Positions 1-64,000 of a stretch of 64,000 nt of DNA are shown here, one piece after another (positions within the stretch are counted from its first letter, which is position 1; each line of letters starts with the position of its first letter). The stretch spans positions 4,543,501 through 4,607,500 of the forward strand of contig NZ_CP089291.1 of the NCBI RefSeq assembly GCF_022818495.1, written 5' to 3'. Source of the stretch: Fodinisporobacter ferrooxydans. Lineage in GTDB: Bacteria; Bacillota; Bacilli; Tumebacillales; MYW30-H2. Under the pieces are notes generated by a model that was not told where the DNA came from, ran no database searches, and saw nothing but the letters and a program-made list of their open reading frames with translations. Position numbers and translations under genes: made by a program.

Positions 1-1
1 C

Positions 2-124
2 TACAAAGAAGATCGTCCAGTCTTCCAAGATCTCGTTCCGGGATATAAAGAAGAAGCAATTACAAGTCAAGAGTTGCGTTTGGATGATGAATACTTTGCA
101 AAAGTCATGAACCAATTCGCGTAA
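2..124 (+). CDS. C-terminal end of an unidentified protein (5' end outside window)
   Basis: An open frame runs from the window edge to a TAA at 122-124 and encodes about 40 residues ending in YFAKVMNQFA. The composition (charged, no membrane segment) is that of a normal cytosolic protein tail. I do not recognise the family from this fragment. It is followed by a short repeat element and then a terminator at 236-268, so it is the last gene of a rightward transcript that begins outside the window. Confidence 0.6.
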   Translation, partial: YKEDRPVFQDLVPGYKEEAITSQELRLDDEYFAKVMNQFA

Positions 125-130
125 AGCGCG

Positions 131-185
131 TGTTCAAAAATCGGTTAAGCAATCCGCCGTGGAATTTTGACTGCTTTTTTGAACA
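131..185. repeat. Internally deleted copy (55 bp) of the TGTTCAAAAAGT-ended repeat
   Basis: This begins TGTTCAAAAA and ends TTTTTTGAACA, and it carries the internal word CAATCCGCCGTGG. It matches both ends of the 145-bp elements at 34218-34362 and 62719-62863 but lacks about 90 bp of their middle. In the full copies the missing segment lies between two AAG triplets, which fits deletion between short direct repeats. It sits just after the stop codon of the preceding gene. Confidence 0.8.
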
Positions 186-198
186 TCCTCATAAAGGG

Positions 199-240
199 AA
201 ACTTGAATCAGGTGGAGTTTTTAACTCCATTGCGGAAAAA
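199..240 (+). repeat. Short intergenic repeat, AAACTTGAATC family, copy 1
   Basis: AAACTTGAATCAGGTG is followed by a GGAGTTTTTAACTCC mini-hairpin and CATTGC. The same order of words recurs at 5227-5265 with small indels. Both copies lie 3' of a rightward gene, and here the repeat directly abuts a terminator. Confidence 0.7.
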
Positions 241-268
241 CAGCCGTCCTTATGATCGGCTGTTTTTT
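236..268. terminator. Bidirectional rho-independent terminator
   Basis: AAAAACAGCCG, a 10-nt loop, then CGGCTGTTTTTT. The A-run on the left and T-run on the right allow it to serve both the rightward gene ending at 124 and the leftward Nudix gene ending at 307. Confidence 0.9.
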
Positions 269-306
269 CGTGTTCAAAGATAGTCCATCAGATAGACGAT
301 GATTCT

Positions 307-855
307 CTATGATTCCTGCTTGGTTGGTCCTTGTGGCAATGTCTTATTTCCCATGAAATGAAACGGGTGTTTTTTCACTTTTTTTACTATATGCCTATAT
401 ACTCCATCTTTCAAAATATAGCTAAACGCATCATCAATCTCTACACTCTGCCAATTGGGAAGCTGATCAAGCAGCATAATTTCTTCTGTTTCAAACCCCT
501 GAGGAAGCGGGTGCAAGCGATGGATGTCTGCAACATAAATGGATTTAATCATGGGTTCCGGCCGATTCGGGTGCAGCAAGCAATATTGTCCAATCCATTC
601 GATCGCTTGTGCTTCTCCTCCTGTTTCCTCGTATAATTCTCTGATTGTCGTCTGTATAGGGAATTCATCCGGTTCCCGTGTTCCTCCCGGCAGTTCCCAT
701 CCTCTATGCTGATGTTTCGTAAACAGGATTTTTCCGTGATAAAACGGAACAATCAATACTGTATTCGGCTCCACCCAATCTGCCGGGTCAAAGGAAAGGC
801 GAACGATTCCACCTTCTGCACCAGGGAACTCAACCACGTTTCTTCTCCTCCTCAA
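307..855 (-). CDS. ytkD: Nudix hydrolase, YtkD-like
   Basis: A 182-residue protein with a complete Nudix box at residues 58-80 (G-x5-E-x7-RELYEETG), the Mg-binding signature of nucleoside diphosphate-X hydrolases. The rest resembles Bacillus YtkD, a hydrolase reported to act on oxidised dGTP and on RNA 5'-triphosphates: WELPGG before the box and GQY/YVADI after it. Its start lies inside the end of the upstream flavoprotein gene (26-nt overlap), so the two are probably translated from one leftward transcript that ends at the terminator at 236-268. The family is clear; the exact substrate is inferred from the YtkD likeness. Confidence 0.85.
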   Translation of the reverse strand: MRRRRNVVEFPGAEGGIVRLSFDPADWVEPNTVLIVPFYHGKILFTKHQHRGWELPGGTREPDEFPIQTTIRELYEETGGEAQAIEWIGQYCLLHPNRPEPMIKSIYVADIHRLHPLPQGFETEEIMLLDQLPNWQSVEIDDAFSYILKDGVYRHIVKKVKKHPFHFMGNKTLPQGPTKQES

Positions 856-1759
856 TCAACATAGAGATTCGTTTTGCTGCAAGCATTCCTTGTCCAACGG
901 ACACAGCAATGCTGGAGTCATTGGAATGAACTTGCAGATCACCGATGCAGAAAATACTTTTTATGCTTGATTGGCCATGAAAGTCCACTGTACAATACCC
1001 CTCATGATCCATTTCTACAATCCCTTGCAATAGAATGGAATTGGGTTGTGTGCCAATGCGAACAAGTACTGCATCTGCGGGAATGACCTCCGATCGTATC
1101 GACAAGTCCGGATTGCCGACTTCCACACCATCAATTTTCATCGTACCAAAAATTTTCTGGACGGTTGATTGCGTACGTATCGCAATATGTGAATGATGTG
1201 TAATTTTTTGAATAAATTCATGACGCGCACGAAACTGTTTCGAACGATGAATCAATGTAACAAAAGCTCCTGCGTCTGCAAGCAAACATGCCCCTTCACA
1301 TGCTCTGTCTCCGCCCCCGACAACGACGACATGTTTTCCGCTAAACAATTCCCGATCACGGGTAGCAGAAATCGGTTGGCTCGCCAACAAGTGTGCGCCG
1401 GGAACTTGCAAACGCCTCTCCCTTGCCCCTGTAGCTACTATCAGGTATTGATACGCAATGCTCCCTGCTGTCGTATGTACAACTTGATTCTTGTCATCGA
1501 TCCTGGTTACTTGTCTTTGCAAATACACTTTTGCAAAAGTGGATTGCAAGTGTTTTTGGAACTCTTGTTGCAGCTTTGACCCCGTGGTTGCAGAAAAACC
1601 AGGATAGTCAATCAAATCATTTCTAATATTCACCAATTGACCGCCGATTTTGTCATTTTTTTCGAGAACGATCGTTGAAAGGCCCAATCTTGTACTCCAT
1701 ATCGCTGCTGATATTCCCGCCGGACCAGCCCCTATAATGACTACTTGATGCTGTTGCAT
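830..1759 (-). CDS. Thioredoxin reductase-like FAD/NAD(P)H oxidoreductase without CxxC
   Basis: 309 residues with the thioredoxin-reductase fold: FAD-binding GAGPAG at 11-16, the ATGARERR segment near 109-116, NAD(P)-binding GGGDRA at 148-153, and the C-terminal FAD motif GD near 273. The redox-active CATC pair expected at about 131-137 is replaced by SATRDRE, so it cannot reduce thioredoxin through the usual dithiol. It could instead be a ferredoxin-NADP reductase-like enzyme or a protein passing electrons to another acceptor. A strong AAGGAGGG precedes the ATG. It overlaps the Nudix gene, suggesting co-expression. Confidence 0.85.
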   Translation of the reverse strand: MQQHQVVIIGAGPAGISAAIWSTRLGLSTIVLEKNDKIGGQLVNIRNDLIDYPGFSATTGSKLQQEFQKHLQSTFAKVYLQRQVTRIDDKNQVVHTTAGSIAYQYLIVATGARERRLQVPGAHLLASQPISATRDRELFSGKHVVVVGGGDRACEGACLLADAGAFVTLIHRSKQFRARHEFIQKITHHSHIAIRTQSTVQKIFGTMKIDGVEVGNPDLSIRSEVIPADAVLVRIGTQPNSILLQGIVEMDHEGYCTVDFHGQSSIKSIFCIGDLQVHSNDSSIAVSVGQGMLAAKRISMLIEEEKKRG

Positions 1760-1943
1760 GGCAATCCCTCCTTATAGGCGGCTTGTTTTCTACCATACTG
1801 TGATTCGTCAAACACCCATTGCCAGTCATTTATCTGCCCAATATTTCTATTTATTTGTCTTTTCAATTCTGTCTTTTCTATTCGCCCCAAATTTGTTACA
1901 CTACATTTTATATCTTCTACTATTTTTGAAATGAGGGATTATG

Positions 1944-2222
1944 ATGACAGACAATTCCCATTGGTCAAATGTACATGTACCTGAACAAGCGGCTTTACTA
2001 AAAAAAGAGACATATGAATATACGGTTCGTGAACGCTCATTTGTCATTGAATTGTTTGAACAATCGGACGGAATGTTTTATGCAATCGGCGTGCCAAAAC
2101 ATGAAGAGCGTCTTATTATTTATGGCAGCAATATTGTGGAAAGCAGACCAAAAGCATTGCAACTCGTGATCGACAAAATCGAACGGGAAGCAGGTACTCT
2201 TGATTATTTCAGCGAGTGCTAG
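1944..2222 (+). CDS. Small protein of unknown function
   Basis: A 92-residue soluble acidic protein. Two ATGs stand in tandem at 1941 and 1944; the second is chosen because GAGGG at 1933-1937 then has a 6-nt spacer. I see no known motif. The middle segment (strand-like FVIELFEQ, MFYAIGV, RLIIYGS, followed by a helix KALQLVIDKIEREAG) suggests a small alpha/beta fold. The gene stands alone, divergent from the flavoprotein and convergent with yuiD. Confidence 0.65.
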   Translation: MTDNSHWSNVHVPEQAALLKKETYEYTVRERSFVIELFEQSDGMFYAIGVPKHEERLIIYGSNIVESRPKALQLVIDKIEREAGTLDYFSEC

Positions 2223-2256
2223 CTTGATGCAAGGAAACGCTTTATTCAACAACGGA

Positions 2257-2287
2257 ATTGACGGAAGGCTTGTCCCATTCCGTCAAT
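2257..2287. terminator. Hairpin between convergent genes, probable terminator
   Basis: ATTGACGGAA, an 11-nt loop, and TTCCGTCAAT form a perfect 10-bp stem, followed by CCTCCGCTTTTTA. The T-run is displaced by 6 nt, so termination strength is uncertain, but the position between the stops of the convergent genes at 2222 and 2346 fits. Confidence 0.6.
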
Positions 2288-2345
2288 CCTCCGCTTTTTA
2301 TACCTGGCGCATGATAGAAATTTTAATTTTGAACGATTCTTACAT

Positions 2346-2828
2346 TTACCATAAACGCCATGTAAAAACACCAATGCAAATCCCTAAAATAGCTCCCGCC
2401 AATACTTCCGTGGGCTGATGTCCCAGCATCTCCTTCAGTTGTTTGCTCTTTTTCCAATGAAAATGATGACTGGGACCGCGGGATTCGATATGCTTCTCAA
2501 ACTCGGCCTCCAATTTGTTAATTGCCATCGCCTGCTCTCCTGCATGCCTGCGGATTCCCGCAGCGTCATACATGACGATCATTCCCAGTGTCATTGCAAT
2601 TGCAAACAATGAAGAAGACAATCCATGGCGAAGACCGACTGCAGTGGTTAAGGCCATGACAGATGCGCTGTGAGAGCTCGGCATTCCGCCTGTACTCAAT
2701 ACAGAAGCGATATTCCATTTTCCATGCAACAACTTATGAATGAAAGGTTTCAACCCTTGTGCAATTAAGACACCAAGTAATGCGGCAACCAACGGAAAAT
2801 TAGTAAAAATATTGATAAGAATCCGCAT
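2346..2828 (-). CDS. yuiD: Divergent PAP2 family membrane protein, YuiD-like
   Basis: 160 residues with about four hydrophobic segments and the motif GGMPSSHSASV at 47-57, which is the conserved SxxxSH core of the DUF212/YuiD group of phosphatidic acid phosphatase-like proteins. Length matches the family. It is an integral membrane protein of unproven substrate. The gene follows the radical SAM gene in the same direction, with a possible tiny ORF bridging the two. Confidence 0.85.
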   Translation of the reverse strand: MRILINIFTNFPLVAALLGVLIAQGLKPFIHKLLHGKWNIASVLSTGGMPSSHSASVMALTTAVGLRHGLSSSLFAIAMTLGMIVMYDAAGIRRHAGEQAMAINKLEAEFEKHIESRGPSHHFHWKKSKQLKEMLGHQPTEVLAGAILGICIGVFTWRLW

Positions 2829-2931
2829 GGCACTCTCTCCTCTTATGATCAGAGATCAGATCGTAGTAGTAATGTATCGCTAGTTTTTCTAATGCAGGAT
2901 CATTTGGATCTGTCAAAATACGACTGTCCAT
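2800..2931 (-). CDS. Possible 43-residue small protein between the radical SAM gene and yuiD
   Basis: An ATG at 2931 lies inside the 3' end of the radical SAM gene in another frame and opens a 43-codon frame beginning MDSRILTDPNDPALEKLAIH. It ends inside the start of yuiD. The overlaps with both neighbours would fit translational coupling, and the composition is protein-like. No family is recognised, and the upstream AGGGAC is 12 nt away, so this is tentative. Confidence 0.3.
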   Translation of the reverse strand: MDSRILTDPNDPALEKLAIHYYYDLISDHKRRECHADSYQYFY

Positions 2932-4730
2932 ATTTTCTGTCCCTGTTTATCAAAAGGATATAATACAACAAAGTGTTGTTGATTCGATATCAGAACGATC
3001 CGTTTATGCTCAAGCCACTGTTTTACGTCAAATGGCAATAAACCGACCCAGGCATGTTTCAATACGTGTTCCGTTGCATATAAGGATGGATCCCCTATCC
3101 TTTCGTCTTTCATGTTTTGAAGCTGCTTGCTTACATGGGAAGCCCTTTGATATTGCTCTTGCCGACTGGTCATCGGCTCCCAAGGAATATGCCTGGGCCG
3201 ATGATTGGCATGCATCACGTAGTCCAATTGCATCAAGCCGGAAACAACGGAAAGATTCAAGTTCACAAGATTTTCTTCAGCACGGTTTGACTCTGCATCG
3301 GCAAGTTGTTTGGCATGTTTTAAAAATTCCAATAGCCTTGAAAATAAATCCTCATATTGATGACCCAATCGCTGCCAGCCATTTGCCTCCCAAAAATCCC
3401 CAAATGCTTGAAAGAAATCAAAGGGAGAGGAATAGATTTGATCGACCAAATAGGTTACAGTATGGTCCATTTTATGATCATTCCAGAATTTCTCAAGAAT
3501 ATCTTCCAAACGTTTCAGTCGGATCATATCGGAATAGGATAATACGTCATTTCCCAAAATTTCATAAGGAGCGTGTTCCATATACTGATACCCATACTGT
3601 TTTGCTTGATGACGCATTCCCGTACCGCGCAACATTTTTAGAAACCCTAACTGCAATTCATCCGGCTGCAATGCAAACACATCATTAAATGTCTTCCGAA
3701 ATGAATGATAGTCCTCATGTGGCAGCCCGGCAATTAGATCGAGGTGCTGGACAATTTTTTTCGAATCCCGAATAATGGAAACCGTACGGGCAAGCTTTTC
3801 AAAATTTTGATGTCGCTTCACTGCATGATTGGAAAGATCATTGGTGGACTGTACGCCAATCTCAAAACGAAACAAATCGGGAGGCGCTTCTGCAGCAAGA
3901 AATTCCAATACTTCCGGCCGCATGATATCAGCAGTGATTTCAAAATGAAAGGTGGTGTTTTTATGATATCCAATTAAAAACTTGAATATCTCCATTGCAT
4001 ATTCTTTATTAATGTTGAATGTGCGATCGACAAATTTTATCTGTTTCACACCAAAATCGATCAATCGCCGCAAATCTCGCTTAATGCGATCTAAAGAAAA
4101 ATAGCGTACACCTTCTTCGATCGAAGACAGGCAAAATTGGCAGCGAAACGGACATCCGCGGCTGGCTTCAAAATACACGATACGATTGCGAAGCTCCTCC
4201 AAATGCGTTTCATAAGGACTTGGAATGGCATCCAACGCAGCGATTTTATCACTCGGAAACGTGGAATGAATGCTTCCTTCCATCGATCGATAGTAAATCC
4301 CCCGCACATCTCTTACATCCGCCAACCGCGGTTGCTGCTTTGACTCCGAACAGCTTTGCAAGATTTGATAAAAAGTGGCTTCTCCCTCCCCTTGTGCAAT
4401 GCAGTCGACCACAGGAAGCCGCTCCATCCAATATCGAGTATCATATGATACCTCGGGTCCGCCCAATACGATAAACGCATTTGGCAATACCTTTCGCAAC
4501 ATGTCAAGAACGGGAACGGTCTGTTCGATGTTCCATATATAGCAGGAAAAACCAATGACGTCCGGCTTTTCCTGATAAATCTTACTCACAATATTCATCG
4601 GTACATCATGAATGGTGAATTCAAGTAACGATGTATCCGGAAAATCCGCTTCCACTTGACTGCGCAGATATCGCAATGCCAATGATGCATGTATAAACTT
4701 CGCATTTAATGTTGCAAGAACGACTTTCAT
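2913..4730 (-). CDS. B12-binding domain radical SAM protein (DUF4080 type)
   Basis: 605 residues. The N-terminal 130 residues form a cobalamin-binding-like Rossmann domain (MKVVLATLNAKFIHASLALRYL, GFSCYIWN, VLGGPEVSYD). The radical SAM cluster motif C193-x3-C197-x2-C200 (CPFRCQFC) follows, then a TIM-barrel region with GLPHEDYHSF. The C-terminal 150 residues resemble the DUF4080 extension. Such proteins probably carry out radical methylation or rearrangement of an unknown substrate. It stands upstream of yuiD on the same strand and is divergent from yunC. Confidence 0.85.
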   Translation of the reverse strand: MKVVLATLNAKFIHASLALRYLRSQVEADFPDTSLLEFTIHDVPMNIVSKIYQEKPDVIGFSCYIWNIEQTVPVLDMLRKVLPNAFIVLGGPEVSYDTRYWMERLPVVDCIAQGEGEATFYQILQSCSESKQQPRLADVRDVRGIYYRSMEGSIHSTFPSDKIAALDAIPSPYETHLEELRNRIVYFEASRGCPFRCQFCLSSIEEGVRYFSLDRIKRDLRRLIDFGVKQIKFVDRTFNINKEYAMEIFKFLIGYHKNTTFHFEITADIMRPEVLEFLAAEAPPDLFRFEIGVQSTNDLSNHAVKRHQNFEKLARTVSIIRDSKKIVQHLDLIAGLPHEDYHSFRKTFNDVFALQPDELQLGFLKMLRGTGMRHQAKQYGYQYMEHAPYEILGNDVLSYSDMIRLKRLEDILEKFWNDHKMDHTVTYLVDQIYSSPFDFFQAFGDFWEANGWQRLGHQYEDLFSRLLEFLKHAKQLADAESNRAEENLVNLNLSVVSGLMQLDYVMHANHRPRHIPWEPMTSRQEQYQRASHVSKQLQNMKDERIGDPSLYATEHVLKHAWVGLLPFDVKQWLEHKRIVLISNQQHFVVLYPFDKQGQKIWTVVF

Positions 4731-4907
4731 AAAAAACTCCTTGTTTTATGGATTCCTGCTTTACACGATCCTGACACTTGACAAGCAAAAACAACTCACT
4801 TCTGTGTCAATTCACAAATCTTAGGTAAAAAACATAGTTTGTTATGTGGAACGATTCATTCGTACGGTTCTCAAATCCCTTACTTTAAGATTACAGGAGG
4901 AATCCAT

Positions 4908-5219
4908 ATGGTGCAAATGTTTCCGGTGCAAATTGAGGATAAAACAGCAATTGCTGTTTCTGTTGCACTTCCAAAAACAAATCTGCTTGTAGTCTCCACA
5001 GAGATTGGATATATCATGTGCGGTGCATTGGATGTACAACTACTCAATGACAAATTGGCAGACCGCAAAATTATTGCCGGTCGTGCCGTTGGCGTAAAAA
5101 CCATCGAGCAGCTCTTGTCAGCACCTCTTGAATCTGTGACAGCAGAAGCTGAAACGATTGGAATACATTCAGGCACGACTGGCCATGATGCCATAAAAAT
5201 CATGCTCGAACATGCTTGA
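4908..5219 (+). CDS. yunC: YunC-like DUF1805 protein
   Basis: 103 residues. The ATG at 4908 is chosen over the upstream frame opening because ACAGGAGG at 4893-4900 is correctly spaced before it. The sequence matches Bacillus YunC (DUF1805): the VALPKTNLLVVSTEIGYIMCGALDV core, then GRAVGVKTIEQLL. The function of the family is unknown. It is monocistronic and divergent from the radical SAM gene, and is followed at once by an AAACTTGAATC repeat. Confidence 0.8.
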   Translation: MVQMFPVQIEDKTAIAVSVALPKTNLLVVSTEIGYIMCGALDVQLLNDKLADRKIIAGRAVGVKTIEQLLSAPLESVTAEAETIGIHSGTTGHDAIKIMLEHA

Positions 5220-5226
5220 TAAAGTA

Positions 5227-5265
5227 AAACTTGAATCAGGTGAGTTTTTACTCCATTGCAAAAAA
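5227..5265 (+). repeat. Short intergenic repeat, AAACTTGAATC family, copy 2
   Basis: AAACTTGAATCAGGTG, then GAGTTTTTACTC, then CATTGCAAAAAA. It shares word order with 199-240, with single-base losses in the hairpin. It begins 7 nt after the yunC stop codon. Confidence 0.7.
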
Positions 5266-5283
5266 CGACCATCTCAACAGTAT

Positions 5284-5314
5284 AAAAAAAGCGGACAAAG
5301 GAAATTGTCCGCTT
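5284..5314 (-). terminator. Rho-independent terminator of the GT2 gene
   Basis: Read leftward, AAGCGGACAA, a 6-nt loop, and TTGTCCGCTT are followed by a run of T (the AAAAAAA at 5284-5290 on the plus strand). It lies about 100 nt past the stop of the glycosyltransferase. Confidence 0.85.
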
Positions 5315-5415
5315 CTCCTGCAACAAAAGTTGTAACTTGGCAACTTACAATAAACGAATCAACTTAAAAAAGTGGATCAATTTTTACCAATTCTCATTCG
5401 GGTTTTAAACATCCA

Positions 5416-6666
5416 TTAATTGCGAATTCGCAAATCTTCTACACGAATCGCTCTTGTATGAAGCGTATGACTCCAAACCCTGTTGTTTTTTGTAACATAC
5501 GCTTTTGCCGTTACCGGTATCCAGGTTAATGCAAACAACGGGAAAATCAATATCCCGATATATGCTTTCCAACTGACTCGCTCCAACATTAACGCATATG
5601 GAATTTGGATATACATGCCAATATTTACTGCAATCCAGAACCAAGCGGGCAAAAGCTTCGATAAATGCGTAAAGTGCCAGAAATCCGGGATTGCCACTTG
5701 AAATAACAGCAATATGGACGTAAAGAATATCAGAAGAAATCGCATCGGCTGGAACAAATACAGCGCAGCGTCCAATTTTGCCAAATTGCGTTCTTTGATA
5801 CTCTTTGTGAGCAAAGGCCACATGAATTTGCTTGCACAGCTAAAATGTCCTTGCATCCAACGCAATCGTTGACGCATGGACGCCCGCAAGGAAACCGGCT
5901 TTTCGTCAAACACCTTTGCGGAGTGCACCCATGTCGGATAAATTCCTCTCTGCACACAGCGTACGCCAAACTCCAAATCTTCTGTAAGGCTTGTTGCGCC
6001 CCAGCCGATTTCTTTCAACAATTGCATATCAATGCACAGTCCGGTACCACCCAACGCACAAGACAAGCCCATATTATACCTTGCCAATTGCCACATCCGA
6101 TTGGTAAACCAATAGGATATTGCCATGGAAATACTCACCCAGGAATCGTAAGGATTTTTTATATCGAGATACCCCTGCATCACTTTTTTTCCTTGGCAAA
6201 GCTTCTCGTTCATCTCGGTCAGGAAGTTTGGAGCCGCCAGATTGTCGGCATCGAACATAACCACGGCATCATACTCTTTTTCGCCTTCCCATAACCGCTC
6301 CAGCATCCATTCAATGCCATAGCCTTTGCCTTTCTTCTCTTCGTCAAACCGCTCGCACGCAATCGCTCCATGCTCACGGGAAACTTTGGCCGTACCATCC
6401 GAACAATTGTCACAAATTACATATATGTCATACAGTTCTTTCGGGTAATCCATCTGTTTTAAATTGTCAATTAAATAACCAACCACTTGTTCTTCATTGT
6501 GTGCCGCAATCAACACTGCAAAACGTTTTTGTGGCGCGTATTGAATCACTTCTTTCTTGCGGTACAATCCAAATGCGGATAAAACGACCTGGTATGCACC
6601 GATCGCTGCAATACCGCCTTGCAGCGTCAGAAAAGCGCCATCGAAAATACTTTGCAACATACTCAT
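5416..6666 (-). CDS. Processive-type family 2 glycosyltransferase, membrane bound
   Basis: 416 residues. The ATG at 6666 is preferred to the TTG at 6675 because GGGGGA then has a 9-nt spacer. A first membrane segment (8-32) precedes a GT-A domain with NEEQ, DAD (about 139-141), TED (about 228) and QRLRW (about 266-270). This is the D,D,D,QxxRW pattern of cellulose or hyaluronan synthase-like enzymes. Three further membrane segments follow (about 300-395). It probably polymerises or transfers a sugar at the inner membrane face; donor and product cannot be read. It is a single-gene unit ended by the terminator at 5284-5314. Confidence 0.85.
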   Translation of the reverse strand: MSMLQSIFDGAFLTLQGGIAAIGAYQVVLSAFGLYRKKEVIQYAPQKRFAVLIAAHNEEQVVGYLIDNLKQMDYPKELYDIYVICDNCSDGTAKVSREHGAIACERFDEEKKGKGYGIEWMLERLWEGEKEYDAVVMFDADNLAAPNFLTEMNEKLCQGKKVMQGYLDIKNPYDSWVSISMAISYWFTNRMWQLARYNMGLSCALGGTGLCIDMQLLKEIGWGATSLTEDLEFGVRCVQRGIYPTWVHSAKVFDEKPVSLRASMRQRLRWMQGHFSCASKFMWPLLTKSIKERNLAKLDAALYLFQPMRFLLIFFTSILLLFQVAIPDFWHFTHLSKLLPAWFWIAVNIGMYIQIPYALMLERVSWKAYIGILIFPLFALTWIPVTAKAYVTKNNRVWSHTLHTRAIRVEDLRIRN

Positions 6667-6930
6667 GGAATACAATCCCCCGTTTGTTATGCAAACTTAT
6701 TCAAGTTTGATCCGGTTTCGATTATTTACACTACCATTCATTTTCCAACTTCGCACATTGCCTGTCAATGCTTTCTTTAAACACTTGCGAAAGCTGGAAA
6801 ACTCAGGATACTCTAATTAAGCATTTCTACACTATACCATGGTGAAATGCAAAATACAAATGTTAATATTTTCATGAATCAGTGACGCTTGTCACTTGGT
6901 GCAGGGGCGGGCATGATTACACATCCATGT

Positions 6931-8193
6931 TTATGCCTCCAATTTAAGAATTCTCGTCAGCAGCTTTTCTCCTTCCGAACGTTCCACCAATAGATCCTTG
7001 GGATAGTACATTCGATTTTCTGTGCGAGGCGTCAAAGATCGAATGACCGGAGAAATTTCGGCAATATCCTGACAATGATTGTTTTCATCGCAGCAATAAA
7101 TTCCTTGCCGATATAAATATCCATCTGTCGTTGTTTGCCGAAATTCCAGATAGGATGCCGGATCAATCCCCAACTTTTGAAAGGATTCCATAAATTCACA
7201 CATTTGTTCATGTGAAATGTTTTTATAAGAAATGGACTTGAATAACCTGCGGGTCAACAAGCGATCGGAAAGATCGCGCAAAATCGGATCTTCTTCTTTT
7301 GCCCAACGCCGAACGATGGAAAGAAGCATGACATCATCCAACTGCATATATTCATCCACTGGCATCTCCGCTACTTGATCGGCAAAAAGCCACACCAATT
7401 CCGCCGGTATGTAGGAAAGCACCTGATTTTGATAGCAATCTGTCGCACGCTGCAAAATTTTTTCGATCAATACGTCCGCACCAATTGTAACTTTGTGCTG
7501 ATACACTTGTGAGTACATAAAATAACGAGCCAATAAATATTGCTCGACCGTATGTATGCCGCTTGCTTTCACAACGACCATATTCTCTGCGGGACGCATC
7601 ACCCGAATCAAACGTTCCAGTTCGAATTTCCCGTATATCACTCCCGTTGCTGTCGCATCCCTTAGCAGATAATCCATTCGATCCACGTCCAATTGGCTGG
7701 ATATCAGTTGATGCAGGATCGGATACTCCGACTCTTTTCGCAACACCCGTACCACATCGAAGGCAAATGCATCGTCCATTTGTGAAAAAATCTGTTGCAA
7801 TTCCGCATCTTCCAAAAGAATCCGCGCTGTCCAGGATTCATGGTGACAGCGGAAACAACGTTCAAATGTATGGGAAAACGGCCCATGTCCAATATCATGC
7901 AATAACGCCGCAGATAATGCAAGTTTCTCCAAACGCTCATCCGGATTCCAGCCATGATTGCGCTTGAAGTGGGAAATCACTTGGCGCATGGTGTCATAGG
8001 TGCCTAAAGAATGAGCAAACCGGCTATGTTCGGCACCGTGAAATGTAAGATAGGACGTACCCAGTTGTTTGATAAATCGCAATCGCTGCATTGCTTTCGT
8101 ATTGATTAAATCCCATATAAATCGATCTTTGACATATAAATAATCATGCACAGGGTCTTTAAACACTTTCTCTTCCATGAATGATCCCGACAT
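6931..8193 (-). CDS. HD domain phosphohydrolase, YwfO-like
   Basis: 421 residues from the ATG at 8193 (GGAG at 8203-8206, 9-nt spacer). A longer frame exists upstream but would cover the divergent gene at 8294. The family opening KVFKDPVHDYL is followed by HSRFAHSLG and LLHDIGHGPFSH, the H...HD metal-binding pattern, and SSQLDVDRMDYLLRD, typical of SAMHD1/dGTPase-like bacterial proteins such as Bacillus YwfO. It likely hydrolyses nucleotide phosphates; the substrate is not shown by sequence. Confidence 0.85.
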   Translation of the reverse strand: MSGSFMEEKVFKDPVHDYLYVKDRFIWDLINTKAMQRLRFIKQLGTSYLTFHGAEHSRFAHSLGTYDTMRQVISHFKRNHGWNPDERLEKLALSAALLHDIGHGPFSHTFERCFRCHHESWTARILLEDAELQQIFSQMDDAFAFDVVRVLRKESEYPILHQLISSQLDVDRMDYLLRDATATGVIYGKFELERLIRVMRPAENMVVVKASGIHTVEQYLLARYFMYSQVYQHKVTIGADVLIEKILQRATDCYQNQVLSYIPAELVWLFADQVAEMPVDEYMQLDDVMLLSIVRRWAKEEDPILRDLSDRLLTRRLFKSISYKNISHEQMCEFMESFQKLGIDPASYLEFRQTTTDGYLYRQGIYCCDENNHCQDIAEISPVIRSLTPRTENRMYYPKDLLVERSEGEKLLTRILKLEA

Positions 8194-8293
8194 CCAATCA
8201 CGCTCCGAAAGCTGATATTTTTTTCCGATTGTCGTATAATATTGCTGGTACTGAGATCTTACTGATGATTTTATGAATAAAGGAGTCTCGGAC

Positions 8294-8746
8294 ATGCAAG
8301 AAAAATTAAACCGTTTGCAAGAAATGTTTTCCCGCTTATCCGCCGCACAGCAGGATGATATAATAAACTTGCTGGAAACGTGGATAAAGCAACAACAAGT
8401 GATAAAGGAAGCTCCAACCAGACAACCGTCAATCGATTCTGGCCACACGTCCGCCCTTCAATACTATCATCACCCTTCCCTCGATCAACAGCGGCAATCT
8501 GTAAACATACTGCGGAACTATGTCCGTGACCATTTCCGGCCTATGATCGAGTTGGCGTACATTGCATTTCATCCCGACCTGGACAGCATCAGCACTGCAA
8601 AATCCCGTGCGGCTGTCGAGAACATGTTTGAATTGGAAGCGGCGTATGAATTGAAATCGATTTTGGAAACCCAGCCTGATTCTTCCATTATATCAAAACA
8701 ATTGATAGATACATTTCAGGAATCAAACAAAAAAAATTCTAAGTAA
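8294..8746 (+). CDS. Hypothetical protein with helical N terminus
   Basis: 150 residues from the ATG at 8294, chosen because AAAGGAG stands 8 nt before it; an upstream ATG at 8273 has no ribosome binding site. A TATAAT at 8235-8240 may be the -10 element. The protein is soluble and largely helical (QEKLNRLQEMFSRLSAAQQDDIINLLETWI; later RAAVENMFELEAAYELKSILE). No known domain is recognised. It is divergent from the HD hydrolase. A 24-bp tandem duplication covers its stop codon. Confidence 0.6.
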   Translation: MQEKLNRLQEMFSRLSAAQQDDIINLLETWIKQQQVIKEAPTRQPSIDSGHTSALQYYHHPSLDQQRQSVNILRNYVRDHFRPMIELAYIAFHPDLDSISTAKSRAAVENMFELEAAYELKSILETQPDSSIISKQLIDTFQESNKKNSK

Positions 8747-8782
8747 TTCTATTTCTTTAATTCTGAGTAATTCTATTTCTCT
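8735..8782 (+). repeat. Tandem duplication, 2 x 24 bp
   Basis: Two adjacent units beginning AATTCTAAGTAATTCTATTT and AATTCTGAGTAATTCTATTT differ at two positions. The first unit contains the stop codon of the preceding gene, so the duplication is recent enough to be readable but does not change the protein. Confidence 0.85.
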
Positions 8783-8842
8783 GCCGATGTGGTCGGGATG
8801 CAGACGATTTCAAGATATAAAGGAAGCCAAAGAAAATCAAAG

Positions 8843-8878
8843 AAAACCTTCCGTGCCGGATTGGAGCGGAAGGTTTTT
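8843..8878. terminator. Bidirectional rho-independent terminator
   Basis: AAAACCTTCCG, a 13-nt loop, and CGGAAGGTTTTT, placed between the convergent hypothetical gene (ends 8746) and the IscA-like gene (ends 8948). Confidence 0.9.
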
Positions 8879-8947
8879 CATTTGAATCGAAAAGTATATT
8901 CTTTTGTGCAATCGCAGGCGTATTGGATCTTTGCATTTACCCAACAA

Positions 8948-9298
8948 CTAGCTGCAAGCGCCCGGTTGTCCCGCATCATCTTTTGTATGGAAACTGGAGC
9001 CGCAACCGCATGTCGATACAGCGTTCGGATTATGGATTTTAAAACCCGTACCTGTGATATCGTCGACAAAATCTATTTCGGCACCCGACAAAAAAGGAGC
9101 ACTTTGCGGATCCAATACAACTTTTACACCATGCTGCTCTTCCAATATATCTTCGTCTTTTTTCATATCAAGAGCCATTCCATAGCTAAAACCGCTGCAG
9201 CCGCCGGATTTGATAAATACTCGCAACGCAAACGCTTCGTCTTTTTGCGCCAAAAGCTCTTTAACTTTCTCACTTGCAGCAGGAGTTAATGTGATCAT
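8948..9298 (-). CDS. erpA: HesB/IscA-type iron-sulfur cluster insertion protein
   Basis: 116 residues with the three conserved cysteines of A-type carriers: C34 in SGGCSG and C97/C99 in STCGCGSSF, with normal family length. A-type proteins accept a cluster from the assembly scaffold and pass it to apo-enzymes in the cytosol. It is preceded by a fair ribosome binding site and lies downstream of bcp in the same direction (85-nt gap). ErpA is the usual name in this group; IscA or SufA cannot be told apart by sequence alone. Confidence 0.85.
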   Translation of the reverse strand: MITLTPAASEKVKELLAQKDEAFALRVFIKSGGCSGFSYGMALDMKKDEDILEEQHGVKVVLDPQSAPFLSGAEIDFVDDITGTGFKIHNPNAVSTCGCGSSFHTKDDAGQPGACS

Positions 9299-9383
9299 GG
9301 TTCAAACGCCCCTTCCCAGTGTAGCATGATCGTATCAAATATCCGATCTGCTTCTATCATATCACAAAATCCGGAAACTCACT

Positions 9384-9866
9384 TCAATGTCTTTCGGTAC
9401 CGATTGTTTCCTTTATCAATTGTAAAGCCTCTTCCACATGCCCGTTTACGCGCACCTTTCTCCACTGCTGAATCAGCTTTCCATCCTCATCGATAAGAAA
9501 TGTGGATCGTTCTATGCCCATATATTCTTTTCCGTAGTTCTTTTTCAACTTCCAAACCTCATACAATTCTGAAACCTTATGATCCTCATCGGAAAGAAGC
9601 AAAAACGGCAAGTCGTATTTTTCTATAAATTTTTTATGCCGTTCCAAGGGATCTGGACTAATTCCTAGAATTACCGCATTTAGTTCCTTGAAATCTGTGT
9701 GGAAATCGCGGAAATCACACGCCTCCGTAGTACATCCAGGAGTCATATCTTTTGGATAAAAGTAAAGTATAACATACTTCCCCATGAAATCAGTCAATTG
9801 AACTTTTTCACCATTACTTCCAGGGAGCTCAAAATTGGGCACTGCTTGTCCCGCTTCTAACATCAT
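9384..9866 (-). CDS. bcp: Thiol peroxidase of the Bcp (peroxiredoxin Q) type
   Basis: 160 residues from the tandem ATGs at 9866, with GGAGG 8 nt upstream; the longer frame has no support. The peroxidatic cysteine C45 in TPGCTTEACDF is followed five residues later by the resolving C50, the atypical 2-Cys layout of Bcp. PKDMTPGC and the later GIERSTFLID match the family. It reduces organic and hydrogen peroxides using thioredoxin in the cytosol. Confidence 0.9.
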   Translation of the reverse strand: MMLEAGQAVPNFELPGSNGEKVQLTDFMGKYVILYFYPKDMTPGCTTEACDFRDFHTDFKELNAVILGISPDPLERHKKFIEKYDLPFLLLSDEDHKVSELYEVWKLKKNYGKEYMGIERSTFLIDEDGKLIQQWRKVRVNGHVEEALQLIKETIGTERH

Positions 9867-10009
9867 TTGAGAAACCTCCAGTAAGTCTCCAATAAGTCGA
9901 TTGTCACAATACTGCGCCTCCGCAACGTATAGAACCGATGCCTGGCATGTATGTATAAGGAAATACCGAAACGATCCATTTGTATAGTATAACAAAACCT
10001 GCGTGAATG

Positions 10010-12298
10010 TTAACCCACTGTCGATTCGATTGACTCATTCTTGTGAGATTCTGTTCCTTCATTTGCATCAATCTCAGTTGCAAACATTCCAGCCGCCGCG
10101 AACAGCAGAATCGTTGCTGCTGCCAGAACCCCTGAGTCATTGCAAAGAAAAGCGGCTGCCGTACAGCCGAAAATCGCCTGAAATCCTTGATATAAAACCT
10201 TTGAACTGCGTTTCTTTTGCATGGTCAGCCAAATCGCCACAATGCCGGCTGTAATCATAAGCAAACTTCCCCACATGGAAACTTGCAATAAATGAAAATT
10301 CAAAAGTACCTTTCGATATAAAATCGCCAAAAAATTTTTCAAATTCCCATGCAACAACAGCTTCCCGGCCTGGCCGATATGTGTGAGTTGATCTACAGGA
10401 GCCAAAAGGTGGATGGCAAATAGGATACACAGACCAATGCTTGTGATCCCGAGACTTGCAACGAGAAAACTTTTCCAAAATGTTTTGCCGCGCCACATGA
10501 GGAATAAAGTCGAAAAACCGACGATTGCAGCGATCGCGCCGCCAGCGTTTGTGCCATATTGAGGTGCTGCCAATAAATACGTGATCAATCCCCCACCGCC
10601 GATTTCCAGTACATATAGGAACCTTGCCGTTTGGGACTGGATTTGCTTTTCCAACGTTCCCGCGAAACGATAGCGCAGCAAAACAAATGCAAGCAAAGCG
10701 GCTCCGAGACAAACTCCCATGTATTCATTGCCAATCCCATAATATCTCGCACCCGTGATCAGATCATAGCCGAGCAGCGATTGCTTCATCCAAAAAGCCC
10801 TTCGCAGCATATCGAAAACCACAAACCCACCTGTCAATATTCCAATCCCGATCATCCGATCTGTCTCTTTTTCAAAAAAACCGAACAAACCTAAAAAAAG
10901 AAAACTCAGACAAAAAATATCGAGGACATAATACGAACTGGAATGTGGCTGCAAAACAGGTGCAACCAACAAGACAAGGGGCAGTATGACAACCCATTCC
11001 AAAAGCTGGCGAAATTTCCGGATCCACGCTCGCTTCCACAGATAAATGAAAAATAAGACGATCAGAGTGTATGTAGCAACGTGTACATATACAGACAAGA
11101 GTTGCGGACGGAACTTATGAATAAATGTCAAATCATCCCCATACTGTTTTAACCATGCAATCCGTTTTTCTCCAATCGAATCTGCTTGCACTTGCCTGAT
11201 CTTATGACCGAGAGTTGCCGGATCATTTTGCCCGGCTTGACTTACCTGATCGAGAATGGATGGGGCGAGATCAAAATTGCTGACGAGACCGGCACGATGT
11301 GTCGTTGCGGACGTTACTACATTCTGCGGCAGAAATCCTTCCCCGTTCATAATAACGGGTACAAGTCCCGGCTCTTCTCCCGTGCCTGGATTATGCAAAG
11401 GTGCGAGTGCCGTCACCAGAATCGTGCCATACTGTTGACGCGTTGCCAAAAGCCTCCCGATCCATTGATCTGCTTCCTGCAAGATCTGTCTCCGCATGGC
11501 AACCGCCTGTTCCGGACGTATCGTTTGCATCGTATGATCCAGTCGGTTCAAATCCCCCCACTGCACCAAAATCACATGATTCTTTTGGGCGTGCGTCTGA
11601 AAGGACGTCCATAAGGCATGGCCATTTATTTTTATACCGTACGGGCGTGATACATCTTTTTCCAGGAGATCTGTTGAAACATCCCCTTCATCGACCCGAC
11701 CTGTGGAATCCATTAAAAACAATGGGCCAGGCCGATTTGCGGTCTCGCCAAAATCTGCATTTCCGATAACGGCCGTTTGATATCCCAGATGATGCAAGGC
11801 ATCTCCCAACATCCCAATATGAGAGCCCCATTGCCTTGTTTTATTCATTCCTAGGATTTCTGCAATACTGGGCACCACAATGCCATCCTTATACACACTG
11901 CCTGTCCAACGAGAGAACAAGTCTCCAAATGATACAGGTGTCCACTCACCAGGCAGTTGGATAGACTCGTTTGGCGCACCCGTCCACCCAGACAATGCCG
12001 GCGTATTCATTTTGGTGGAGGACCCGGTGGATGCATAACAATTGGTTTCTGTTTGTGCGCCGCCTGTATGGATATTCGTGAATCCAACAGCCGCGGAATT
12101 CAACATGCGATGTAAATTTGGCATTGTTTGTGTTGTTATATCTTCATAACGCAGCCCATCCAATGATACGATGACAAAAGGCAAAGATGTGCGGCTGGAT
12201 TTGTTCGATTGTGCTTGTGCCGGACCGGCAACAAAACCGGACAATACGAGCCATACGGACAATATGCTACAAATGTGTCGGAATCGCATCCGGACCAC
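10010..12298 (-). CDS. Alkaline phosphatase-superfamily domain fused to a polytopic membrane domain
   Basis: 762 residues. A signal-anchor (about 5-30, ending in an AQA-like site) precedes an extracytoplasmic domain of about 370 residues with VSLDGLRYED, a sulfatase/phosphatase-superfamily nucleophile region, and later NADF and LDHTMQ elements. The C-terminal half (about 395-740) has about ten hydrophobic segments. It resembles exported enzymes that act on cell-envelope polymers while anchored in the membrane, but the substrate is unknown. The start overlaps the end of the upstream GT4 gene by 32 nt, so the two are a translationally coupled envelope pair. Confidence 0.7.
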   Translation of the reverse strand: MVRMRFRHICSILSVWLVLSGFVAGPAQAQSNKSSRTSLPFVIVSLDGLRYEDITTQTMPNLHRMLNSAAVGFTNIHTGGAQTETNCYASTGSSTKMNTPALSGWTGAPNESIQLPGEWTPVSFGDLFSRWTGSVYKDGIVVPSIAEILGMNKTRQWGSHIGMLGDALHHLGYQTAVIGNADFGETANRPGPLFLMDSTGRVDEGDVSTDLLEKDVSRPYGIKINGHALWTSFQTHAQKNHVILVQWGDLNRLDHTMQTIRPEQAVAMRRQILQEADQWIGRLLATRQQYGTILVTALAPLHNPGTGEEPGLVPVIMNGEGFLPQNVVTSATTHRAGLVSNFDLAPSILDQVSQAGQNDPATLGHKIRQVQADSIGEKRIAWLKQYGDDLTFIHKFRPQLLSVYVHVATYTLIVLFFIYLWKRAWIRKFRQLLEWVVILPLVLLVAPVLQPHSSSYYVLDIFCLSFLFLGLFGFFEKETDRMIGIGILTGGFVVFDMLRRAFWMKQSLLGYDLITGARYYGIGNEYMGVCLGAALLAFVLLRYRFAGTLEKQIQSQTARFLYVLEIGGGGLITYLLAAPQYGTNAGGAIAAIVGFSTLFLMWRGKTFWKSFLVASLGITSIGLCILFAIHLLAPVDQLTHIGQAGKLLLHGNLKNFLAILYRKVLLNFHLLQVSMWGSLLMITAGIVAIWLTMQKKRSSKVLYQGFQAIFGCTAAAFLCNDSGVLAAATILLFAAAGMFATEIDANEGTESHKNESIESTVG

Positions 12299-13439
12299 TC
12301 AACTCCATCTGTGCTGCAGGATGTTTTGGATAACTGCTATACATTTGCAGCCATTGTTCCAGCATGATTTGCTGGCTAAAATGCTCTTGCATCCGTTCAT
12401 GACCGGATTGTCCCAACTCGCTTCGATACCAGGAATCCCGATATAAATCAAATATCCGCTGCACAATCTCATCTGCTCTCTCAGGATATACGAAAACTCC
12501 TGATACCTGATTTTCAATGATTTCCTGCAGACCTCCTACCTTGCTTGCAATCACCGGTACTTTTGCCCGCATCGCTTCCAGTACAGTCATGCCAAACCCC
12601 TCTCTTCTGGAAGGCTGCACATAGACGTCAAAGCCTTTCATCAATTGATCGGCATCTTTCAGGTATCCAAGCCAGCGAATATTGAAAATTTGCAAGCGCT
12701 TTGCCAGTGATTGGAGACGCTTCATTTCCGGTCCATCGCCAATTACGACCAAGTACGCGCAAGGGATGCGCCTTTCGATTTCTGCCATAGCCGATACGAG
12801 CACATCGATTCCTTTGTCGGAATTCAATCTGGCAATTGTGCCAATGACAAACGCATCTTGCGGCAATTGAAAGATCCTTCGGGAAATTCGGCGATCCACA
12901 TACAGTTGATCTGTCGGGATTCCGTTTTGAATGACTTGTACCGTTAAATTTCGGCAAAAGGCTGCATTCGACTCCACAAAATGCTTTTTTAACTCTTCTG
13001 ATACAGTGACAAACTGTCCGATTTGATTCAGATCAAGAAATCCAAAGGCATGTGCCAAACGCCACCAAGCCAATTGTTTTTTGGAGAGAAAATTATGAAT
13101 CGTACAAATGGATTTCGGTTGATACAATAAATCTTTCAGCAGCTTTGAACCAATATGCAGCGCCTTATATCCATGAAAATGGATCACATCGAATTCCTGC
13201 ATGCGCAAGAGATGTGCAAGTTGTTGTTGTGCTTTGAAATCGGCATAGGGTGAGAGTCCGTCCGCAATTGACAGTTGAAACACATCTGCCGCTGATTCCA
13301 ATAACGATGTTGGCGCGAAAGCAACCGGACAGGCCAGATAATGTCGAAATCCGCTTGTCCCGGTTCCTGTCACCAACATTTGAACATGGTTAGCCATCCC
13401 GCCTCGGGCGGCTCGTAACACATGTAAAATTCGTTTCAT
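12267..13439 (-). CDS. Glycosyltransferase family 4
   Basis: 390 residues from the ATG at 13439, with GGAGG and a 7-nt spacer. Typical GT-B features are present: MKRILHVLRAARGGMANHV at the start, HFHGYKA, IARLNSDKGIDVLV, and the donor-binding segment PSRREGFGMTVLEAMRAKVPVIAS. It transfers a nucleotide-activated sugar to an envelope glycan or lipid on the cytoplasmic side. Overlap with the phosphatase-membrane gene downstream suggests they act on the same polymer. Confidence 0.88.
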   Translation of the reverse strand: MKRILHVLRAARGGMANHVQMLVTGTGTSGFRHYLACPVAFAPTSLLESAADVFQLSIADGLSPYADFKAQQQLAHLLRMQEFDVIHFHGYKALHIGSKLLKDLLYQPKSICTIHNFLSKKQLAWWRLAHAFGFLDLNQIGQFVTVSEELKKHFVESNAAFCRNLTVQVIQNGIPTDQLYVDRRISRRIFQLPQDAFVIGTIARLNSDKGIDVLVSAMAEIERRIPCAYLVVIGDGPEMKRLQSLAKRLQIFNIRWLGYLKDADQLMKGFDVYVQPSRREGFGMTVLEAMRAKVPVIASKVGGLQEIIENQVSGVFVYPERADEIVQRIFDLYRDSWYRSELGQSGHERMQEHFSQQIMLEQWLQMYSSYPKHPAAQMELSGPDAIPTHL

Positions 13440-13533
13440 GCCGGTTCCTCCACAGAAATTGAATGTATTTCTATCATTCCCATGGTTCCCCTTACACAAA
13501 AATCCATTCCTGTAAAACAGGACACAACAAAAT

Positions 13534-13566
13534 AAACCCGTACCACATGGATCGTGTAACGGGTTT
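13534..13566. terminator. Rho-independent terminator between speA and the GT4 gene
   Basis: AAACCCGT, then complementary CCAC/GTG, a short loop, and ACGGGTTTT. It sits about 80 nt past the speA stop and upstream of the GT4 gene, separating the two leftward transcripts. Confidence 0.75.
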
Positions 13567-13645
13567 TGAAGCTTGCATTCTTTTTTGGAAATCCCGGCGC
13601 GTCAAGCCTGTTTCAGACAGTTGCTGCACGTTGTTGTTGGCGTTG

Positions 13646-15103
13646 TTATTTGACAACCACTTTTACAAATTCAATGTCCGGATCATCCGGTCCTTGAACC
13701 GGCAACCCGGCATCCAGATGTTCCCGTATATAATCGACAGCGTCTTGTGTGACAATTTCGCCCGGCTGCAAAACAGGAATTCCCGGCGGATACACGTGTA
13801 TGAATTCGGCAATCGTGCGGCCGACCGCCTGTTCCAGGCGCACGACTTCCGTTACCGAATAGAACGCTTCCCGCGGCAGCATAGCCAAAAGGGGCATGGT
13901 CGGAATTTTGACATCCACATGATGCGTGCCTGTATGATCGCGGAACGTTTGCGCCAACTGTTGCAACCCGTGCAGCAGCGCTTGTACCGTATCTTCCGTA
14001 TCGCCGACAGAGACAATGCACAATATATTATATAAATCGCTCATCTCGACTTCGATATTATATTGTTCCCGCAGCAGCTTTTCTACCTCATAACCGGTAA
14101 CTCCCAAGTCTTTCACAGTGATCGTCAATTTGGTGGGATCAAGTGCAAAAGTGGCGGAAGAATGCAGAATCTCCTCGCCAAAGCAATACAGGCCGGGAAT
14201 TTGGTTGATCTCTTCCCGCGCCCATTTCGCGAGGCGAATCGCTTCTGCAATCATCCCTCGACCGTTGGTAGCCAATGCCTTTCGCGCCACATCCAAAGAC
14301 GCCAACAAGAGATAGGAAGTCGACGTCGTTGTCAGCATGCTTAATACGGATTGCACGTGCGCCGGGTTGACAAAGCCTTCCCGAACGTTTAAAACAGAAC
14401 TCTGCGTCATCGATCCGCCAAGTTTATGGACGCTCGTAGCAGCCATATCAGCTCCGGCCTGCATGGCAGAAACAGCCAGATCCTCATGAAAATGGATGTG
14501 CACACCATGCGCTTCATCCACAAGTACAGGAATCTTGTGTCGATGCGCCACTTCTACAATTCCTTGCAGATCGGCAGAAACGCCAAAATAGGTAGGGTTG
14601 ATCACCAAGACGGCTTTTGCATCCGGATGCCACTCCAGCATTTGCCTGACCATTTCGACACTGACGCCGTGAGCGATGCCGATGTTCGGATCGACTTCCG
14701 GATGAATAAATACCGGGTGAGCGCCAGACAAAATAATAGCCGTTAAAACGGATTTATGAACATTGCGGGGGACGATGATTTTATCGCCAGGGCCGCATAC
14801 AGACATGACCATTGTCATAATGGCGCCGCTTGTACCTTGGACAGAAAAAAACGTATGATCCGCTCCAAAAGCCAATGCCGCCAGATCTTGCGCTTCTTTG
14901 ATAATGCCTTTGGGACTATGCAAATCATCTAATGGTGCAATATTTATCAAATCGATCGCAAAAGCGTTCGGTCCTATGTAATCGCGAAATTCTTGAGCCA
15001 TTCCCGAACCTTTCTTATGTCCGGGAATATGAAATTGAATCGGTTCCCGTTTGGCATGCTCCACGAGAGCCGAAAATAATGGGGTGCGTGTTTGATCGGG
15101 CAT
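13646..15103 (-). CDS. speA: Arginine/lysine/ornithine decarboxylase family enzyme, SpeA-like
   Basis: 485 residues, the length of the short Bacillus SpeA-type fold-I decarboxylases. PLP-binding signatures are DEAHGVH at 196-202 and SVHKLGG with K227 as the likely Schiff-base lysine. FHIPGHKKG opens the protein and ...YPPGIPVLQPGE marks the C-terminal domain. The enzyme probably decarboxylates arginine to agmatine for polyamine synthesis, though lysine or ornithine cannot be excluded. It appears monocistronic and ends at the terminator at 13534-13566. Confidence 0.85.
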   Translation of the reverse strand: MPDQTRTPLFSALVEHAKREPIQFHIPGHKKGSGMAQEFRDYIGPNAFAIDLINIAPLDDLHSPKGIIKEAQDLAALAFGADHTFFSVQGTSGAIMTMVMSVCGPGDKIIVPRNVHKSVLTAIILSGAHPVFIHPEVDPNIGIAHGVSVEMVRQMLEWHPDAKAVLVINPTYFGVSADLQGIVEVAHRHKIPVLVDEAHGVHIHFHEDLAVSAMQAGADMAATSVHKLGGSMTQSSVLNVREGFVNPAHVQSVLSMLTTTSTSYLLLASLDVARKALATNGRGMIAEAIRLAKWAREEINQIPGLYCFGEEILHSSATFALDPTKLTITVKDLGVTGYEVEKLLREQYNIEVEMSDLYNILCIVSVGDTEDTVQALLHGLQQLAQTFRDHTGTHHVDVKIPTMPLLAMLPREAFYSVTEVVRLEQAVGRTIAEFIHVYPPGIPVLQPGEIVTQDAVDYIREHLDAGLPVQGPDDPDIEFVKVVVK

Positions 15104-15288
15104 TCGGCATTACTCCTTCACTTGAATAACAAGATACCATTATAACAGAAAGATGTATATTTATGTAGAGTATCTATGACGTCCTATGGCCGAGTATCCA
15201 TGCCGTTGCCGAAATCCGAAGGCAAGCGCACCCCAAAATCTGAAACAAGCACACCCATTGAGAATGTGTGGAAAGCAATTTTTTTCCT

Positions 15289-15750
15289 TTACTCGCCCAG
15301 TACTTCTTTCAATTCCGGGCTGGCATGCTCCCACAACGGCGGGCGAAAGGTTTGCAAAAATTGCAGCAAACGCTGCTTTTCCTCTTTTGTGAGCGATTGT
15401 ATATCCACTTTCCCTTTCACGGCAGCATCCATCTGATTCACATGCTTGGCGAGATCCTTAAATCCGGTCTTTGTCTCATCGTCAATGCGCATCTCGCAAC
15501 TGGTCAGACCCGCATATCCTTTGGCATCTCCCGTACCTCGCAGCGTGATCCAAACCAGACAAACCCTGCGTCCGTTTGGCGCGTCCTCTTCCTTTCCGGA
15601 AAAAGAAATTCCCTTTTCCACGCGGCTTTTCCCGTGAATCGCACCGTTATCAATAAACACTTCTTCACCATCGATGATCAAGGAAGACAATGTCGGCAAA
15701 TGATCCGGTGCCGCATGTTTGTTGCGTCCGGTAAGATTTAACATTTCCAT
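15289..15750 (-). CDS. ywhD: YwhD family protein
   Basis: 153 residues from the ATG at 15750, where AGGTGA has a 7-nt spacer; the 16-codon longer frame has no ribosome binding site. The conserved YwhD pattern is seen: FIDNGAIHGKSRVEKGI, LVWITL, YAGLTSCEM and KHVNQMD, with LWEHASPELKE near the end. The family is cytosolic and of unknown function in Bacillales. It is divergent from the SpoIID-like gene. Confidence 0.8.
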   Translation of the reverse strand: MEMLNLTGRNKHAAPDHLPTLSSLIIDGEEVFIDNGAIHGKSRVEKGISFSGKEEDAPNGRRVCLVWITLRGTGDAKGYAGLTSCEMRIDDETKTGFKDLAKHVNQMDAAVKGKVDIQSLTKEEKQRLLQFLQTFRPPLWEHASPELKEVLGE

Positions 15751-15904
15751 ACCACATTCACCTGCCCGTTTCGGTTTCTTCATTTTATGTGTTCTCATTG
15801 TATCATTTTCATTTGCATTTTGTCATATTGTCCCATGCATGAAGCAGATACTTCCTTGGAAATCTAATTTCGTAACTATCAGTTATCGCTTTTGGAGGTG
15901 CAAT

Positions 15905-16534
15905 ATGAAACGTTTGTTTGCCCTGATTCTTATTTTGTCTTTGCTTCTCCCGGTCACGTATATGCAAAAAGCAGAAGCACAAAGAGACCCGATAGGAAAA
16001 ACTCCCTATCCGACGACAATTCGAATCGCTGTAAGGGAAAATAATATCAGCGGAACACCGGATCCACGCGGGCGGATCATCTACGTAATGAATGTAAACT
16101 TTGAGCAATACATTCGCGATGTATTGCCGAATGAATGGATGCCGTCATGGAAGCAGGAATCCCTGAAAGCAGGGGCGCTGGCAGTTAAGATGTTTGCCTG
16201 GTATCACCATTTGCATCCTGTCAAAATCAGCGGGTATACGTTTGATGTGGATAATACCGTAAACTTTCAAGTATACAGGGAAAACACTCATCAGCCGGAT
16301 ACCGATGCAGCATTTGCCGCCGTTCACTCATTGGCTTACGTAGAAAAAAATGGGGATATATTCGAATTGAATTACCGGGCCGGCTATCAAGACAATCCGA
16401 ACTGGCAGTATCGCAATGCACAAAAAATGGCCCAGTGGGGAAGCCAATATTGGGCAGAGCATGGCAAAACGTATTTGCAGATTTTACAGTTTTATTATGA
16501 AGGTCGGCAGCTTGTCCGCATTCCAGGCAGATAA
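15905..16534 (+). CDS. Exported SpoIID/LytB domain protein
   Basis: 209 residues from the ATG at 15905 behind TGGAGGTG. An N-terminal signal peptide (MKRLFALILILSLLLPVTYM) ends near an AEA cleavage site. The domain has the SpoIID core, VNFEQYIRDVLPNEWMPSW followed by ESLKAGALAVKMFAWY; SpoIID hydrolyses denuded glycan strands of peptidoglycan in sporulation. The protein is much shorter than SpoIID and probably acts at the cell surface or in the intermembrane space. It is followed after 27 nt by another exported protein gene, likely the same operon. Confidence 0.75.
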   Translation: MKRLFALILILSLLLPVTYMQKAEAQRDPIGKTPYPTTIRIAVRENNISGTPDPRGRIIYVMNVNFEQYIRDVLPNEWMPSWKQESLKAGALAVKMFAWYHHLHPVKISGYTFDVDNTVNFQVYRENTHQPDTDAAFAAVHSLAYVEKNGDIFELNYRAGYQDNPNWQYRNAQKMAQWGSQYWAEHGKTYLQILQFYYEGRQLVRIPGR

Positions 16535-16561
16535 CGATCGATTCGGAGGTGAGGAAAACTC

Positions 16562-17239
16562 ATGAGAAACACGATAAAAAAACGATTCAAAAAAAGAATT
16601 TTCGCAGGCACATGTCTGACACTTGGCTTGCTGGCATTGGCAAACCCGTCTTTTGCTGAAGTAAGCCCTGCGTCTTCAACTGTCAACACGGCACCCCAGG
16701 CAGTTCCGAATCCGAAGGTGCAACCGCAGCAGCAGCCAAAGCAGGTACAGCCGCCCCAAAACCAAGTCACGCCGCCACCGGCGCAACAAGGGAATCCGAA
16801 TGCGGCCAAATTCGAAAAAACCGCCAAACTGAAAGTAACGGTCATTGACGGACGAACCCGGCAGCCATTGCCAAACGCGGAAATTGTACTGACAGAAACC
16901 GAACAGCGTTTTAAAACAGATGCAAAAGGGGAAACCAACTGGATCGACGCGCCCATTATCCGCGATGAGCGATTTCGTCCAATGGTTGCACAGCTCCATG
17001 GGCAATTGACATTGATCGCCTATAAAAATGGATACAGAGATACGATTTACTTTAATGTCCGTGTCCATGACGGCGTAGAATCCCGTGTCACGATGTGGAT
17101 GTACCAGATCGCACCGGGGGAAGACCGCCGGATTGAGCCTTTGGCATATGAAACTCCATATCATCACTTATGGCTTGTCCAGTTGGCCGACAAATTCCGC
17201 AGCTCTACACAACCGGGTGAAGGACCAGAGCGGCCATAG
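16562..17239 (+). CDS. Exported protein with Pro/Gln-rich linker and Ig-like domain
   Basis: 225 residues. A signal peptide (about 1-33, ending SFAE) is followed by a Pro/Gln/Val-rich low-complexity stretch at about 45-80. A beta-rich domain comes next, with KLKVTVIDGRTRQPLPNAEIVLTE and TDAKGETNW, typical of carboxypeptidase-regulatory-like/Cna B-type folds. The domain has no catalytic residues of its own that I can see. GGAGGTGAGG precedes the ATG. It likely works with the SpoIID-like product 27 nt upstream, as a wall-associated or spore-envelope accessory factor. A GC-rich hairpin (17227-17246) overlaps its stop. Confidence 0.65.
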   Translation: MRNTIKKRFKKRIFAGTCLTLGLLALANPSFAEVSPASSTVNTAPQAVPNPKVQPQQQPKQVQPPQNQVTPPPAQQGNPNAAKFEKTAKLKVTVIDGRTRQPLPNAEIVLTETEQRFKTDAKGETNWIDAPIIRDERFRPMVAQLHGQLTLIAYKNGYRDTIYFNVRVHDGVESRVTMWMYQIAPGEDRRIEPLAYETPYHHLWLVQLADKFRSSTQPGEGPERP

Positions 17240-17270
17240 CCGCTCTGTCCCATTCATCCATTCTGCCCGA

Positions 17271-17810
17271 TTATTTTTGAAACGCCGGATCAGCGAAAGG
17301 ATGCGCCACCCATCCGGCCGGATCGATAAACAGACGGATCGCTACCACCTGTTTATCTTCCCGCAACGTAAAGAAATGGGGAGTATTTTCAGGTACGGAA
17401 ATGACATCGCCTGCTGTCAACTCCACGTCAAAATAGCCGATCTCTTCCGGTCCTTTGATAATGAAGATGCCATTGCCTGCTGCAATGGCCCGTACTTCAT
17501 CTTCCGTATGTGTATGCACTTGCTCAAATTTTTTTAAAAGCTCTTCCAGGTTGGGTGTTGCTTCCGACAATGTTACCATATCCCATTTTACATAGCCGCG
17601 ACGCTCTGCCAATGATTGGATCTCCGGTTCGAACACTGACAAGATTTCTGCCTGTTCTTCTGCGGACAATTGACATTTTTCGCGGAGGCGATCGGGAAGT
17701 TTTTCGATATCCCAATGCTCATATAAAACCCCAAGACTTCCTAAAAAATCACCGACACGTTCATTTCCTTCGATTCGTTCATTGGTATTGCGGATGCGAA
17801 TCGTTGCCAT
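17271..17810 (-). CDS. mtnD: Acireductone dioxygenase
   Basis: 179 residues of the cupin acireductone dioxygenase family. The metal ligands are H99 and H101 in HTHTEDE, E105 and H145 in ENTPHFF. It converts the acireductone of the methionine salvage pathway to formate and the 2-oxo acid precursor of methionine. It is the last gene of the leftward mtnW-X-B-D run, 24 nt after mtnB. Confidence 0.93.
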   Translation of the reverse strand: MATIRIRNTNERIEGNERVGDFLGSLGVLYEHWDIEKLPDRLREKCQLSAEEQAEILSVFEPEIQSLAERRGYVKWDMVTLSEATPNLEELLKKFEQVHTHTEDEVRAIAAGNGIFIIKGPEEIGYFDVELTAGDVISVPENTPHFFTLREDKQVVAIRLFIDPAGWVAHPFADPAFQK

Positions 17811-17834
17811 TGGTTCATACTCCTCTCAAAACAC

Positions 17835-18491
17835 CTATAAACTTGCATTTGCAAATTCACTTTTACAGGACAAATACGTCACATAATATGAAAACATGAA
17901 TTCAAACGCTTCGACATGCCGCCGCGCTTCAAAGGGATTTTTGCCCCAGGCGCAAATGCCGTGTTTGCGTATCAAAACTCCGGGAATGCGTGGATCCAAA
18001 CGCTCTTGTATCGCATTTGCCAATTTTGGAATATCAGCATAATTTTCGATAATCGGTACCTGAATTCCTGCTCCTTCTTCCCAGATATCCAAGCCTTTGA
18101 TCAATTCCAAATCTTTCAGAAATACATGCCCTTGCTCAAAAAACAACTCGGATAAAACATTATTCGGAACGGTATGTACGTGTAAGACAGAACCACATCC
18201 GGTCGCTTCATAAATTTTCGCATGAATCATCGTTTCCGCAGACGGACGCAACTCGGTGGTTTCGACCGGCTGGCAAGCGCCATCCACAAATACGATATCA
18301 TGCACCGTCAATCGTTCCTTGTCTTTCCCGCTTGCCGTCACACCGAATACCAACGGTTCATCTTTCTCACTGCAGCGAATCGACAAATTGCCGCTTGTGG
18401 CAGGCAGCCAGTTCTTTCTGGTAAATCTTTGGGCGATCTCGACAAGTTCCTCGCATATATACTCTCGTGACATACTCGAAGTTTTTGACAT
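17835..18491 (-). CDS. mtnB: Methylthioribulose-1-phosphate dehydratase
   Basis: 218 residues of the class II aldolase/adducin fold. The zinc-binding segments are HVHTVPNN and the later KHGICAWG; the nucleotide-phosphate region SATSGNLS is seen as PATSGNLSIR near the start. It dehydrates 5-methylthioribulose-1-phosphate to the 2,3-diketo compound used by MtnW. GGAG lies 10 nt before the ATG. It is 13 nt downstream of mtnX and 24 nt upstream of mtnD. Confidence 0.93.
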   Translation of the reverse strand: MSKTSSMSREYICEELVEIAQRFTRKNWLPATSGNLSIRCSEKDEPLVFGVTASGKDKERLTVHDIVFVDGACQPVETTELRPSAETMIHAKIYEATGCGSVLHVHTVPNNVLSELFFEQGHVFLKDLELIKGLDIWEEGAGIQVPIIENYADIPKLANAIQERLDPRIPGVLIRKHGICAWGKNPFEARRHVEAFEFMFSYYVTYLSCKSEFANASL

Positions 18492-18504
18492 ATATCGGAA
18501 TCTC

Positions 18505-19215
18505 CTATCTGGATTCTGTGATTGTTTTCAACCCTTCCATGATATCAAAAAACGTCTCATAGGACTGATACGGAATTCCATCTTGTTGGCAAATATCAAT
18601 CAGTTTGCTTCTGGCGAACACAAAATCGGCGAGACGGGAGGCTTTCGCGTCTGTCACGCTGTCCCCGATCACAATTTGTTTGCAGCCATGTTCGAATTTC
18701 CGCATTAAAGAAGGTTTGCAGCAGCCGCAGCCGCCTGTGCATTGTTCATCACAGGCATACGGCCACTCCACACGAACCATATCCCCTGTCCAGTCGGCAC
18801 GATTGCAAAAAATCTGCGACGGATCCACCCATCGCTGCAAAATCGGATAAACAAAAAAGTCCATTCCACCGCTCGTCACATAAAATTCGATTTTCTGCTT
18901 CTTGACGAATTCGATAAACTCGGAAAATCCCGGCCGGATTTTTGCAATCTCTTGTGCATATTCGATCATATTCTGCCGCAACCGGGTATCAATCATCGCA
19001 AACATTTGCCCGACGCCTTCCTGAACGGGGATTTGCCGATTCAGTACACCGTCGCGGAGCTGCTCCCAACCTGCAGGAGCAAACTTTTCCATCAACGTGA
19101 TAATCATGTCCCGCTCCGTAATCGTCCCGTCAAAATCGCAAAAGATCTGGATACAGGAGTTTGTTTGCGGATGATTTATTTGCTGTTGATTTGTGGCCGA
19201 TTGTTGAAGTCCCAT
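18505..19215 (-). CDS. mtnX: 2-hydroxy-3-keto-5-methylthiopentenyl-1-phosphate phosphatase
   Basis: 236 residues from the ATG at 19215, which overlaps the mtnW stop by one base (TAATG) and is preceded by GGGGGA with a 7-nt spacer. This is a HAD-superfamily enzyme with CDFDGTITERD, where the first Asp is the nucleophile, TSGGMDFFV and IGDSVTDAKAS. The CxGGCGCC segment matches the MtnX group. It dephosphorylates the enol product of MtnW, yielding acireductone. Confidence 0.93.
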   Translation of the reverse strand: MGLQQSATNQQQINHPQTNSCIQIFCDFDGTITERDMIITLMEKFAPAGWEQLRDGVLNRQIPVQEGVGQMFAMIDTRLRQNMIEYAQEIAKIRPGFSEFIEFVKKQKIEFYVTSGGMDFFVYPILQRWVDPSQIFCNRADWTGDMVRVEWPYACDEQCTGGCGCCKPSLMRKFEHGCKQIVIGDSVTDAKASRLADFVFARSKLIDICQQDGIPYQSYETFFDIMEGLKTITESR

Positions 19216-20429
19216 TATTTTTTCCCCCATACTTGCAGGGCGATCCGCAATTCTTCCTGCGATTCTGCCGCCCGCTCCAAGGATTGTCCGGCAAGAACAG
19301 CAGCGATCGCCTGACGGAATGCCTGTCCGCCGGCAGCAGGGCCCATTGGATGTCCATGGACACCGCCGCCTGCATTCACGATCAGATCCATTCCCAAATC
19401 TTCAAATAACATCGGTACAAGTCCCGGATGAATACCCGCTGAAGGAACGGCAAAAGCCTGCTTAAAATACGCATGCTCGGAACGCAACTGTCCGGCGATT
19501 TTTAGCGTCTCGCCTCGCTCCATGGCTACCGAGCCATAAGGAGACGGGTAGAGCACGAGATCCGCGCCTGCCATGCGCATCAATGTACCCAAGATTATGT
19601 GTGCGGCAATTCCGTAATCCGCAGAGCCATAAAGGGCACCTGACAAAGCCGGATGTGCCACTAACGGCACTGGAATGTCCGGATCTTCAGCCAGTCGTTG
19701 CAATATATCATAACCGTATGGCAAAACGTTCAATAGTAATGCATTGGCACCCGCCTCGATGGCATACTTTGCCTTGTCGATCATCTTGGTTACAGGGCCT
19801 GACAGATTCGCTGCATACAAAACACGCTGGCCTGTTGTTTCTGCCGCTTCCAATCCTTTATCTCGACATGCCCGCACCCGTTCTGCAAAGGGTGCATACG
19901 TTTCGGAGAAAAAGATTTCATCGTCCTTGATCAGATCTACACCGCCGAGCGCTTGTTGGTAAAATTGATCCGCCAACTCTTTCAGCTCCATGCCCACACC
20001 AGATTTAAAGATGCTCATCAATAATGGGCGATCCTGTACGCCAAGGATTTCCCGCACTCCCTGAATCCCGAATTTCGGACCAGGAAACTGCCTGGCAAAG
20101 GTGTCCGGAATTTGCAAATCAATCAGCCGTACTTTTCCGTCCATCGATAATTTTCCGAAAACCGTTGTCAAAATCGCCGGAATGTCCGGAGAAAAATTGA
20201 TAACAGGGTAGGCGATCTGAATCTCTGCTGCATATAAGTTGTCATAAACCGCTGGCAGTTCTCGGATATCCGCCACCTGCCCAAGATGCTGCTGCATCAT
20301 TTCCTGCTTTGCGAGCGGCAAATCCGTCCAGCTTCCTACGGTCAATCCCATGGCAATGCCTTGCGCCTTTTTGGCAAAATCATAGGATTCACTCTGTATT
20401 CGATATGTGGCAAGCACATAGTTTTCCAT
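19215..20429 (-). CDS. mtnW: 2,3-diketo-5-methylthiopentyl-1-phosphate enolase (RuBisCO-like protein)
   Basis: 404 residues from the ATG at 20429 behind GAGGAGGG (7-nt spacer); upstream in-frame codons have worse spacing. It has RuBisCO large-subunit-like barrel segments: FGIQGVREILG, GVDLIKDDEIFF with the lysine corresponding to the carbamylated residue, NAGGGVHGHP and PAAGGQAFRQA. The pattern is that of the methionine salvage enolase rather than a carboxylase. It is the first gene of the mtnW-X-B-D block and is 141 nt downstream of mtnE on the same strand. Confidence 0.93.
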   Translation of the reverse strand: MENYVLATYRIQSESYDFAKKAQGIAMGLTVGSWTDLPLAKQEMMQQHLGQVADIRELPAVYDNLYAAEIQIAYPVINFSPDIPAILTTVFGKLSMDGKVRLIDLQIPDTFARQFPGPKFGIQGVREILGVQDRPLLMSIFKSGVGMELKELADQFYQQALGGVDLIKDDEIFFSETYAPFAERVRACRDKGLEAAETTGQRVLYAANLSGPVTKMIDKAKYAIEAGANALLLNVLPYGYDILQRLAEDPDIPVPLVAHPALSGALYGSADYGIAAHIILGTLMRMAGADLVLYPSPYGSVAMERGETLKIAGQLRSEHAYFKQAFAVPSAGIHPGLVPMLFEDLGMDLIVNAGGGVHGHPMGPAAGGQAFRQAIAAVLAGQSLERAAESQEELRIALQVWGKK

Positions 20430-20509
20430 ACGCATTCCCTCCTCATGCCAACAACCATTTGAAACCGATCCAGACAACACATTCCCCTATGTTTCTTCAT
20501 TAAGAACGT

Positions 20510-20551
20510 ACACAATTTTCCTTGCAAAATGCACACAATTTTTTCTTGCAA
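20510..20551 (-). repeat. Imperfect direct repeat upstream of mtnW
   Basis: ACACAATTTTCCTTGCAA (20510-20527) recurs as ACACAATTTTTTCTTGCAA (20533-20551). The two 18-19 nt units have a 23-nt repeat period, about two helical turns. They lie in the mtnE-mtnW gap, where a control site would be expected. No SAM riboswitch motif is seen here. Confidence 0.6.
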
Positions 20552-20570
20552 CTTCTATAAGAGGCGTATA

Positions 20571-21737
20571 TTACATATTCAACCGTCCCATTCGTTTCAT
20601 CGCTTCTTGCAGCCGCTGTTCTTCGGCCAACATTCCAATCCGTACATATCCTTCCCCATATTCTCCAAATCCAACGCCGGGTGCGATGACTACATGCGCT
20701 TCTTCCAATACCCGATTGGCAAAATCCATGGAAGAATACCCTTTGGGTACAGGCAGCCAGGTAAAAAAGGAACCGCCGGGTACAATGCAATCGAATCCAT
20801 GCTCCCGCAATCCTTGAATCCATAGATTTCTCCGATTCTCATATGTACGCACCAATTCATCCACACACTCTTGGGAACTCGTCAGAGCGACGACAGCCGC
20901 TCGCTGAACCGCCGAAAACACACTGACATAATAATGATCCTGAATGAGGTTGATCAAGCGAATGACCTCTGCATTTCCCACACAGAAGCCCAATCTCCAC
21001 CCTGCCATATTGTAAGTTTTGGACATCGTATAAAACTCCACGCCCACTTCTTTGGCGCCAGGTGTCGACAAGAAGCTGACCGGCCTTACACCGTCAAACC
21101 CGATCGCTCCATAAGCAAAATCATGTGCAACAACAATTTCATGCTTCTGCGCAAATTGAACCGTATCCGCAAAAAACGTTTCATTAGCCACAGCACCGAT
21201 TGGATTATTCGGATAATTCAGGAACATCAGTTTGGCTTTTCTAACATCTTCAGGGGATAACGCGGAATAGTCAGGCAAAAAATCATGTTCCCTTCTTAGG
21301 GGCATCATCACCATGCGTGCACCCGCCAATGCGACGCCAGACCAATAATCCGGGTAGCCCGGATCAGGCACCAGACAAATATCGCCGGCATTCAAGAGAC
21401 ACTGGCTGATCTCTACAAGTCCGGTCTTGCCGCCAAATAAAATCGCTACTTCCGTCTCTGGATCCAAATCCACCTGATGATATCGCTTGTACCAATCGGC
21501 CATGGCAACTTTCAATTCGTACATTCCGGAAAATGGAGGATAGCGATGCGTTGCCGGGTCTAACACTGCTTCCCGTAACGCTTCGACTATATGAGGCGGC
21601 GTAGGGAGATCCGGATTGCCCTGACCGAGGTTGATCACATCATATCCCTGCCGGACATATTCGTTTGCTTTCGCGACCAAATTTGAAAAAAACTGCAAAG
21701 GAAGGCGTTGTAAACGGTCAGCAGCTTGTATTAGCAT
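20571..21737 (-). CDS. mtnE: PLP-dependent aminotransferase, MtnE (methionine salvage)
   Basis: 388 residues from the ATG at 21737 (AGGTGA, 5-nt spacer). A class I aminotransferase closely resembling Bacillus MtnE/YkrV: INLGQGNPDLPTP near the start, DPGYPDYWSG, LNYPNNPIGAV, HDFAYGAIGFDG, and the Schiff-base lysine in TMSKTYNMAGWR. It transaminates 2-oxo-4-methylthiobutyrate to methionine, the last step of the salvage route. Its position upstream of mtnW-X-B-D on the same strand supports this role. Confidence 0.88.
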   Translation of the reverse strand: MLIQAADRLQRLPLQFFSNLVAKANEYVRQGYDVINLGQGNPDLPTPPHIVEALREAVLDPATHRYPPFSGMYELKVAMADWYKRYHQVDLDPETEVAILFGGKTGLVEISQCLLNAGDICLVPDPGYPDYWSGVALAGARMVMMPLRREHDFLPDYSALSPEDVRKAKLMFLNYPNNPIGAVANETFFADTVQFAQKHEIVVAHDFAYGAIGFDGVRPVSFLSTPGAKEVGVEFYTMSKTYNMAGWRLGFCVGNAEVIRLINLIQDHYYVSVFSAVQRAAVVALTSSQECVDELVRTYENRRNLWIQGLREHGFDCIVPGGSFFTWLPVPKGYSSMDFANRVLEEAHVVIAPGVGFGEYGEGYVRIGMLAEEQRLQEAMKRMGRLNM

Positions 21738-22050
21738 ATGTATCACCTGTATCAATAGTTTTGGTTCGGAGCAGATAGTTTGAAATCTCTGTTTTTACCT
21801 TACGATTCGCTCTCGGGGAAACATTATAACGGTGTTAATATTACAAAAAGTTGAAAGGAAAGTAAACAATTCGGGAAATTTGCAGGGAGGGAAGCGTCGC
21901 GGCTGAGAAAGACAGAAGGCATGAACAAAGGCTGTTGGGAATAGTTTCTATTAACTGCCAAAAGATGCTCGACTGCCCAAATGATACCGGACTGTCAAAA
22001 AAACACGGGAAGGAGGAAAGCATTCCTTTGCGGAAAGTATTACTATGCAA
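21738..22050. other. Non-coding region between mtnE and the DGQHR gene
   Basis: About 310 nt without a credible gene. Reading leftward a TATAAT occurs near 21820, possibly the mtnE -10 element, with a poor -35. I looked for the conserved core of a SAM-I leader or a T-box and found neither. The remaining sequence, purine-rich around 21880-21930, shows nothing I can name. Confidence 0.5.
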
Positions 22051-22079
22051 TTGACAATCGCAACATATTTTAATAGGTT
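22051..22079 (+). promoter_or_regulatory. Candidate sigma-A promoter of the DGQHR gene
   Basis: TTGACA at 22051-22056, a 17-bp spacer and TAGGTT at 22074-22079. The -35 is perfect and the -10 weak. It is about 37 nt upstream of the chosen start codon, suggesting an independent transcript. Confidence 0.45.
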
Positions 22080-22115
22080 TGAATTATCTTGAAAGAATAT
22101 GGAGAGGAATTTTAT

Positions 22116-23105
22116 ATGGCTTACACTTTAGCGATCGAAAATGTCACGTGTTACAAAGATAAGGGGCGAATTGTCTATCGGGGAGAGTTTTTTAGTTCGG
22201 ATATAGAAAAACTGACCGTGATTAAACGGTTTGATGATCCGAAAGGCGGATATCAACGTCCTCGCAAAGAATCAAAATGCAAAGATTATGCCAGATATCT
22301 TCAGGATCCGCTTGGCTTTGTTACACCGGTCTTATTGAATGCTCAAGGAAACTGGAAATTCACCGCTTATGATCGACTCAAACCTAATTTTGGCCGACTT
22401 GTGACAAATGGCCGCGCCTCCGTGATTGATGGCCAGCATCGTTTAGGCGGACTTGAACTCCACTTTAAAGAAACAAGCGTCACGCTCAATGTACCGTTCG
22501 TCGCCTTCCATATGCTTGATTTGAATGAAGAGATGGAATTGTTCGATACGATTAACAGTAAGGCGGAAGGATTAAAAAAAGCGTTGCTCACGTATCTTGA
22601 AGCATCAAAAAATGAAATGTCTCAGCTTGCTGTCGATTTAGCCACACATCAGGACTCTCCATTTTACGGGTATGTCTCTCTGACGGGCATTCGTTCCAAA
22701 CAGATGCAAACGAATCTTGATACGCTGCAAAGAGCAATGGTGGCTATTTTCGATAAAGGAAAAATTTCCAGCCTTACATATGATGAAAAGTTGCTTAGCG
22801 CAAAATCCTTCTTTCGCTCAATCGCCAAGGTTTGGAAGAACGAATGGAATGACTACAAAAACTATAAACTGCGTCATGTCTTGGGATTGTTTGCTCTTTC
22901 GTATGTAGCAAAAGATGTGCTGAATGATTGTTTTAATTATGATACTCGGAAGCTCGACGAAGGAGCCGTATATGAACTTATTTGGAACATGAAAGACTTT
23001 GACTGGTCAAAGCAGGGTTCCCTGCAAACAATCAGCGGATATGCCGGGTCTAACTATATTGCAAAAGACTTGCTGGAAAAAGCGTACACTGCGAAACAAA
23101 TGTGA
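22116..23105 (+). CDS. Orphan DGQHR-domain protein, DndB-like
   Basis: 329 residues from the ATG at 22116 behind GGAGAGG; the TTG at 22089 has no support. The DGQHR motif stands at 105-109 (VIDGQHRLGGLE), with DTINSKAEGL further on, as in the DndB/DGQHR family linked to phosphorothioate DNA modification and related systems. No dndC, dndD, dndE or restriction genes are nearby. It has its own promoter and terminator. Its role outside a Dnd cluster is unknown; a ParB-like nucleotide-binding fold has been proposed for the family. Confidence 0.8.
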   Translation: MAYTLAIENVTCYKDKGRIVYRGEFFSSDIEKLTVIKRFDDPKGGYQRPRKESKCKDYARYLQDPLGFVTPVLLNAQGNWKFTAYDRLKPNFGRLVTNGRASVIDGQHRLGGLELHFKETSVTLNVPFVAFHMLDLNEEMELFDTINSKAEGLKKALLTYLEASKNEMSQLAVDLATHQDSPFYGYVSLTGIRSKQMQTNLDTLQRAMVAIFDKGKISSLTYDEKLLSAKSFFRSIAKVWKNEWNDYKNYKLRHVLGLFALSYVAKDVLNDCFNYDTRKLDEGAVYELIWNMKDFDWSKQGSLQTISGYAGSNYIAKDLLEKAYTAKQM

Positions 23106-23115
23106 GAAATTCCGT

Positions 23116-23160
23116 AAAAAGGCAAAGCGATTTTTCGTTTATGATTCGCTTTGCTTTTTT
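23116..23160 (+). terminator. Rho-independent terminator of the DGQHR gene
   Basis: GCAAAGCGA, a 15-nt loop, TCGCTTTGC and six T residues, starting about 15 nt after the stop codon. Confidence 0.9.
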
Positions 23161-23171
23161 ACTACCCGCCC

Positions 23172-23215
23172 AAAACAAAAAAAGTGTAAAGAAGCCGAAG
23201 ATTTCTCTACACTTT
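23172..23215 (-). terminator. Rho-independent terminator of the carbonic anhydrase gene
   Basis: Read leftward, AAAGTGTA and TACACTTT frame an imperfect stem-loop and are followed by TTTTTTTGTTTTGG. It lies 26 nt past the carbonic anhydrase stop. Confidence 0.85.
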
Positions 23216-23240
23216 GATGCTCCTATTCCATTACAAGTCC

Positions 23241-23816
23241 CTACATGCTTTTATATCCGTCTACAATCAAATCCAATTTCCCTGTTCCGGGATCGATTAC
23301 AAGACCGTGAACCGGAATGTTCTTTGGCAGGAGGGGATGGTTTTTGATTGTATGCACACTGGCTTCAACGGAATCCTCCACACTGTCGAATCCGTGCAGC
23401 CATTTTTGCAAATCAATTCCGGCACTTTCCAGTGTTTGCAGAGTTTCGGAAGATATGCCCCTCTCCATCATTTTTTTGATCGTTGCACTTGGATCAATGC
23501 TGCTCATCCCGCAATCATGATGCCCTACCACAAACACTTCATCGGCATTCAATTCATAGACTGCGACGATAACACTCCGCATGACACTGCCAAAGGGATG
23601 CAACACAATGGCACCTGCATCTTTGACAAACTTGGCATTTCCGTCTTTTGCATTTAAAGCGCGAGGAAGCAGATCGGTAAGCCTTGCATCCATACAGGAC
23701 ACGACAACAATTTTTCTGTCGTTGTATCTGGTTACTTGATATTTTTCATATTCCTTATTCTCAACAAACTCCCGATTAAAGTTCAGGATTTCATACAGTC
23801 GTTCCAAATCGATCAC
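23241..23816 (-). CDS. ytiB: Beta-class carbonic anhydrase, YtiB-like
   Basis: 191 residues. The zinc ligands and active dyad of beta-carbonic anhydrases are present: C41, D43 and R45 in SCMDARL, and H99-x2-C102 in GHHDCGMS. It interconverts CO2 and bicarbonate in the cytosol. Length and layout match the short Bacillus YtiB type. It is monocistronic, convergent with the DGQHR gene. Confidence 0.88.
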   Translation of the reverse strand: MIDLERLYEILNFNREFVENKEYEKYQVTRYNDRKIVVVSCMDARLTDLLPRALNAKDGNAKFVKDAGAIVLHPFGSVMRSVIVAVYELNADEVFVVGHHDCGMSSIDPSATIKKMMERGISSETLQTLESAGIDLQKWLHGFDSVEDSVEASVHTIKNHPLLPKNIPVHGLVIDPGTGKLDLIVDGYKSM

Positions 23817-23944
23817 CTCAATTTTTATCTTTTCTATTTTATCATACCTATTTTGAATCTTAAAATTTTACTTGCGGCATTTTATAAATAAGTGAACCCT
23901 CATATTGAATTTGGGAAAATTGAACGGGTAATAGCCTCTGTCAT

Positions 23945-23977
23945 ATATAAAACGGACACCGGATATACCCGGTGCCC
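23945..23977 (-). terminator. Terminator after the solute-binding protein remnant
   Basis: Read leftward, GGGCACCGG, a 6-nt loop, and CCGGTGTCC are followed by GTTTTATAT. It lies about 35 nt past the stop of the broken gene at 24011. Confidence 0.8.
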
Positions 23978-24010
23978 GCCCTTTTCACGTATTGTATCGG
24001 CTCGTGCAGC

Positions 24011-24724
24011 TTACTTATTTTTCAGATCTTGTGCTGCCTTGTCGACAAATGTGTTTGTATATGTTTGATCAAGTTTTATATTTTTTACTGCAGGCTTGAA
24101 TGAAGACAGAATTTTTCGAACATTTTCCGGAACACCTGCCGGCATTTTCCCATCTGTTGTAAACATCGGCAATTGGCCTTTCAGCGCTTCCAGATACAAC
24201 GCTTTATTCCCTGCCCAATATTCATGTGGAACTTTATCGGCAATTTGTTCAGGCGTATGTGTGCTCATCCATTTTAATGTTCGCACATATGCGTCCGCCA
24301 ATTTCTGTACGACATCCGGATGCGCTTTCACATAACTCCTTTGCATATAGAGACTGGTTGATGCGTAGCCCCCGTCGAGTGCTTTTTCCGCTTTGTCCTT
24401 ATGGCTCATGTCTACAAACGTGAAAGCCAAATGTTGATCTTTCAGCAGGGAAGCTGTCGGTTCACTTGTGACGGCTGCATCGATTTGTCCTTGTTTCATC
24501 GCTGCAATCAACGTATTGCCGGCTCCAACCGGCAACGGTTTATAATCGCTTTCCTTGTTGCCTCCTTTGACTACATTATATGTAGCAAGCATATTCGTTG
24601 AGGAGCCAAGATCCGTTACACCAATCGTCAATCCTTTCAAATCCGCCAATGTTTTGACTTTATCTTTCAAACGATCGGACAACATCCGAAGTAGACATGT
24701 TCCTCTTTCCACCTTTCCCTGCAT
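24011..24724 (-). pseudogene. Truncated ABC transporter solute-binding protein (NMT1/SsuA type)
   Basis: The frame encodes about 235 residues, but the family likeness starts abruptly at KDKVKTLADLKGLTIGVTDLG, which is near residue 120 of a normal protein. The signal peptide, lipobox and first lobe are missing. The rest is well preserved: PVGAGNTLIAAMKQGQIDAAVTSEP, DMSHKDKAEKALDGGY, and a C-terminal lobe to the stop codon. No permease or ATPase gene adjoins it. Without an export signal it cannot serve as a binding protein, so I call it a 5'-deleted pseudogene. The first codons of the frame (MQGKVERGTCLLRML) are not family-like and probably mark the junction. Confidence 0.75.
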
Positions 24725-24966
24725 TGTCAGCGTTTACATGTTTGTAGTATAAATAAGGTTCATTCCTTTGTGAATTATTCTGACAATTACTCGGAATAAA
24801 ACAATAACATTGATTTTGGCGATTTTGACAACGAAAAATCTCTGCAAAAATATTGGATCTTTGTATTTTATGAATGCGTTTTCGCAATCTGATAATATTT
24901 CGGGCCAAGTTATTGTACAATATGAAATAATAGATTCCATTTATATTCTTGCTCAAAGAGGTGCCT

Positions 24967-25704
24967 ATGTCTGTGGAAGACCGGAAACAGCCGCATCGAA
25001 CCAAAAAACGAATGACTCTGCGATCGAAAATCAATTGGCTGGTATTCTTGAATATTATCCTGGTGTTGACTTTGGTGATATCTGTCATCTCATACTTCTT
25101 CATCGCATCAGAATTCGAGGAAGCCGGCGAACAAGCACTGGCTGTAGCCAGAACAGTTGCCAATATGAAGCAAATTCGATACAGTCACCCGGATCCGAAA
25201 TTGATCGGAAAAATCATGGAAAAAGATCCAGGGGACAATGGAAAAGTACTTGCAGGACATAGCAGCATAACACAAGCAATGGGGAGTCTCGGTCTGTCCG
25301 TCCGAGGAAAAGCACCGATCTTCGACAGCTTGCATCATCAGATCGGGCTTGTCTCCGTCGGGTATCTTGTCAGTGATATTTGGGATAAAATTTTTGCATT
25401 TCTCGTTCGAATTGCCGGTTTGGGTGTTATTGCATTAGCCATGGGCTTATGGGGCGCCACTCTTTTGTCGGGTCATATCAAGAGACAGATATTTAATATG
25501 GAGCCATTAGAAATTGCTTTTCTTGCGCAAAAACAAGCCTCCATTTTAGAATCCATACGGGAAGGAATCATCGCGGTCGACAGCGAAGGAAAAATTTCGA
25601 CGTATAACCAGGAGGCAAAGCGTTTACTCGGACTCGATTCCGCTGATGTAATCGGGAAATCCATTGCATCGATTATTCCTAATTCCCGACTGCCGGAAGT
25701 TTAA
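24967..25704 (+). pseudogene. Truncated DcuS/CitA-type sensor kinase (sensor and PAS only)
   Basis: 245 residues from the ATG at 24967 behind GAGGTG. It has an N-terminal membrane segment (about 26-48), a short extracellular part, a second membrane segment (about 146-170) and a PAS domain (ESIREGIIAVDSEGKISTYN). It stops directly after PNSRLPEV, where relatives continue into the histidine phosphotransfer and ATPase domains, so it has no kinase activity. The extracellular domain also looks shortened: VANMK runs straight into IRYSHPDPKLIGK, whereas relatives have about 40 residues between. The matching regulator follows after 17 nt. Confidence 0.75.
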
Positions 25705-25721
25705 TTGAGGGGGCAAAACGA

Positions 25722-26402
25722 GTGAAACACAATCCGCTTCGAGTTGTTGTAGTCGATGACGACTTTATGATCGCGAGAATGCATGGAAAATTTGTAGACA
25801 AACAAAAGGACTATCAATTGGTTGGTACAGCAAACAATTGCGAAGAAGCTTTATCAATGATCCGAGGATGCAAACCAAACTTGGTTTTATTGGATGTTTT
25901 CATGCCAGATCGATCCGGCATTGAGCTCTTGCATGAAATTCGGCTTCAGAATATCCCTTGTGACTTTATTCTAATTACCGCGGCAAAAGAACTGGAAGTC
26001 GTAGAAGAGGGTTTTCGATTTGGAGTGTTTGACTACCTCATCAATCCATTTGATTTAAATCATTTGCAGGATTCCCTTGCGAAATATGTGCAGTTTAAAC
26101 GCCACCTCTCGAAGTCAACCAGCGTAGATCAAGATACGTTGGACAATCTTAAGCGGCTGCGCTCCATGTCCCACTCCAAGCCGATTCCTTCAGGAATTGA
26201 TTTTCGAACGTTAGATCGCATCAAACATAGTTTACTCCTTGGCAACGAGCCGAAAAGCTCTGAGGAAATTGCAAAAATCGCAGGAGTAAGCCGATCAACC
26301 GCCCGTACATATCTCACATATATGGTTGAAGAGAACATCGTGGAAGAAAATTTGTTATACGGAACTGTCGGTCGCCCACAGCGGGTTTTTCGTTTAAAAT
26401 AG
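25722..26402 (+). CDS. Response regulator of the CitB/DcuR family with an altered receiver
   Basis: 226 residues starting at GTG (GAGGGGGC upstream). The receiver domain has the acidic pair near 12-14 and the phospho-acceptor D58 in LLDVFMP, but the conserved lysine of the KPF motif is asparagine (N108 in YLINPFD). The C-terminal part has a helix-turn-helix (SSEEIAKIAGVSRSTARTYLTYM) as in regulators of citrate/malate uptake. It is coupled to the truncated sensor. Either phosphorylation no longer matters or the pair is decaying. Confidence 0.8.
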   Translation: MKHNPLRVVVVDDDFMIARMHGKFVDKQKDYQLVGTANNCEEALSMIRGCKPNLVLLDVFMPDRSGIELLHEIRLQNIPCDFILITAAKELEVVEEGFRFGVFDYLINPFDLNHLQDSLAKYVQFKRHLSKSTSVDQDTLDNLKRLRSMSHSKPIPSGIDFRTLDRIKHSLLLGNEPKSSEEIAKIAGVSRSTARTYLTYMVEENIVEENLLYGTVGRPQRVFRLK

Positions 26403-26466
26403 ACGGGATGGATCGACAACGACTATCCGTTGAATCTTTTTTTTAAAAAGGCTAAGGGAGAGAACG

Positions 26467-27303
26467 ATGAAAAACTTGCTGAAAACACTTCTGGAATTGC
26501 TTTTGATTACACTGGGATGTGGACTTACCGCTTTCGGAACCAATGAGTTTATCATCCCTTCCCACCTTCTGGCGGGTGGACTCACAGGCATCTGCATTAT
26601 TATCTACCATTATACAAATTGGCCCGTGGGCACACAGTATATGCTTTTTAATATTCCCTTGTTGGTTCTTGGCTACATATATATCGGCAAACGATTCAGC
26701 TTTTATACCGTTTATGCGGTTGTCATGCTGTCCCTGTTTTTAAATATCCTGCACATCAATAAATTTTTCACGCATGATGTATTGCTGAATGCCATCTTCG
26801 GAGGAATTGTCGCAAGTGCGGGAAGCGCCATCGTATTGCGTTTTGGCGGCTCCAGCGGCGGACTCGATATCCCTTCGCGAATCATTGCAAAATACAAGAA
26901 CATTCCAATGGGAAAATTTATGCTGCTCGTGAATGGCCTGATCGTCCTTTCCTCAGCTTATATTTTTACCGTGCAAATGGCCATGTATACGTTAATATCG
27001 ATTTTTATGGGCGCAAAAACGTATGAATCCTTTTTACACCATATCGACCGCATCTCTGTCATGATTATTACAAATAAAGGAGATCAAGTGGCAGAAGTTA
27101 TTACAACAACCATGCGCCGGGGAGTAACGAAATGGCACGCAAAGGGAGCATATACACAAAGCGACAAAGAAGTTCTCATGTGTGTTGTCGTAAACGTTCA
27201 ATTTCAGGATTTGAAACAAATTGTACTTGCGGAAGACCCGGAAGCGTTCATTACGGTGATGCCAACATCTAGAGTTGTCGGTCAATTCGCCACCGTATGG
27301 TAA
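26467..27303 (+). CDS. YitT family membrane protein
   Basis: 278 residues. Five or so hydrophobic segments occupy residues 8-180, with GTNEFIIPSHLLAGGLTGI and RFGGSSGGLDIPSRI typical of the family. A soluble DUF2179 domain follows (VMIITNKGDQVAEVI, MRRGVTKWHAKGAYTQ, MPTSRVVG). The transported or sensed compound is unknown for this family. AGGGAG precedes the ATG. A strong terminator follows. Confidence 0.85.
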   Translation: MKNLLKTLLELLLITLGCGLTAFGTNEFIIPSHLLAGGLTGICIIIYHYTNWPVGTQYMLFNIPLLVLGYIYIGKRFSFYTVYAVVMLSLFLNILHINKFFTHDVLLNAIFGGIVASAGSAIVLRFGGSSGGLDIPSRIIAKYKNIPMGKFMLLVNGLIVLSSAYIFTVQMAMYTLISIFMGAKTYESFLHHIDRISVMIITNKGDQVAEVITTTMRRGVTKWHAKGAYTQSDKEVLMCVVVNVQFQDLKQIVLAEDPEAFITVMPTSRVVGQFATVW

Positions 27304-27331
27304 GCTTGTGAAAAAAACAAAAAAAGAAAGC

Positions 27332-27367
27332 AAAAAAGTACCACCCGTTACCAGGTGGTACTTTTTT
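27332..27367. terminator. Bidirectional rho-independent terminator
   Basis: AAAAAAGTACCACC, an 8-nt loop, and GGTGGTACTTTTTT, between the convergent yitT-like gene and glnA. Confidence 0.95.
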
Positions 27368-27412
27368 ATATGATTGCAACTCGTACTTCAACTTCCCTAT
27401 TTCTTTTCGATC

Positions 27413-28837
27413 TTACAGATCAAGGTAAAGTTGGAACTCAAGCGGATGTGGGCGAAGATTCATTGGTTCGAGTTCTGTCGTACGCTTCAGATCAATCCAG
27501 TTTTGGATGAAGTCTTTTGTAAATACGCCGCCTTCGAGCAAGAACTCATGATCTGCTTCAAGAGCAGCCAATACTTCTCCAAGAGAACCCGGAACGCTGC
27601 GGATGTTTAATTTTTCTTCTCCGGAAAGTTCGTAAATGTTCTTGTCAACAGGTCCATATCCGAGTTCAGTCGGATCAATTTTATTGCGGATACCGTCAAG
27701 ACCTGCCATTAACATCGCTGCAAACGCCACATATGGATTTGCTGTACAGTCAGGTGTACGGAATTCGATCCGGCATGCTTTTGGTGTTACAGCAGCAACC
27801 GGCACGCGTACGGCTGCACTCCGATTTCCTTTGGAGAACACAAGGTTTACTGGAGCTTCATACCCAGGCACCAAGCGCTTGAAGGAGTTGGTGGATGGAT
27901 TGGAGAATGCCAAAATTGCCGGCGCATGGTGCAAAATACCACCGATGTAGTACAACGCTGTCTGGCTTAAGTTGCCATAACTGCCTTCTTCATAGAACAA
28001 CGGAGTATCCCCGTTAAACAAGCTTTGATGCACATGCATACCAGAACCGTTATCGCCGAATAAAGGCTTTGGCATAAATGTTGCAACTTTCCCATATTTG
28101 CGGGCGACGTTGCGGATGATGTATTTGTATAACATCGTTGTATCGGCTGTTGCAGTCAATGTATTGAAACGGAAGTTGATTTCCGCTTGACCCGCAGTTG
28201 CCACTTCATGGTGATGGCGCTCTACACGGATGCCGGCGCGCATCAATTCCATGACCATTTCCGTACGGATGTCATGTTGGGAGTCTGTCGGCTGAACCGG
28301 GAAATATCCGCCTTTTTGCTTTACTTTATATGCAAGGTTCGGACCTTCGTCTTTGCCTGTATTCCAATTTGCTTCGGAGGAATCAATTGCATAGAAAGAA
28401 CCTTGCGGGCTGGAGTCAAATCGAACATCGTCAAAAAGGAAAAACTCAAGCTCTGGTCCAAAAAAGGAATCTGTCGCAATTCCGCTTTGTTTGAGAAACG
28501 CTTCCGCTTTTTGCGCGACAAAACGCGGATCCCGCTCATAGCGAACACCTTGCGGATCATATACGTCACAAACCAAATCGAGTGTTGGATGTGCAGTAAA
28601 TGCATCCACATACGCCGTTGTCAAATCCGGGCGCATAACCATGTCGCTTTCCTCAATGCTGCGGAACCCCTGAATACTGGAACCGTCGAAAGCAACGCCT
28701 TTTTCAAGCATGTCCTCATCTACTTCGCAAGCCGGCACCGTAACGTGATGTTGACGTCCTGGAACATCGACAATGCGAAAATCTACCATCTCGATCCCTT
28801 TTTCACTGATAAGTTGCAAAATTTCTTTCGCTGTCAT
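27413..28837 (-). CDS. glnA: Glutamine synthetase type I, beta-like
   Basis: 474 residues from the ATG at 28837 (AGGAG, 8-nt spacer); the longer frame is unsupported. It makes glutamine from glutamate, ammonia and ATP. Conserved parts include FDGSSIQGF, FFGPELEFFLFD, NGSGMHVHQSL and the C-terminal NLRPHPLEF. At 474 residues it is longer than the 444-residue Bacillus GlnA. It carries DKNIYELSGEEK with Tyr402, which aligns with the adenylylation site of enterobacterial GSI-beta. The upstream region holds a GlnR/TnrA-type box and a good promoter. Confidence 0.93.
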   Translation of the reverse strand: MTAKEILQLISEKGIEMVDFRIVDVPGRQHHVTVPACEVDEDMLEKGVAFDGSSIQGFRSIEESDMVMRPDLTTAYVDAFTAHPTLDLVCDVYDPQGVRYERDPRFVAQKAEAFLKQSGIATDSFFGPELEFFLFDDVRFDSSPQGSFYAIDSSEANWNTGKDEGPNLAYKVKQKGGYFPVQPTDSQHDIRTEMVMELMRAGIRVERHHHEVATAGQAEINFRFNTLTATADTTMLYKYIIRNVARKYGKVATFMPKPLFGDNGSGMHVHQSLFNGDTPLFYEEGSYGNLSQTALYYIGGILHHAPAILAFSNPSTNSFKRLVPGYEAPVNLVFSKGNRSAAVRVPVAAVTPKACRIEFRTPDCTANPYVAFAAMLMAGLDGIRNKIDPTELGYGPVDKNIYELSGEEKLNIRSVPGSLGEVLAALEADHEFLLEGGVFTKDFIQNWIDLKRTTELEPMNLRPHPLEFQLYLDL

Positions 28838-28908
28838 TTCTTCAACTCCTAACCCTAATTTCAACTTCCGTATTAGTATACGTCATTTTTATTTTCTTAT
28901 TTGTTATG

Positions 28909-28937
28909 ATTATATGCCGATAGCACGCGATAGTCAA
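28909..28937 (-). promoter_or_regulatory. Sigma-A promoter of glnA
   Basis: On the minus strand TTGACT (28937-28932), a 17-bp spacer, and TATAAT (28914-28909), about 70 nt upstream of the start codon. It is one of the best promoter matches in the window. Confidence 0.8.
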
Positions 28938-28944
28938 CAATATA

Positions 28945-28961
28945 TGTTAAGATATCTAACA
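28945..28961. promoter_or_regulatory. GlnR/TnrA-type operator upstream of glnA
   Basis: TGTTAAGATATCTAACA fits the nitrogen-control consensus TGTNA-N7-TNACA at every fixed position and is a perfect palindrome. It ends 7 nt upstream of the -35 hexamer of the glnA promoter. In Bacillus, GlnR or TnrA bind such boxes to control nitrogen genes. Confidence 0.75.
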
Positions 28962-29003
28962 TCAATTGATGAAATTTTTTGGACAATATATGATTTTTTA
29001 GGC

Positions 29004-29058
29004 AAAAAAACATGCAAAGAGAATTGCTGTGAAATCCACAATTTTCTTTGCATGTTTT
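29004..29058 (-). terminator. Rho-independent terminator of the rodA-like gene
   Basis: AAAACATGCAAAGA and TCTTTGCATGTTTT make a 14-bp stem. Leftward it is followed by GTTTTTTTGCC. It lies just downstream of the SEDS gene ending at 29067. Confidence 0.9.
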
Positions 29059-29066
29059 GGACTCTA

Positions 29067-30236
29067 TCAAGTAAAACGCAATTTGCGGCGACGAATCGAT
29101 ACACTCATCACAATGCCGATCATCATGAAATTGGCGACTAATGAAGTTCCTCCGTAACTGATAAACGGCAGCGTGATGCCTGTCAACGGCATAAGCAATA
29201 TATTCATTCCGATGTTTTCGAAGATTTGGAAGGCAAACATGCCGATAATGCCGACAATCATATAAATGCCAAACGTATCGAGAGCCGTACTGGCCACCCG
29301 AATCATTCGGTAAAACATGACCAGGAATAATACGATTAAGGCTGTCGAACCGATAAATCCGAATTGTTCAGCCAAAGCGGAAAAAATCATATCGGTCTGT
29401 TGTTCCGGCACAAAACGGCCGTTCGTCAGTATTCCCTGCAACAATCCTTCCCCGAACAGTTGTCCGGATCCGATGGCAGTCTGTGCTTGCACCACTTGCA
29501 TGCTGGCGTCATAGCTCACTTTTTTCGGGTCCAAAAACGTAATGATCCGCGTCATTTGGTAAGAAGTCATATGATGCTGTTTCATAAAATGGATGATTTG
29601 ATCCGGGTACACAAATTTTGCAAGGACAATTGCGGTCATACATACAAAACCGACCGACAGAATGGTTGCAAGAATCTTTTTGTTGACAAAAGGAATGACC
29701 ATACAAGCATATATAGCCAGGAACACCAGCGCTTGCCCTAAAGCAGGTTCTTTTAATGTCAGTACAAACGGTACAATCATATAAAAAAACATGACCAAAA
29801 GCGGTTTGATCCCCCTGTTGGGCACTTCCTTCTCATCTTCTGTCGCCATTACGTCCGCCAAGAGAATAATCAGTCCCAGTTTCGCAAATTCAGACGGCTG
29901 AAACTGAAATCCGCCGGGAAGCGGTATCCAGCTGGCCGCACCATGCACTGCATTGGGAAACCGAAACACAATAACCAGAGTCAGAATATTAAAACCATAA
30001 ATAAACCACTTTAATTTGCGCAACGTATGATAATCCAGAAGCATAAAAGAAAACATCATCGCATAGCCGACAACCTGGTATATAATCTCTTTTTTAAAAT
30101 AACCGATTCCAAGATCCGGCCGTTGGATCACCACACTGTAGACGGTGACAGAAGAAAGAACGGAAATTAGCAACAAGACAATAATCAAAATATATTCAAT
30201 GTCCTTACTGTTTCGTTTTAAAAGGTGAAAATCCAT
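29067..30236 (-). CDS. rodA: SEDS-family cell shape protein, RodA-like
   Basis: 389 residues from the ATG at 30236 (AAAGGA, 7-nt spacer). About ten membrane segments. Family motifs are FQFQPSEFAKLGLI, LKEPALGQALVF, and PLTGITLPFISYGGTS near the C terminus. SEDS proteins polymerise peptidoglycan glycan strands with a class B PBP. The ...DLGIGYFKKEIIYQVVGY opening and length suit RodA rather than FtsW; a separate FtsW-like gene lies at 32958. No PBP gene adjoins it. Confidence 0.82.
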   Translation of the reverse strand: MDFHLLKRNSKDIEYILIIVLLLISVLSSVTVYSVVIQRPDLGIGYFKKEIIYQVVGYAMMFSFMLLDYHTLRKLKWFIYGFNILTLVIVFRFPNAVHGAASWIPLPGGFQFQPSEFAKLGLIILLADVMATEDEKEVPNRGIKPLLVMFFYMIVPFVLTLKEPALGQALVFLAIYACMVIPFVNKKILATILSVGFVCMTAIVLAKFVYPDQIIHFMKQHHMTSYQMTRIITFLDPKKVSYDASMQVVQAQTAIGSGQLFGEGLLQGILTNGRFVPEQQTDMIFSALAEQFGFIGSTALIVLFLVMFYRMIRVASTALDTFGIYMIVGIIGMFAFQIFENIGMNILLMPLTGITLPFISYGGTSLVANFMMIGIVMSVSIRRRKLRFT

Positions 30237-30393
30237 ATGCGTATCCTTTCCACTCTTATTCAACATACGATTCCAAACAGGATTCCGACAATTCTTACGA
30301 TAAGGCAAACGTACGCACAGTGGCTAGAAAAATTTATTTCCTTTTCAGCAATAACATTCCTTGCAGGGAATGCTCCATCCACCACCCGGGTTC

Positions 30394-31029
30394 TCAATTC
30401 TCGGCGCCCGATACACCCAAGCGGCGCAAAATATCCAAACGTTTCCTATGAAACTCCTGATCGTCCAATATTGGAATACAGTCGTTATCCGCAATCATCG
30501 ACTCCATGCGAATCCAGGATTTACAGCCCGCATATTGGGGAATGACGGGAATGGCAACAGGCGACTGCAGGCGATATCCACGGATGATCAGTATATGAAG
30601 GGGCTTGTTCTTCTGCCAGTTCAATCTCTGTTCCGCATATTCATCACGAAAGATATGATATGGCGAAAGCTTTTTTAATGCGAACGAATCAAACAGTTCA
30701 ATGTCGTCCGTGACATGTGCCAAGGAACGTATGGTTACATGCCGCTGTGATTCAAGGGCTTGCGCGAGTGAGTGTTCCAGCGCCGGCCCATAAGCGGATT
30801 TGAGCAGTTCTCTTTTTTGATGTTCGAATGTGGGAAACAGATAAAAAGAAGTATCTTCTAATCGAAAATCCTTTGTCTCTTCAATTAGACCGCCTTTGCG
30901 AACCAAAATCACTTGTTGACCTGCTTCCATTGCTTGAATCACAACGTCCCACTCTTTTAGTGCGATTTCCTTGACAGGAATTCTCGGACAATGCAACTGC
31001 TCGGAAAAACTGCGGTGATTGATACTCAT
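30394..31029 (-). CDS. DUF1802 family protein
   Basis: 211 residues from the ATG at 31029 (GGAGG, 6-nt spacer). The core ALKEWDVVIQAMEAGQQVILVRKGGLIEE, followed by SFYLFPTFEHQ, is the DUF1802 signature. The protein is soluble and of unknown function; relatives are often near nucleic-acid or restriction genes, which is not so here. It lies between the histidine kinase and the rodA-like gene, all leftward. Confidence 0.75.
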   Translation of the reverse strand: MSINHRSFSEQLHCPRIPVKEIALKEWDVVIQAMEAGQQVILVRKGGLIEETKDFRLEDTSFYLFPTFEHQKRELLKSAYGPALEHSLAQALESQRHVTIRSLAHVTDDIELFDSFALKKLSPYHIFRDEYAEQRLNWQKNKPLHILIIRGYRLQSPVAIPVIPQYAGCKSWIRMESMIADNDCIPILDDQEFHRKRLDILRRLGVSGAEN

Positions 31030-31140
31030 GCACATCCTCCATCCTGCCGAATCGATTCGGCTTTTGGCGCCCTTGACGCTCACTGCACGTCTTTTCCTTG
31101 TACAGGACCTGCTTGGACAACAAACCGGTTGATATGTGGA

Positions 31141-32739
31141 TCACGGGCGTTGTAATATGGGCAACATGATATGAACAGATGTTCCTTGATCATCCTGGCT
31201 TTCCACAATCATCTGTCCGCCGTGTGCTTCGATAATTGCTTTACTGTTGCATAACCCCAGACCAATCCCTTTGCTTTTTGTGGTATAAAAAGGCTCAAAA
31301 ATTTCTTGCAGCTTATCTTCCGGAATGCCATGACCTGTATCCGTTACAATAATTTCATACGAGTCATTGTCCCGCAGAGCCATTGTTGCCGATAGGGTAC
31401 CTCCTTTTGGAGTCGCATCAATTGCATTATTCAGCAAATTAATAAACACTTGCTGCATTTGATCCGGGTCAATCCACTGCAATGAAATGCGCGCATCATA
31501 GGATTGCCGCAAGTCGATTTCCGCCTGTATAAATTGACTTTGCATCAAATCACATGTATCTGAAAGCAACGTTTGAATACTGTATTGCCGAAGCTCCGGT
31601 TTTGCCGGCTTGGAAATATTGAGAAAGTGGTCTGTAAGCCCGCCGATTCGTCGTAATTGTGCGAGAATCAGCTCAGCCTTTTTCTCTGCATTTCCTTGAA
31701 ATACCCCTTGCTTCTTTAAGATTTGTACAGCCAATTGAATGGTCGCAATCGGATTTCGGATTTCATGTGCCATTTGTGCGGAAAATTTGCCCATAGTGGA
31801 TAATCGCTCCAATTGTTCCACTGAGCGTTGCATTTGCACCATTTTGGTCATATCCCGCCCGATCAACAACAAAAAGGATCGCTTTAGTAGAGGATGGTCA
31901 ATCCAATATGCGTCCCATGAAACCGTCAATTGTCCATTGGCACACGCGTACTCTTCCTTGACATCGAACAATTGCTGTTTGGTCCGAAAACTGATCATGG
32001 GTGCACTGTTTTCCTGCATCACATCGGATAAGGAAGTTCCGGAAGACAATCCAAAAAATTGTGTGGCTGCCTGATTCATTTGTTCAATTATGCCTCTTTC
32101 ATTAACCAACAGATACAAATGATTGGCCGTATGCATAATTCTCTCATAAATGAGATGAAATAAGCGATTTTCACTTTGCAGACGAATGGCTTGTTCGATG
32201 GAGAACGCAGAGGACATAACCATGCCAAGCAGGTAGGGGCTATGTTCCTTTTTATAAGCGGCAACGGCAATTCCGCCGATAATGGTACCTGTCTCATCAT
32301 GAATGGGACTGCCTGCACATGTCATGCCGTGAAATGCTTTGCAATAATGCTGTGCTCCCACCATATGGACCGGGTGATCCAAAACCAATGCAGTGCCTAA
32401 CGCGTTTGCACCGAATTCTTGCTCCGTCCAAACCATGCCTTCTGTCGTATGAATCTGTAAAAGCTCTTCCGGCAACTTTTCTCCCCGGACTTTCAAAATG
32501 ACGGCATCCTGATCTGAAATGACAACAATGAATTCACCGTCCACCATCGTATACAAATGGTTGATAAAGGGACCCGCAACATCCAATAGCAAACGCTTCT
32601 TTTTTTTCCGTTCTTGCAATTCATGAACGTCAATCGGCCGCACCTGTTTCAATTGTTCGGGATTTATCCCGTATTCCACAGAACGACGCCATGCATCAGA
32701 CAACCAATCGTTTGATATGACTGCACTATTATCGATCAT
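31141..32739 (-). CDS. Soluble GAF-PAS sensor histidine kinase
   Basis: 532 residues without membrane segments. Residues 1-190 form a GAF-type input domain like that of acetoin/glycerol sigma-54 activators (WRRSVEYGINPEQ, FGANALGTALVLDHPVHMVGAQHYC, CAGSPIHDETG). A PAS domain follows (about 205-310), then the phospho-acceptor helix MAHEIRNPIATIQ and the ATP-binding boxes NLLNNAIDATPKGG, DTGHGIP and GIGLGL. It should sense a cytosolic signal. No response regulator is adjacent. The ribosome binding site is weak (GGGG far upstream). Confidence 0.85.
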   Translation of the reverse strand: MIDNSAVISNDWLSDAWRRSVEYGINPEQLKQVRPIDVHELQERKKKKRLLLDVAGPFINHLYTMVDGEFIVVISDQDAVILKVRGEKLPEELLQIHTTEGMVWTEQEFGANALGTALVLDHPVHMVGAQHYCKAFHGMTCAGSPIHDETGTIIGGIAVAAYKKEHSPYLLGMVMSSAFSIEQAIRLQSENRLFHLIYERIMHTANHLYLLVNERGIIEQMNQAATQFFGLSSGTSLSDVMQENSAPMISFRTKQQLFDVKEEYACANGQLTVSWDAYWIDHPLLKRSFLLLIGRDMTKMVQMQRSVEQLERLSTMGKFSAQMAHEIRNPIATIQLAVQILKKQGVFQGNAEKKAELILAQLRRIGGLTDHFLNISKPAKPELRQYSIQTLLSDTCDLMQSQFIQAEIDLRQSYDARISLQWIDPDQMQQVFINLLNNAIDATPKGGTLSATMALRDNDSYEIIVTDTGHGIPEDKLQEIFEPFYTTKSKGIGLGLCNSKAIIEAHGGQMIVESQDDQGTSVHIMLPILQRP

Positions 32740-32883
32740 ATTTCAAATATTTCCCCACAGTATCAGATTCTTTCGTATTTCATATGGCACGTCTAACTTA
32801 GTATAAAACTTGACGAAAGTTCTGTCATCTTATTCAAAGGGAACTTTTCTCGAATGTCGAATATATAGTAACGGGTAAAAGAT

Positions 32884-32922
32884 GCGCATCATTTGCCGGC
32901 TTCGCGCGTGGTCATGATGCGC
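32884..32922 (+). promoter_or_regulatory. Inverted repeat in the ftsW leader
   Basis: GCGCATCAT and ATGATGCGC, 9 bp each, around a 21-nt loop rich in GC. It ends 35 nt before the ftsW start, upstream of its GGAGG. It could be a leader hairpin or a protein-binding site; there is no T-run. Confidence 0.45.
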
Positions 32923-32957
32923 CCGCCCATTCTTACAAAGCTTGTTGGAGGATCTCT

Positions 32958-34169
32958 ATGCAATTACCGAATCGACATAAACCTGATTTTATTTTGCTGT
33001 TTGTTACGCTACTCATTGTCTTGCTGGGCATTATCATGGTATTCAGCGCGAGTACTGTCGTTGCACTGGAGCGCTACGGCGTATCGAGCACGTATTTTTT
33101 TGTGCGGCAATTGATATATGCTTGCATCGGTCTTGTAGTCATGTTTTTTTGTATGAACTTTACCTTCACAAAATGGTATAATTTATCAAAGATAGTACTG
33201 CTCGTATCCGTACTTTCCCTCGTTTTGGTATTATTTACACATGCGAATGCAGATTACGGCGGAAAGCGCTGGATTCATTTAGGCTCTGTCGAATTTCAGC
33301 CGTCTGAGTTTGCCATTCTCGGTATGATCGTGTACACATCGTATTTGGTAAACAAAAAAGCGGAGTATATAACCGATTTAAAACGCGGAATTTTGCCGCC
33401 GACGCTTTTGATTGCTTGCGTTGCCGGCCTCATTGTCATCGAACCCGATTTGGGCACCGGACTGCTGTTGGCCGGATCGACATTTTCCATTCTTTTTGTC
33501 GCAGGCGTGCCGTTTCGTTTTTTCGGTATCCTTGTAAGTCTGACATTCCCGATTGTCCTGCTGCTTTCCTATCTTCATCCGTGGCGTTGGGCAAGGATTA
33601 CCAGTTTTATCAATCCGTGGAACGATCCGTCCGACTCTTCTCTGCAATTGATTCAATCGTTTATCGCCATCAATTCCGGCGGCATATTCGGCCGGGGGCT
33701 CGGCAGAAGCATCGAAAAATATTTGTATCTGCCGGAAGCCCATACGGATTTTATTTTTGCCATTTTGACGGAAGAGTGGGGGTGGGTTGGCGCCAGTTTC
33801 GTCATACTGTTATTTGGAATTTTAATTGTGCGCGGCTTCAAGATTTCAAGAAGTGTGGACAACCCGTTTGCAGCATATCTTGCTACCGGTTTTACTGCGA
33901 TGATCGCAATCGGTGTAACCATTAACATCGGCATGGTGATTGGACTTTTGCCCGTAACAGGCATTCCATTGCCATTTATCAGTTACGGCGGAACCGCACT
34001 CGTTTTAAAAATGGCCGCCATCGGAATCGTTTTGAATATCTCAAGATATACAAAGATACCTGCGTCGCAAGCTTCCGTGCCTGCATATGAACATACGACG
34101 GCGATTCCTGCAGCGGCGCCGTTTCAACCAAAAGTCATTGCAGGCAAGAATACAAAATTAAAAAAATAA
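32958..34169 (+). CDS. ftsW: SEDS-family peptidoglycan polymerase, FtsW-like
   Basis: 403 residues starting at the ATG after TGGAGGATCTCT. About ten membrane segments, IMVFSAST in the first extracellular part, FQPSEFAILGMI, EPDLGTGLLLAG, and LPVTGIPLPFISYGGTALV. The C-terminal tail (about 360-403) is polar and basic, as in many FtsW proteins. It polymerises septal glycan strands with its partner PBP. It stands alone, divergent from the histidine kinase. Confidence 0.85.
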   Translation: MQLPNRHKPDFILLFVTLLIVLLGIIMVFSASTVVALERYGVSSTYFFVRQLIYACIGLVVMFFCMNFTFTKWYNLSKIVLLVSVLSLVLVLFTHANADYGGKRWIHLGSVEFQPSEFAILGMIVYTSYLVNKKAEYITDLKRGILPPTLLIACVAGLIVIEPDLGTGLLLAGSTFSILFVAGVPFRFFGILVSLTFPIVLLLSYLHPWRWARITSFINPWNDPSDSSLQLIQSFIAINSGGIFGRGLGRSIEKYLYLPEAHTDFIFAILTEEWGWVGASFVILLFGILIVRGFKISRSVDNPFAAYLATGFTAMIAIGVTINIGMVIGLLPVTGIPLPFISYGGTALVLKMAAIGIVLNISRYTKIPASQASVPAYEHTTAIPAAAPFQPKVIAGKNTKLKK

Positions 34170-34175
34170 CCTTAT

Positions 34176-34405
34176 AAGTGCCTGTTCAAAAAGTGAGTTT
34201 TGACTGCTTAAAGTGTGTGTTCAAAAAGTGGTTAAGTAAGACACAAGGAGTGCGAAGCCGAAGCGCGAAAAGGCGACGGAGTGTACGTGTTTGGTACATG
34301 AGTAAGCCTTTTTGGGATTCGGCAAAGCAATCCGCCGTGGAGTTTTGACTACTTTTTGAACATCCTCTTAAAGTAAGTTTTGACTGCTTTTGAGCATCCT
34401 CTACA
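34176..34405. repeat. Cluster of the TGTTCAAAAAGT element: one full copy flanked by two broken copies
   Basis: A complete 145-bp element (34218-34362) has inverted ends TGTTCAAAAAGT and ACTTTTTGAACA. To its left is a partial copy with a left end (34183-34209: TGTTCAAAAAGTGAGTTTTG...). To its right is a partial right end (TTTTGACTGCTTTTGAGCATCC, 34378-34399). The full copy is about 90% identical to 62719-62863. There is no open reading frame in it. The arrangement suggests insertion of one copy into a shortened older one. Confidence 0.85.
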
Positions 34406-34426
34406 AGAAAGGATGGTTTAGGAAAA

Positions 34427-35392
34427 ATGGAACATGCATCAACCCCTTTGGAAATCGGAAATCAAATTTGGGAAATTGATTTATTGGAACAAAATCAGCC
34501 TGGCAGGACAGCGGGCTTTATCTTGCGGGATTCCTTGAATGTCATAATCGAGACAGGCTCCAGCCGATCCATCGGGCAAATCATTCAAGGCTTGCACGCA
34601 TTGAATATCCCGAGAGATGAGCTGAACTACATCATCGTCACACACATCCACCTCGATCATGCAGGAGGCGCAGGGACATTAGCCAAACTTTGCCCGAATG
34701 CCAAAATTGTGGTGCATCCCCGCGGTGCTCGCCATCTGATTGACCCATCACGCCTGATATCCGGTGCAAAAGCCGTCTATGGAGATCTCCTGGAGGAATA
34801 TTTCGGACAAATTCTCGCCGTACCGGAAGATCGCGTGCTTGTGATGAATGATGGTGATACACTGACATTAGGCGCCAATCGAACATTGACATTTCTTGAT
34901 ACGCCAGGACATGCCAAACATCATTTTTCCATTTTTGACTCGCTGACAAAATCCATGTTTACAGGTGATACGACTGGCATTCGCTATGTACATGCATATA
35001 CCGGATGGAATTTTGAATTTGTTCTCCCGACAACATCGCCGTCCGATTTTGATCCGCAGGCTGTACACGCTTCGATTGCAAAAATGAAGCAGTTCCCCGT
35101 TCAAAGGATCATACATACACATTTCGGTTCCAGCCCGGACCCGGAAGACGTTTATCAGACGATTGACCATGCGGCTGATGCATTTGCTGCGATCGCTGAA
35201 GAGTATTATACGGAAGGCATGGATTGGACGATCATGGCCGGTCACTTGGAACAATGGATCCGCCGACATTTGCAATCCCTCGGGCATTCGGTGGATGATC
35301 TGTCGCCGCTCGCGCTCGATCTCGAAGTCAACAGCAAGGGCCTGATCTATTATGTTGAAAAAAAGCGTAAGGAAAGCGGCAAATCAAACTAA
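34427..35392 (+). CDS. Metallo-beta-lactamase fold hydrolase
   Basis: 321 residues. The HxHxDH motif is at 73-78 (THIHLDHAGG), followed by a later His in TPGHAKHHFS and an Asp in FTGDTTG, giving the usual binuclear zinc site. The protein is cytosolic. It belongs to the broad YflN/YtnP-like group; the substrate may be a lactone or thioester but is not readable. Its ribosome binding site (AGGA, short spacing) is modest. It ends in a strong terminator and is therefore separate from the SGNH gene. Confidence 0.8.
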   Translation: MEHASTPLEIGNQIWEIDLLEQNQPGRTAGFILRDSLNVIIETGSSRSIGQIIQGLHALNIPRDELNYIIVTHIHLDHAGGAGTLAKLCPNAKIVVHPRGARHLIDPSRLISGAKAVYGDLLEEYFGQILAVPEDRVLVMNDGDTLTLGANRTLTFLDTPGHAKHHFSIFDSLTKSMFTGDTTGIRYVHAYTGWNFEFVLPTTSPSDFDPQAVHASIAKMKQFPVQRIIHTHFGSSPDPEDVYQTIDHAADAFAAIAEEYYTEGMDWTIMAGHLEQWIRRHLQSLGHSVDDLSPLALDLEVNSKGLIYYVEKKRKESGKSN

Positions 35393-35490
35393 ATGGCCCA
35401 AAATAAAGGCCTGTTTCTTCCATGTACGGATCGGACTTTTTTAAACATCCGGTTCAAACGTCTGAATGATGAAACACATGTATAGACTGG

Positions 35491-35524
35491 AGGTATTCCG
35501 TTGTCCTCACGGAATACCTCTTTT
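35491..35524 (+). terminator. Rho-independent terminator after the metallo-hydrolase
   Basis: AGGTATTCCGT, a 7-nt loop, ACGGAATACCT, then CTTTT. It separates the metallo-hydrolase from the SGNH-MBOAT run. Confidence 0.88.
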
Positions 35525-35553
35525 GCACAATTTGTTGTCAGCAGGTGAATGCA

Positions 35554-36657
35554 TTGAAAAATTTCATTGCCATGTGTATCGGCTTAGTCTGTACACTTTT
35601 GGCCATAAACGCTTGGGCGGGAACCTTCGCCCCGCCAATCCCGCCATCCAAACGATTGATTATGGATGACACATTTTACGATCAAAATACACAACTGGAT
35701 CACGTTCTTGCATCCATTCGCAGGGACAAAGGGATACGCATCGTCGGAATCGGCGACAGCACCATGTATGGCGCCATCGTTCATGCCAATCAAACAATCC
35801 CTTACTATCTGCAACAAACGCTGCAGGCCAAAGACAAGAATCAAACCATTCACGTCTATAATCTGGCCTTTCCAGGGGCACGGCCTGCCGATCTGTATGC
35901 CATGCTGAAGCGTGTGAAAGCAGCAAAACCCGATCTGATCTTTATCGATGTAAATATCGTATTTTTTTCAGACAAAGTATTGCATGAGGCTGCATTGGCC
36001 AACAAAATGTTCAAACGGGAGTTTTTGTTTGCACATGATGTTCCAAACGGGATTTTTACGGAGAATCGGTTGGAGGAAATTGTCACAACATTGGTGAAAG
36101 ATACAAATATCGGCCAATACAAAAAAGAAATCAATGAAAAACTATTTGGCAAAGCCCCCCGGCTGTATGTCCAGGATTGGGCGCATGCGGTGCAGACAGG
36201 TGAGCCTGTAAAGACAGCAAATCCGCAAACAACTGCTTCGGCACAGCAGAATCCGCTCATCGGCAAAAGTTGGCGGCAGCGTGTCTGGGATGCGAAAGAG
36301 CAGCAAGTGATGGCCAGAATTTACGCACAAGGTCCGATCCCTGGCGCGAACGACAGTGTCATGATGTTGCGGGATATGATCCGGTATGCAAGAGCAAACC
36401 ATTTAAACACGGTATTCTATCTCACACCGCAAAATGAAACGTTGATCGGCAAGTTTTTCTCATTGCCCCAATTGCATCAAAATGAAGACTATCTCATTCA
36501 TATCATGCAGCAAGAAGGCGCATGGATGGTGGATTTGCGGCATGCTGTCCCAGCCGATGACTTTGGCGATTACGATCATATGTTAAGTGCCGGCAATCGA
36601 TTGATTGCACAACATTTAGCAGATGTGATCAGCCGCAAAGGAGGGATTTCACGTTGA
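35554..36657 (+). CDS. Membrane-anchored SGNH-type acyltransferase (DltD/AlgX-like role)
   Basis: 367 residues from the TTG at 35554, where AGGTGA gives a 5-nt spacer (an in-frame GTG at 35545 is the alternative). A signal-anchor (about 1-23) exports the rest. GIGDSTMYG near 65-73 carries the SGNH nucleophile serine, and DYDH near 340 supplies the Asp/His. Such proteins receive an acyl group and pass it to an envelope polymer. The stop overlaps the start of the MBOAT gene by 4 nt, showing tight coupling. Confidence 0.75.
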   Translation: MKNFIAMCIGLVCTLLAINAWAGTFAPPIPPSKRLIMDDTFYDQNTQLDHVLASIRRDKGIRIVGIGDSTMYGAIVHANQTIPYYLQQTLQAKDKNQTIHVYNLAFPGARPADLYAMLKRVKAAKPDLIFIDVNIVFFSDKVLHEAALANKMFKREFLFAHDVPNGIFTENRLEEIVTTLVKDTNIGQYKKEINEKLFGKAPRLYVQDWAHAVQTGEPVKTANPQTTASAQQNPLIGKSWRQRVWDAKEQQVMARIYAQGPIPGANDSVMMLRDMIRYARANHLNTVFYLTPQNETLIGKFFSLPQLHQNEDYLIHIMQQEGAWMVDLRHAVPADDFGDYDHMLSAGNRLIAQHLADVISRKGGISR

Positions 36658-37817
36658 TTTTTACAACGTATACCTTCCTGGTGTTTTTTCTTGCACTATT
36701 GCTCGTGTACGCTTTGACACCCCGCCCATTGCGGAAATATGTCATGATTGTCGGCGGATTTGTCTTCTATGCGTATGACAGCATCGGGCACTTTTTCTTC
36801 CTGCTTGCACTCACTTGTGTCGTATATGTGATTTCGTTATCCGAGAAACGTCCGATCCTGTTGTATGGAATTTGTGTTCCTGTAGGCTTTCTTTTGTATT
36901 ATAAATACTGGAAAATGGCTGTAAGTACATGGAATTCTGTATTTGCCGGGTGGTTCTCCGCCACGCTGCCGGCTGTTCACATTGCGGTTCCTTTGGCGAT
37001 TTCCTTTTTTGTTTTTGAATTTGTACATTACCTGGCAGACGTATACAAAGGAAAAACGGAGCGGGTATCTTTCAGTGAATTCTTCCTGTTTATCTTTTTC
37101 TTCCCGTCACTCGTAGCAGGGCCGATCAAGCGGATCCAGTCGTTCTCAAAAGAAAAATTCTTATTCTCTTTTGAACATGTACAGAAAGGCATGATCCGCA
37201 TGGGGATCGGGTTATTTAAAAAAATTGTCCTGGCTGATTCACTCAATCCCTTGTTTATGCCTGTATTTGATGACCCGCACAAGTATCCGCCGGATGCTTT
37301 ATGGGTCGCCATGTATGCATACGCCTTTAAAATTTACTTTGATTTTTCCGCGTATTCCGATATTGCGATTGGCGCTGCACAGTGTTTCGGCTTTCATCTG
37401 CCGGAAAATTTCAATTGGCCCTATATCTCCCGCAACCTGGTGGAATTTTGGCGTCGCTGGCATATTTCCCTGTCAACCTGGATCCGGGATTATTTATATA
37501 TCCCCATGGGCGGCAATCGCAAAGGATATCTGAACATGCTGCTGTTTATCTTCCTTGCGATGACCATTTCCGGGCTGTGGCACGGAGCCAATTGGACGTT
37601 TGTGATTTGGGGCATGTGGCATGGCATCGGACAAGTCATCAATAAGATCTGGAACAAATGGCGGCAAGAACGGACGTTTGTGCCGAAACCATTGTATGAG
37701 TTTCTAAGTTGGGGCCTGACTTTCCAATTTGTCTGTTTTGGTTGGATCTTTTTTGCCAGTCCGACCATTCACAATTCCATCGTATTCTTCGTACGGATGT
37801 GGGGGATTCATGCATGA
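36654..37817 (+). CDS. MBOAT family O-acyltransferase (AlgI/DltB/PatA type)
   Basis: 387 residues from a TTG, preceded by AAAGGAGG. About ten membrane segments. The MBOAT signatures are present: FVHYLADVYKGK, RNLVEFWRRWHISLSTWIRDYLYIPMGG, and the catalytic H310 in SGLWHGANW, with a second conserved His at 323. It moves an acyl group across the membrane to the export side. It ends in FVRMWGIHA and lacks the C-terminal aromatic hexapeptide that fused MBOATs carry. That motif is on the next gene, whose ATG overlaps this stop codon. Confidence 0.85.
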   Translation: MIFTTYTFLVFFLALLLVYALTPRPLRKYVMIVGGFVFYAYDSIGHFFFLLALTCVVYVISLSEKRPILLYGICVPVGFLLYYKYWKMAVSTWNSVFAGWFSATLPAVHIAVPLAISFFVFEFVHYLADVYKGKTERVSFSEFFLFIFFFPSLVAGPIKRIQSFSKEKFLFSFEHVQKGMIRMGIGLFKKIVLADSLNPLFMPVFDDPHKYPPDALWVAMYAYAFKIYFDFSAYSDIAIGAAQCFGFHLPENFNWPYISRNLVEFWRRWHISLSTWIRDYLYIPMGGNRKGYLNMLLFIFLAMTISGLWHGANWTFVIWGMWHGIGQVINKIWNKWRQERTFVPKPLYEFLSWGLTFQFVCFGWIFFASPTIHNSIVFFVRMWGIHA

Positions 37818-37918
37818 TGCGATCGTTTTTTTGGGGAATGTTTCTCGCTTTGTTGCTTGTCGCCGTGTATCTCGTAGCAGTCGGCCCAAGCGGTCGTTTT
37901 ATCTATACGGATTTTTAA
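37814..37918 (+). CDS. 34-residue transmembrane microprotein ending FIYTDF, DltX-like
   Basis: The frame starts at the ATG overlapping the MBOAT stop (ATGA) and ends at 37918. It reads as one membrane helix (FFWGMFLALLLVAVYLVAV), a short polar link and the C-terminal end GRFIYTDF. DltX, the microprotein of the D-alanylation complex, ends in FIYNEF, and work on that system showed the tyrosine to be the acyl acceptor. The match in length, topology and last six residues makes this a candidate acyl shuttle. No dltA or dltC is nearby, so the acyl group need not be D-alanine. It could also be the split-off tail of a formerly fused MBOAT. Confidence 0.75.
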   Translation: MMRSFFWGMFLALLLVAVYLVAVGPSGRFIYTDF

Positions 37919-37938
37919 ATATGGAGGTGACTCTGCAC

Positions 37939-38109
37939 ATGACAGTGATTGCTGCAGACGATTTGGAATTGCCTTGTTGGGATTGTCATGGAACCGGGCA
38001 ATTGCAAGAAAATGAACAGACAATTCCTTGTCCGAAATGTTCCGGAAAAGGCTATATCCCGACTGCGCTAGGCCAGACGATTTTGGAATTTGTCAAACGG
38101 CATCTTTGA
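37939..38109 (+). CDS. rtpA: Anti-TRAP (AT)-like zinc protein
   Basis: 56 residues from the ATG at 37939 behind GGAGGTG (9-nt spacer). Two CxxC pairs (C13/C16, C31/C34) in CWDCHGTG and CPKCSGKG make a DnaJ-like zinc module. The ends match Bacillus anti-TRAP: VIAADDLE at the start and TALGQTILEFVKRHL at the end. AT binds the TRAP ring and blocks its RNA binding, raising trp operon expression when tRNA-Trp is uncharged. Here it follows the microprotein by 20 nt with no terminator between, an unexpected place for it. Confidence 0.75.
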   Translation: MTVIAADDLELPCWDCHGTGQLQENEQTIPCPKCSGKGYIPTALGQTILEFVKRHL

Positions 38110-38160
38110 TTTTCAAAGGTTTCTTAAGAATGCTTACATAAAGTAGAGTACCTTCGGGGA

Positions 38161-38271
38161 GGTGTGATTACACATGCAAAACGCGAGTTTGTCGATCGTC
38201 TTGCGACCGCTGCGAATTAATCAAGCAAGACGATCGATGCCTGTTTGAGCGACTGCATGTGTAATCACGCC
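38161..38271. repeat. Long two-part inverted repeat (about 110 bp)
   Basis: The outer arms GGTGTGATTACACATGCA (38161-38178) and TGCATGTGTAATCACGCC (38254-38271) pair at 17 of 18 positions. The inner arms TCGATCGTCTTGC (38192-38204) and GCAAGACGATCGA (38225-38237) pair perfectly around a 20-nt loop. There is no T-run, so it is not an ordinary terminator. It lies between the convergent rtpA-like and thpR genes, 50 nt from either. It may be a structured 3' RNA or a non-autonomous palindromic element. Confidence 0.8.
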
Positions 38272-38304
38272 TGACCTCGGCACTCGGTGACAAACCTCAC
38301 GGGT

Positions 38305-38880
38305 TCAGGCCATTGATAAATCAAACGCCGCCCGAATCGGATACTGTACGCCATTTGGCGTCGATACCGATTCAAAGCGGTCGATTTGCGTGACACGCCA
38401 GCGATAGGAAGGAGACAATCGCTGATCCAGTTGTGCGATTTGCTCACTGATTTCCTGAAATTCCTGCTTCGTCGGGACTTTTTTCAGACGCCCTAATGTG
38501 ATATGTGGCGTCAGTCTGGGCCGAGCCCCTTTTTCACAATCTGCCACCTTGAGAATGGGCCAGAGCTTTTGGTACAAATGCTGCAAAACGGAAAGTTCTC
38601 CCTGTACTCCTGCCCATACCACTTTTGCCCGTTCAAACATGCCAATGGAATGCAAGCTCAGTGTAAATGGGGAAAATTCCTGTACGACTGCAGCACAGAT
38701 GTTGTCAATTTCCCTTAATTGTTCATCCGTTTGATTGCCCAGAAAATGAATCGTAATATGAAAATGTTCTTTGTTATACCAGCGTTTTGCATCAATATAC
38801 GGTTGCACGTGCTGAATCCATTGTTCCAGTGCATTCCCCGGTTCCGGCGCAATACGTACGCCAATAAATGTTCGAGTCAT
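38305..38880 (-). CDS. thpR: RNA 2',3'-cyclic phosphodiesterase (LigT/ThpR)
   Basis: 191 residues from the ATG at 38880 behind AAAGGGA. Two HxTx motifs of the 2H phosphoesterase family are seen: HITIHFLG at about 41 and HITLGR near 125. Such enzymes open 2',3'-cyclic phosphates at RNA ends. The length is normal. It is monocistronic, ending against the long palindrome. Confidence 0.88.
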   Translation of the reverse strand: MTRTFIGVRIAPEPGNALEQWIQHVQPYIDAKRWYNKEHFHITIHFLGNQTDEQLREIDNICAAVVQEFSPFTLSLHSIGMFERAKVVWAGVQGELSVLQHLYQKLWPILKVADCEKGARPRLTPHITLGRLKKVPTKQEFQEISEQIAQLDQRLSPSYRWRVTQIDRFESVSTPNGVQYPIRAAFDLSMA

Positions 38881-39223
38881 GTGCCGTCCCTTTCTTACTT
38901 TGGAATATATGGTATAAAACGTATCTGCCCTTATTCGATGTCCAAAACGAGTCAAACATTTTATTTAAGCCCTGTATCGCTCGTTCATCCACTCCATGTC
39001 AATGCGGAAACCCTCTGTTCAGGCACTATGGTTTCCCAATACATACATACGATACAGTTACATTGTACTCGAATCATAGAGGTCACGTTGTTTCAACGCT
39101 TGTTACATTTTACTGCCCGTTCCCCTTGATGCATCCCAAAATATATTTTCCAAATAGTTCTATATTTATCACCCATTCAAAAAGAATGGATTCGATTTGC
39201 AGTGTTATGACATCGACGATGAG
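38881..39223. other. Non-coding stretch between thpR and the KS/kinase pair
   Basis: About 340 nt with no frame I can support on either strand and no hairpin terminator for the kinase gene that ends at 39224. It should hold the thpR promoter, but I see no convincing -35/-10 pair. Confidence 0.5.
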
Positions 39224-40633
39224 TTAAGTCGGTATAACAGCAGAAGGAAGAATTACATCAACAGTTGTACCGATTCCTACTTCACTGGATACAGCAACTT
39301 TCCCATTATGTGCTTCGATAATTTTGTACGTAACCATCAATCCCAAGCCTACGCCCTTTTCCTTCGTTGTGTAAAAAGGTTCTCCTAATTTTTTTAATCG
39401 ATCTTTGGAAATTCCACATCCTTGATCAATAAATCGTATGGAAGTCATCTTTGCTTCAGAATCATTTTTGACTTTTATTTTGATATTGCCTCCATTCGGC
39501 ATGGCATCAATCGCATTTTTTATAATGTTAATAAATACTTGTTTTAAATGATTTCGATCACAAGTAAGATAAACAGGTTCCAATTCAAATTCGGTTAATA
39601 ATTGTATATTATGGAGAATCGTTTGTGTTTCAAGCAGCGAAATGACTTCGGTAAGTATCTGATGAATTTCATGGATTTTAAAAGTTGCAACCTGCGGTTT
39701 TGCAAATGTCAAAAATTCATTCAGTATAGAGTCAATTCTATCCAATTCTGAGTATATAATTTCAAAATAATGAGACTTATCATGGATTTCTCGTTGCAAT
39801 AATTGAATGAAACCTTTTATGGAAGTGAGTGGATTACGAATTTCATGTGCAACACCCGCGGACATTTGTCCAACAATTTCCATTTTGGAAGCTCTCTCCA
39901 TAGAGCTGTTTATTTCTTTAATGATTGCGATATGAAAGCTGCTAAGAGCAATAAAAATTCCGATTAAGAAGCCTGTGATCGCAATAATACTCGGTAACAT
40001 GATGAGTGATTCTTTAAAATTCAGTACACCAAAAATAAATAATATTAAACTTGAAATCGTAAACCTTGAAAGAAATTTTTTTATGTATCTATCATTCAAG
40101 TCTTTTACTATAACTAAACTTATTAGAATAATAAAAACGAAAATCAATAAATGCAGATAATATAGATAACCAAGTACTCCATAAGCAGGATACCAATATT
40201 GAGTCATTGCATTTTTATGAAATGTTAAATTAAGTAAGGTTAATGGGCTCCATTGAATGATGTAAATAAACAAACTCCATACATAAATCATTACAAGTAT
40301 TTTTTTGTTAAAAAGATATGTATACCATTTTTTAGTACGATCTTTATCCGGATTCTTCTTCTCTGATAATTCGATTCCCGTATAAATTACATGATAAAAA
40401 GAAGGTGCCATAAATATAGGGCCTACTCGAAAAATGTGAAACAGAAAAAACGCGGAATTGTATGTTAAAATGTTTGCCGTAAATAACGTCGCTACGTGAA
40501 ATTGCCATATGGTTGTGAAAACCATGAACAAAAACAAACTGTAAATCAAACGGTCTCTTTCAAAGATAGAAACGACTGATATTGTCAATGCAAGAGAAAA
40601 TATTGCAAATGTGACCATCATGATAAAACCCAT
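39224..40633 (-). CDS. Membrane sensor histidine kinase (KinB-like layout)
   Basis: 469 residues from the ATG at 40633; AGGAG lies within the last codons of the upstream gene (9-nt spacer). The first 230 residues hold about seven hydrophobic segments and little extracellular sequence. The phospho-acceptor helix MSAGVAHEIRNPLTSIKGFIQ and ATP-binding boxes NIIKNAIDAMPNGG, DQGCGIS and GVGLGL follow. No regulator is adjacent; phosphorelay kinases of sporulation are often such orphans. The gene is AT-rich compared with its surroundings and is separated by only 2 nt from the ketosynthase-like gene. Confidence 0.85.
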   Translation of the reverse strand: MGFIMMVTFAIFSLALTISVVSIFERDRLIYSLFLFMVFTTIWQFHVATLFTANILTYNSAFFLFHIFRVGPIFMAPSFYHVIYTGIELSEKKNPDKDRTKKWYTYLFNKKILVMIYVWSLFIYIIQWSPLTLLNLTFHKNAMTQYWYPAYGVLGYLYYLHLLIFVFIILISLVIVKDLNDRYIKKFLSRFTISSLILFIFGVLNFKESLIMLPSIIAITGFLIGIFIALSSFHIAIIKEINSSMERASKMEIVGQMSAGVAHEIRNPLTSIKGFIQLLQREIHDKSHYFEIIYSELDRIDSILNEFLTFAKPQVATFKIHEIHQILTEVISLLETQTILHNIQLLTEFELEPVYLTCDRNHLKQVFINIIKNAIDAMPNGGNIKIKVKNDSEAKMTSIRFIDQGCGISKDRLKKLGEPFYTTKEKGVGLGLMVTYKIIEAHNGKVAVSSEVGIGTTVDVILPSAVIPT

Positions 40634-40635
40634 TG

Positions 40636-41856
40636 TTACGATCTCCTTATGTCAATACATGTAAAATCATTGATCGATTCGTACTTTGAGATACGAATAC
40701 ATGTGTTGTTTCCTCCATATCCGTGTGATGTAATTGCTACACTTGAAACATTGCAATATACCGGCTCAAGAACAATCGGCAAATCGTAGTATTCTAAAGA
40801 CGTTTTAATTGTCGGCGGTATAAATCCATATTGCATGCTTACAAGTGCTGAAATGACTTGAATGCTTCCCGCCGCCGCCAGGGGTTGTCCAATATTTCCT
40901 TTAATGGAAGTGATAGGAACAGAGTTTCCAAAAAGAGAGCGATGTGCAAAACTATCCGCAGAGTCATTTGCTATCAGGCCGAGTGCTTGGCTGTTTACGT
41001 AACTTGGCTTCGTATCACCGACAGCACCTTTTAAAGCTTCCAACATCTTTGTTCCGGTAGGATCGGATTGATTGATGGAGATCGCGTCATTATTGGAGCA
41101 GATTGCATCGATTACACTGTAAATATCGGCGCCACGCCGGATTGCATCGTTCTCACGCTCCATAATGAGTATGCCTGCACCTTCCGAGATCACGAAGTCA
41201 TTCCCGGGACCAAAGGGTATTCCTGTCTCATCAACTCCTTTGTCAAGAGCAATGGTACCCAGTTTGGCGAATGAAAATATGCATGTTTTGCATATGGCTG
41301 CATCTGCTCCTCCGACAATGCAAATATCTGCTTGATTGGTTTCAAGCAGGAGTTTTCCCAGAAGAACCACATCCAGAGTGGATGTGCATCCGGAACTTAC
41401 TGTATAAACCATTCCGGAACATCCGAAATGCGCGGCGACTCCGGAGGCTAAGCTATGTGTATTCGTTAAACCGGCTCCATAGACAGGGAATTTTCTAAAA
41501 TCGCCGTTTGTGCTTATATTCGCCAGTTTCTCTGTTTCATACAAACTTCCCGCACCTGTACCTAAAAGGATTGCCATTCTTGCTTCATTGTTTTTTGGGA
41601 CTCTTGCCATCTCCATTGCATCAACAGTTGCAGCGATTGCCAAGCGATTATTCCGCGGGTTTTTTCGATAGTTTTTTCCATCGATTACTTGAAAATCGTC
41701 GTGAATCACGCCACAAACAATATCGGAGTCATACGGTCCCATCCCCTTAAGGATTTCTTGTGTGCATGTACCAGTTTCCAAAACTTCTTTAAATTGATCA
41801 GGATTACGAATTCCAGGCGCCTTTATTCCATATCCGGTTATAACCACTCGATCCAT
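40636..41856 (-). CDS. Ketosynthase-like protein lacking both catalytic histidines
   Basis: 406 residues from the ATG at 41856 (GGGAGGT, 7-nt spacer), the size of FabF. The thiolase-fold cysteine is kept (C157 in VSSGCTST), as is the lysine of the SxK segment (K319). The two histidines of beta-ketoacyl synthases are both glutamine: NSQAL at 288-292 where NAHGT is expected, and GQPLAAAG (Q324) where GHLLGAAG is expected. It should therefore bind an acyl group on cysteine but not decarboxylate malonyl thioesters. It may be an acyltransferase or an acyl sensor. The kinase gene follows after 2 nt. Confidence 0.8.
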   Translation of the reverse strand: MDRVVITGYGIKAPGIRNPDQFKEVLETGTCTQEILKGMGPYDSDIVCGVIHDDFQVIDGKNYRKNPRNNRLAIAATVDAMEMARVPKNNEARMAILLGTGAGSLYETEKLANISTNGDFRKFPVYGAGLTNTHSLASGVAAHFGCSGMVYTVSSGCTSTLDVVLLGKLLLETNQADICIVGGADAAICKTCIFSFAKLGTIALDKGVDETGIPFGPGNDFVISEGAGILIMERENDAIRRGADIYSVIDAICSNNDAISINQSDPTGTKMLEALKGAVGDTKPSYVNSQALGLIANDSADSFAHRSLFGNSVPITSIKGNIGQPLAAAGSIQVISALVSMQYGFIPPTIKTSLEYYDLPIVLEPVYCNVSSVAITSHGYGGNNTCIRISKYESINDFTCIDIRRS

Positions 41857-42020
41857 AGTCAAGACCTCCCAAATAAGGTGCAAAACCACTTGTATAGCTG
41901 TTTCAAGGATTGATTGGAAAAGCACGAAGGAATTATTATGGCGGAAAATGAAATAAAAAATGGGCCAGTCCCTATTTCGACTATTTTCAACTATTTTCGA
42001 CATTATACCATAAAACAGTA

Positions 42021-42052
42021 AGAACGACTGCCGTTTTTCGCGGTGTCGTTCT
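42021..42052 (-). terminator. Hairpin downstream of the nucleotidyltransferase gene
   Basis: AGAACGAC and GTCGTTCT with inner CCG/CGG pairs and a T-rich loop. Leftward it is followed by TACTGTTTTAT, a weak tail. It probably ends the CDP-alcohol/nucleotidyltransferase transcript before the ketosynthase gene. Confidence 0.6.
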
Positions 42053-42096
42053 ATCATAATTTAACATAATTTATAAAATTTCACTGAGCAGATCTG

Positions 42097-42828
42097 TTAC
42101 GTTTCTGTAGAAAAGTTCTCTTCCGCCCTTTGCAGATCCGACCGGTCATCGATCTCGACCCAAGCCCTGCCGCCGATATCACAAACGTCTACTTGCCAGC
42201 CGTTCTGAATCAATTCTATGAATGCCCGCTCATAATACTCATTCCACTCCTGATTTTCAACGAGCTTGTCCAATTCTGAAATTACCTTCGGAATATCTAC
42301 CGCATCAATCCGGCACATCCCGATGGATTCACCAACTGCCTGATGCAGCGGCAATTCTTTGCTTAACCCGTTCACATGCCCCTCTTTGGAAACGGAAATT
42401 TTCATCGCTTCTTCGTCCAGCCTGGCAGATCGGTCAATCGCAAGAGCACTTGTTTCATGCTGTGCAATCAGCTGCAAAATTTCATCATCCAGTGTAAGAT
42501 CGCCATCTGACAAGACAAAGGATGATGTGAGCACATCTTTCGCGCACCATAAGGAATATCCGTTATTCGTTTCATCATACCGTTCATTATGTATCAAAGT
42601 AACAGGCAGGGAATGTGACGTTTTCCATCTTTCCGCAAACTGCCGCACGGCTTCTGCCCGATAGCCGGTGATCAAAACAGCTTCCGCAAACAGCCGGGTA
42701 TTCTCCGCTTGCTCAAGCAACCGCTCCAGAATCGATTTTCCATTCACTTGCACCAAGCATTTTGGCCGATCATTTGTTAAGGGCCGCAGACGGGAACCAA
42801 CCCCTGCGACGAGTACGACAAATTTCAA
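42097..42828 (-). CDS. Nucleotidyltransferase (phosphocholine/AEP cytidylyltransferase-like)
   Basis: 243 residues of the NTP_transferase fold: LVAGVGSRLRPLTNDRPKCLVQVNGKSILE at the N terminus, LSDGDLTLDD at the metal site and VEIDDRSDL near the end. The family includes CTP:phosphocholine and CTP:aminoethylphosphonate cytidylyltransferases. It is 18 nt downstream of the fusion gene, so it belongs to the same operon. Its substrate is probably a phospho- or phosphono-amino alcohol. Confidence 0.75.
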   Translation of the reverse strand: MKFVVLVAGVGSRLRPLTNDRPKCLVQVNGKSILERLLEQAENTRLFAEAVLITGYRAEAVRQFAERWKTSHSLPVTLIHNERYDETNNGYSLWCAKDVLTSSFVLSDGDLTLDDEILQLIAQHETSALAIDRSARLDEEAMKISVSKEGHVNGLSKELPLHQAVGESIGMCRIDAVDIPKVISELDKLVENQEWNEYYERAFIELIQNGWQVDVCDIGGRAWVEIDDRSDLQRAEENFSTET

Positions 42829-42846
42829 TTATTTCAGCTCCTTTTT

Positions 42847-44709
42847 TTAAACGGACTGTGCAATCATTCGGGTTTTTGCGAAGTCAAACCCTTGCTTCAT
42901 GACGCGCAGAAACTCTTCGATATGTTCTTGTTTGACATGTCCGATATTGGCAATTTGAAACGCTCTGCCCAACAACGGACCTTTTCCTCTGTAAATCACA
43001 AAATTGTGCTCTTTGACATATGCGTGAAATGCCTCTGCATCGATGCCATCCGGGTAATAGACCGTTGTCAGGACGCAGGACATCTGATCTTCCGGAATGA
43101 CAAATGACACGCCAAGCTCTTTTAAACTGTTTCGAATCGATGCAGACAATTGCTTGCAATGGTTCATCCGCTTCTCGATTCCGTCTGCCAAAAACTCATC
43201 GACGGCCGTCTCCAGTGCGTAAAACAGAGAGACAGCGGGCGTATTGGGCGTTTGGTAGTGCAATTCTTCAAATTCATAATGCTTATAAAGATCCAGATAC
43301 CGTGTCCGGGCCGCTTTCCGATTCAAAGCTGCAAATGCTTCCCGCTTTCCGCAAACAAAGGCGAGCCCGGGCAAACTGGCAATCGCCTTATTGGCAGACG
43401 CCGTACAGAACGTAATATTCGCTTCCTCGACGTTCAAATCTTCCGCCCCGATGCTGCTGACCGCATCCACAAGAAAATCCGCCTGATACTGTTTGGCGAT
43501 GGCGCCTACTTCATAGATGGGGTTCAGCATGCCGGTACTTGTCTCATGATGCACCATCATCAGCGCATCAAATCTGCCGGATTTGAGCAGCTCCCGCACG
43601 CTGTCAAGCTCAATCGGCTGCATCCAGCCGAATTCACATACTGTTGCATCGAGCTGATGACAGCGGGCGATATCAATCAGCCGGTTGCCAAATTCTCCAT
43701 TGCTCACGATCAACAGGCGTTTGCCCGGTCCATAAGTGGATAGCAGCGACTCATTGGCGGCAGTTCCCGATCCCGTCAAGATCACATCGGTATAAAGACC
43801 GGACTGATCCGCACCAAAGACTTGCAACAGCTTTCTGCGGGTTCGTGTCAATATTTCGATAAATTCCGTTTCCCGATGGCCGATATCTGCATGCATGAGT
43901 GCCGTCTTGACAGCTTTTGATACCATGACCGGTCCCGGACAAAGGAGGATTTGTTCCGAAATCGCCGTTGTTTCCCATTGGGGATGCGACCTCTGATCAG
44001 AAAACAAGCGCACGGCTTCCAGATAATCTGTCACAAAATCAATCTCAATCCATTGCGTGGAACCGATTTCGATGAACATGGCATTCGTGTTGTCAAGGGT
44101 TAAATCGTTGATCGCCGATTCATAATAGGACTGCTCCAACCGTGCTTTCGAATATCCGGATAAGATATGAAAAAATTTCAGCGACTCCGGTTTTGCAAAC
44201 ACGAAAATCCCTGCAAACTCACCCATGCTGTCATCTGCCGATATTTCCTTGCTTAGATGCAACGTCCCATCGTTCGGACAGGAAACTTTCATTTCTTCCG
44301 GACTGGAGATGGATTTTGCTTCGTAGACAATTCCGGTTTTCCCGGCTTTCAATACATGTGGAAGGACAGAATCCTCCATGACGATATCGCCGTCCATTAA
44401 AACAAACGGTTCTGCGCACACCCACTCCCGCGTCAGATAAGCGGAATAGGCGGTGCTTGTCCGGCTGAATTCGGAATTTTCCAAGTAGGTGATCGATATG
44501 CCTTGAAAGGAAGGGCCGATGTGTTCACGAACCAAATGCCCCTGATATCCGATGACGATTCCGACTTCCGAGATTTGACTTCTTTTGCATTGCCTAAGCA
44601 AACGTTCAAGAACGGTCTCCCCTCCGATTGGCAGCAGACATTTTGGCAGTTGCCTTGTCAGCGGTGCCAAACGCGCTCCGTCGCCGGCAGCTAAAATAAC
44701 CGCTTTCAT
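42847..44709 (-). CDS. Cytidylyltransferase - 2-aminoethylphosphonate transaminase fusion (PntC-PhnW type)
   Basis: 620 residues in two parts. Residues 1-245 are a nucleotidyltransferase (LAAGDGARLAPLTRQLPKCLLPIGG, LMDGDIVMED, IEIDFVTDY). Residues 252-620 are a class V aminotransferase like PhnW (LLCPGPVMVS, HRETEFIEI, TGSGTAANE, DAVSSIGAE, and K441 in TASANKAIASLPG). Similar fusions have been described for CTP:2-aminoethylphosphonate activation, where phosphonoacetaldehyde is aminated and then linked to CMP. It overlaps the CDP-alcohol phosphatidyltransferase gene by 4 nt. PEP mutase and phosphonopyruvate decarboxylase genes are not in the window. Confidence 0.8.
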   Translation of the reverse strand: MKAVILAAGDGARLAPLTRQLPKCLLPIGGETVLERLLRQCKRSQISEVGIVIGYQGHLVREHIGPSFQGISITYLENSEFSRTSTAYSAYLTREWVCAEPFVLMDGDIVMEDSVLPHVLKAGKTGIVYEAKSISSPEEMKVSCPNDGTLHLSKEISADDSMGEFAGIFVFAKPESLKFFHILSGYSKARLEQSYYESAINDLTLDNTNAMFIEIGSTQWIEIDFVTDYLEAVRLFSDQRSHPQWETTAISEQILLCPGPVMVSKAVKTALMHADIGHRETEFIEILTRTRRKLLQVFGADQSGLYTDVILTGSGTAANESLLSTYGPGKRLLIVSNGEFGNRLIDIARCHQLDATVCEFGWMQPIELDSVRELLKSGRFDALMMVHHETSTGMLNPIYEVGAIAKQYQADFLVDAVSSIGAEDLNVEEANITFCTASANKAIASLPGLAFVCGKREAFAALNRKAARTRYLDLYKHYEFEELHYQTPNTPAVSLFYALETAVDEFLADGIEKRMNHCKQLSASIRNSLKELGVSFVIPEDQMSCVLTTVYYPDGIDAEAFHAYVKEHNFVIYRGKGPLLGRAFQIANIGHVKQEHIEEFLRVMKQGFDFAKTRMIAQSV

Positions 44710-45428
44710 GAAAGGTCACCTCGTTTTGCAGACAAATATCGCGTCCAGCCTTTCACCGGCTTGTAAACGGCCATCAAACAGGAGAGAACAACCAATCCAT
44801 ACAGCGTCCATGCTTCTCCGAGTGCAATCGTCGCCGCGACAATGTACGCATATTGTTCATCAATTCCAAAATCGATGATAAACCGTTTTGTCGGCGGTTT
44901 GACGTCATAGAAGGATGCTCCCTGCGCAGTCTCTATGGCCGCAGAAACTTCTGCTTGCGGGTCTGGAATGGCGCGCGCCATTTGTCCGTAATATTCCAGC
45001 AAAAACAGGAAAAACAACGCCAACAACGCAGCGATAAACACGCCGGCAAAGGGATCGGCTTTGTACGCCCCGAGCGCCAATCCCAAAACATATAAAAATT
45101 CTTTGCAGCGGTCAGAGATTTGATCAAACCAGCCGCCAAACGGGCTAACCTTTCCCGTATAGCGGGCAAGCTGCCCGTCGCACCAATCCAGCACGTAAGA
45201 CAAATATAAAAGCACAGCGCCGATGATGACAAATGGGTAAATACCGGATGACAAACACAGAACGGCAGCCGCTGCGACAAGCAATGAAGCAAGCGTCAAT
45301 GTATTGGGATGCCACCCCCGCTTGGCCGCAAATGCGGTAATCGGCGTAGATAACCATGTATAACATTTGCCAAGATAAAAGTTGCTGTATTTCGTTACCT
45401 TTTCAATCTCCGGATACATCTCTTTCAT
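44706..45428 (-). CDS. CDP-alcohol phosphatidyltransferase family membrane enzyme
   Basis: 240 residues with about six membrane segments. The catalytic motif D-G-x2-A-R-x8-G-x3-D-x3-D is complete at residues 84-106 (DGQLARYTGKVSPFGGWFDQISD). These enzymes replace CMP with an alcohol on a lipid or polyol acceptor. As first gene of the run with two cytidylyltransferases, it probably takes a CMP-activated head group such as CMP-aminoethylphosphonate onto a lipid or glycan. Confidence 0.82.
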   Translation of the reverse strand: MKEMYPEIEKVTKYSNFYLGKCYTWLSTPITAFAAKRGWHPNTLTLASLLVAAAAVLCLSSGIYPFVIIGAVLLYLSYVLDWCDGQLARYTGKVSPFGGWFDQISDRCKEFLYVLGLALGAYKADPFAGVFIAALLALFFLFLLEYYGQMARAIPDPQAEVSAAIETAQGASFYDVKPPTKRFIIDFGIDEQYAYIVAATIALGEAWTLYGLVVLSCLMAVYKPVKGWTRYLSAKRGDLS

Positions 45429-45501
45429 TCGCCCCGATTCCTCCTCCCGAGTTATTTTACAACGATTGATACGAATTGTCGCGGGGGAAATTTACAAATT
45501 C

Positions 45502-45530
45502 TTTACATATTCGATACATATCCTTAATAT
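45502..45530 (+). promoter_or_regulatory. Candidate sigma-A promoter upstream of murT
   Basis: TTTACA at 45502-45507, a 17-bp spacer and TAATAT at 45525-45530. It would give murT a leader of about 350 nt, which is long; a nearer promoter may exist. Confidence 0.35.
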
Positions 45531-45746
45531 TCTCCGTGGCAGGTGTTAATTCCTAGTACAAGATTCGAATCTGTTTGCCGAATCAGTGTGCGTTTGTCCG
45601 AGATAACCGATTCAAGTTTCACTTTCTATGCTTGCAATGCATATACTCACCTGACATAATTCAATAATGGAGAGTTTCGCGTCTGCAATTGGGCGCCGTT
45701 TCTGTGCAATATGGCATGCATCCGATAGCCAACGAAAACTCTATCC

Positions 45747-45778
45747 GATTCAAGTTTTCTTTGATTCAAGTTTTCTTT
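45747..45778. repeat. Tandem repeat, 2 x 16 bp
   Basis: GATTCAAGTTTTCTTT occurs twice in immediate succession. Its reverse complement contains AAACTTGAATC, the word shared with the repeats at 199 and 5227; a further minus-strand occurrence is at about 45609. Confidence 0.8.
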
Positions 45779-45889
45779 GCCATATGGCGACTGCCCGCCG
45801 TGCAAGCGACGGCCGATCAAACATATTTTCATACACATTGGCTTGCGTGTATTTTTATTCGTATTTTCAATAGAGAAAGGAAATGTAAG

Positions 45890-47251
45890 ATGATTCTTGG
45901 AATATGGGCAGGAAAACTGACACAGTTGTTGTTGCGATTGTTGAAAAGGCGTGGGACAAGCCTGCCTGGACTTGTAGCGTTAAAAGTTGCGCCACATCTA
46001 TTGCGTACACTAGGCAAACAATTGGAAAGCTGTATCCTCGTGACAGGCACCAACGGCAAAACGACGACCGTTTCCCTGCTGCGCGAAATCTTGCGGCATG
46101 ATCCAGAGCATATATGGATCAGCAACGCGGAAGGCGCCAATATGACACAAGGCATTACCGCCTGTTTTTTGCAGGCATGCAATGTCTTCGGCCGCCTAAA
46201 AGCCAAACATGCAGTGCTGGAAGTGGACGAAGCGACGATGCCGCAAGTCGTACCCTATTTGCCGGTGACTCATGTTGTCATTACAAACGTGTTTCGGGAT
46301 CAGTTGGATCGATACGGAGAAGTGGACGGCACCATTCAAAAATTGATTCAGGCATTGCAAGACGCGTCCGTTCATCTGATCGCCAACGGCGACGATCCCC
46401 TCGTTCACTATGTGGCCATGCAGACAAATTGCAGAACTTCCTATTATGCGATGGAAGCGCACAGCCGTATTTTAAAACAGCATCAGCAGATTCGGGACGG
46501 CGCTTTTTGTTTGTACTGCGGACACGAATTGGAGTACGAATACTTTCATTATGGTCAAATGGGATTGTATCGTTGCCCACATTGTGACTTTGCTGCTCCG
46601 GTGCCCATGTTTCGCGGGATGCCGCAGCAGGAAGGACTGGAAATTCGAACAGATGAGCAAGAGTTTCTCCTGCGTACACATATTCGGGGATTATATAATA
46701 AATACAATGTGCTTGCCGCCGCCAGCGCCGCATTGCTGCAAGAGATCGGTGCGGAGGGAATTCAGAAAGGAATTTCCGCATATCAGCCGATGCAAGGCCG
46801 CATGCAGATTTTTACCGGCACGCCGCTGCGCATTCTCAATTTGATCAAAAATCCGACCGGCTGCAACAGCGTTTTGCAAACGATTGATGAGGATCCCGGC
46901 AGGAAAACAGTCTGTGTTGCGATTAACGACTATGATGCGGACGGACGGGATGTGTCTTGGCTCTGGGACAGTGATTTTGAAACATATGCGCCGGGATTGC
47001 AAGCCAAGCGCTTTATCTGCAGCGGCACGAGGGCGGGAGATATGGCGGTGCGTCTCAAATATGCCGGGATCGATCCGGCGTTGATTACGGTTGAGCCGAA
47101 TCTGAAATCCGCACACGACCTGGCCATACAAGATACAAATCTGCCGGCTTACTTTATGACCACATATACGGCCTTATTCCCGATGCAACAAATCATCGAG
47201 GAGGGATTGAAGCATGACGAGAAAACTCCGCATCGCGCACTTATTTCCTGA
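45890..47251 (+). CDS. murT: Lipid II isoglutaminyl synthase subunit MurT
   Basis: 453 residues from the ATG at 45890 (AAGGA, 8-nt spacer); the longer frame is rejected. Mur-ligase-type ATP loop GTNGKTTT at 53-60, NAEGANM, and a C-terminal domain of the DUF1727 kind. A Cys4 zinc ribbon is inserted in the middle (CLYCGHE ... CPHC), as in known MurT. With GatD it amidates the glutamate of lipid II to isoglutamine at the membrane. Its end overlaps gatD by 38 nt. Confidence 0.92.
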   Translation: MILGIWAGKLTQLLLRLLKRRGTSLPGLVALKVAPHLLRTLGKQLESCILVTGTNGKTTTVSLLREILRHDPEHIWISNAEGANMTQGITACFLQACNVFGRLKAKHAVLEVDEATMPQVVPYLPVTHVVITNVFRDQLDRYGEVDGTIQKLIQALQDASVHLIANGDDPLVHYVAMQTNCRTSYYAMEAHSRILKQHQQIRDGAFCLYCGHELEYEYFHYGQMGLYRCPHCDFAAPVPMFRGMPQQEGLEIRTDEQEFLLRTHIRGLYNKYNVLAAASAALLQEIGAEGIQKGISAYQPMQGRMQIFTGTPLRILNLIKNPTGCNSVLQTIDEDPGRKTVCVAINDYDADGRDVSWLWDSDFETYAPGLQAKRFICSGTRAGDMAVRLKYAGIDPALITVEPNLKSAHDLAIQDTNLPAYFMTTYTALFPMQQIIEEGLKHDEKTPHRALIS

Positions 47252-47951
47252 TTTATTGAACCTGTATGCAGATCGGGGCAACATTCTGGCATTGGCCAAT
47301 CGGGCGAAATGGCGCAATATCGACGTGCAGGTTACACCGATTCGCTTGGGTGAGTCGTTTTCCATTCTCGAACACGACATCGTACTGCTCGGAGGCGGCT
47401 CTGACCGTGAACAGGCAATCATCGGCCGGGAATTAAAACAGTATGTTCCGGAATTTCAGCAAGCACTGGAAAATGGCATGCCCATCCTCGGCATTTGCGG
47501 CGGCTATCAACTATTGGGAAAATACTATGCGGCTCCGACGGGCGAGAAAATTCCCGGACTTGGGATTCTTGAGATGGCTACGGAATCGGGCACTACCCGG
47601 TTAATCGGCAATGTGGTCATTGAAGATCCGAAGACCGGACAAACGATTGTCGGCTTTGAAAATCACAGCGGCCGAACCTATCATTCCTATGATCCGTTAG
47701 GTATTGTCAAAGTAGGTCATGGCAACAACGGCGAGGATCAGCGGGAAGGCGTACGCTGTCACAATCTGATCGGCACGTACATTCATGGGCCGCTTTTGCC
47801 GAAAAACCCGTATTTGACAGATGAAATCCTCTCGCTGGCTTTGGCGTATCGGGGATTGGACGGCGAGTTGGAGCCTTTGCCGGACGATCTGGAACATCTG
47901 GCCCATCGCACCATGGTCGAACGCCTGCTGCAAGGCAGTCGATCCGGTTAG
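47214..47951 (+). CDS. gatD: Lipid II isoglutaminyl synthase glutaminase subunit GatD
   Basis: 245 residues, a class I glutamine amidotransferase of the CobQ-like kind: nucleophile C95 in GICGGYQLLG and catalytic His in TYIHGPLL. It supplies ammonia from glutamine to MurT. GAGG lies 9 nt before the ATG, inside murT. The tight overlap is usual for this pair. Confidence 0.92.
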   Translation: MTRKLRIAHLFPDLLNLYADRGNILALANRAKWRNIDVQVTPIRLGESFSILEHDIVLLGGGSDREQAIIGRELKQYVPEFQQALENGMPILGICGGYQLLGKYYAAPTGEKIPGLGILEMATESGTTRLIGNVVIEDPKTGQTIVGFENHSGRTYHSYDPLGIVKVGHGNNGEDQREGVRCHNLIGTYIHGPLLPKNPYLTDEILSLALAYRGLDGELEPLPDDLEHLAHRTMVERLLQGSRSG

Positions 47952-48093
47952 CGGAATGAATGTTCAACCGAATGTATAGAATGTGGAATGTATAAAATGT
48001 GAGATGTCTTTGTCAACGCGCAAGTTTGGCGGCCTTCCCGTCACATTCACATGTGATTCCGGGATCGGCCGCCCATTTGTCTCACGCACTCCC

Positions 48094-48843
48094 TTACAAT
48101 CCTACCAAGTCTCTGACGGCAACACTCGCCAAGATCATGCCTGCAACAGGCGGTACGAATGCAATACTGGCAGGCGGATTTTTGGCTTTGCGAATGGGCG
48201 AATTCTCCTCCACTTCTTTTGGCACGATTGACTGCCGCACATCCTCTCTTGGCGCGCGGGGAAGCTCAGTCGAACAGACGACTTTTATCCCTTTGGAAAT
48301 GCCTGCTTTGCGCAATTCCCGGCGAATGACTTTGGCGATCGGGTCAACGGATGTCTTGCCGATGTCCAGCACCTCAAAGCGGGAGGGGTCGATTTTATTC
48401 GCAGCGCCCATGCTGGAGACTACCGGTATATTGCGCCGTTTGCATTCAATCAACAGGTGGATTTTTGAGCTGATCGTATCAATCGCGTCTACGATATAAT
48501 CCGGTTCATAGGCAAAAATCCGGTCTTGTGTTTCATTGTTAAAAAAGATCTGCAGCGCTTCTACCTGGCAATCGGGATTGATCTGCAAGACTCGTTCTTT
48601 CATCAGCTGTACTTTCGATTGGCCAACCGTATGGATCAATGCCGGCAGCTGTCTGTTGATATTTGTGATATCCACATCATCTCTGTCGATCAGAATCAGG
48701 CTGCCGACTCCGCTGCGCGCCAACGCTTCAACAGCGAAAGAACCCACACCGCCGACACCAATGACGCAGACTTTGCTATGTTTTAATTTCTCCAGCCCCT
48801 CTGGCCCAACGACCAATTCCGTCCGGGAAAATGGATGCAACAT
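48094..48843 (-). CDS. tcdA: tRNA threonylcarbamoyladenosine dehydratase
   Basis: 249 residues from the ATG at 48843 behind AAGGAG. E1/ThiF-fold: VIGVGGVGSFAVEALARSGVG for ATP binding, DRDDVDITNINRQ, and the GKTSVDPIAKVIRRELRK segment typical of TcdA (Bacillus YrvM, E. coli CsdL). It cyclises t6A37 to ct6A in tRNAs that read ANN codons. It is convergent with gatD. Confidence 0.9.
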   Translation of the reverse strand: MLHPFSRTELVVGPEGLEKLKHSKVCVIGVGGVGSFAVEALARSGVGSLILIDRDDVDITNINRQLPALIHTVGQSKVQLMKERVLQINPDCQVEALQIFFNNETQDRIFAYEPDYIVDAIDTISSKIHLLIECKRRNIPVVSSMGAANKIDPSRFEVLDIGKTSVDPIAKVIRRELRKAGISKGIKVVCSTELPRAPREDVRQSIVPKEVEENSPIRKAKNPPASIAFVPPVAGMILASVAVRDLVGL

Positions 48844-48875
48844 GTAATCAGACTCCTTTTCTGGTTTTCTGCCGT

Positions 48876-49265
48876 TTACTGCGGTTGCTCCGGCGGCAGC
48901 TCCGAATGCAGCGCCGAAAAAAATTCTGCAATATCTTGATAGCACGCGCCAAAGTCACCCAACGAGCCGCGTTTGCAGGAAACGATATCGATGGCGGAAC
49001 GCAAGGCAGACACGCGATATACGCTCACCGTGATATCCCGGGTCCCCGACGAGTGGCCTTTTGTCACGCTGATTTCTCCCCGCTCCTCATCGATATGTAC
49101 AACCTTCCATCTCGGCAATTTATGTTCCAGCACCTGAAGGGCCTTGTCCCATACCTTTTGTTTATGGGCCTTGTAATATCGGGTTCGAAGCTCTGGCAGT
49201 CTGGCGTGTTCACTGGTTTCTTCAAATTTTTTCCAAAATCCTGTAATAAAGCGGATGAAATTCAT
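48876..49265 (-). CDS. Conserved hypothetical protein, DUF1499-like
   Basis: 129 residues from the ATG at 49265 (AGGGG, 7-nt spacer). The pattern KVWDKALQVLEH, EISVTKG, TVSVYRVSALRSAIDIVSCKRGSLGDFGACYQDI resembles the DUF1499 core (strand, then S-x-S-x-x-G-x-x-D-x-G). The function is unknown. It is 32 nt upstream of tcdA on the same strand and may share its transcript. Confidence 0.6.
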   Translation of the reverse strand: MNFIRFITGFWKKFEETSEHARLPELRTRYYKAHKQKVWDKALQVLEHKLPRWKVVHIDEERGEISVTKGHSSGTRDITVSVYRVSALRSAIDIVSCKRGSLGDFGACYQDIAEFFSALHSELPPEQPQ

Positions 49266-49391
49266 GAGCAATCCCCTCTGAATGGCAGACTTAAACTCAT
49301 CTTCTTAAAAATTCCCGCATCTGTCAATGTTTGCAGGAACCTTTGCCGTTGAACATTTTGCAATACAAACGCAGGATACAGCTGGTAAAAT

Positions 49392-50198
49392 TTAGAGTGA
49401 CACCGCCTGACGCCGGCGCTGCCGATAGAACACCCACTCCCGAAAGCCTATTTCTTTCAGCCGCTTGCCGACGATCTCCCATTCATCTCCGACCCGTGCA
49501 GGATCGTGAGCATCGGATCCGAACGTCACTTTTACTCCATAAAAAAGCGCCCGTTCCAACGTTTCATCAGATGGATACCAGCCGCCGCATCGTTTTGTTT
49601 TGCCTGACGTATTGACCTCGATGGCGACATCACAAGCGGCGATGACTTGCAATGTCTGATCCACAATATCTTTTTTGATGTCCACAAATGTGGGATAATT
49701 CGCTTTCATGGCGTCAATGTGTCCCAAAATGTCAAACATCCGGCTTTTGGCCGACCGCTGAATCAAATCATAATACAGCTGCTTTTCCTTGATCAACTGC
49801 TCCTCTGTCAGACCCGTCCAGCGCCTGCGATTAAATATGCTTTTCCCGCCGGAAACGTGGACAGAGCCAATGATGTAATCAAATGGATATTTTTGATATA
49901 CTTCCCGATAGATATCCGCATAGTCCGGAAAAAAATCCGATTCAATGCCCAGCAATACTTCGATTGCATCCTTGTACATGTCCTTGATTTGCAGCACTTC
50001 CCTTATATACAGGGGAAATTCGCTTTTTGCCATCGCCACATTCGGCTTTGGATGATCCTCTTCCTCCCCAAAATAGGGCGAATGATCCGAAATGCCAATC
50101 ACCGTAAGACCGGCAGCAATGGCAGCTTCCACGTATTCGCGTATTCCGCCTGCAGCGTGCCCACAGCGCTCATGATGTGTATGCATGTCAAACTTCAT
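49392..50198 (-). CDS. hisJ: PHP-family histidinol-phosphatase
   Basis: 268 residues from the ATG at 50198, exactly the size of Bacillus HisJ. Metal ligands of the PHP domain are seen in DMHTHHERCGHA, ISDHSPYF, GIESDFFPD, GSVHVSGG, GHIDAMK and GSDAHDPARVG. It dephosphorylates histidinol phosphate in histidine synthesis. No other his genes are in the window. Confidence 0.85.
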   Translation of the reverse strand: MKFDMHTHHERCGHAAGGIREYVEAAIAAGLTVIGISDHSPYFGEEEDHPKPNVAMAKSEFPLYIREVLQIKDMYKDAIEVLLGIESDFFPDYADIYREVYQKYPFDYIIGSVHVSGGKSIFNRRRWTGLTEEQLIKEKQLYYDLIQRSAKSRMFDILGHIDAMKANYPTFVDIKKDIVDQTLQVIAACDVAIEVNTSGKTKRCGGWYPSDETLERALFYGVKVTFGSDAHDPARVGDEWEIVGKRLKEIGFREWVFYRQRRRQAVSL

Positions 50199-50403
50199 CG
50201 CTACAAACAACCCCTAACAAATATTCACAAACACTAGACCATATATTTAGATTGGATTATGATATAAGTTGCAATTCATGTCTTTAAAAGGTATTTTTAA
50301 AAAAGTATATAAAAACGCATTTGACTGTTGTTTCTATGTAATTTTCATTTCGTGTATTAGTTTGGATCGATTCTGGGAACGGATCGGATTAGGAGGTTCG
50401 ACG

Positions 50404-50823
50404 ATGCATCAGCTGCAGCGGAAACCGTTCATTCATGTAACGAAACTTTTTACGTTTGATTCCGCACACCGTTTGGATGATTATATCGGAAAATGTGCAA
50501 ATCTGCACGGACATACGTATAAACTGGAAGTGACATTCCGCGGCAAAACAGACCGGCGCGGGATTGTGGTGGATTTCGGCGACATCAAAAAAATCGTCAA
50601 TGATTTGATTATATCAAAATACGATCACCAATTTCTCAATGATCATTTTTCTTTTCACACGACTGCCGAAAATCTTGCTGTCAAGTTTTTTGAACTTTTA
50701 TATGATCATATCGCCTTACAGCCATCGGAGCAAAGCATTACGCTTACCCGCCTGCGTTTGTGGGAAACACCGACATCCTACGCGGAAGTGACTTTGGAGG
50801 ATTTTTTACATGAGGGTCAATGA
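50404..50823 (+). CDS. queD: 6-carboxytetrahydropterin synthase QueD
   Basis: 139 residues from the ATG at 50404 behind TTAGGAGG. The zinc ligands are H22 in FDSAHRL and H35/H37 in CANLHGHTYK, and C31 is the catalytic cysteine. It converts 7,8-dihydroneopterin triphosphate to 6-carboxytetrahydropterin, the first dedicated step to queuosine. It overlaps queE by 14 nt. No preQ1 riboswitch motif is seen in the 200 nt upstream. Confidence 0.92.
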   Translation: MHQLQRKPFIHVTKLFTFDSAHRLDDYIGKCANLHGHTYKLEVTFRGKTDRRGIVVDFGDIKKIVNDLIISKYDHQFLNDHFSFHTTAENLAVKFFELLYDHIALQPSEQSITLTRLRLWETPTSYAEVTLEDFLHEGQ

Positions 50824-51466
50824 AATCTTTTTTTCCATACAAGGCGAATCCAAGTCAGCCGGTTTGCCGACTGTGTTCGTGCGCTTTACCGGGTGCAATT
50901 TGCGTTGCGCCTATTGCGATACTACATATTCTTACTTTGAAGGGGAAACAAAAACGCCGCGCGAAGTATTTGCAATGATTCAATCCTATCCGGGCAAGCG
51001 TGTCTGTCTCACAGGCGGTGAACCGCTCATCCAGCCGCGGGAAGAAATGAATCAACTGCTGCAAATGCTTTCGGATGGGCAATATGAAGTGTCAATCGAG
51101 ACAGACGGCTCCATTGATATCAGGAAGTTTCCCTTATTTGATCGCCAGCGGTTTGTGCTGGATATGAAAGTTCCTTCCTCTGGCATGTCCCACAAAATGC
51201 ATTTTGCGAATTTAGAGGCCATTGTTCCCGAACGGGACGAAGTGAAATTTGTCATCGGCAATCGGGACGATTACGAATGGAGTGTATCTGTGATTCGCCA
51301 ATATCAGATTATGCCGGAGCAAGGATACCAAATCTTGTTTTCACCCGTATTTGGCGCGATCGATCTGAAAACATTGGTCGAATGGCTGCTGGAAGACCAA
51401 CTCGATATTCGCTTCCAGATCCAGCTCCATAAAATCGTTTGGGATCCGAATCAACGCGGTGTATAG
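50810..51466 (+). CDS. queE: 7-carboxy-7-deazaguanine synthase QueE
   Basis: 218 residues. A short radical SAM enzyme with C29-x3-C33-x2-C36 (CNLRCAYCDTTYS) and TGGEPLIQP. It contracts 6-carboxytetrahydropterin to 7-carboxy-7-deazaguanine. It lies between queD and queC with overlap or near-zero gaps. Confidence 0.92.
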   Translation: MRVNEIFFSIQGESKSAGLPTVFVRFTGCNLRCAYCDTTYSYFEGETKTPREVFAMIQSYPGKRVCLTGGEPLIQPREEMNQLLQMLSDGQYEVSIETDGSIDIRKFPLFDRQRFVLDMKVPSSGMSHKMHFANLEAIVPERDEVKFVIGNRDDYEWSVSVIRQYQIMPEQGYQILFSPVFGAIDLKTLVEWLLEDQLDIRFQIQLHKIVWDPNQRGV

Positions 51467-51480
51467 GAGGAATGATCGAC

Positions 51481-52173
51481 ATGAAAAAAGCGGTTGTTAT
51501 TTTGTCAGGGGGTCTCGATTCCACCACATGCATGGCAATCGCCAAGCGGGCTGGATACGATGTATACCCCATTACATTTTTCTACGGGCAAAAACACTCG
51601 ATTGAACTGGATGCCGCCAAAAAAGTCGCAGCTGCGTATCGGCTGTCCGAGCGGCACTTTATCGCAAATTTGAACGGCATGATCCGCGGGTCCGCATTGA
51701 CCGACGCGGACATTGCAATCCCGACGGAGCGCAGTATCGCAGAGATGAGTCAGGATATACCCGTGACATACGTTCCCGCACGCAATATCATCTTCCTCAG
51801 CATCGCTTTATCCTATGCGGAAACGATCGGTGCGGAAGCGATGTACATCGGTGTCAATGCACTTGACTACTCCGGCTATCCGGATTGTCGCCCGGAATTT
51901 ATCGAAGCGTTTCAAAACGTAATTCGTACGGGAACGGTCGCCGGCGCTCACGGACAAGGCATTCGCATCGAAGCGCCGCTGCAGCATATGACCAAAAGAG
52001 ACATCGTAAAAACCGCCATGGAACTGCAAGCGCCTGTGGAGTTCAGCCATTCCTGCTATCAAGGCACAAATCCTGCCTGCGGTGTCTGCGATTCCTGTAT
52101 TTTACGGATCAAAGGCTTTCAGGAAGCAGGATATCGGGATCCGATCCCATATGCTATTGCGATCAACTGGTAA
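51481..52173 (+). CDS. queC: 7-cyano-7-deazaguanine synthase QueC
   Basis: 230 residues from the ATG at 51481; AGGAGG overlaps the queE stop codon. PP-loop SGGLDSTT at 9-16 and the zinc-binding cysteines in CYQGTNPACGVCDSC near the C terminus. It turns carboxy-deazaguanine into preQ0 with ATP and ammonia. queF for reduction to preQ1 is not in the window. Confidence 0.93.
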   Translation: MKKAVVILSGGLDSTTCMAIAKRAGYDVYPITFFYGQKHSIELDAAKKVAAAYRLSERHFIANLNGMIRGSALTDADIAIPTERSIAEMSQDIPVTYVPARNIIFLSIALSYAETIGAEAMYIGVNALDYSGYPDCRPEFIEAFQNVIRTGTVAGAHGQGIRIEAPLQHMTKRDIVKTAMELQAPVEFSHSCYQGTNPACGVCDSCILRIKGFQEAGYRDPIPYAIAINW

Positions 52174-52268
52174 TGTTCCAGTTGATTTTTTGTTTTTCTA
52201 TGGATAAAACTGGTCATACTAGTAGCGTCTGAACATTTGCCGGTTCGGCATATAGGGGGCGCTGGGAT

Positions 52269-52826
52269 ATGGCGTTTGATGAATTGGTTAGAAGTGCGCA
52301 AAATCGCACGAAGTTTGATCCGAAAAAACGTGTACAGATTCAGCAATTGACAAAATTGCTGGCTTTATCTGCAGACGGAGAAGCCGATCAACCTTGGCAC
52401 TGCATGATTGTTCCACATCGGGAGATTTGTCAGATGATTCGCGGCCAAACGATGCGAACCGATTGTGACGGCGAGTTTACCGCTCTTCTGATCACACGAA
52501 ACCGCAGCAAGCAGACGTTGCGTCCACGCGTATTTTTGCGCGAAACCGCGGCAATTGGACCTGTGCCGTATTCTTCTGTGGCCTTGTCCGCCTGGATCAT
52601 GAAAATGGTGTACATCGGCCGCGGCATGGGGTTGCTGGTCAAGCCCCTTTTCCGCTTTGATGAATCACGATTGCACACCGCCTTGCAGATTCGGCCGGAA
52701 CACAAAATCGTAGCAATGCTTTTGATCGGATTTCCGCAAGAGCAGGAAAGTCTCGACTGCCAGGAGCTTTTGCCGCCTTATGTCCATTTTCACAGCCGAT
52801 CCTTGCAAAGCAGGCAATGGCAATAG
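52269..52826 (+). CDS. Nitroreductase-like protein, unidentified
   Basis: 185 residues starting at the ATG after GGGGGCGCTGGGAT. The C-terminal half (SSVALSAWIMKMVYIGRGMGLLVKP ... HKIVAMLLIGFP) has the pattern of the nitroreductase fold, where a helix lines the FMN site and a strand ends in GYP. The N-terminal half is less clear (QPWHCMIVPH may be the flavin loop). It is 95 nt downstream of queC and could share its transcript. The assignment is tentative. Confidence 0.5.
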   Translation: MAFDELVRSAQNRTKFDPKKRVQIQQLTKLLALSADGEADQPWHCMIVPHREICQMIRGQTMRTDCDGEFTALLITRNRSKQTLRPRVFLRETAAIGPVPYSSVALSAWIMKMVYIGRGMGLLVKPLFRFDESRLHTALQIRPEHKIVAMLLIGFPQEQESLDCQELLPPYVHFHSRSLQSRQWQ

Positions 52827-52865
52827 GGCAGCAGAGCAGGGCAATAAACTTTCGCATATACGAAT

Positions 52866-52907
52866 GAGGTTGTTGCAAGGATTCCAATCCGCTTTTGCAA
52901 CAACCTC
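52866..52907. terminator. Hairpin between convergent genes
   Basis: GAGGTTGTTGCAA and TTGCAACAACCTC form a 13-bp perfect stem around a 16-nt loop. It has no T-run on either strand, but it lies between the stops at 52826 and 52960, as a shared terminator would. Confidence 0.6.
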
Positions 52908-52959
52908 GCATTTGCGACAACTTCGGCTTTTCTGTTCCGTCTTCCCTATTCCGTCTATT

Positions 52960-54255
52960 CTATTCCGCCTGGTCGGTCGGCCAGACGATGGAACTGCTCC
53001 AACGGCCAAAGTCAACATGTTCCTTCATATGCTGCATACACGCTTCATATGTTACGGTTTGCAAAATATCCAACGTGTCAAAAAAATCTACATCCCGGAA
53101 GCGGTACGATGTAAAATTCCTGGAAATATATCGGGGGCTGTCGAGTCCAGCCATAAAGCGGCCGATCGTCTTTCGTCTGCAACGCTCCAATTCCTCTTTC
53201 GGAACGCCTTGCTCAAGATACGTTCGCAACGCTTCTTGCACCCTTTGCATCAATCGATCCGGATCCTTGGAATTCCCTCCTATAATCGAATGGCCATAGG
53301 TTGGAGCTATTTCATATTCCCAGCTAAAATGTTGGTCGATAAGCCCATCATTTAATAATTCCTGGAACAGCGAAGAGCTTTTTCCGAAAATGGCATCCAT
53401 CACTAACCCAATCGCCAACTCACGGGTTAATAATTCATTTCCACGCAGTCCCATGGAAGCTTCTTTAAATCCAAATATACAGCGTGGAATACTGACAGGC
53501 AGTTTGTTTTCCAGCCGCTCCTTGGCTGCCTGTGCAGGCTCTTTCGGGTAGATGCGCTTGATTTCCGGCTGTTCTTTATATGTTTTCTGCTGCTGATTTT
53601 CCCGAATGAGCTGCATCGCCGCTTCGGGATCTACATTGCCGACGATAAACACCAGCATATTGCTTGGATGGTAAAACGTGTTGTAACAGGTATAGAGCAA
53701 CTCCTTCGAGATTTTCGCAATGCTCTCGACCGTTCCCGCAATATCGATGTGCACCGGATGCTTTTGATACAATCCTTGCAATATGCCGAAGTAGCAGCGC
53801 CAATCCGGATTGTCTTCGTACATTTTGATTTCCTGTCCGATGATTCCTTTTTCTTTTTCCACGTTCTCATCGGTAAAATACGGCCGTTGGACAAAATCGA
53901 TCAATGTCGTCAGATTTTCCGGCAGGTCGCTTGTGGAAGAAAATAAATATGTCGTTATGTCAAAGCTTGTAAACGCATTGGCAGACGCCCCATGTGCGGC
54001 GAAATCCTGAAATACGTCATGGTCTTCTTCCTCAAACATTTTATGCTCAAGAAAATGGGCAATTCCATCCGGGACTTGGACTTCTTCGCCGGTTGTCGGC
54101 AAGACAAAGTGGTTGTCGATGGAACCATACTTGGTGGAAAATGTGGCAAACGTTTGCTGAAAGCCCGGCTTCGGCAAAATATATACTTCCAACCCGTTTT
54201 CCAGGCGCTCATGATACAATGTTTCTTGAAGCTTCCCATATGTTTTACTATCCAT
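52960..54255 (-). CDS. yfmH: M16 peptidase with zinc motif, YfmH
   Basis: 431 residues. The inverted zinc motif HxxEH is at H67-x2-E70-H71 (HFLEHKMFE), with the downstream glutamate in EKGIIGQEIKMYED, so this is the catalytic subunit of an M16 pair. In Bacillus, YfmF and YfmH have been linked to maturation of the elongation factor P modification. AGAGGTGA precedes the ATG, and the gene starts 8 nt inside the end of yfmF. Confidence 0.85.
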   Translation of the reverse strand: MDSKTYGKLQETLYHERLENGLEVYILPKPGFQQTFATFSTKYGSIDNHFVLPTTGEEVQVPDGIAHFLEHKMFEEEDHDVFQDFAAHGASANAFTSFDITTYLFSSTSDLPENLTTLIDFVQRPYFTDENVEKEKGIIGQEIKMYEDNPDWRCYFGILQGLYQKHPVHIDIAGTVESIAKISKELLYTCYNTFYHPSNMLVFIVGNVDPEAAMQLIRENQQQKTYKEQPEIKRIYPKEPAQAAKERLENKLPVSIPRCIFGFKEASMGLRGNELLTRELAIGLVMDAIFGKSSSLFQELLNDGLIDQHFSWEYEIAPTYGHSIIGGNSKDPDRLMQRVQEALRTYLEQGVPKEELERCRRKTIGRFMAGLDSPRYISRNFTSYRFRDVDFFDTLDILQTVTYEACMQHMKEHVDFGRWSSSIVWPTDQAE

Positions 54256-55537
54256 CTTGTCTCACCTCTTGATCCCGCAAGAAATACACCGTGTCCAATT
54301 GAACCCGCTGCGCAAATTGAACCACTTGTTCCACCGTCACATGTTGGATGGCTTCCATCATCTCTGCAATCGTTCGGGTTGTGCCGCTGACAACTCCGTT
54401 TGTATAAAGATCTGCAATATTTACCGGCTGATCCTGAAGCGTGCGGTATTGATTCAGCAAGCCGTCACGCGTAAACGCAAATTCCTGTTCGGAGATATTT
54501 CCCGTTTTCATTTCTTCAAATTGCTGCTGAATGATCGACAACGCTTTTTCATAGTTTTGAATTTCAATGCCGGACTGCACATACAAAATCCCTTTCAGAC
54601 TCTCCAGACGACTGGAAGCATAATAGGCAAGACTGGCTTTTTCCCGGACATTGATAAATAGTTTGGAATGTGGAAATCCGCCCAGTATGCCATTATATAC
54701 GATCATCGCCGGATACAGTTCATCCCCATGTGTCGTCCCTGTCCGATATCCGATATTCAACTTGCCTTGATTCACATCCATATGTTCGACAATCGTCTGC
54801 ACTTCACTGCGCTTGGAGCGTATTTGGATGCTTGGAAAATCCGGTTTCCGATTGGCAAAGGGATTTTGCTGAAACACGTCTCCGATTTTTTTGAACATCG
54901 TATCCGGATCGAGCTGTCCGATTACATACACATGGATATCCGATGCTTGCAGCACTTGTGTATATGTTTGATACAATTCCTCATGTGTCAGTTTCTCCAA
55001 TTGCTCGACCGTTCCAAGTCGCGGTACGCCAAATGGCTCATCTTTGCACATCGTTTCCAGACACCGTTCGGATGCATAGGCGATTTTATCGTCGATAATG
55101 CTCAGGATCCGTTCTTTGTGCAGCGCCTTTTCCTTTTCGACTTGATCCTTTGGAAATGCGTTTGCATCCAAACGGGGATGGAACAAAATTTCTTGCAACA
55201 CGGAAAGCGCCTGATCGAGCAGCGGCTCATTCGCATTTAAAAACTGTTCGTTGGGCACCTGCAGCACAAATTCAACAATTTGCCGTTCTCCCTTTTTTAC
55301 AATATATCCATTTATAGCGGCACCATACAAATCATCCAATGCGGTTTGCAGTGCTTGCGCGTCTCGATACGTTTTTGTACCGCGCATGAGAAGATACGGA
55401 ACCAAGGCAGTCCCGGTTGCCATCGATTCATATAAGGGTCGATGAAAATTGACAACGATCGTATTGACTTTAAATTGATCTGTCGGTAAAACGTGAATCG
55501 TAACACCGGCTTGGCGTTGCGTTACAAACTCGGTCAT
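54248..55537 (-). CDS. yfmF: M16 peptidase-like partner subunit, YfmF
   Basis: 429 residues of the pitrilysin fold without the HxxEH motif. Relatives with this loss act as the non-catalytic half that helps bind substrate. REKASLAYYASSRLES in the second half matches the conserved R/Y region of M16 C-terminal domains. AAAGGTGG precedes the ATG. It is the first gene of the yfmF-yfmH pair. Confidence 0.85.
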   Translation of the reverse strand: MTEFVTQRQAGVTIHVLPTDQFKVNTIVVNFHRPLYESMATGTALVPYLLMRGTKTYRDAQALQTALDDLYGAAINGYIVKKGERQIVEFVLQVPNEQFLNANEPLLDQALSVLQEILFHPRLDANAFPKDQVEKEKALHKERILSIIDDKIAYASERCLETMCKDEPFGVPRLGTVEQLEKLTHEELYQTYTQVLQASDIHVYVIGQLDPDTMFKKIGDVFQQNPFANRKPDFPSIQIRSKRSEVQTIVEHMDVNQGKLNIGYRTGTTHGDELYPAMIVYNGILGGFPHSKLFINVREKASLAYYASSRLESLKGILYVQSGIEIQNYEKALSIIQQQFEEMKTGNISEQEFAFTRDGLLNQYRTLQDQPVNIADLYTNGVVSGTTRTIAEMMEAIQHVTVEQVVQFAQRVQLDTVYFLRDQEVRQDG

Positions 55538-55668
55538 TCACAAGCCACCTTTCCTTTGTCGGGACACTTTCAGTTTTTTCTTCTACTACCATTGTACGGT
55601 TTCCAGAAAAATTCATACATGTTCCATCATACTTCCTTTGCTTTCCTTTTACAAATACGAGCATGTTG

Positions 55669-55719
55669 AAAAAAACGGATGTGGTTCATCTCCAAGAAAG
55701 AGCAACCACATCCGCTTTT
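55669..55719. terminator. Rho-independent terminator of folD
   Basis: CGGATGTGGTT (55676-55686) and AACCACATCCG (55704-55714) form an 11-bp stem. On the minus strand it is followed by a T-run (plus-strand AAAAAA before the stem), so it ends folD, and CTTTTG follows on the plus strand. Confidence 0.85.
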
Positions 55720-55769
55720 GAAAGGTTTTGCAAAAAGCAAGTACGGTACAGTTTCGATCGTCCGTGGAC

Positions 55770-56633
55770 TTAGACCGTTACAAGGCGATCCGCTTGCCGC
55801 CTGGCAGCCGCAACTGTATTGTACAAAAGCATCGATATCGTCATCGGACCAACTCCGCCGGGTACAGGCGTGATATAAGAGGCAACCGATTGAATTTCAT
55901 CAAAATCGCAATCGCCATAGATTCGATTTTTCTCCCGATTGATTCCTACATCGATGACAACCGCACCAGGCTTCACCATATCAGCTGTAATCAAATGCTT
56001 CTTGCCGACGGCGACGATTAAAATGTCTGCCATCCGCGTCATTTCCTTCAGATTCTTCGTATAGGCATGACAAACGGAAACGGTTGCGTTTTCGTTCAGC
56101 AGCAATGTTGCCAAGGGCCGCCCAACGATATGGCTATGACCCACAATGACCGTATTTTTTCCCTGCAGGTCGATATTGTATTGTTTCAAGAGATGCAAAA
56201 CGCCAAACGGAGTACAAGGCAAAAACGCATCTTTGCCCAACTGCATGTTGCCGATATTTACAGGATGAAACCCGTCCACATCTTTTTCAGGATCAATCGC
56301 ATCAATCACAGTTCGCACATCAATATGCTTGGGTAAAGGAAGTTGTACCAAGATGCCGTGTATCGAATCGTCCTGATTCAATTGTTGAATCCGATCGATC
56401 ACTTGTTGCTGTGTTACCGTCTCTGGCATTCGAAAAACGACGGAATAAATCCCCACTTCTGCCGCTGCTTTTTCTTTCGCCCGCACATACGTATGGGAAG
56501 CGGGATCATCCCCGATCAAAAGTACGGCCAAGCCAGGTGTTATGTTTTGCAATTTTAGTTTTTCGACGTCATGTTTTAATTGTTGTTGTAGCTCGGCGGC
56601 AACATGTTTTCCGTTCAACACGACAGCATTCAA
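55770..56633 (-). CDS. folD: Methylenetetrahydrofolate dehydrogenase/cyclohydrolase FolD
   Basis: 287 residues from a TTG codon (GGGAG upstream). Conserved segments: SHTYVRAKEKAA with the active-site lysine, GILVQLPLPKH, DVDGFHPVNIG, CTPFGVLHLL, and GHSHIVGRPLATLLL, where the usual GRSxxVGxP has His for Arg. PVPGGVGPMTISML follows near the end. It interconverts methylene-, methenyl- and 10-formyl-tetrahydrofolate. The leader carries a ZTP riboswitch. Confidence 0.93.
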   Translation of the reverse strand: MNAVVLNGKHVAAELQQQLKHDVEKLKLQNITPGLAVLLIGDDPASHTYVRAKEKAAAEVGIYSVVFRMPETVTQQQVIDRIQQLNQDDSIHGILVQLPLPKHIDVRTVIDAIDPEKDVDGFHPVNIGNMQLGKDAFLPCTPFGVLHLLKQYNIDLQGKNTVIVGHSHIVGRPLATLLLNENATVSVCHAYTKNLKEMTRMADILIVAVGKKHLITADMVKPGAVVIDVGINREKNRIYGDCDFDEIQSVASYITPVPGGVGPMTISMLLYNTVAAARRQADRLVTV

Positions 56634-56767
56634 TTGATTTCAACTCCCTTTTCGCAACATTTATTGTTAAAATACACGATATAGCAAAAATCATGCGAAT
56701 CAATATCTAGATAGAAAGGCATTCAATGTTAGATGTACCGAACTTTTGAATATTCCAAATCAAACAC

Positions 56768-56860
56768 AAAAAACCCCCTGAGCATAGGTGCCCAGGCGGT
56801 CGGCAAATAAAAGATCACACTCCCATGTGGTTATCCACTTCCGCCAGTTATGTGATCCGA
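56768..56860 (-). promoter_or_regulatory. ZTP (pfl) riboswitch with terminator, upstream of folD
   Basis: Read leftward: P1 is GATCACA paired with TGTGATC; between its strands are AACTGGCG, a GTGG/CCAC hairpin and GGGAG. The conserved downstream strand CCGCCTGGGC is at 56799-56790. CCTGGGCACCTATGCTCAGG then folds as a terminator stem (56796-56777) with a T-run. The CCTGGGC half is shared by aptamer and terminator, so ligand binding should allow read-through. ZTP or ZMP rises when 10-formyl-folate is short, and folD is a known target of this class. Confidence 0.88.
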
Positions 56861-56927
56861 ACATTTACATGCAGTTCATACTTGTATAGCATAACGAATT
56901 GTGCAAGAAAAGGCAACTATTTATCAT

Positions 56928-57167
56928 TTATCTCTTCAATTGGCTTCGAACCGCAGCTTGTGCTACGTCGAAATCAAGTTTCGTGATGACCTGAGCTTCA
57001 CGTATCCATTGTTGTACAGCACGTGTCATCACTGGGGTCACATATTTCGGCGAACCGTACTTTTGAATAATCTCTCTCTTCGTCATATCATGTTGTGAAG
57101 TACAGTGGTTGTTCGTTAACGCCTCCATAAGTTCTCCACAGACCGGACATTGAAACAAGGCCATCAT
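56928..57167 (-). CDS. Small zinc-finger protein, Ros/MucR-like
   Basis: 79 residues from tandem ATGs at 57167 with GGGAAGG close upstream. CPVCGELMEAL, then HCTSQHDMTKREIIQKYGSP: a C-x2-C and H/C-rich pair with the pattern H-x3-H followed by a G-x-P turn. This recalls the Ros/MucR zinc finger, whose core is C..C, L..H...H and a Y...W/YG.P segment. Those proteins bind DNA. The likeness is by eye and the rest (helical, charged) is not identified. Confidence 0.55.
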   Translation of the reverse strand: MMALFQCPVCGELMEALTNNHCTSQHDMTKREIIQKYGSPKYVTPVMTRAVQQWIREAQVITKLDFDVAQAAVRSQLKR

Positions 57168-57355
57168 CCCTTCCCAACGTGGATCGATCCTGCGCGTTAC
57201 AACTCCCAAACATGAAACCCGATAGACGACGTCTTCTGAAACGGTTACTTATTTGCCTTCGTCATCCCCTAACAGTGTATTGAAAATGATTATACCTTTA
57301 GTGTACAAATTATTTGTGAAATTCGCAACACTTTTCCAACCAATGGTAAATGTTT

Positions 57356-57679
57356 TTATGAATCGTCATCGTCCAAAACAGGAGAGCCGATTTCCCCTTT
57401 CAGATGAAATGGGCCATTTTCTTTGGATTGAAGCTCTCCGATCATATTTTGCAAGTCTTTTTCACTTCCTTGTGCTGTGATTCCTATATTTAAGGTTCCG
57501 CGCAAATTTCGCACATGGAGTTCTTCAATATGATATTCCAGGCGCTTGATCCGCATCGCCATCTGCAACTGTTGTTTCAACTGCTCATTTTCTCGTTCCA
57601 AACGTTCCACCCGCTGCTGCAACTGTTGAAGCATGATCCACACATCATGTATTCCCGGCATTCCAAACATATTATACAT
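57356..57679 (-). CDS. GerPC-like spore germination protein, short form
   Basis: 107 residues from the ATG at 57679 (GGGGTGG upstream); a GTG at 57688 is the alternative. A coiled coil (MLQQLQQRVERLERENEQLKQQLQ, about 15-40) leads into RIKRLEYHIEELHVRNLRGTLNIGITA, which matches the GerPC pattern IEYKI-x-L-x-V-x-x-L-x-GTLNIG. GerP proteins are made in the mother cell and help germinants cross the coat. It follows a tiny GerPB-like gene by 34 nt. Confidence 0.65.
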   Translation of the reverse strand: MYNMFGMPGIHDVWIMLQQLQQRVERLERENEQLKQQLQMAMRIKRLEYHIEELHVRNLRGTLNIGITAQGSEKDLQNMIGELQSKENGPFHLKGEIGSPVLDDDDS

Positions 57680-57713
57680 TCTGTCCACCCCAAACCGATG
57701 GATTCACATGGGT

Positions 57714-57848
57714 TCATCGCCCGGTAACCTTGCGCACGCGCCGGCGGGGCTGCTTTTTCCTGACGATCAATTGTGTATGTCCGATACTTAACGACCCGCC
57801 AGCAATGGAATCAATCCGGAGAACTTGTACTGCCAATTGAATCTTCAA
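57714..57848 (-). CDS. GerPB-like mini protein
   Basis: 44 residues from a TTG at 57848 with GGAGGTGAG upstream. The start LAVQVLRIDSIAGGSLSIGHTQLIV follows the GerPB pattern (I-x-I-x-S-I-x-x-S-x-x-x-IG), but the protein then ends in a basic tail (RKKQPRRRVRKVTGR) instead of the usual 25 or so further residues. Its place directly before the GerPC-like gene supports the call. Other gerP genes are not seen here. Confidence 0.55.
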   Translation of the reverse strand: MKIQLAVQVLRIDSIAGGSLSIGHTQLIVRKKQPRRRVRKVTGR

Positions 57849-57967
57849 TGCTCTCACCTCCACTTGGGCGATTGCCTATTTCTATCCTATGCTCCAAAGC
57901 TGTCTGTGACACCTTTTCTGTTGGTCGAATAGGCTAAAAGATCAAACAATGTCACATAAAGGTGTGA

Positions 57968-58477
57968 ATGATGATGGAAGACCAAAATCACTTGCAAGAT
58001 TGGACGGAATACGCAAGAGCATACCTGGGAGATTCTTTTTGGAATGAGATTATGACAATCATGCAGACATATTCACTGGGGTTTCCGCAAACGGATATCG
58101 AAAATGCAGGCAAGCAGTCAACTTGGGAAACAAAGGAAGCAAAGGAAACAAAGGAAACAAAGGGACCGCGTATTGATCTATTTCAGACAACACATGATCT
58201 GATCGCCTGTGTCGAAGTTCCGGGAATTGAGCATGTAAACGAGATTGATGTCCGTATTGACGGACAAACGTTGCTCATTGCGGGACGTTTGCGAACCAAA
58301 TATCCGAAAGACCTTGCCATTCTTTCGGAGCGATGCACAGGCCGTTTTGAGCGGCATGTGCATCTGCCTGTCCCAATTCTGAAAGATGCCGTGACGGCAA
58401 AATATGCCCATGGACTGCTGGAGATCCGGATGCCGATCATTCGACAGCCAAAACAGAAAAAAATCCGGGTAGAATAA
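57968..58477 (+). CDS. Small heat shock protein Hsp20 family
   Basis: 169 residues; three in-frame ATGs stand together at 57968-57976 after AAAGGTG. The alpha-crystallin domain runs from about 68 to 160 (RIDLFQTTHDLIACVEVPGI, LLIAGRL, GRFERHVHLPVPI, AHGLLEIRMP). Before it lies a repeated KETKETK segment encoded by 9-bp DNA repeats. It may be a cytosolic chaperone or, as for Bacillus CotP, a spore coat component. No CIRCE element is seen. Confidence 0.82.
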   Translation: MMMEDQNHLQDWTEYARAYLGDSFWNEIMTIMQTYSLGFPQTDIENAGKQSTWETKEAKETKETKGPRIDLFQTTHDLIACVEVPGIEHVNEIDVRIDGQTLLIAGRLRTKYPKDLAILSERCTGRFERHVHLPVPILKDAVTAKYAHGLLEIRMPIIRQPKQKKIRVE

Positions 58478-58498
58478 ACTGGAATAAATCGAAAGAAA

Positions 58499-58526
58499 AA
58501 CACTTGTGAAACATTCCACAAGTGTT
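58499..58526. terminator. Hairpin between hsp20 and ndh
   Basis: AACACTTGTG and CACAAGTGTT form a 10-bp stem with an 8-nt loop. Leftward it is followed by TTTTCTTTC. It lies between the convergent genes. Confidence 0.7.
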
Positions 58527-58612
58527 GGCGAATTTATACGTTTCACTTTATCAAATTGCATCAAAACGGATCCGTCGATACACGATCCATGCAACGATTT
58601 CACTTCATCCCG

Positions 58613-59788
58613 TTACGCTTTTTTAATGACAGCGCCAATTTTTGCAAGATAGCGCAATTTGCTCATATCTTTTACAATATATGCAAATCGGCCAGTCGCT
58701 TGATAATTCTTACCTATTTTTGCAATCGCATCTTTCCGTCCGAGGGAAGCAATCGATCCCATAATTTGCGGTTTGAATGGCTCTTTCGTGCCTCCACGCA
58801 AATCGGCAAACAAATATTTCCCGACAGCAGTACCCATTTGGCCGGCAATCTGCGCTGTTGGAGGATAGGGACGGCCGGTTTCTTCGTTGATAATAAAGCA
58901 ACTGTCTCCGATGATATATACATCCTCGTATCCGAGTGCTTGCAAATATTCATTTACTTTTGCACGGCCGCGCGGCTCTGTTTCAAATCCTGCATCAATG
59001 ACGATTTGATTGCCACGTACGCCGCCTGTCCATACCAATGTTTGTGTTGCAATGACATCGCCATTTTTCAAATGCACTTTACCTGGTTCCACTTGTACAA
59101 TCGGCACTCCCACAAGAAACTTCACGCCGCGTTCTGTCAAGCTTTTTTCCGCACGTTCTACCAATTCTTTATCAAAGCCTGGCAGAATGCTAGGGGCAGC
59201 TTCCACATTAAACAATTTCACTTTATCGAGAGGAATGTTATTTTCTTCACATAGTACAGGCATGCGATCCGCAAATTCACCAACCAGTTCAATTCCGCTG
59301 AATCCGGCACCGCCAACGACAAACGTCAATAACGATTCGTCTCTCGTATAGTGATACTCTGCAAAACATCTTTCAATATGTGTGCGGAGCAAACGAGCCT
59401 GATTGATAGATTTAAGAATAAAGCTGTGTTCTTTTAAACCTGGAATGCCAAAATACTCGGTCTCACTGCCAAGTGCAACAACTAAATAATCATACGAAAG
59501 TTCCTGCTGCGATAAACGGACACGCTTCTCTTTCGGGTCGATAGATTCGACATGGTCTTTGATAAGCGTAATGTATTTATTGCGGATGACCGGCTCGATC
59601 ATAATTCTGGCAGATGTGTCGCTTTTCGCGCCTGCACCTAATTCATGCAATTGTGTTACCAATTGATGATAGTTATGTTTATTGACCAAAATGACTTCTG
59701 TATCTTCCGGTGTAGCATTTTTCCGAAGTTCCAATGCAGTTACCAGCCCGGCATAGCCCGCTCCCAAAATAACAACTCGTTTTGGCAT
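58613..59788 (-). CDS. ndh: Type II NADH dehydrogenase
   Basis: 391 residues. FAD-binding GAGYAG at 9-14, NADH-binding GGAGFSGIEL near 159, IGDSCFI, and PPTAQIAGQMG near 308-318, typical of NDH-2. It oxidises NADH and reduces menaquinone at the membrane face without pumping protons. GAGGG lies before the ATG. The promoter and a Rex-like operator lie just upstream, so control by the NADH/NAD ratio is likely. Confidence 0.9.
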   Translation of the reverse strand: MPKRVVILGAGYAGLVTALELRKNATPEDTEVILVNKHNYHQLVTQLHELGAGAKSDTSARIMIEPVIRNKYITLIKDHVESIDPKEKRVRLSQQELSYDYLVVALGSETEYFGIPGLKEHSFILKSINQARLLRTHIERCFAEYHYTRDESLLTFVVGGAGFSGIELVGEFADRMPVLCEENNIPLDKVKLFNVEAAPSILPGFDKELVERAEKSLTERGVKFLVGVPIVQVEPGKVHLKNGDVIATQTLVWTGGVRGNQIVIDAGFETEPRGRAKVNEYLQALGYEDVYIIGDSCFIINEETGRPYPPTAQIAGQMGTAVGKYLFADLRGGTKEPFKPQIMGSIASLGRKDAIAKIGKNYQATGRFAYIVKDMSKLRYLAKIGAVIKKA

Positions 59789-59805
59789 GATGTACGTTCA
59801 CCCTC

Positions 59806-59823
59806 TTGTGTATATTTTCACAA
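59806..59823. promoter_or_regulatory. Rex-type operator at the ndh start point
   Basis: TTGTGTATATTTTCACAA fits TTGTGAA-N4-TTCACAA with one mismatch outside the N positions. It starts 17 nt upstream of the ndh ATG and ends 11 nt past the -10 hexamer, so it covers the first transcribed bases. Bacillus ndh is under Rex control. Confidence 0.65.
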
Positions 59824-59833
59824 TCTATTCAAA

Positions 59834-59861
59834 ATAATAGCAGGAAATTCAACAAAGTCAA
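59834..59861 (-). promoter_or_regulatory. Sigma-A promoter of ndh
   Basis: TTGACT (59861-59856), a 16-bp spacer, and TATTAT (59839-59834). The start point would fall near 59827, beside the Rex-like box. Confidence 0.7.
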
Positions 59862-60133
59862 TCGTATATTGCTTTTTTATGTCAAATATTCTACATATAT
59901 TTAACTATCTAGTTTGCCTGTCTAGGATTCTATTTTTTTACATGTTATAATAAATTTTTACATATTATTATACTATACTGTTCACTGCTATTTTTCTTAT
60001 CTCCTCGATTCATCGTATTCCGATACTTTCAACGTTCAAAGCAGGCGCAACGGATGCCTATTTCCGCATCATGACGTACTTTCAAATACATGTTTGTCTT
60101 ACAACGACACCTGAATGGAAACGGAGGTTTCAA
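59862..60133. other. AT-rich region between ndh and the LysR gene
   Basis: About 270 nt, strongly AT-rich around 59920-59990. It must contain the LysR gene promoter. TTGACG-like or T-N11-A sites cannot be picked out with confidence. No gene is visible. Confidence 0.4.
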
Positions 60134-61030
60134 ATGCTCGACGCACATTTGCACGTGTTTCTCACAGTGGCAGAAAAAAGAAATTTTTCCAGAGCAGCCG
60201 AATTTCTGAATTTGACCCAGCCTGCCATCAGCCAGCAGATTCAAACATTAGAAGAGTATTACGGGGCGAAACTGTTTGAACGTACAAACAAACGTGTCGA
60301 GCTTACGCAAGCAGGCCATGTTTTAGTGCCATACGCACAAAAAATCATGGAAACACACCATCATGCCTTGCAAGCGGTCAATGATTTGACCGGGCAAGTA
60401 ACCGGCAAACTTACCATTGGTGCCAGCCTGACCATTGGCGAGTATATTTTGCCAAAACTCCTTGCGAATTTTTCTGGAAATTATCCAAAGGTCGAGCCGA
60501 CTGTGAAGATTGGCAACACGGAAGTAATCGCAGAGCATATGCTGTCTGGCACCATTGATTTGGGATTGATTGAAGGCCCTATTCATAACAAGCATCTGCA
60601 TGTTGTTCCATTTCTCGAGGATGAAATGTTGCTGATTGTACCTGCCAACCACATGTTGAACAGGTATACGGAAGTGGAAGTGGATGATGTAGCAAACGAA
60701 ACGTTTCTACTGCGCGAAGCTGGCTCCGGCACCCGCTTTGCAATGGAGGAATTATTGCATGATTTATCGATTCAGCCAAAACGGGTGATCCAATTAGGAA
60801 GTCTGCAGTCGATCAAAGAAGGAGTGGAAGCGGGGCTTGGCATCTCCTTCTTATCCAAATGGACCATTCAGAAAGAAATTCAATTGCAATCGATTCATCC
60901 GGTTCGAATCAAAGGTGTCAGACTGAAACGACAATTCTCTTTGTTAAATCGCAAAGGACAGTTTGCATCAAGAGCTGTCACGGAATTTATGAGAGTTGTA
61001 CAGGAAACCAAATGGGAAGAAGAAAAATAA
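60134..61030 (+). CDS. LysR family transcriptional regulator
   Basis: 298 residues from the ATG at 60134 (GGAGG, 6-nt spacer). The N-terminal winged helix (FLTVAEKRNFSRAAEFLNLTQPAISQQIQTLEEYYGAKLFERTNKRVELT) is typical. The effector domain follows (GKLTIGASLTIGEYILPKLL; VEAGLGISFLSKW). It resembles the CysL/CysB-like side of the family in length and layout. The neighbours (ndh, PAP2) give no clear target. Confidence 0.88.
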   Translation: MLDAHLHVFLTVAEKRNFSRAAEFLNLTQPAISQQIQTLEEYYGAKLFERTNKRVELTQAGHVLVPYAQKIMETHHHALQAVNDLTGQVTGKLTIGASLTIGEYILPKLLANFSGNYPKVEPTVKIGNTEVIAEHMLSGTIDLGLIEGPIHNKHLHVVPFLEDEMLLIVPANHMLNRYTEVEVDDVANETFLLREAGSGTRFAMEELLHDLSIQPKRVIQLGSLQSIKEGVEAGLGISFLSKWTIQKEIQLQSIHPVRIKGVRLKRQFSLLNRKGQFASRAVTEFMRVVQETKWEEEK

Positions 61031-61117
61031 CATCCAAAAAGATCAACTTGCGCTCTGCCGACGAGGCTTGTAAAGTTAAGAAGATGTAAAGAATTCGTAA
61101 ATTAAGAGGGGTCAATT

Positions 61118-62173
61118 ATGAGACATACACTGCACAAGGTCTTTCGTTCCCTATGGTTTTTGGAACTTTATGAAATCATCGGAATTGTGGTAACGATTAT
61201 TGCCGTCATTGCTTTTTTTACAACCGGAACACAGTTGGATCAAATGCGGGGGATTCCCGGTTATCATTGGCAGCCCGTGATTTGGGTATATAACGTATAC
61301 AAGACGTTTATACCGAAATCGATCGTTTTTGGAATGATTTTTTTATTCCTGTTCTTTCTTGTCGCCAAGCGACCGATGCGCCAATTTCCACAAATGATCG
61401 GCACAATCGTACGCGTCTTCTTGCCATTTTGTCTGCTTTTGGCCGTGTATCGCACATTGCAATTTTTTATTCCTTTGTATGATCCTCATGACAAGGATAA
61501 TCTGTTGCTTCGAATCGACCATTGGATGTTCGGCGTTCAGCCTTCCATTTGGCTGCAGACCTATATTCGTCCGTGGCTGACAGATTATATGAGCTTTGTA
61601 TATGCAAGCTGGTTCCCGTTGATTTTCATTACGATCGTGGCATTGTTGATCAAGAGCCGCAAAGGAGTTTCAGAATTTATTGCGACTTCTTTAATTACGT
61701 TTTATATCGGGTACGGGACATTTGTCATTGTGCCGGCCATCGGACCCGTATACACCCTTGCGAATCGATACCATGTGGAATTGAACGGGACGATTATTTC
61801 TGTCATTCAAAACACCATCGATACGAATATGACGATTGCCAGAGACTGTTTTCCGAGTCTTCATACAGGCATCAGCATCGTCATGCTTGTTTTCATTTAC
61901 CGATACTGGCGGCCATTGGCATGGGTATATGGTCCGCTCGTCATCAGCATTATTGCGTCGACCATTTATCTGCGTGCACATTATGTCATTGATGTAATTG
62001 CCGGATTGCTTTTATCCGGAATCACCGTTGTCGTTTGTCCGAAATTGGTAACCGCGTGGGATCTGTACCGAAACCGAAAAGTTCAAGCCCAAGTCCAACT
62101 GACAGACGTTCCAGAACCGCATCCGGCTGTGCAAACTGCAAAAGTCGACCCTTATAACAGCCTAAATGTATAA
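61118..62173 (+). CDS. PAP2 superfamily membrane phosphatase or transferase
   Basis: 351 residues with about seven membrane segments. The PAP2 motifs are CFPSLHTGIS near 246-255 and YLRAHYVIDVIAG near 286-298. The layout is closer to the inositolphosphotransferase/Aur1-like (PAP2_3) group than to small PAP2 enzymes. It acts on lipid phosphates at the outer membrane face. A polar C-terminal tail of 35 residues is cytosolic or external. Confidence 0.82.
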   Translation: MRHTLHKVFRSLWFLELYEIIGIVVTIIAVIAFFTTGTQLDQMRGIPGYHWQPVIWVYNVYKTFIPKSIVFGMIFLFLFFLVAKRPMRQFPQMIGTIVRVFLPFCLLLAVYRTLQFFIPLYDPHDKDNLLLRIDHWMFGVQPSIWLQTYIRPWLTDYMSFVYASWFPLIFITIVALLIKSRKGVSEFIATSLITFYIGYGTFVIVPAIGPVYTLANRYHVELNGTIISVIQNTIDTNMTIARDCFPSLHTGISIVMLVFIYRYWRPLAWVYGPLVISIIASTIYLRAHYVIDVIAGLLLSGITVVVCPKLVTAWDLYRNRKVQAQVQLTDVPEPHPAVQTAKVDPYNSLNV

Positions 62174-62186
62174 TTTTGTAACACTT

Positions 62187-62214
62187 TTGACATAAAATTA
62201 AAAAAATCTATAAA
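62187..62214 (+). promoter_or_regulatory. Sigma-A promoter of the ferredoxin gene
   Basis: TTGACA at 62187-62192, a 16-bp spacer and TATAAA at 62209-62214, about 95 nt upstream of the GTG. A second possible set (TTGAAA ... TATATG) lies nearer. Confidence 0.65.
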
Positions 62215-62308
62215 TTATGCGACACAATAAAAAATTGCAAGTTGAAAAGGTGAGACTTTATATTATATGATAGTTGCGTAGTAACTATTTTTCGAAGGAG
62301 GAATTGTT

Positions 62309-62545
62309 GTGGCATTTGTCATTACTTCACCATGTATTGGCGAAAAAGCAGCCGACTGTGTTGAAACATGCCCAGTAGACGCAATTCATGAAGGTGAAGA
62401 GCAATATTTCATCGATCCTGATACATGCATCGATTGCGGTGCTTGCGAAGCGGTTTGCCCAGTTTCTGCTATTTTCCAAGAAGATTTTGTACCGGAAGAA
62501 GAAAAAGATTTTATCGCTAAAAACCGCGACTTCTTCAATAAGTAA
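62309..62545 (+). CDS. fdxA: 7Fe ferredoxin ([3Fe-4S][4Fe-4S])
   Basis: 78 residues from the GTG after GAAGGAGG. Seven cysteines: C9, C17, C21 followed by Pro, and C40, C43, C46, C50 followed by Pro. The missing cysteine of the first CxxC makes the first cluster 3Fe-4S, as in Bacillus and Alicyclobacillus ferredoxins. It transfers electrons in the cytosol. It is a single-gene unit with its own promoter and terminator. Confidence 0.92.
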   Translation: MAFVITSPCIGEKAADCVETCPVDAIHEGEEQYFIDPDTCIDCGACEAVCPVSAIFQEDFVPEEEKDFIAKNRDFFNK

Positions 62546-62619
62546 TCAAAATCTGGAATTCTAATTCATATGCCTACATAAACGTAGGACAGGTACTCCC
62601 CGTTCCTGTAAAAACAATG

Positions 62620-62648
62620 AGCTACGATAATGAATCGTAGCTTTTTTA
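62620..62648 (+). terminator. Rho-independent terminator of the ferredoxin gene
   Basis: AGCTACGAT, a 5-nt loop, ATCGTAGCT, and a T-run. Another hairpin, GTATGAAAA/TTTTCATAC (62651-62678), follows. Confidence 0.92.
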
Positions 62649-62683
62649 TTGTATGAAAATCCACGGCTTTTTTCATACTATAA

Positions 62684-62875
62684 GTGCTGCTACTTTTTGA
62701 ACATCCTCTATAAGTGCGTGTTCAAAAAGTGGTCAAGTAAGACACAAGGAGTGTGAAGCCGAAGCACGAAAAGGCGGCGGAGTGTACGTTTTTGGTACAT
62801 GAGTAAGACTTTTTGGGATTCGGCAAAGCAATCCGCCGTGGAGTTTTGACTACTTTTTGAACATCCTCTATAAAG
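62684..62875. repeat. Full 145-bp TGTTCAAAAAGT element with a broken copy to its left
   Basis: The full copy is 62719-62863 with ends TGTTCAAAAAGT and ACTTTTTGAACA. To its left, CTGCTACTTTTTGAACATCC (62686-62705) is a lone right end of another copy. Both right ends are followed by TCTATAA. The full copy has the same length as the one at 34218-34362. Confidence 0.88.
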
Positions 62876-62914
62876 GAATGTGGAAAAGCCCGATTACTGG
62901 GGGAGTGAATACCT

Positions 62915-63109
62915 GTGGATCAAGAAGCAATGCGCAAACATATCCAAGAATATGTCCTGCAATCCTATCGCCAGGGAACATCGTTTGCAACAGCCTTTGA
63001 TATCGCTGCTACACTAAATGTCCCGGTAACCCTTGTCGATCAGGCGTTACATGGGTTTCGATTGCCGGATGGCACAATGGCGCCTTATGACTCCGCTACA
63101 GAATTCTAA
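62915..63109 (+). CDS. Small hypothetical protein with an HTH-like segment
   Basis: 64 residues from the GTG after GGGGGAG (9-nt spacer). Soluble and helical; TSFATAFDIAATLNVPVTLVDQAL looks like a helix-turn-helix of the replication-switch or AbiEi kind, but no family is certain. It is followed by a possible terminator. It lies between a repeat element and a membrane protein gene. Confidence 0.55.
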   Translation: MDQEAMRKHIQEYVLQSYRQGTSFATAFDIAATLNVPVTLVDQALHGFRLPDGTMAPYDSATEF

Positions 63110-63158
63110 CGAATGCAATTTTAGTGTCTCTCCTTTTCAAACCGAATACAAGCGCTGC

Positions 63159-63184
63159 GGGAGGCCATGCTTGCGGTCTCCTTT
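63159..63184 (+). terminator. Probable terminator after the small HTH-like gene
   Basis: GGGAGGCC, a loop of 8 nt, and GGTCTCC with G-T pairing, then TTTATT. Confidence 0.6.
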
Positions 63185-63356
63185 ATTCGCCTTTACAAGC
63201 TCCTGCTTTACACATCATCCTTCAAAATAATAAAACATCAGGATTTGACCGATTTTGTGCAACACAATAGTAGACGATCATAACACATGTATACTACAAT
63301 GTCATAAGTCGAAGGATGAAACCGATATTATGTGAGGAAGTTAGGAGATCTGCGAA

Positions 63357-64000
63357 ATGAATGATTTGGGTGTTACGTTAAAATATACGATTCGGCTTTT
63401 GCTCCACCCTATACTGACAGTGGAACAAATCATCAGGGAACGAAATTCCCGTGCATCTTACTATGCAGTTTGGCTGGCGCTGCTTGCCATGATCATCAAC
63501 AGCGTGTTGCTGTTTCAATCGGCAGCAGGACCTTTTCACAGGATTGGTTTATCCGGTTCCACAATTGCGATTCTGCGTTTTGTCATTGTGTTTTTTACTG
63601 TACCAATCTCATTCTTTGTCGGGAGATTTTTCTTTCTGGCATTTACCAAGGGTGGTCTCCGTGTTCTAAAACGCAAAACCTATCCCAAAGACCCGACGGA
63701 ACGCATGGAAAAAAGCAATCTATTGAAGCTTGTATACCCGTATTATTACGTGCCGATCGCCATCGAAATGTTGCTTTTATTGGTTAACTACCCTGGCTCT
63801 GGTGCTTATCAAGCAACTTTGAATGTTCTGTTCGGTCTATATTCGTTACTTATACAAATTGTATCCATTAAGCGAATCTATCATGTCTCGGGTATCGTTG
63901 CATTTTTTGCGCCGGCCATTGTTGTCCTGCTCGCTTGCGTCATCCTTTTCCTGATCTGGTTGGGAACGACCGGATCGATCCACATTTTATCGAATTTCAC
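63357..64000 (+). CDS. Polytopic membrane protein, Yip1-like, 3' end outside window
   Basis: The frame is open from the ATG at 63357 (AGGAG, 8-nt spacer) to the window edge, about 214 codons. The segments LKYTIRLLLHPILTVEQIIRE and later five hydrophobic stretches (AVWLALLAMIINSVLLF; FVIVFFTVPISFFVG; VPIAIEMLLLL; LFGLYSLLIQIVSI; IVAFFAPAIVVLLACVILFLIWL) fit the Yip1/YIF1 domain family of Bacillota membrane proteins. Relatives often act near extracytoplasmic stress or transport functions, but no role can be given here. Confidence 0.7.
   Translation, partial: MNDLGVTLKYTIRLLLHPILTVEQIIRERNSRASYYAVWLALLAMIINSVLLFQSAAGPFHRIGLSGSTIAILRFVIVFFTVPISFFVGRFFFLAFTKGGLRVLKRKTYPKDPTERMEKSNLLKLVYPYYYVPIAIEMLLLLVNYPGSGAYQATLNVLFGLYSLLIQIVSIKRIYHVSGIVAFFAPAIVVLLACVILFLIWLGTTGSIHILSNF

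Follow-up and report, generated by a model that had tools for sequence, protein, structure and literature searches.

Three overlapping genes in the window, by which we mean the whole stretch of 64,000 nucleotides of DNA that was analysed, raise the question of whether a separate DltX-like microprotein can serve an MBOAT-SGNH pair outside the Dlt system. The first gene (35554..36657, + strand) encodes an SGNH/GDSL-type protein (PF13472) with an N-terminal membrane anchor, a probable acyltransferase to a polymer. The second (36654..37817, + strand) encodes an MBOAT of 387 aa (PF03062) with H270 and H310, an LGG-type loop at residues 283-289 and no fused shuttle tail. The third (37814..37918, + strand) encodes a DltX-like microprotein of 34 aa, MMRSFFWGMFLALLLVAVYLVAVGPSGRFIYTDF, with one hydrophobic helix and a C-terminal FIYTDF that contains Tyr31. 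The SGNH stop and the MBOAT start overlap by 4 nt (36654-36657), as do the MBOAT stop and the microprotein start (37814-37817). The original prediction of three ORFs coupled by 4-nt overlaps at both joints, of a 34-residue one-helix protein ending in RFIYTDF, and of an MBOAT with H310 that lacks the motif, agrees with the ORF coordinates: the MBOAT ends in RMWGIHA, and the motif lies on its own ORF. The predicted lack of an adjoining D-alanine ligase or carrier gene also holds, with the addition that the same chromosome has a complete dlt operon at another site. Judging from the ORFs and domain matches of the neighbours, no dltA or dltC, ligase, carrier or other acyl-activating gene adjoins the cassette; an MBL-fold protein and an FtsW/RodA-type protein are encoded upstream, and the next gene after the microprotein is anti-TRAP-like (37939-38109; PF15777, 81.8 bits). 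An inverted-repeat scan of 35300-38300 returned two short palindromes.

The architecture belongs to a family and is not a single case. The four closest relatives by MBOAT similarity (~70% for G007, G008 and G010, 48% for G003) all carry the microprotein directly downstream. An MBOAT match was obtained for 7 of the 14 genomes of the order: five split (the window and these four) and two fused (G006, G011). The spread is patchy—a split MBOAT occurs in 5/14 genomes of the order, and G009, which bears the genus code common to three of the five, has no match. The class sample yields an MBOAT match in 174 of 398 genomes. Among the listed class matches above 150 bits, 12 open frames are shorter than 450 aa, and 11 of them have a separate microprotein (the window, G007, G008, G010, G003, G032, G160, G106, G337, G171 and G393); the twelfth, G337:C28, has a fused tail. 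Short MBOATs that are neither Dlt nor fused are thus accompanied by a microprotein in 11/11 cases among the class matches listed, a count free of selection for the motif. SGNH is the sole other gene found at all ten class loci compared, and the flanks differ save among close kin.

The first microprotein profile matched 232/398 class genomes at E<=1, nearly all by chance, and the 10 matches at E<=0.0012 were used. A profile of ten microproteins gave 29 matches at E<=0.01 over 398 phylum genomes, of which G000 and 18 others were covered and 10 weak ones left out. Sixteen of the 18 phylum loci have the trio, one (L208) is fused and one (L209) has no MBOAT match. In total the trio is found in 26 genomes with 14 family codes, 24 in the order SGNH-MBOAT-microprotein and two in the order MBOAT-microprotein-SGNH, plus a more distant system in G393 with the order MBOAT-SGNH-microprotein. 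Among the nearest named loci (the best 80 of 590 candidates) the motif is fused in 78, and the two others, L020 and L073, are truncated at contig ends. We take these 80 loci to be of the PatA/AlgI type on the strength of the fused motif and general knowledge; no functionally known PatA or AlgI was compared. On plasmids, 122 records match the MBOAT, all below 60% identity.

By the defining features tested, the cassette is neither a Dlt nor a tail-fused system, and it is a member of the MBOAT and SGNH superfamilies. With Dlt it shares an MBOAT, an anchored SGNH-type protein, a separate one-helix microprotein with a C-terminal F-x-Y-x-x-F, the DltB fold and a match between the microprotein and DltX profiles. 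It differs from Dlt in having no adjoining DltA or DltC, in an MBOAT below the DltB cut-off, in an SGNH protein without a DltD match and a microprotein without a DltX match, and in the replacement of the DltC-docking residues of DltB. With the tail-fused systems (PatA/PatB; AlgI-type; WssH/CcsH; PatA1/PatB1) it has in common the MBOAT-SGNH pair, the type of hexapeptide and, in most of them, the LGG-type loop; the window MBOAT is 33-40% identical to 59 aligned relatives, nearly all tail-fused. In those systems, however, the MBOAT itself carries the motif, on two additional fused helices, according to the accessible part of PMC12148441, whereas in the cassette the motif lies on a separate protein. 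AT3-SGNH fusions (OatA) resemble the cassette in the acyl-Tyr relay from a membrane domain to the SGNH serine, a mechanism published in the same partly available source, but have another membrane fold and consist of one fused protein (no sequence comparison was made).

We consider it quite likely that the three proteins form a self-contained transmembrane O-acyltransferase, in which an acyl group passes from the MBOAT through Tyr31 of the microprotein and the SGNH serine to a surface polymer, with acetyl-CoA as the likeliest source. At the inner face the MBOAT would accept the acyl group, most probably acetyl donated by acetyl-CoA, and with H310 would transfer it to Tyr31. This tyrosine is part of the FIYTDF tail of the microprotein, which would have its C-terminus outside. 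The tail would then convey the acyl-tyrosine to the catalytic serine of the anchored SGNH protein, and the latter would place the acyl group on a hydroxyl of the surface polymer, for which a wall or secondary-wall polysaccharide is the likeliest candidate. There is no biochemistry on this family: what is observed is how the genes are organised and conserved, the selection on the microprotein, the invariance of the catalytic residues, the changed docking loop, the lack of DltA and DltC over cut-off in 26/27 system genomes and the position in the tree, and the shuttle chemistry, donor, acyl group, topology and polymer are inferred. Counting against the proposed mechanism are also the patchy spread, the weak likeness of the SGNH protein to DltD and PatB, the imperfect link between the LGG-type loop and tail fusion, the part played by the motif in finding the microproteins, and the DltA and DltC of the window genome. 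The inferred chemistry at Tyr31 relies on analogy with DltX and PatA. Since PatA has been shown to place acetyl from acetyl-CoA on the tyrosine of its own tail motif (PMC12148441, in the part available), acetyl-CoA is inferred as the donor, and DltX-like shuttling combined with PatA-type donor use would be the most likely working mode.

The best surviving alternative retains the architecture with an acyl group other than acetyl (for example succinyl, lactyl or a longer one), supplied by CoA or by a different carrier protein. The sequence does not determine which acyl group is used; HHAT, PORCN and DGAT1 are among the fold matches of the MBOAT, whose superfamily handles many acyl chains; and a micro-type system in G010 adjoins an ACP. 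We nevertheless regard such a substrate as unlikely: the bacterial MBOAT-SGNH pairs of the CoA type that are listed as characterised in the available part of PMC12148441 acetylate, and no acyl-activating gene adjoins the window cassette.

The last step of the proposed acetyl relay would depend on the SGNH protein. Its longest ORF begins at GTG 35545, and TTG 35554 matches the start of the G007 protein (MKKLLAMC...). Both SGNH/GDSL superfamily features, the block I serine and the block V Asp-x-x-His, are present; S69, D339 and H342 (numbered from TTG 35554) are invariant in 26/26 aligned relatives, and the Ser, Asp and His are retained in G393 too. The window protein scores 33.5 bits against PF13472 (cut-off 32.9), and 22 of 26 SGNH relatives match this family at E<=0.01. 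DltD (PF04914) is not matched by the window protein at E<=1 and is matched at E<=0.01 by 6/26 relatives (best E 1.4e-07). A profile built from 26 SGNH proteins picks up GDSL-type entries of the PDB, with PatB only at E 0.087. At the level of sequence profiles, the likeness to DltD or PatB is weak. The single-sequence structure model of the protein is poor (mean pLDDT 37.7).

The neighbourhoods offer only a weak pointer to a wall-linked polysaccharide as the putative target. In G007, G008 and G010, which share one genus code, pyruvyl-transferase genes (PF04230), whose products are presumably csaB-like, are found on the strand opposite to the cassette, 2.2-3.4 kb away; in G495 a PF04230 gene immediately precedes the cassette in the same orientation. 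PF04230 occurs in 25/27 genomes, and in the window genome it is far from the cassette. A PF00953 protein, which we assume to be WecA/TagO-like, is encoded near the cassette in G032, and glycosyltransferases in G003 and G672. The flank survey covered ten proteins, chosen by eye. Lipoprotein N-acetylation was dropped as a candidate because that pathway uses PcrB, YvoF and LhaT and, as far as the available part of PMC12345273 describes it, no MBOAT/SGNH pair.

A separate observation concerns G010: its second, micro-type system (locus L171) has as neighbours an ACP and a class-II-aaRS-like protein with amino acid:[carrier protein] ligases as near relatives. Relatives of the L171 ligase are found in 12/396 class genomes, and in the 11 other genomes with such a relative there is no MBOAT match within ~5 kb on either side. 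An SGNH protein of the L171 type was found in 0 of 299 phylum genomes, a result that is uninformative in the absence of a known-positive genome.

The genome (one contig, 4.86 Mb) contains two MBOAT matches, both over the Pfam cut-off. The second lies in an operon dltC-dltX-dltA-dltB-dltD (locus L003), whose DltA, DltB, DltC and DltD exceed the NCBIfam cut-offs and whose DltX, ending in FIYDGF, exceeds that of PF12459; the cassette is distinct from this Dlt system. The window MBOAT, which starts at TTG, scores 90.7 bits against PF03062 (cut-off 27) and 186.6 bits against the DltB model TIGR04091 (cut-off 375), compared with 477.4 for the DltB of the operon. DltA (TIGR01734) and DltC (TIGR01688) exceed their cut-offs in 1/27 system genomes each, both times in that of the window. 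As controls, DltC exceeds its cut-off in B. subtilis and L. lactis, and DltA in 2/14 control genomes. One of the 27 genomes, G672, is only 61% complete; DltC-like matches under the cut-off are present in G007, G010 and G393, and many NRPS-type proteins match the DltA model under its cut-off.

The catalytic and docking positions of the MBOAT were compared with those of DltB by alignment, using our own column count. H310 occupies the column of H336, the catalytic histidine of S. thermophilus DltB. DltC touches Met302, Val305, Ile306 and Met309 of DltB helix HC (PMC11035591, in the part available), and the aligned positions of the window MBOAT are I283, G286, a gap and G287, so that by this alignment the DltC-docking residues are replaced. 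H270, H310, P284, G286 and G287 are present in 27/27 split-system MBOATs. An LGG-type loop after RDY is found in 27/27 split, 79/80 nearest named and 13/20 fused class proteins and in 0/11 DltB-type ones; it is missing in seven of the 20 fused class proteins, in L021 and in the MBOAT of L171, which lies beside an ACP. The loop is a correlate seen in the present comparison, without a published definition, and, with only 13/20 fused class proteins having it, cannot serve as a strict marker of tail-fused MBOATs.

These comparisons bear on the possibility that the cassette is a second DltB-DltX-DltD set, which would take D-alanine from the DltC of the operon and D-alanylate a second polymer. DltA and DltC are both present over cut-off in the window genome, so D-Ala-DltC is not excluded as a donor there; moreover, a separate microprotein is a feature of Dlt, and DltB is both the best NCBIfam match and the best PDB match of the MBOAT. 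We still find a second Dlt set improbable, given that 26/27 system genomes lack DltA and DltC over cut-off, that the docking residues are replaced, that the score of the MBOAT is far under the DltB threshold, and that in the tree it is separate from 11 DltB-type proteins, one of which is itself a second copy beside a dlt operon.

The structure model of the MBOAT (pLDDT 93.1) has DltB chains as best PDB matches (TM 0.76-0.77), followed by HHAT and PORCN, with DGAT1 also matched. Its last helices span residues 345-368 and 372-382, and the two extra C-terminal helices of the tail-fused type are absent from this protein of 387 aa with its short final helix. In PatA the core is followed by one inward helix and one outward helix bearing the motif, as described in the accessible part of PMC12148441, which implies that the core ends outside. 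If this is also true of the window MBOAT, direct fusion of its end to the start of the microprotein would be unworkable without a linking helix, an inference made without a model of the complex.

The microprotein itself is under purifying selection in the window, G007, G008 and G010, among which pN/pS is 0.06-0.32, and the last six codons differ only synonymously among the eight FIYTDF genomes compared. Over 27 loci the last six residues are FIYTDF in 14, FIYNQF in four, FIYQNF in two and FIYTNF in two, with FIYNNF, FIYSRF, FIYRQF, FIYRGF and FIYMNF occurring once each. F-I-Y and the final F are thus present in 27/27 microproteins, and the rest of the helix is variable. This constancy is partly a product of selection, because the microproteins were sought with a pattern and profile that included the motif, and the script required ends of the form F[IVL]Y..F. 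A profile of ten microproteins matches a profile of nine DltX proteins with a probability of 91.7 (E 7.9e-07). PF12459 (DltX) is weakly matched at E<=1 by 3/10 microproteins (best E 0.00022) and not by that of the window, for which no Pfam or NCBIfam family is over cut-off, so that routine annotation likely misses the 34-residue gene.

A further reading is that the microprotein is a structural or regulatory subunit whose tyrosine carries no acyl group. There is no direct test for this microprotein family, and a 2024 DltB paper finds the role of DltX in D-alanylation unclear and suggests regulation (PMC11035591, in the part available). Such a role is nonetheless very unlikely in our judgement: acetyl has been demonstrated on the motif tyrosine of PatA, and the same source names DltX as the D-alanine carrier (PMC12148441, likewise in part), and F-I-Y and the last F persist in a helix that otherwise varies, with the above reservation about the search. 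An origin as the frameshifted or stop-split tail of a fused MBOAT, or as a read-through product, can be set aside despite a shared frame with an intervening stop in 10/27 loci, including G007 and G008, because the frame of the microprotein relative to the MBOAT is distributed 10/9/8 over the 27 loci, the separate ORF is under purifying selection, and more than the motif is missing from the split MBOATs, which have lengths of 381-434 aa, whereas 78 fused ones average 475 aa. Neither of the two findings named at the outset as capable of refuting a separate shuttle was therefore made: the microprotein is not absent from close relatives, all four of which carry one, and the varying frame relation among relatives does not fit a frameshift that splits a fused MBOAT.

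The relation of split to fused forms was examined in trees of the MBOAT core alone (372 columns, tail excluded); of the 80 named loci these trees contain 33, together with 20 fused class loci. The 74-row tree lacks L085 and L171, and the 90-row tree lacks L085 and two long rows, L171 and G393; a further dlt locus, L166, was not in the set, its MBOAT frame having been missed. In the 74-row tree the support is 100/100 for DltB, 96/86 for the split forms and 99/95 for the fused forms as one side. The 90-row tree gives 100/100 for DltB, 99/97 for fused and 82/68 for split, the last united in 79% of the bootstrap replicates. A quick tree that retained the long rows has SH-aLRT values of 99 for DltB, 90 for fused and 85 for split. 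One branch of the unrooted tree separates the fused MBOATs from DltB together with the split forms; support for the latter as a single clade of their own is no more than moderate. With the fused forms on one side of a branch, a single change of architecture suffices; its direction is not given, since the tree is unrooted. L208, a fused protein with a microprotein-like tail (TKGTESGFIYAQF), groups with the fused ones by group counts. The intermediate architecture proposed in the original prediction draws support from the tree, from the replaced DltC-docking loop and from the 26/27 genomes without DltA and DltC over cut-off. A broader interpretation remains tentative, and we rate its chances at somewhat below even: the cassettes may represent a third, unnamed class of MBOAT-SGNH machine, CoA-driven like PatA, with a detachable DltX-like shuttle and at least 14 family codes, in which the detachable shuttle would be the older state, the fused PatA/AlgI tails would have arisen once, and the donor module would be exchangeable, as in G010.

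According to the available part of a 2025 paper (PMC12148441), non-Dlt MBOAT/SGNH pathways have no microprotein of the DltX kind, and in them the motif is a fused part of the MBOAT; the split family is a many-membered exception to that statement as far as this part of the source gives it. We found no report of a separate shuttle in a non-Dlt system in the open-licence literature, searched without preprints and by titles and the beginnings of abstracts, and a prior description is not excluded. By analogy with the characterised systems, the cassette is probably a stand-alone surface-polymer acyltransferase with a DltX-like shuttle, driven by acetyl-CoA. Its shuttle is a part that, as a protein in its own right, is known from teichoic-acid D-alanylation, but the cassette seems not to require the activating enzymes of that pathway. 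The split family uncouples the carrier-protein donor from the detachable shuttle, features that are coupled in Dlt, and through it the origin of the fused tail and the determinant of the donor in bacterial MBOATs become testable.

Near the window's SGNH-MBOAT-microprotein cassette, an anti-TRAP-like gene (window 37939-38109; PF15777) starts 20 nt 3' of the microprotein gene; no such gene was found 3' of the cassette in G007, a close relative by MBOAT. A long, strong hairpin (window 38160-38275) separates the anti-TRAP-like gene from the gene at 38305-38955; folding of 151 nt gives -66.6 kcal/mol, with a z of -5.65 and a shuffle count of 0 in 200. The cassette of another close relative, G003, lies between two glycosyltransferase genes (3523-4674 and 7396-8643 of locus L099). 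The pair is near-identical: both start alike, as judged by eye, and fall into one BLAST cluster.

The same genome as the window also has a dlt operon in the order dltC-dltX-dltA-dltB-dltD (locus L003, 4116-8526), with the carrier gene in first place. Its DltB (6091-7302) displays W-N where 10 of 10 other DltB-type proteins compared have W-H, a position corresponding to DltB H289 by hand-counted columns. In G129, a second set of dltB-like, dltD-like and microprotein (ending FIYSEF) genes adjoins a dlt operon (locus L170, 4749-7697), directly 5' of dltX (FIYNEF) and a dltA-like gene; all gene names were assigned by eye. The 473-aa fused MBOAT of G423 (locus L208, oriented 3792-5213, reverse strand) has a tail, TKGTESGFIYAQF, similar to the split microproteins, and is a candidate for a fusion event.

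A further microprotein-type system is found in G010 (locus L171, G010:C13:78500-88500, 1378-5465, + strand), where an apparent operon encodes an ACP (PF00550, 47.8 bits), a class-II-aaRS-like protein, a GNAT, a protein with SGNH-like motifs seen by eye and no Pfam match, a 39-aa microprotein ending FIYEGF, and an MBOAT scoring below the DltB cut-off. The 400-aa class-II-aaRS-like protein matches both an amino acid--[acyl-carrier-protein] ligase (PDB 3mey, E 9.8e-25) and a type-2 serine--tRNA ligase (PDB 3w3s, E 1.1e-24), and its NCBIfam matches are below cut-off. This single occurrence may represent a Dlt-like pathway whose ligase is unrelated to DltA.
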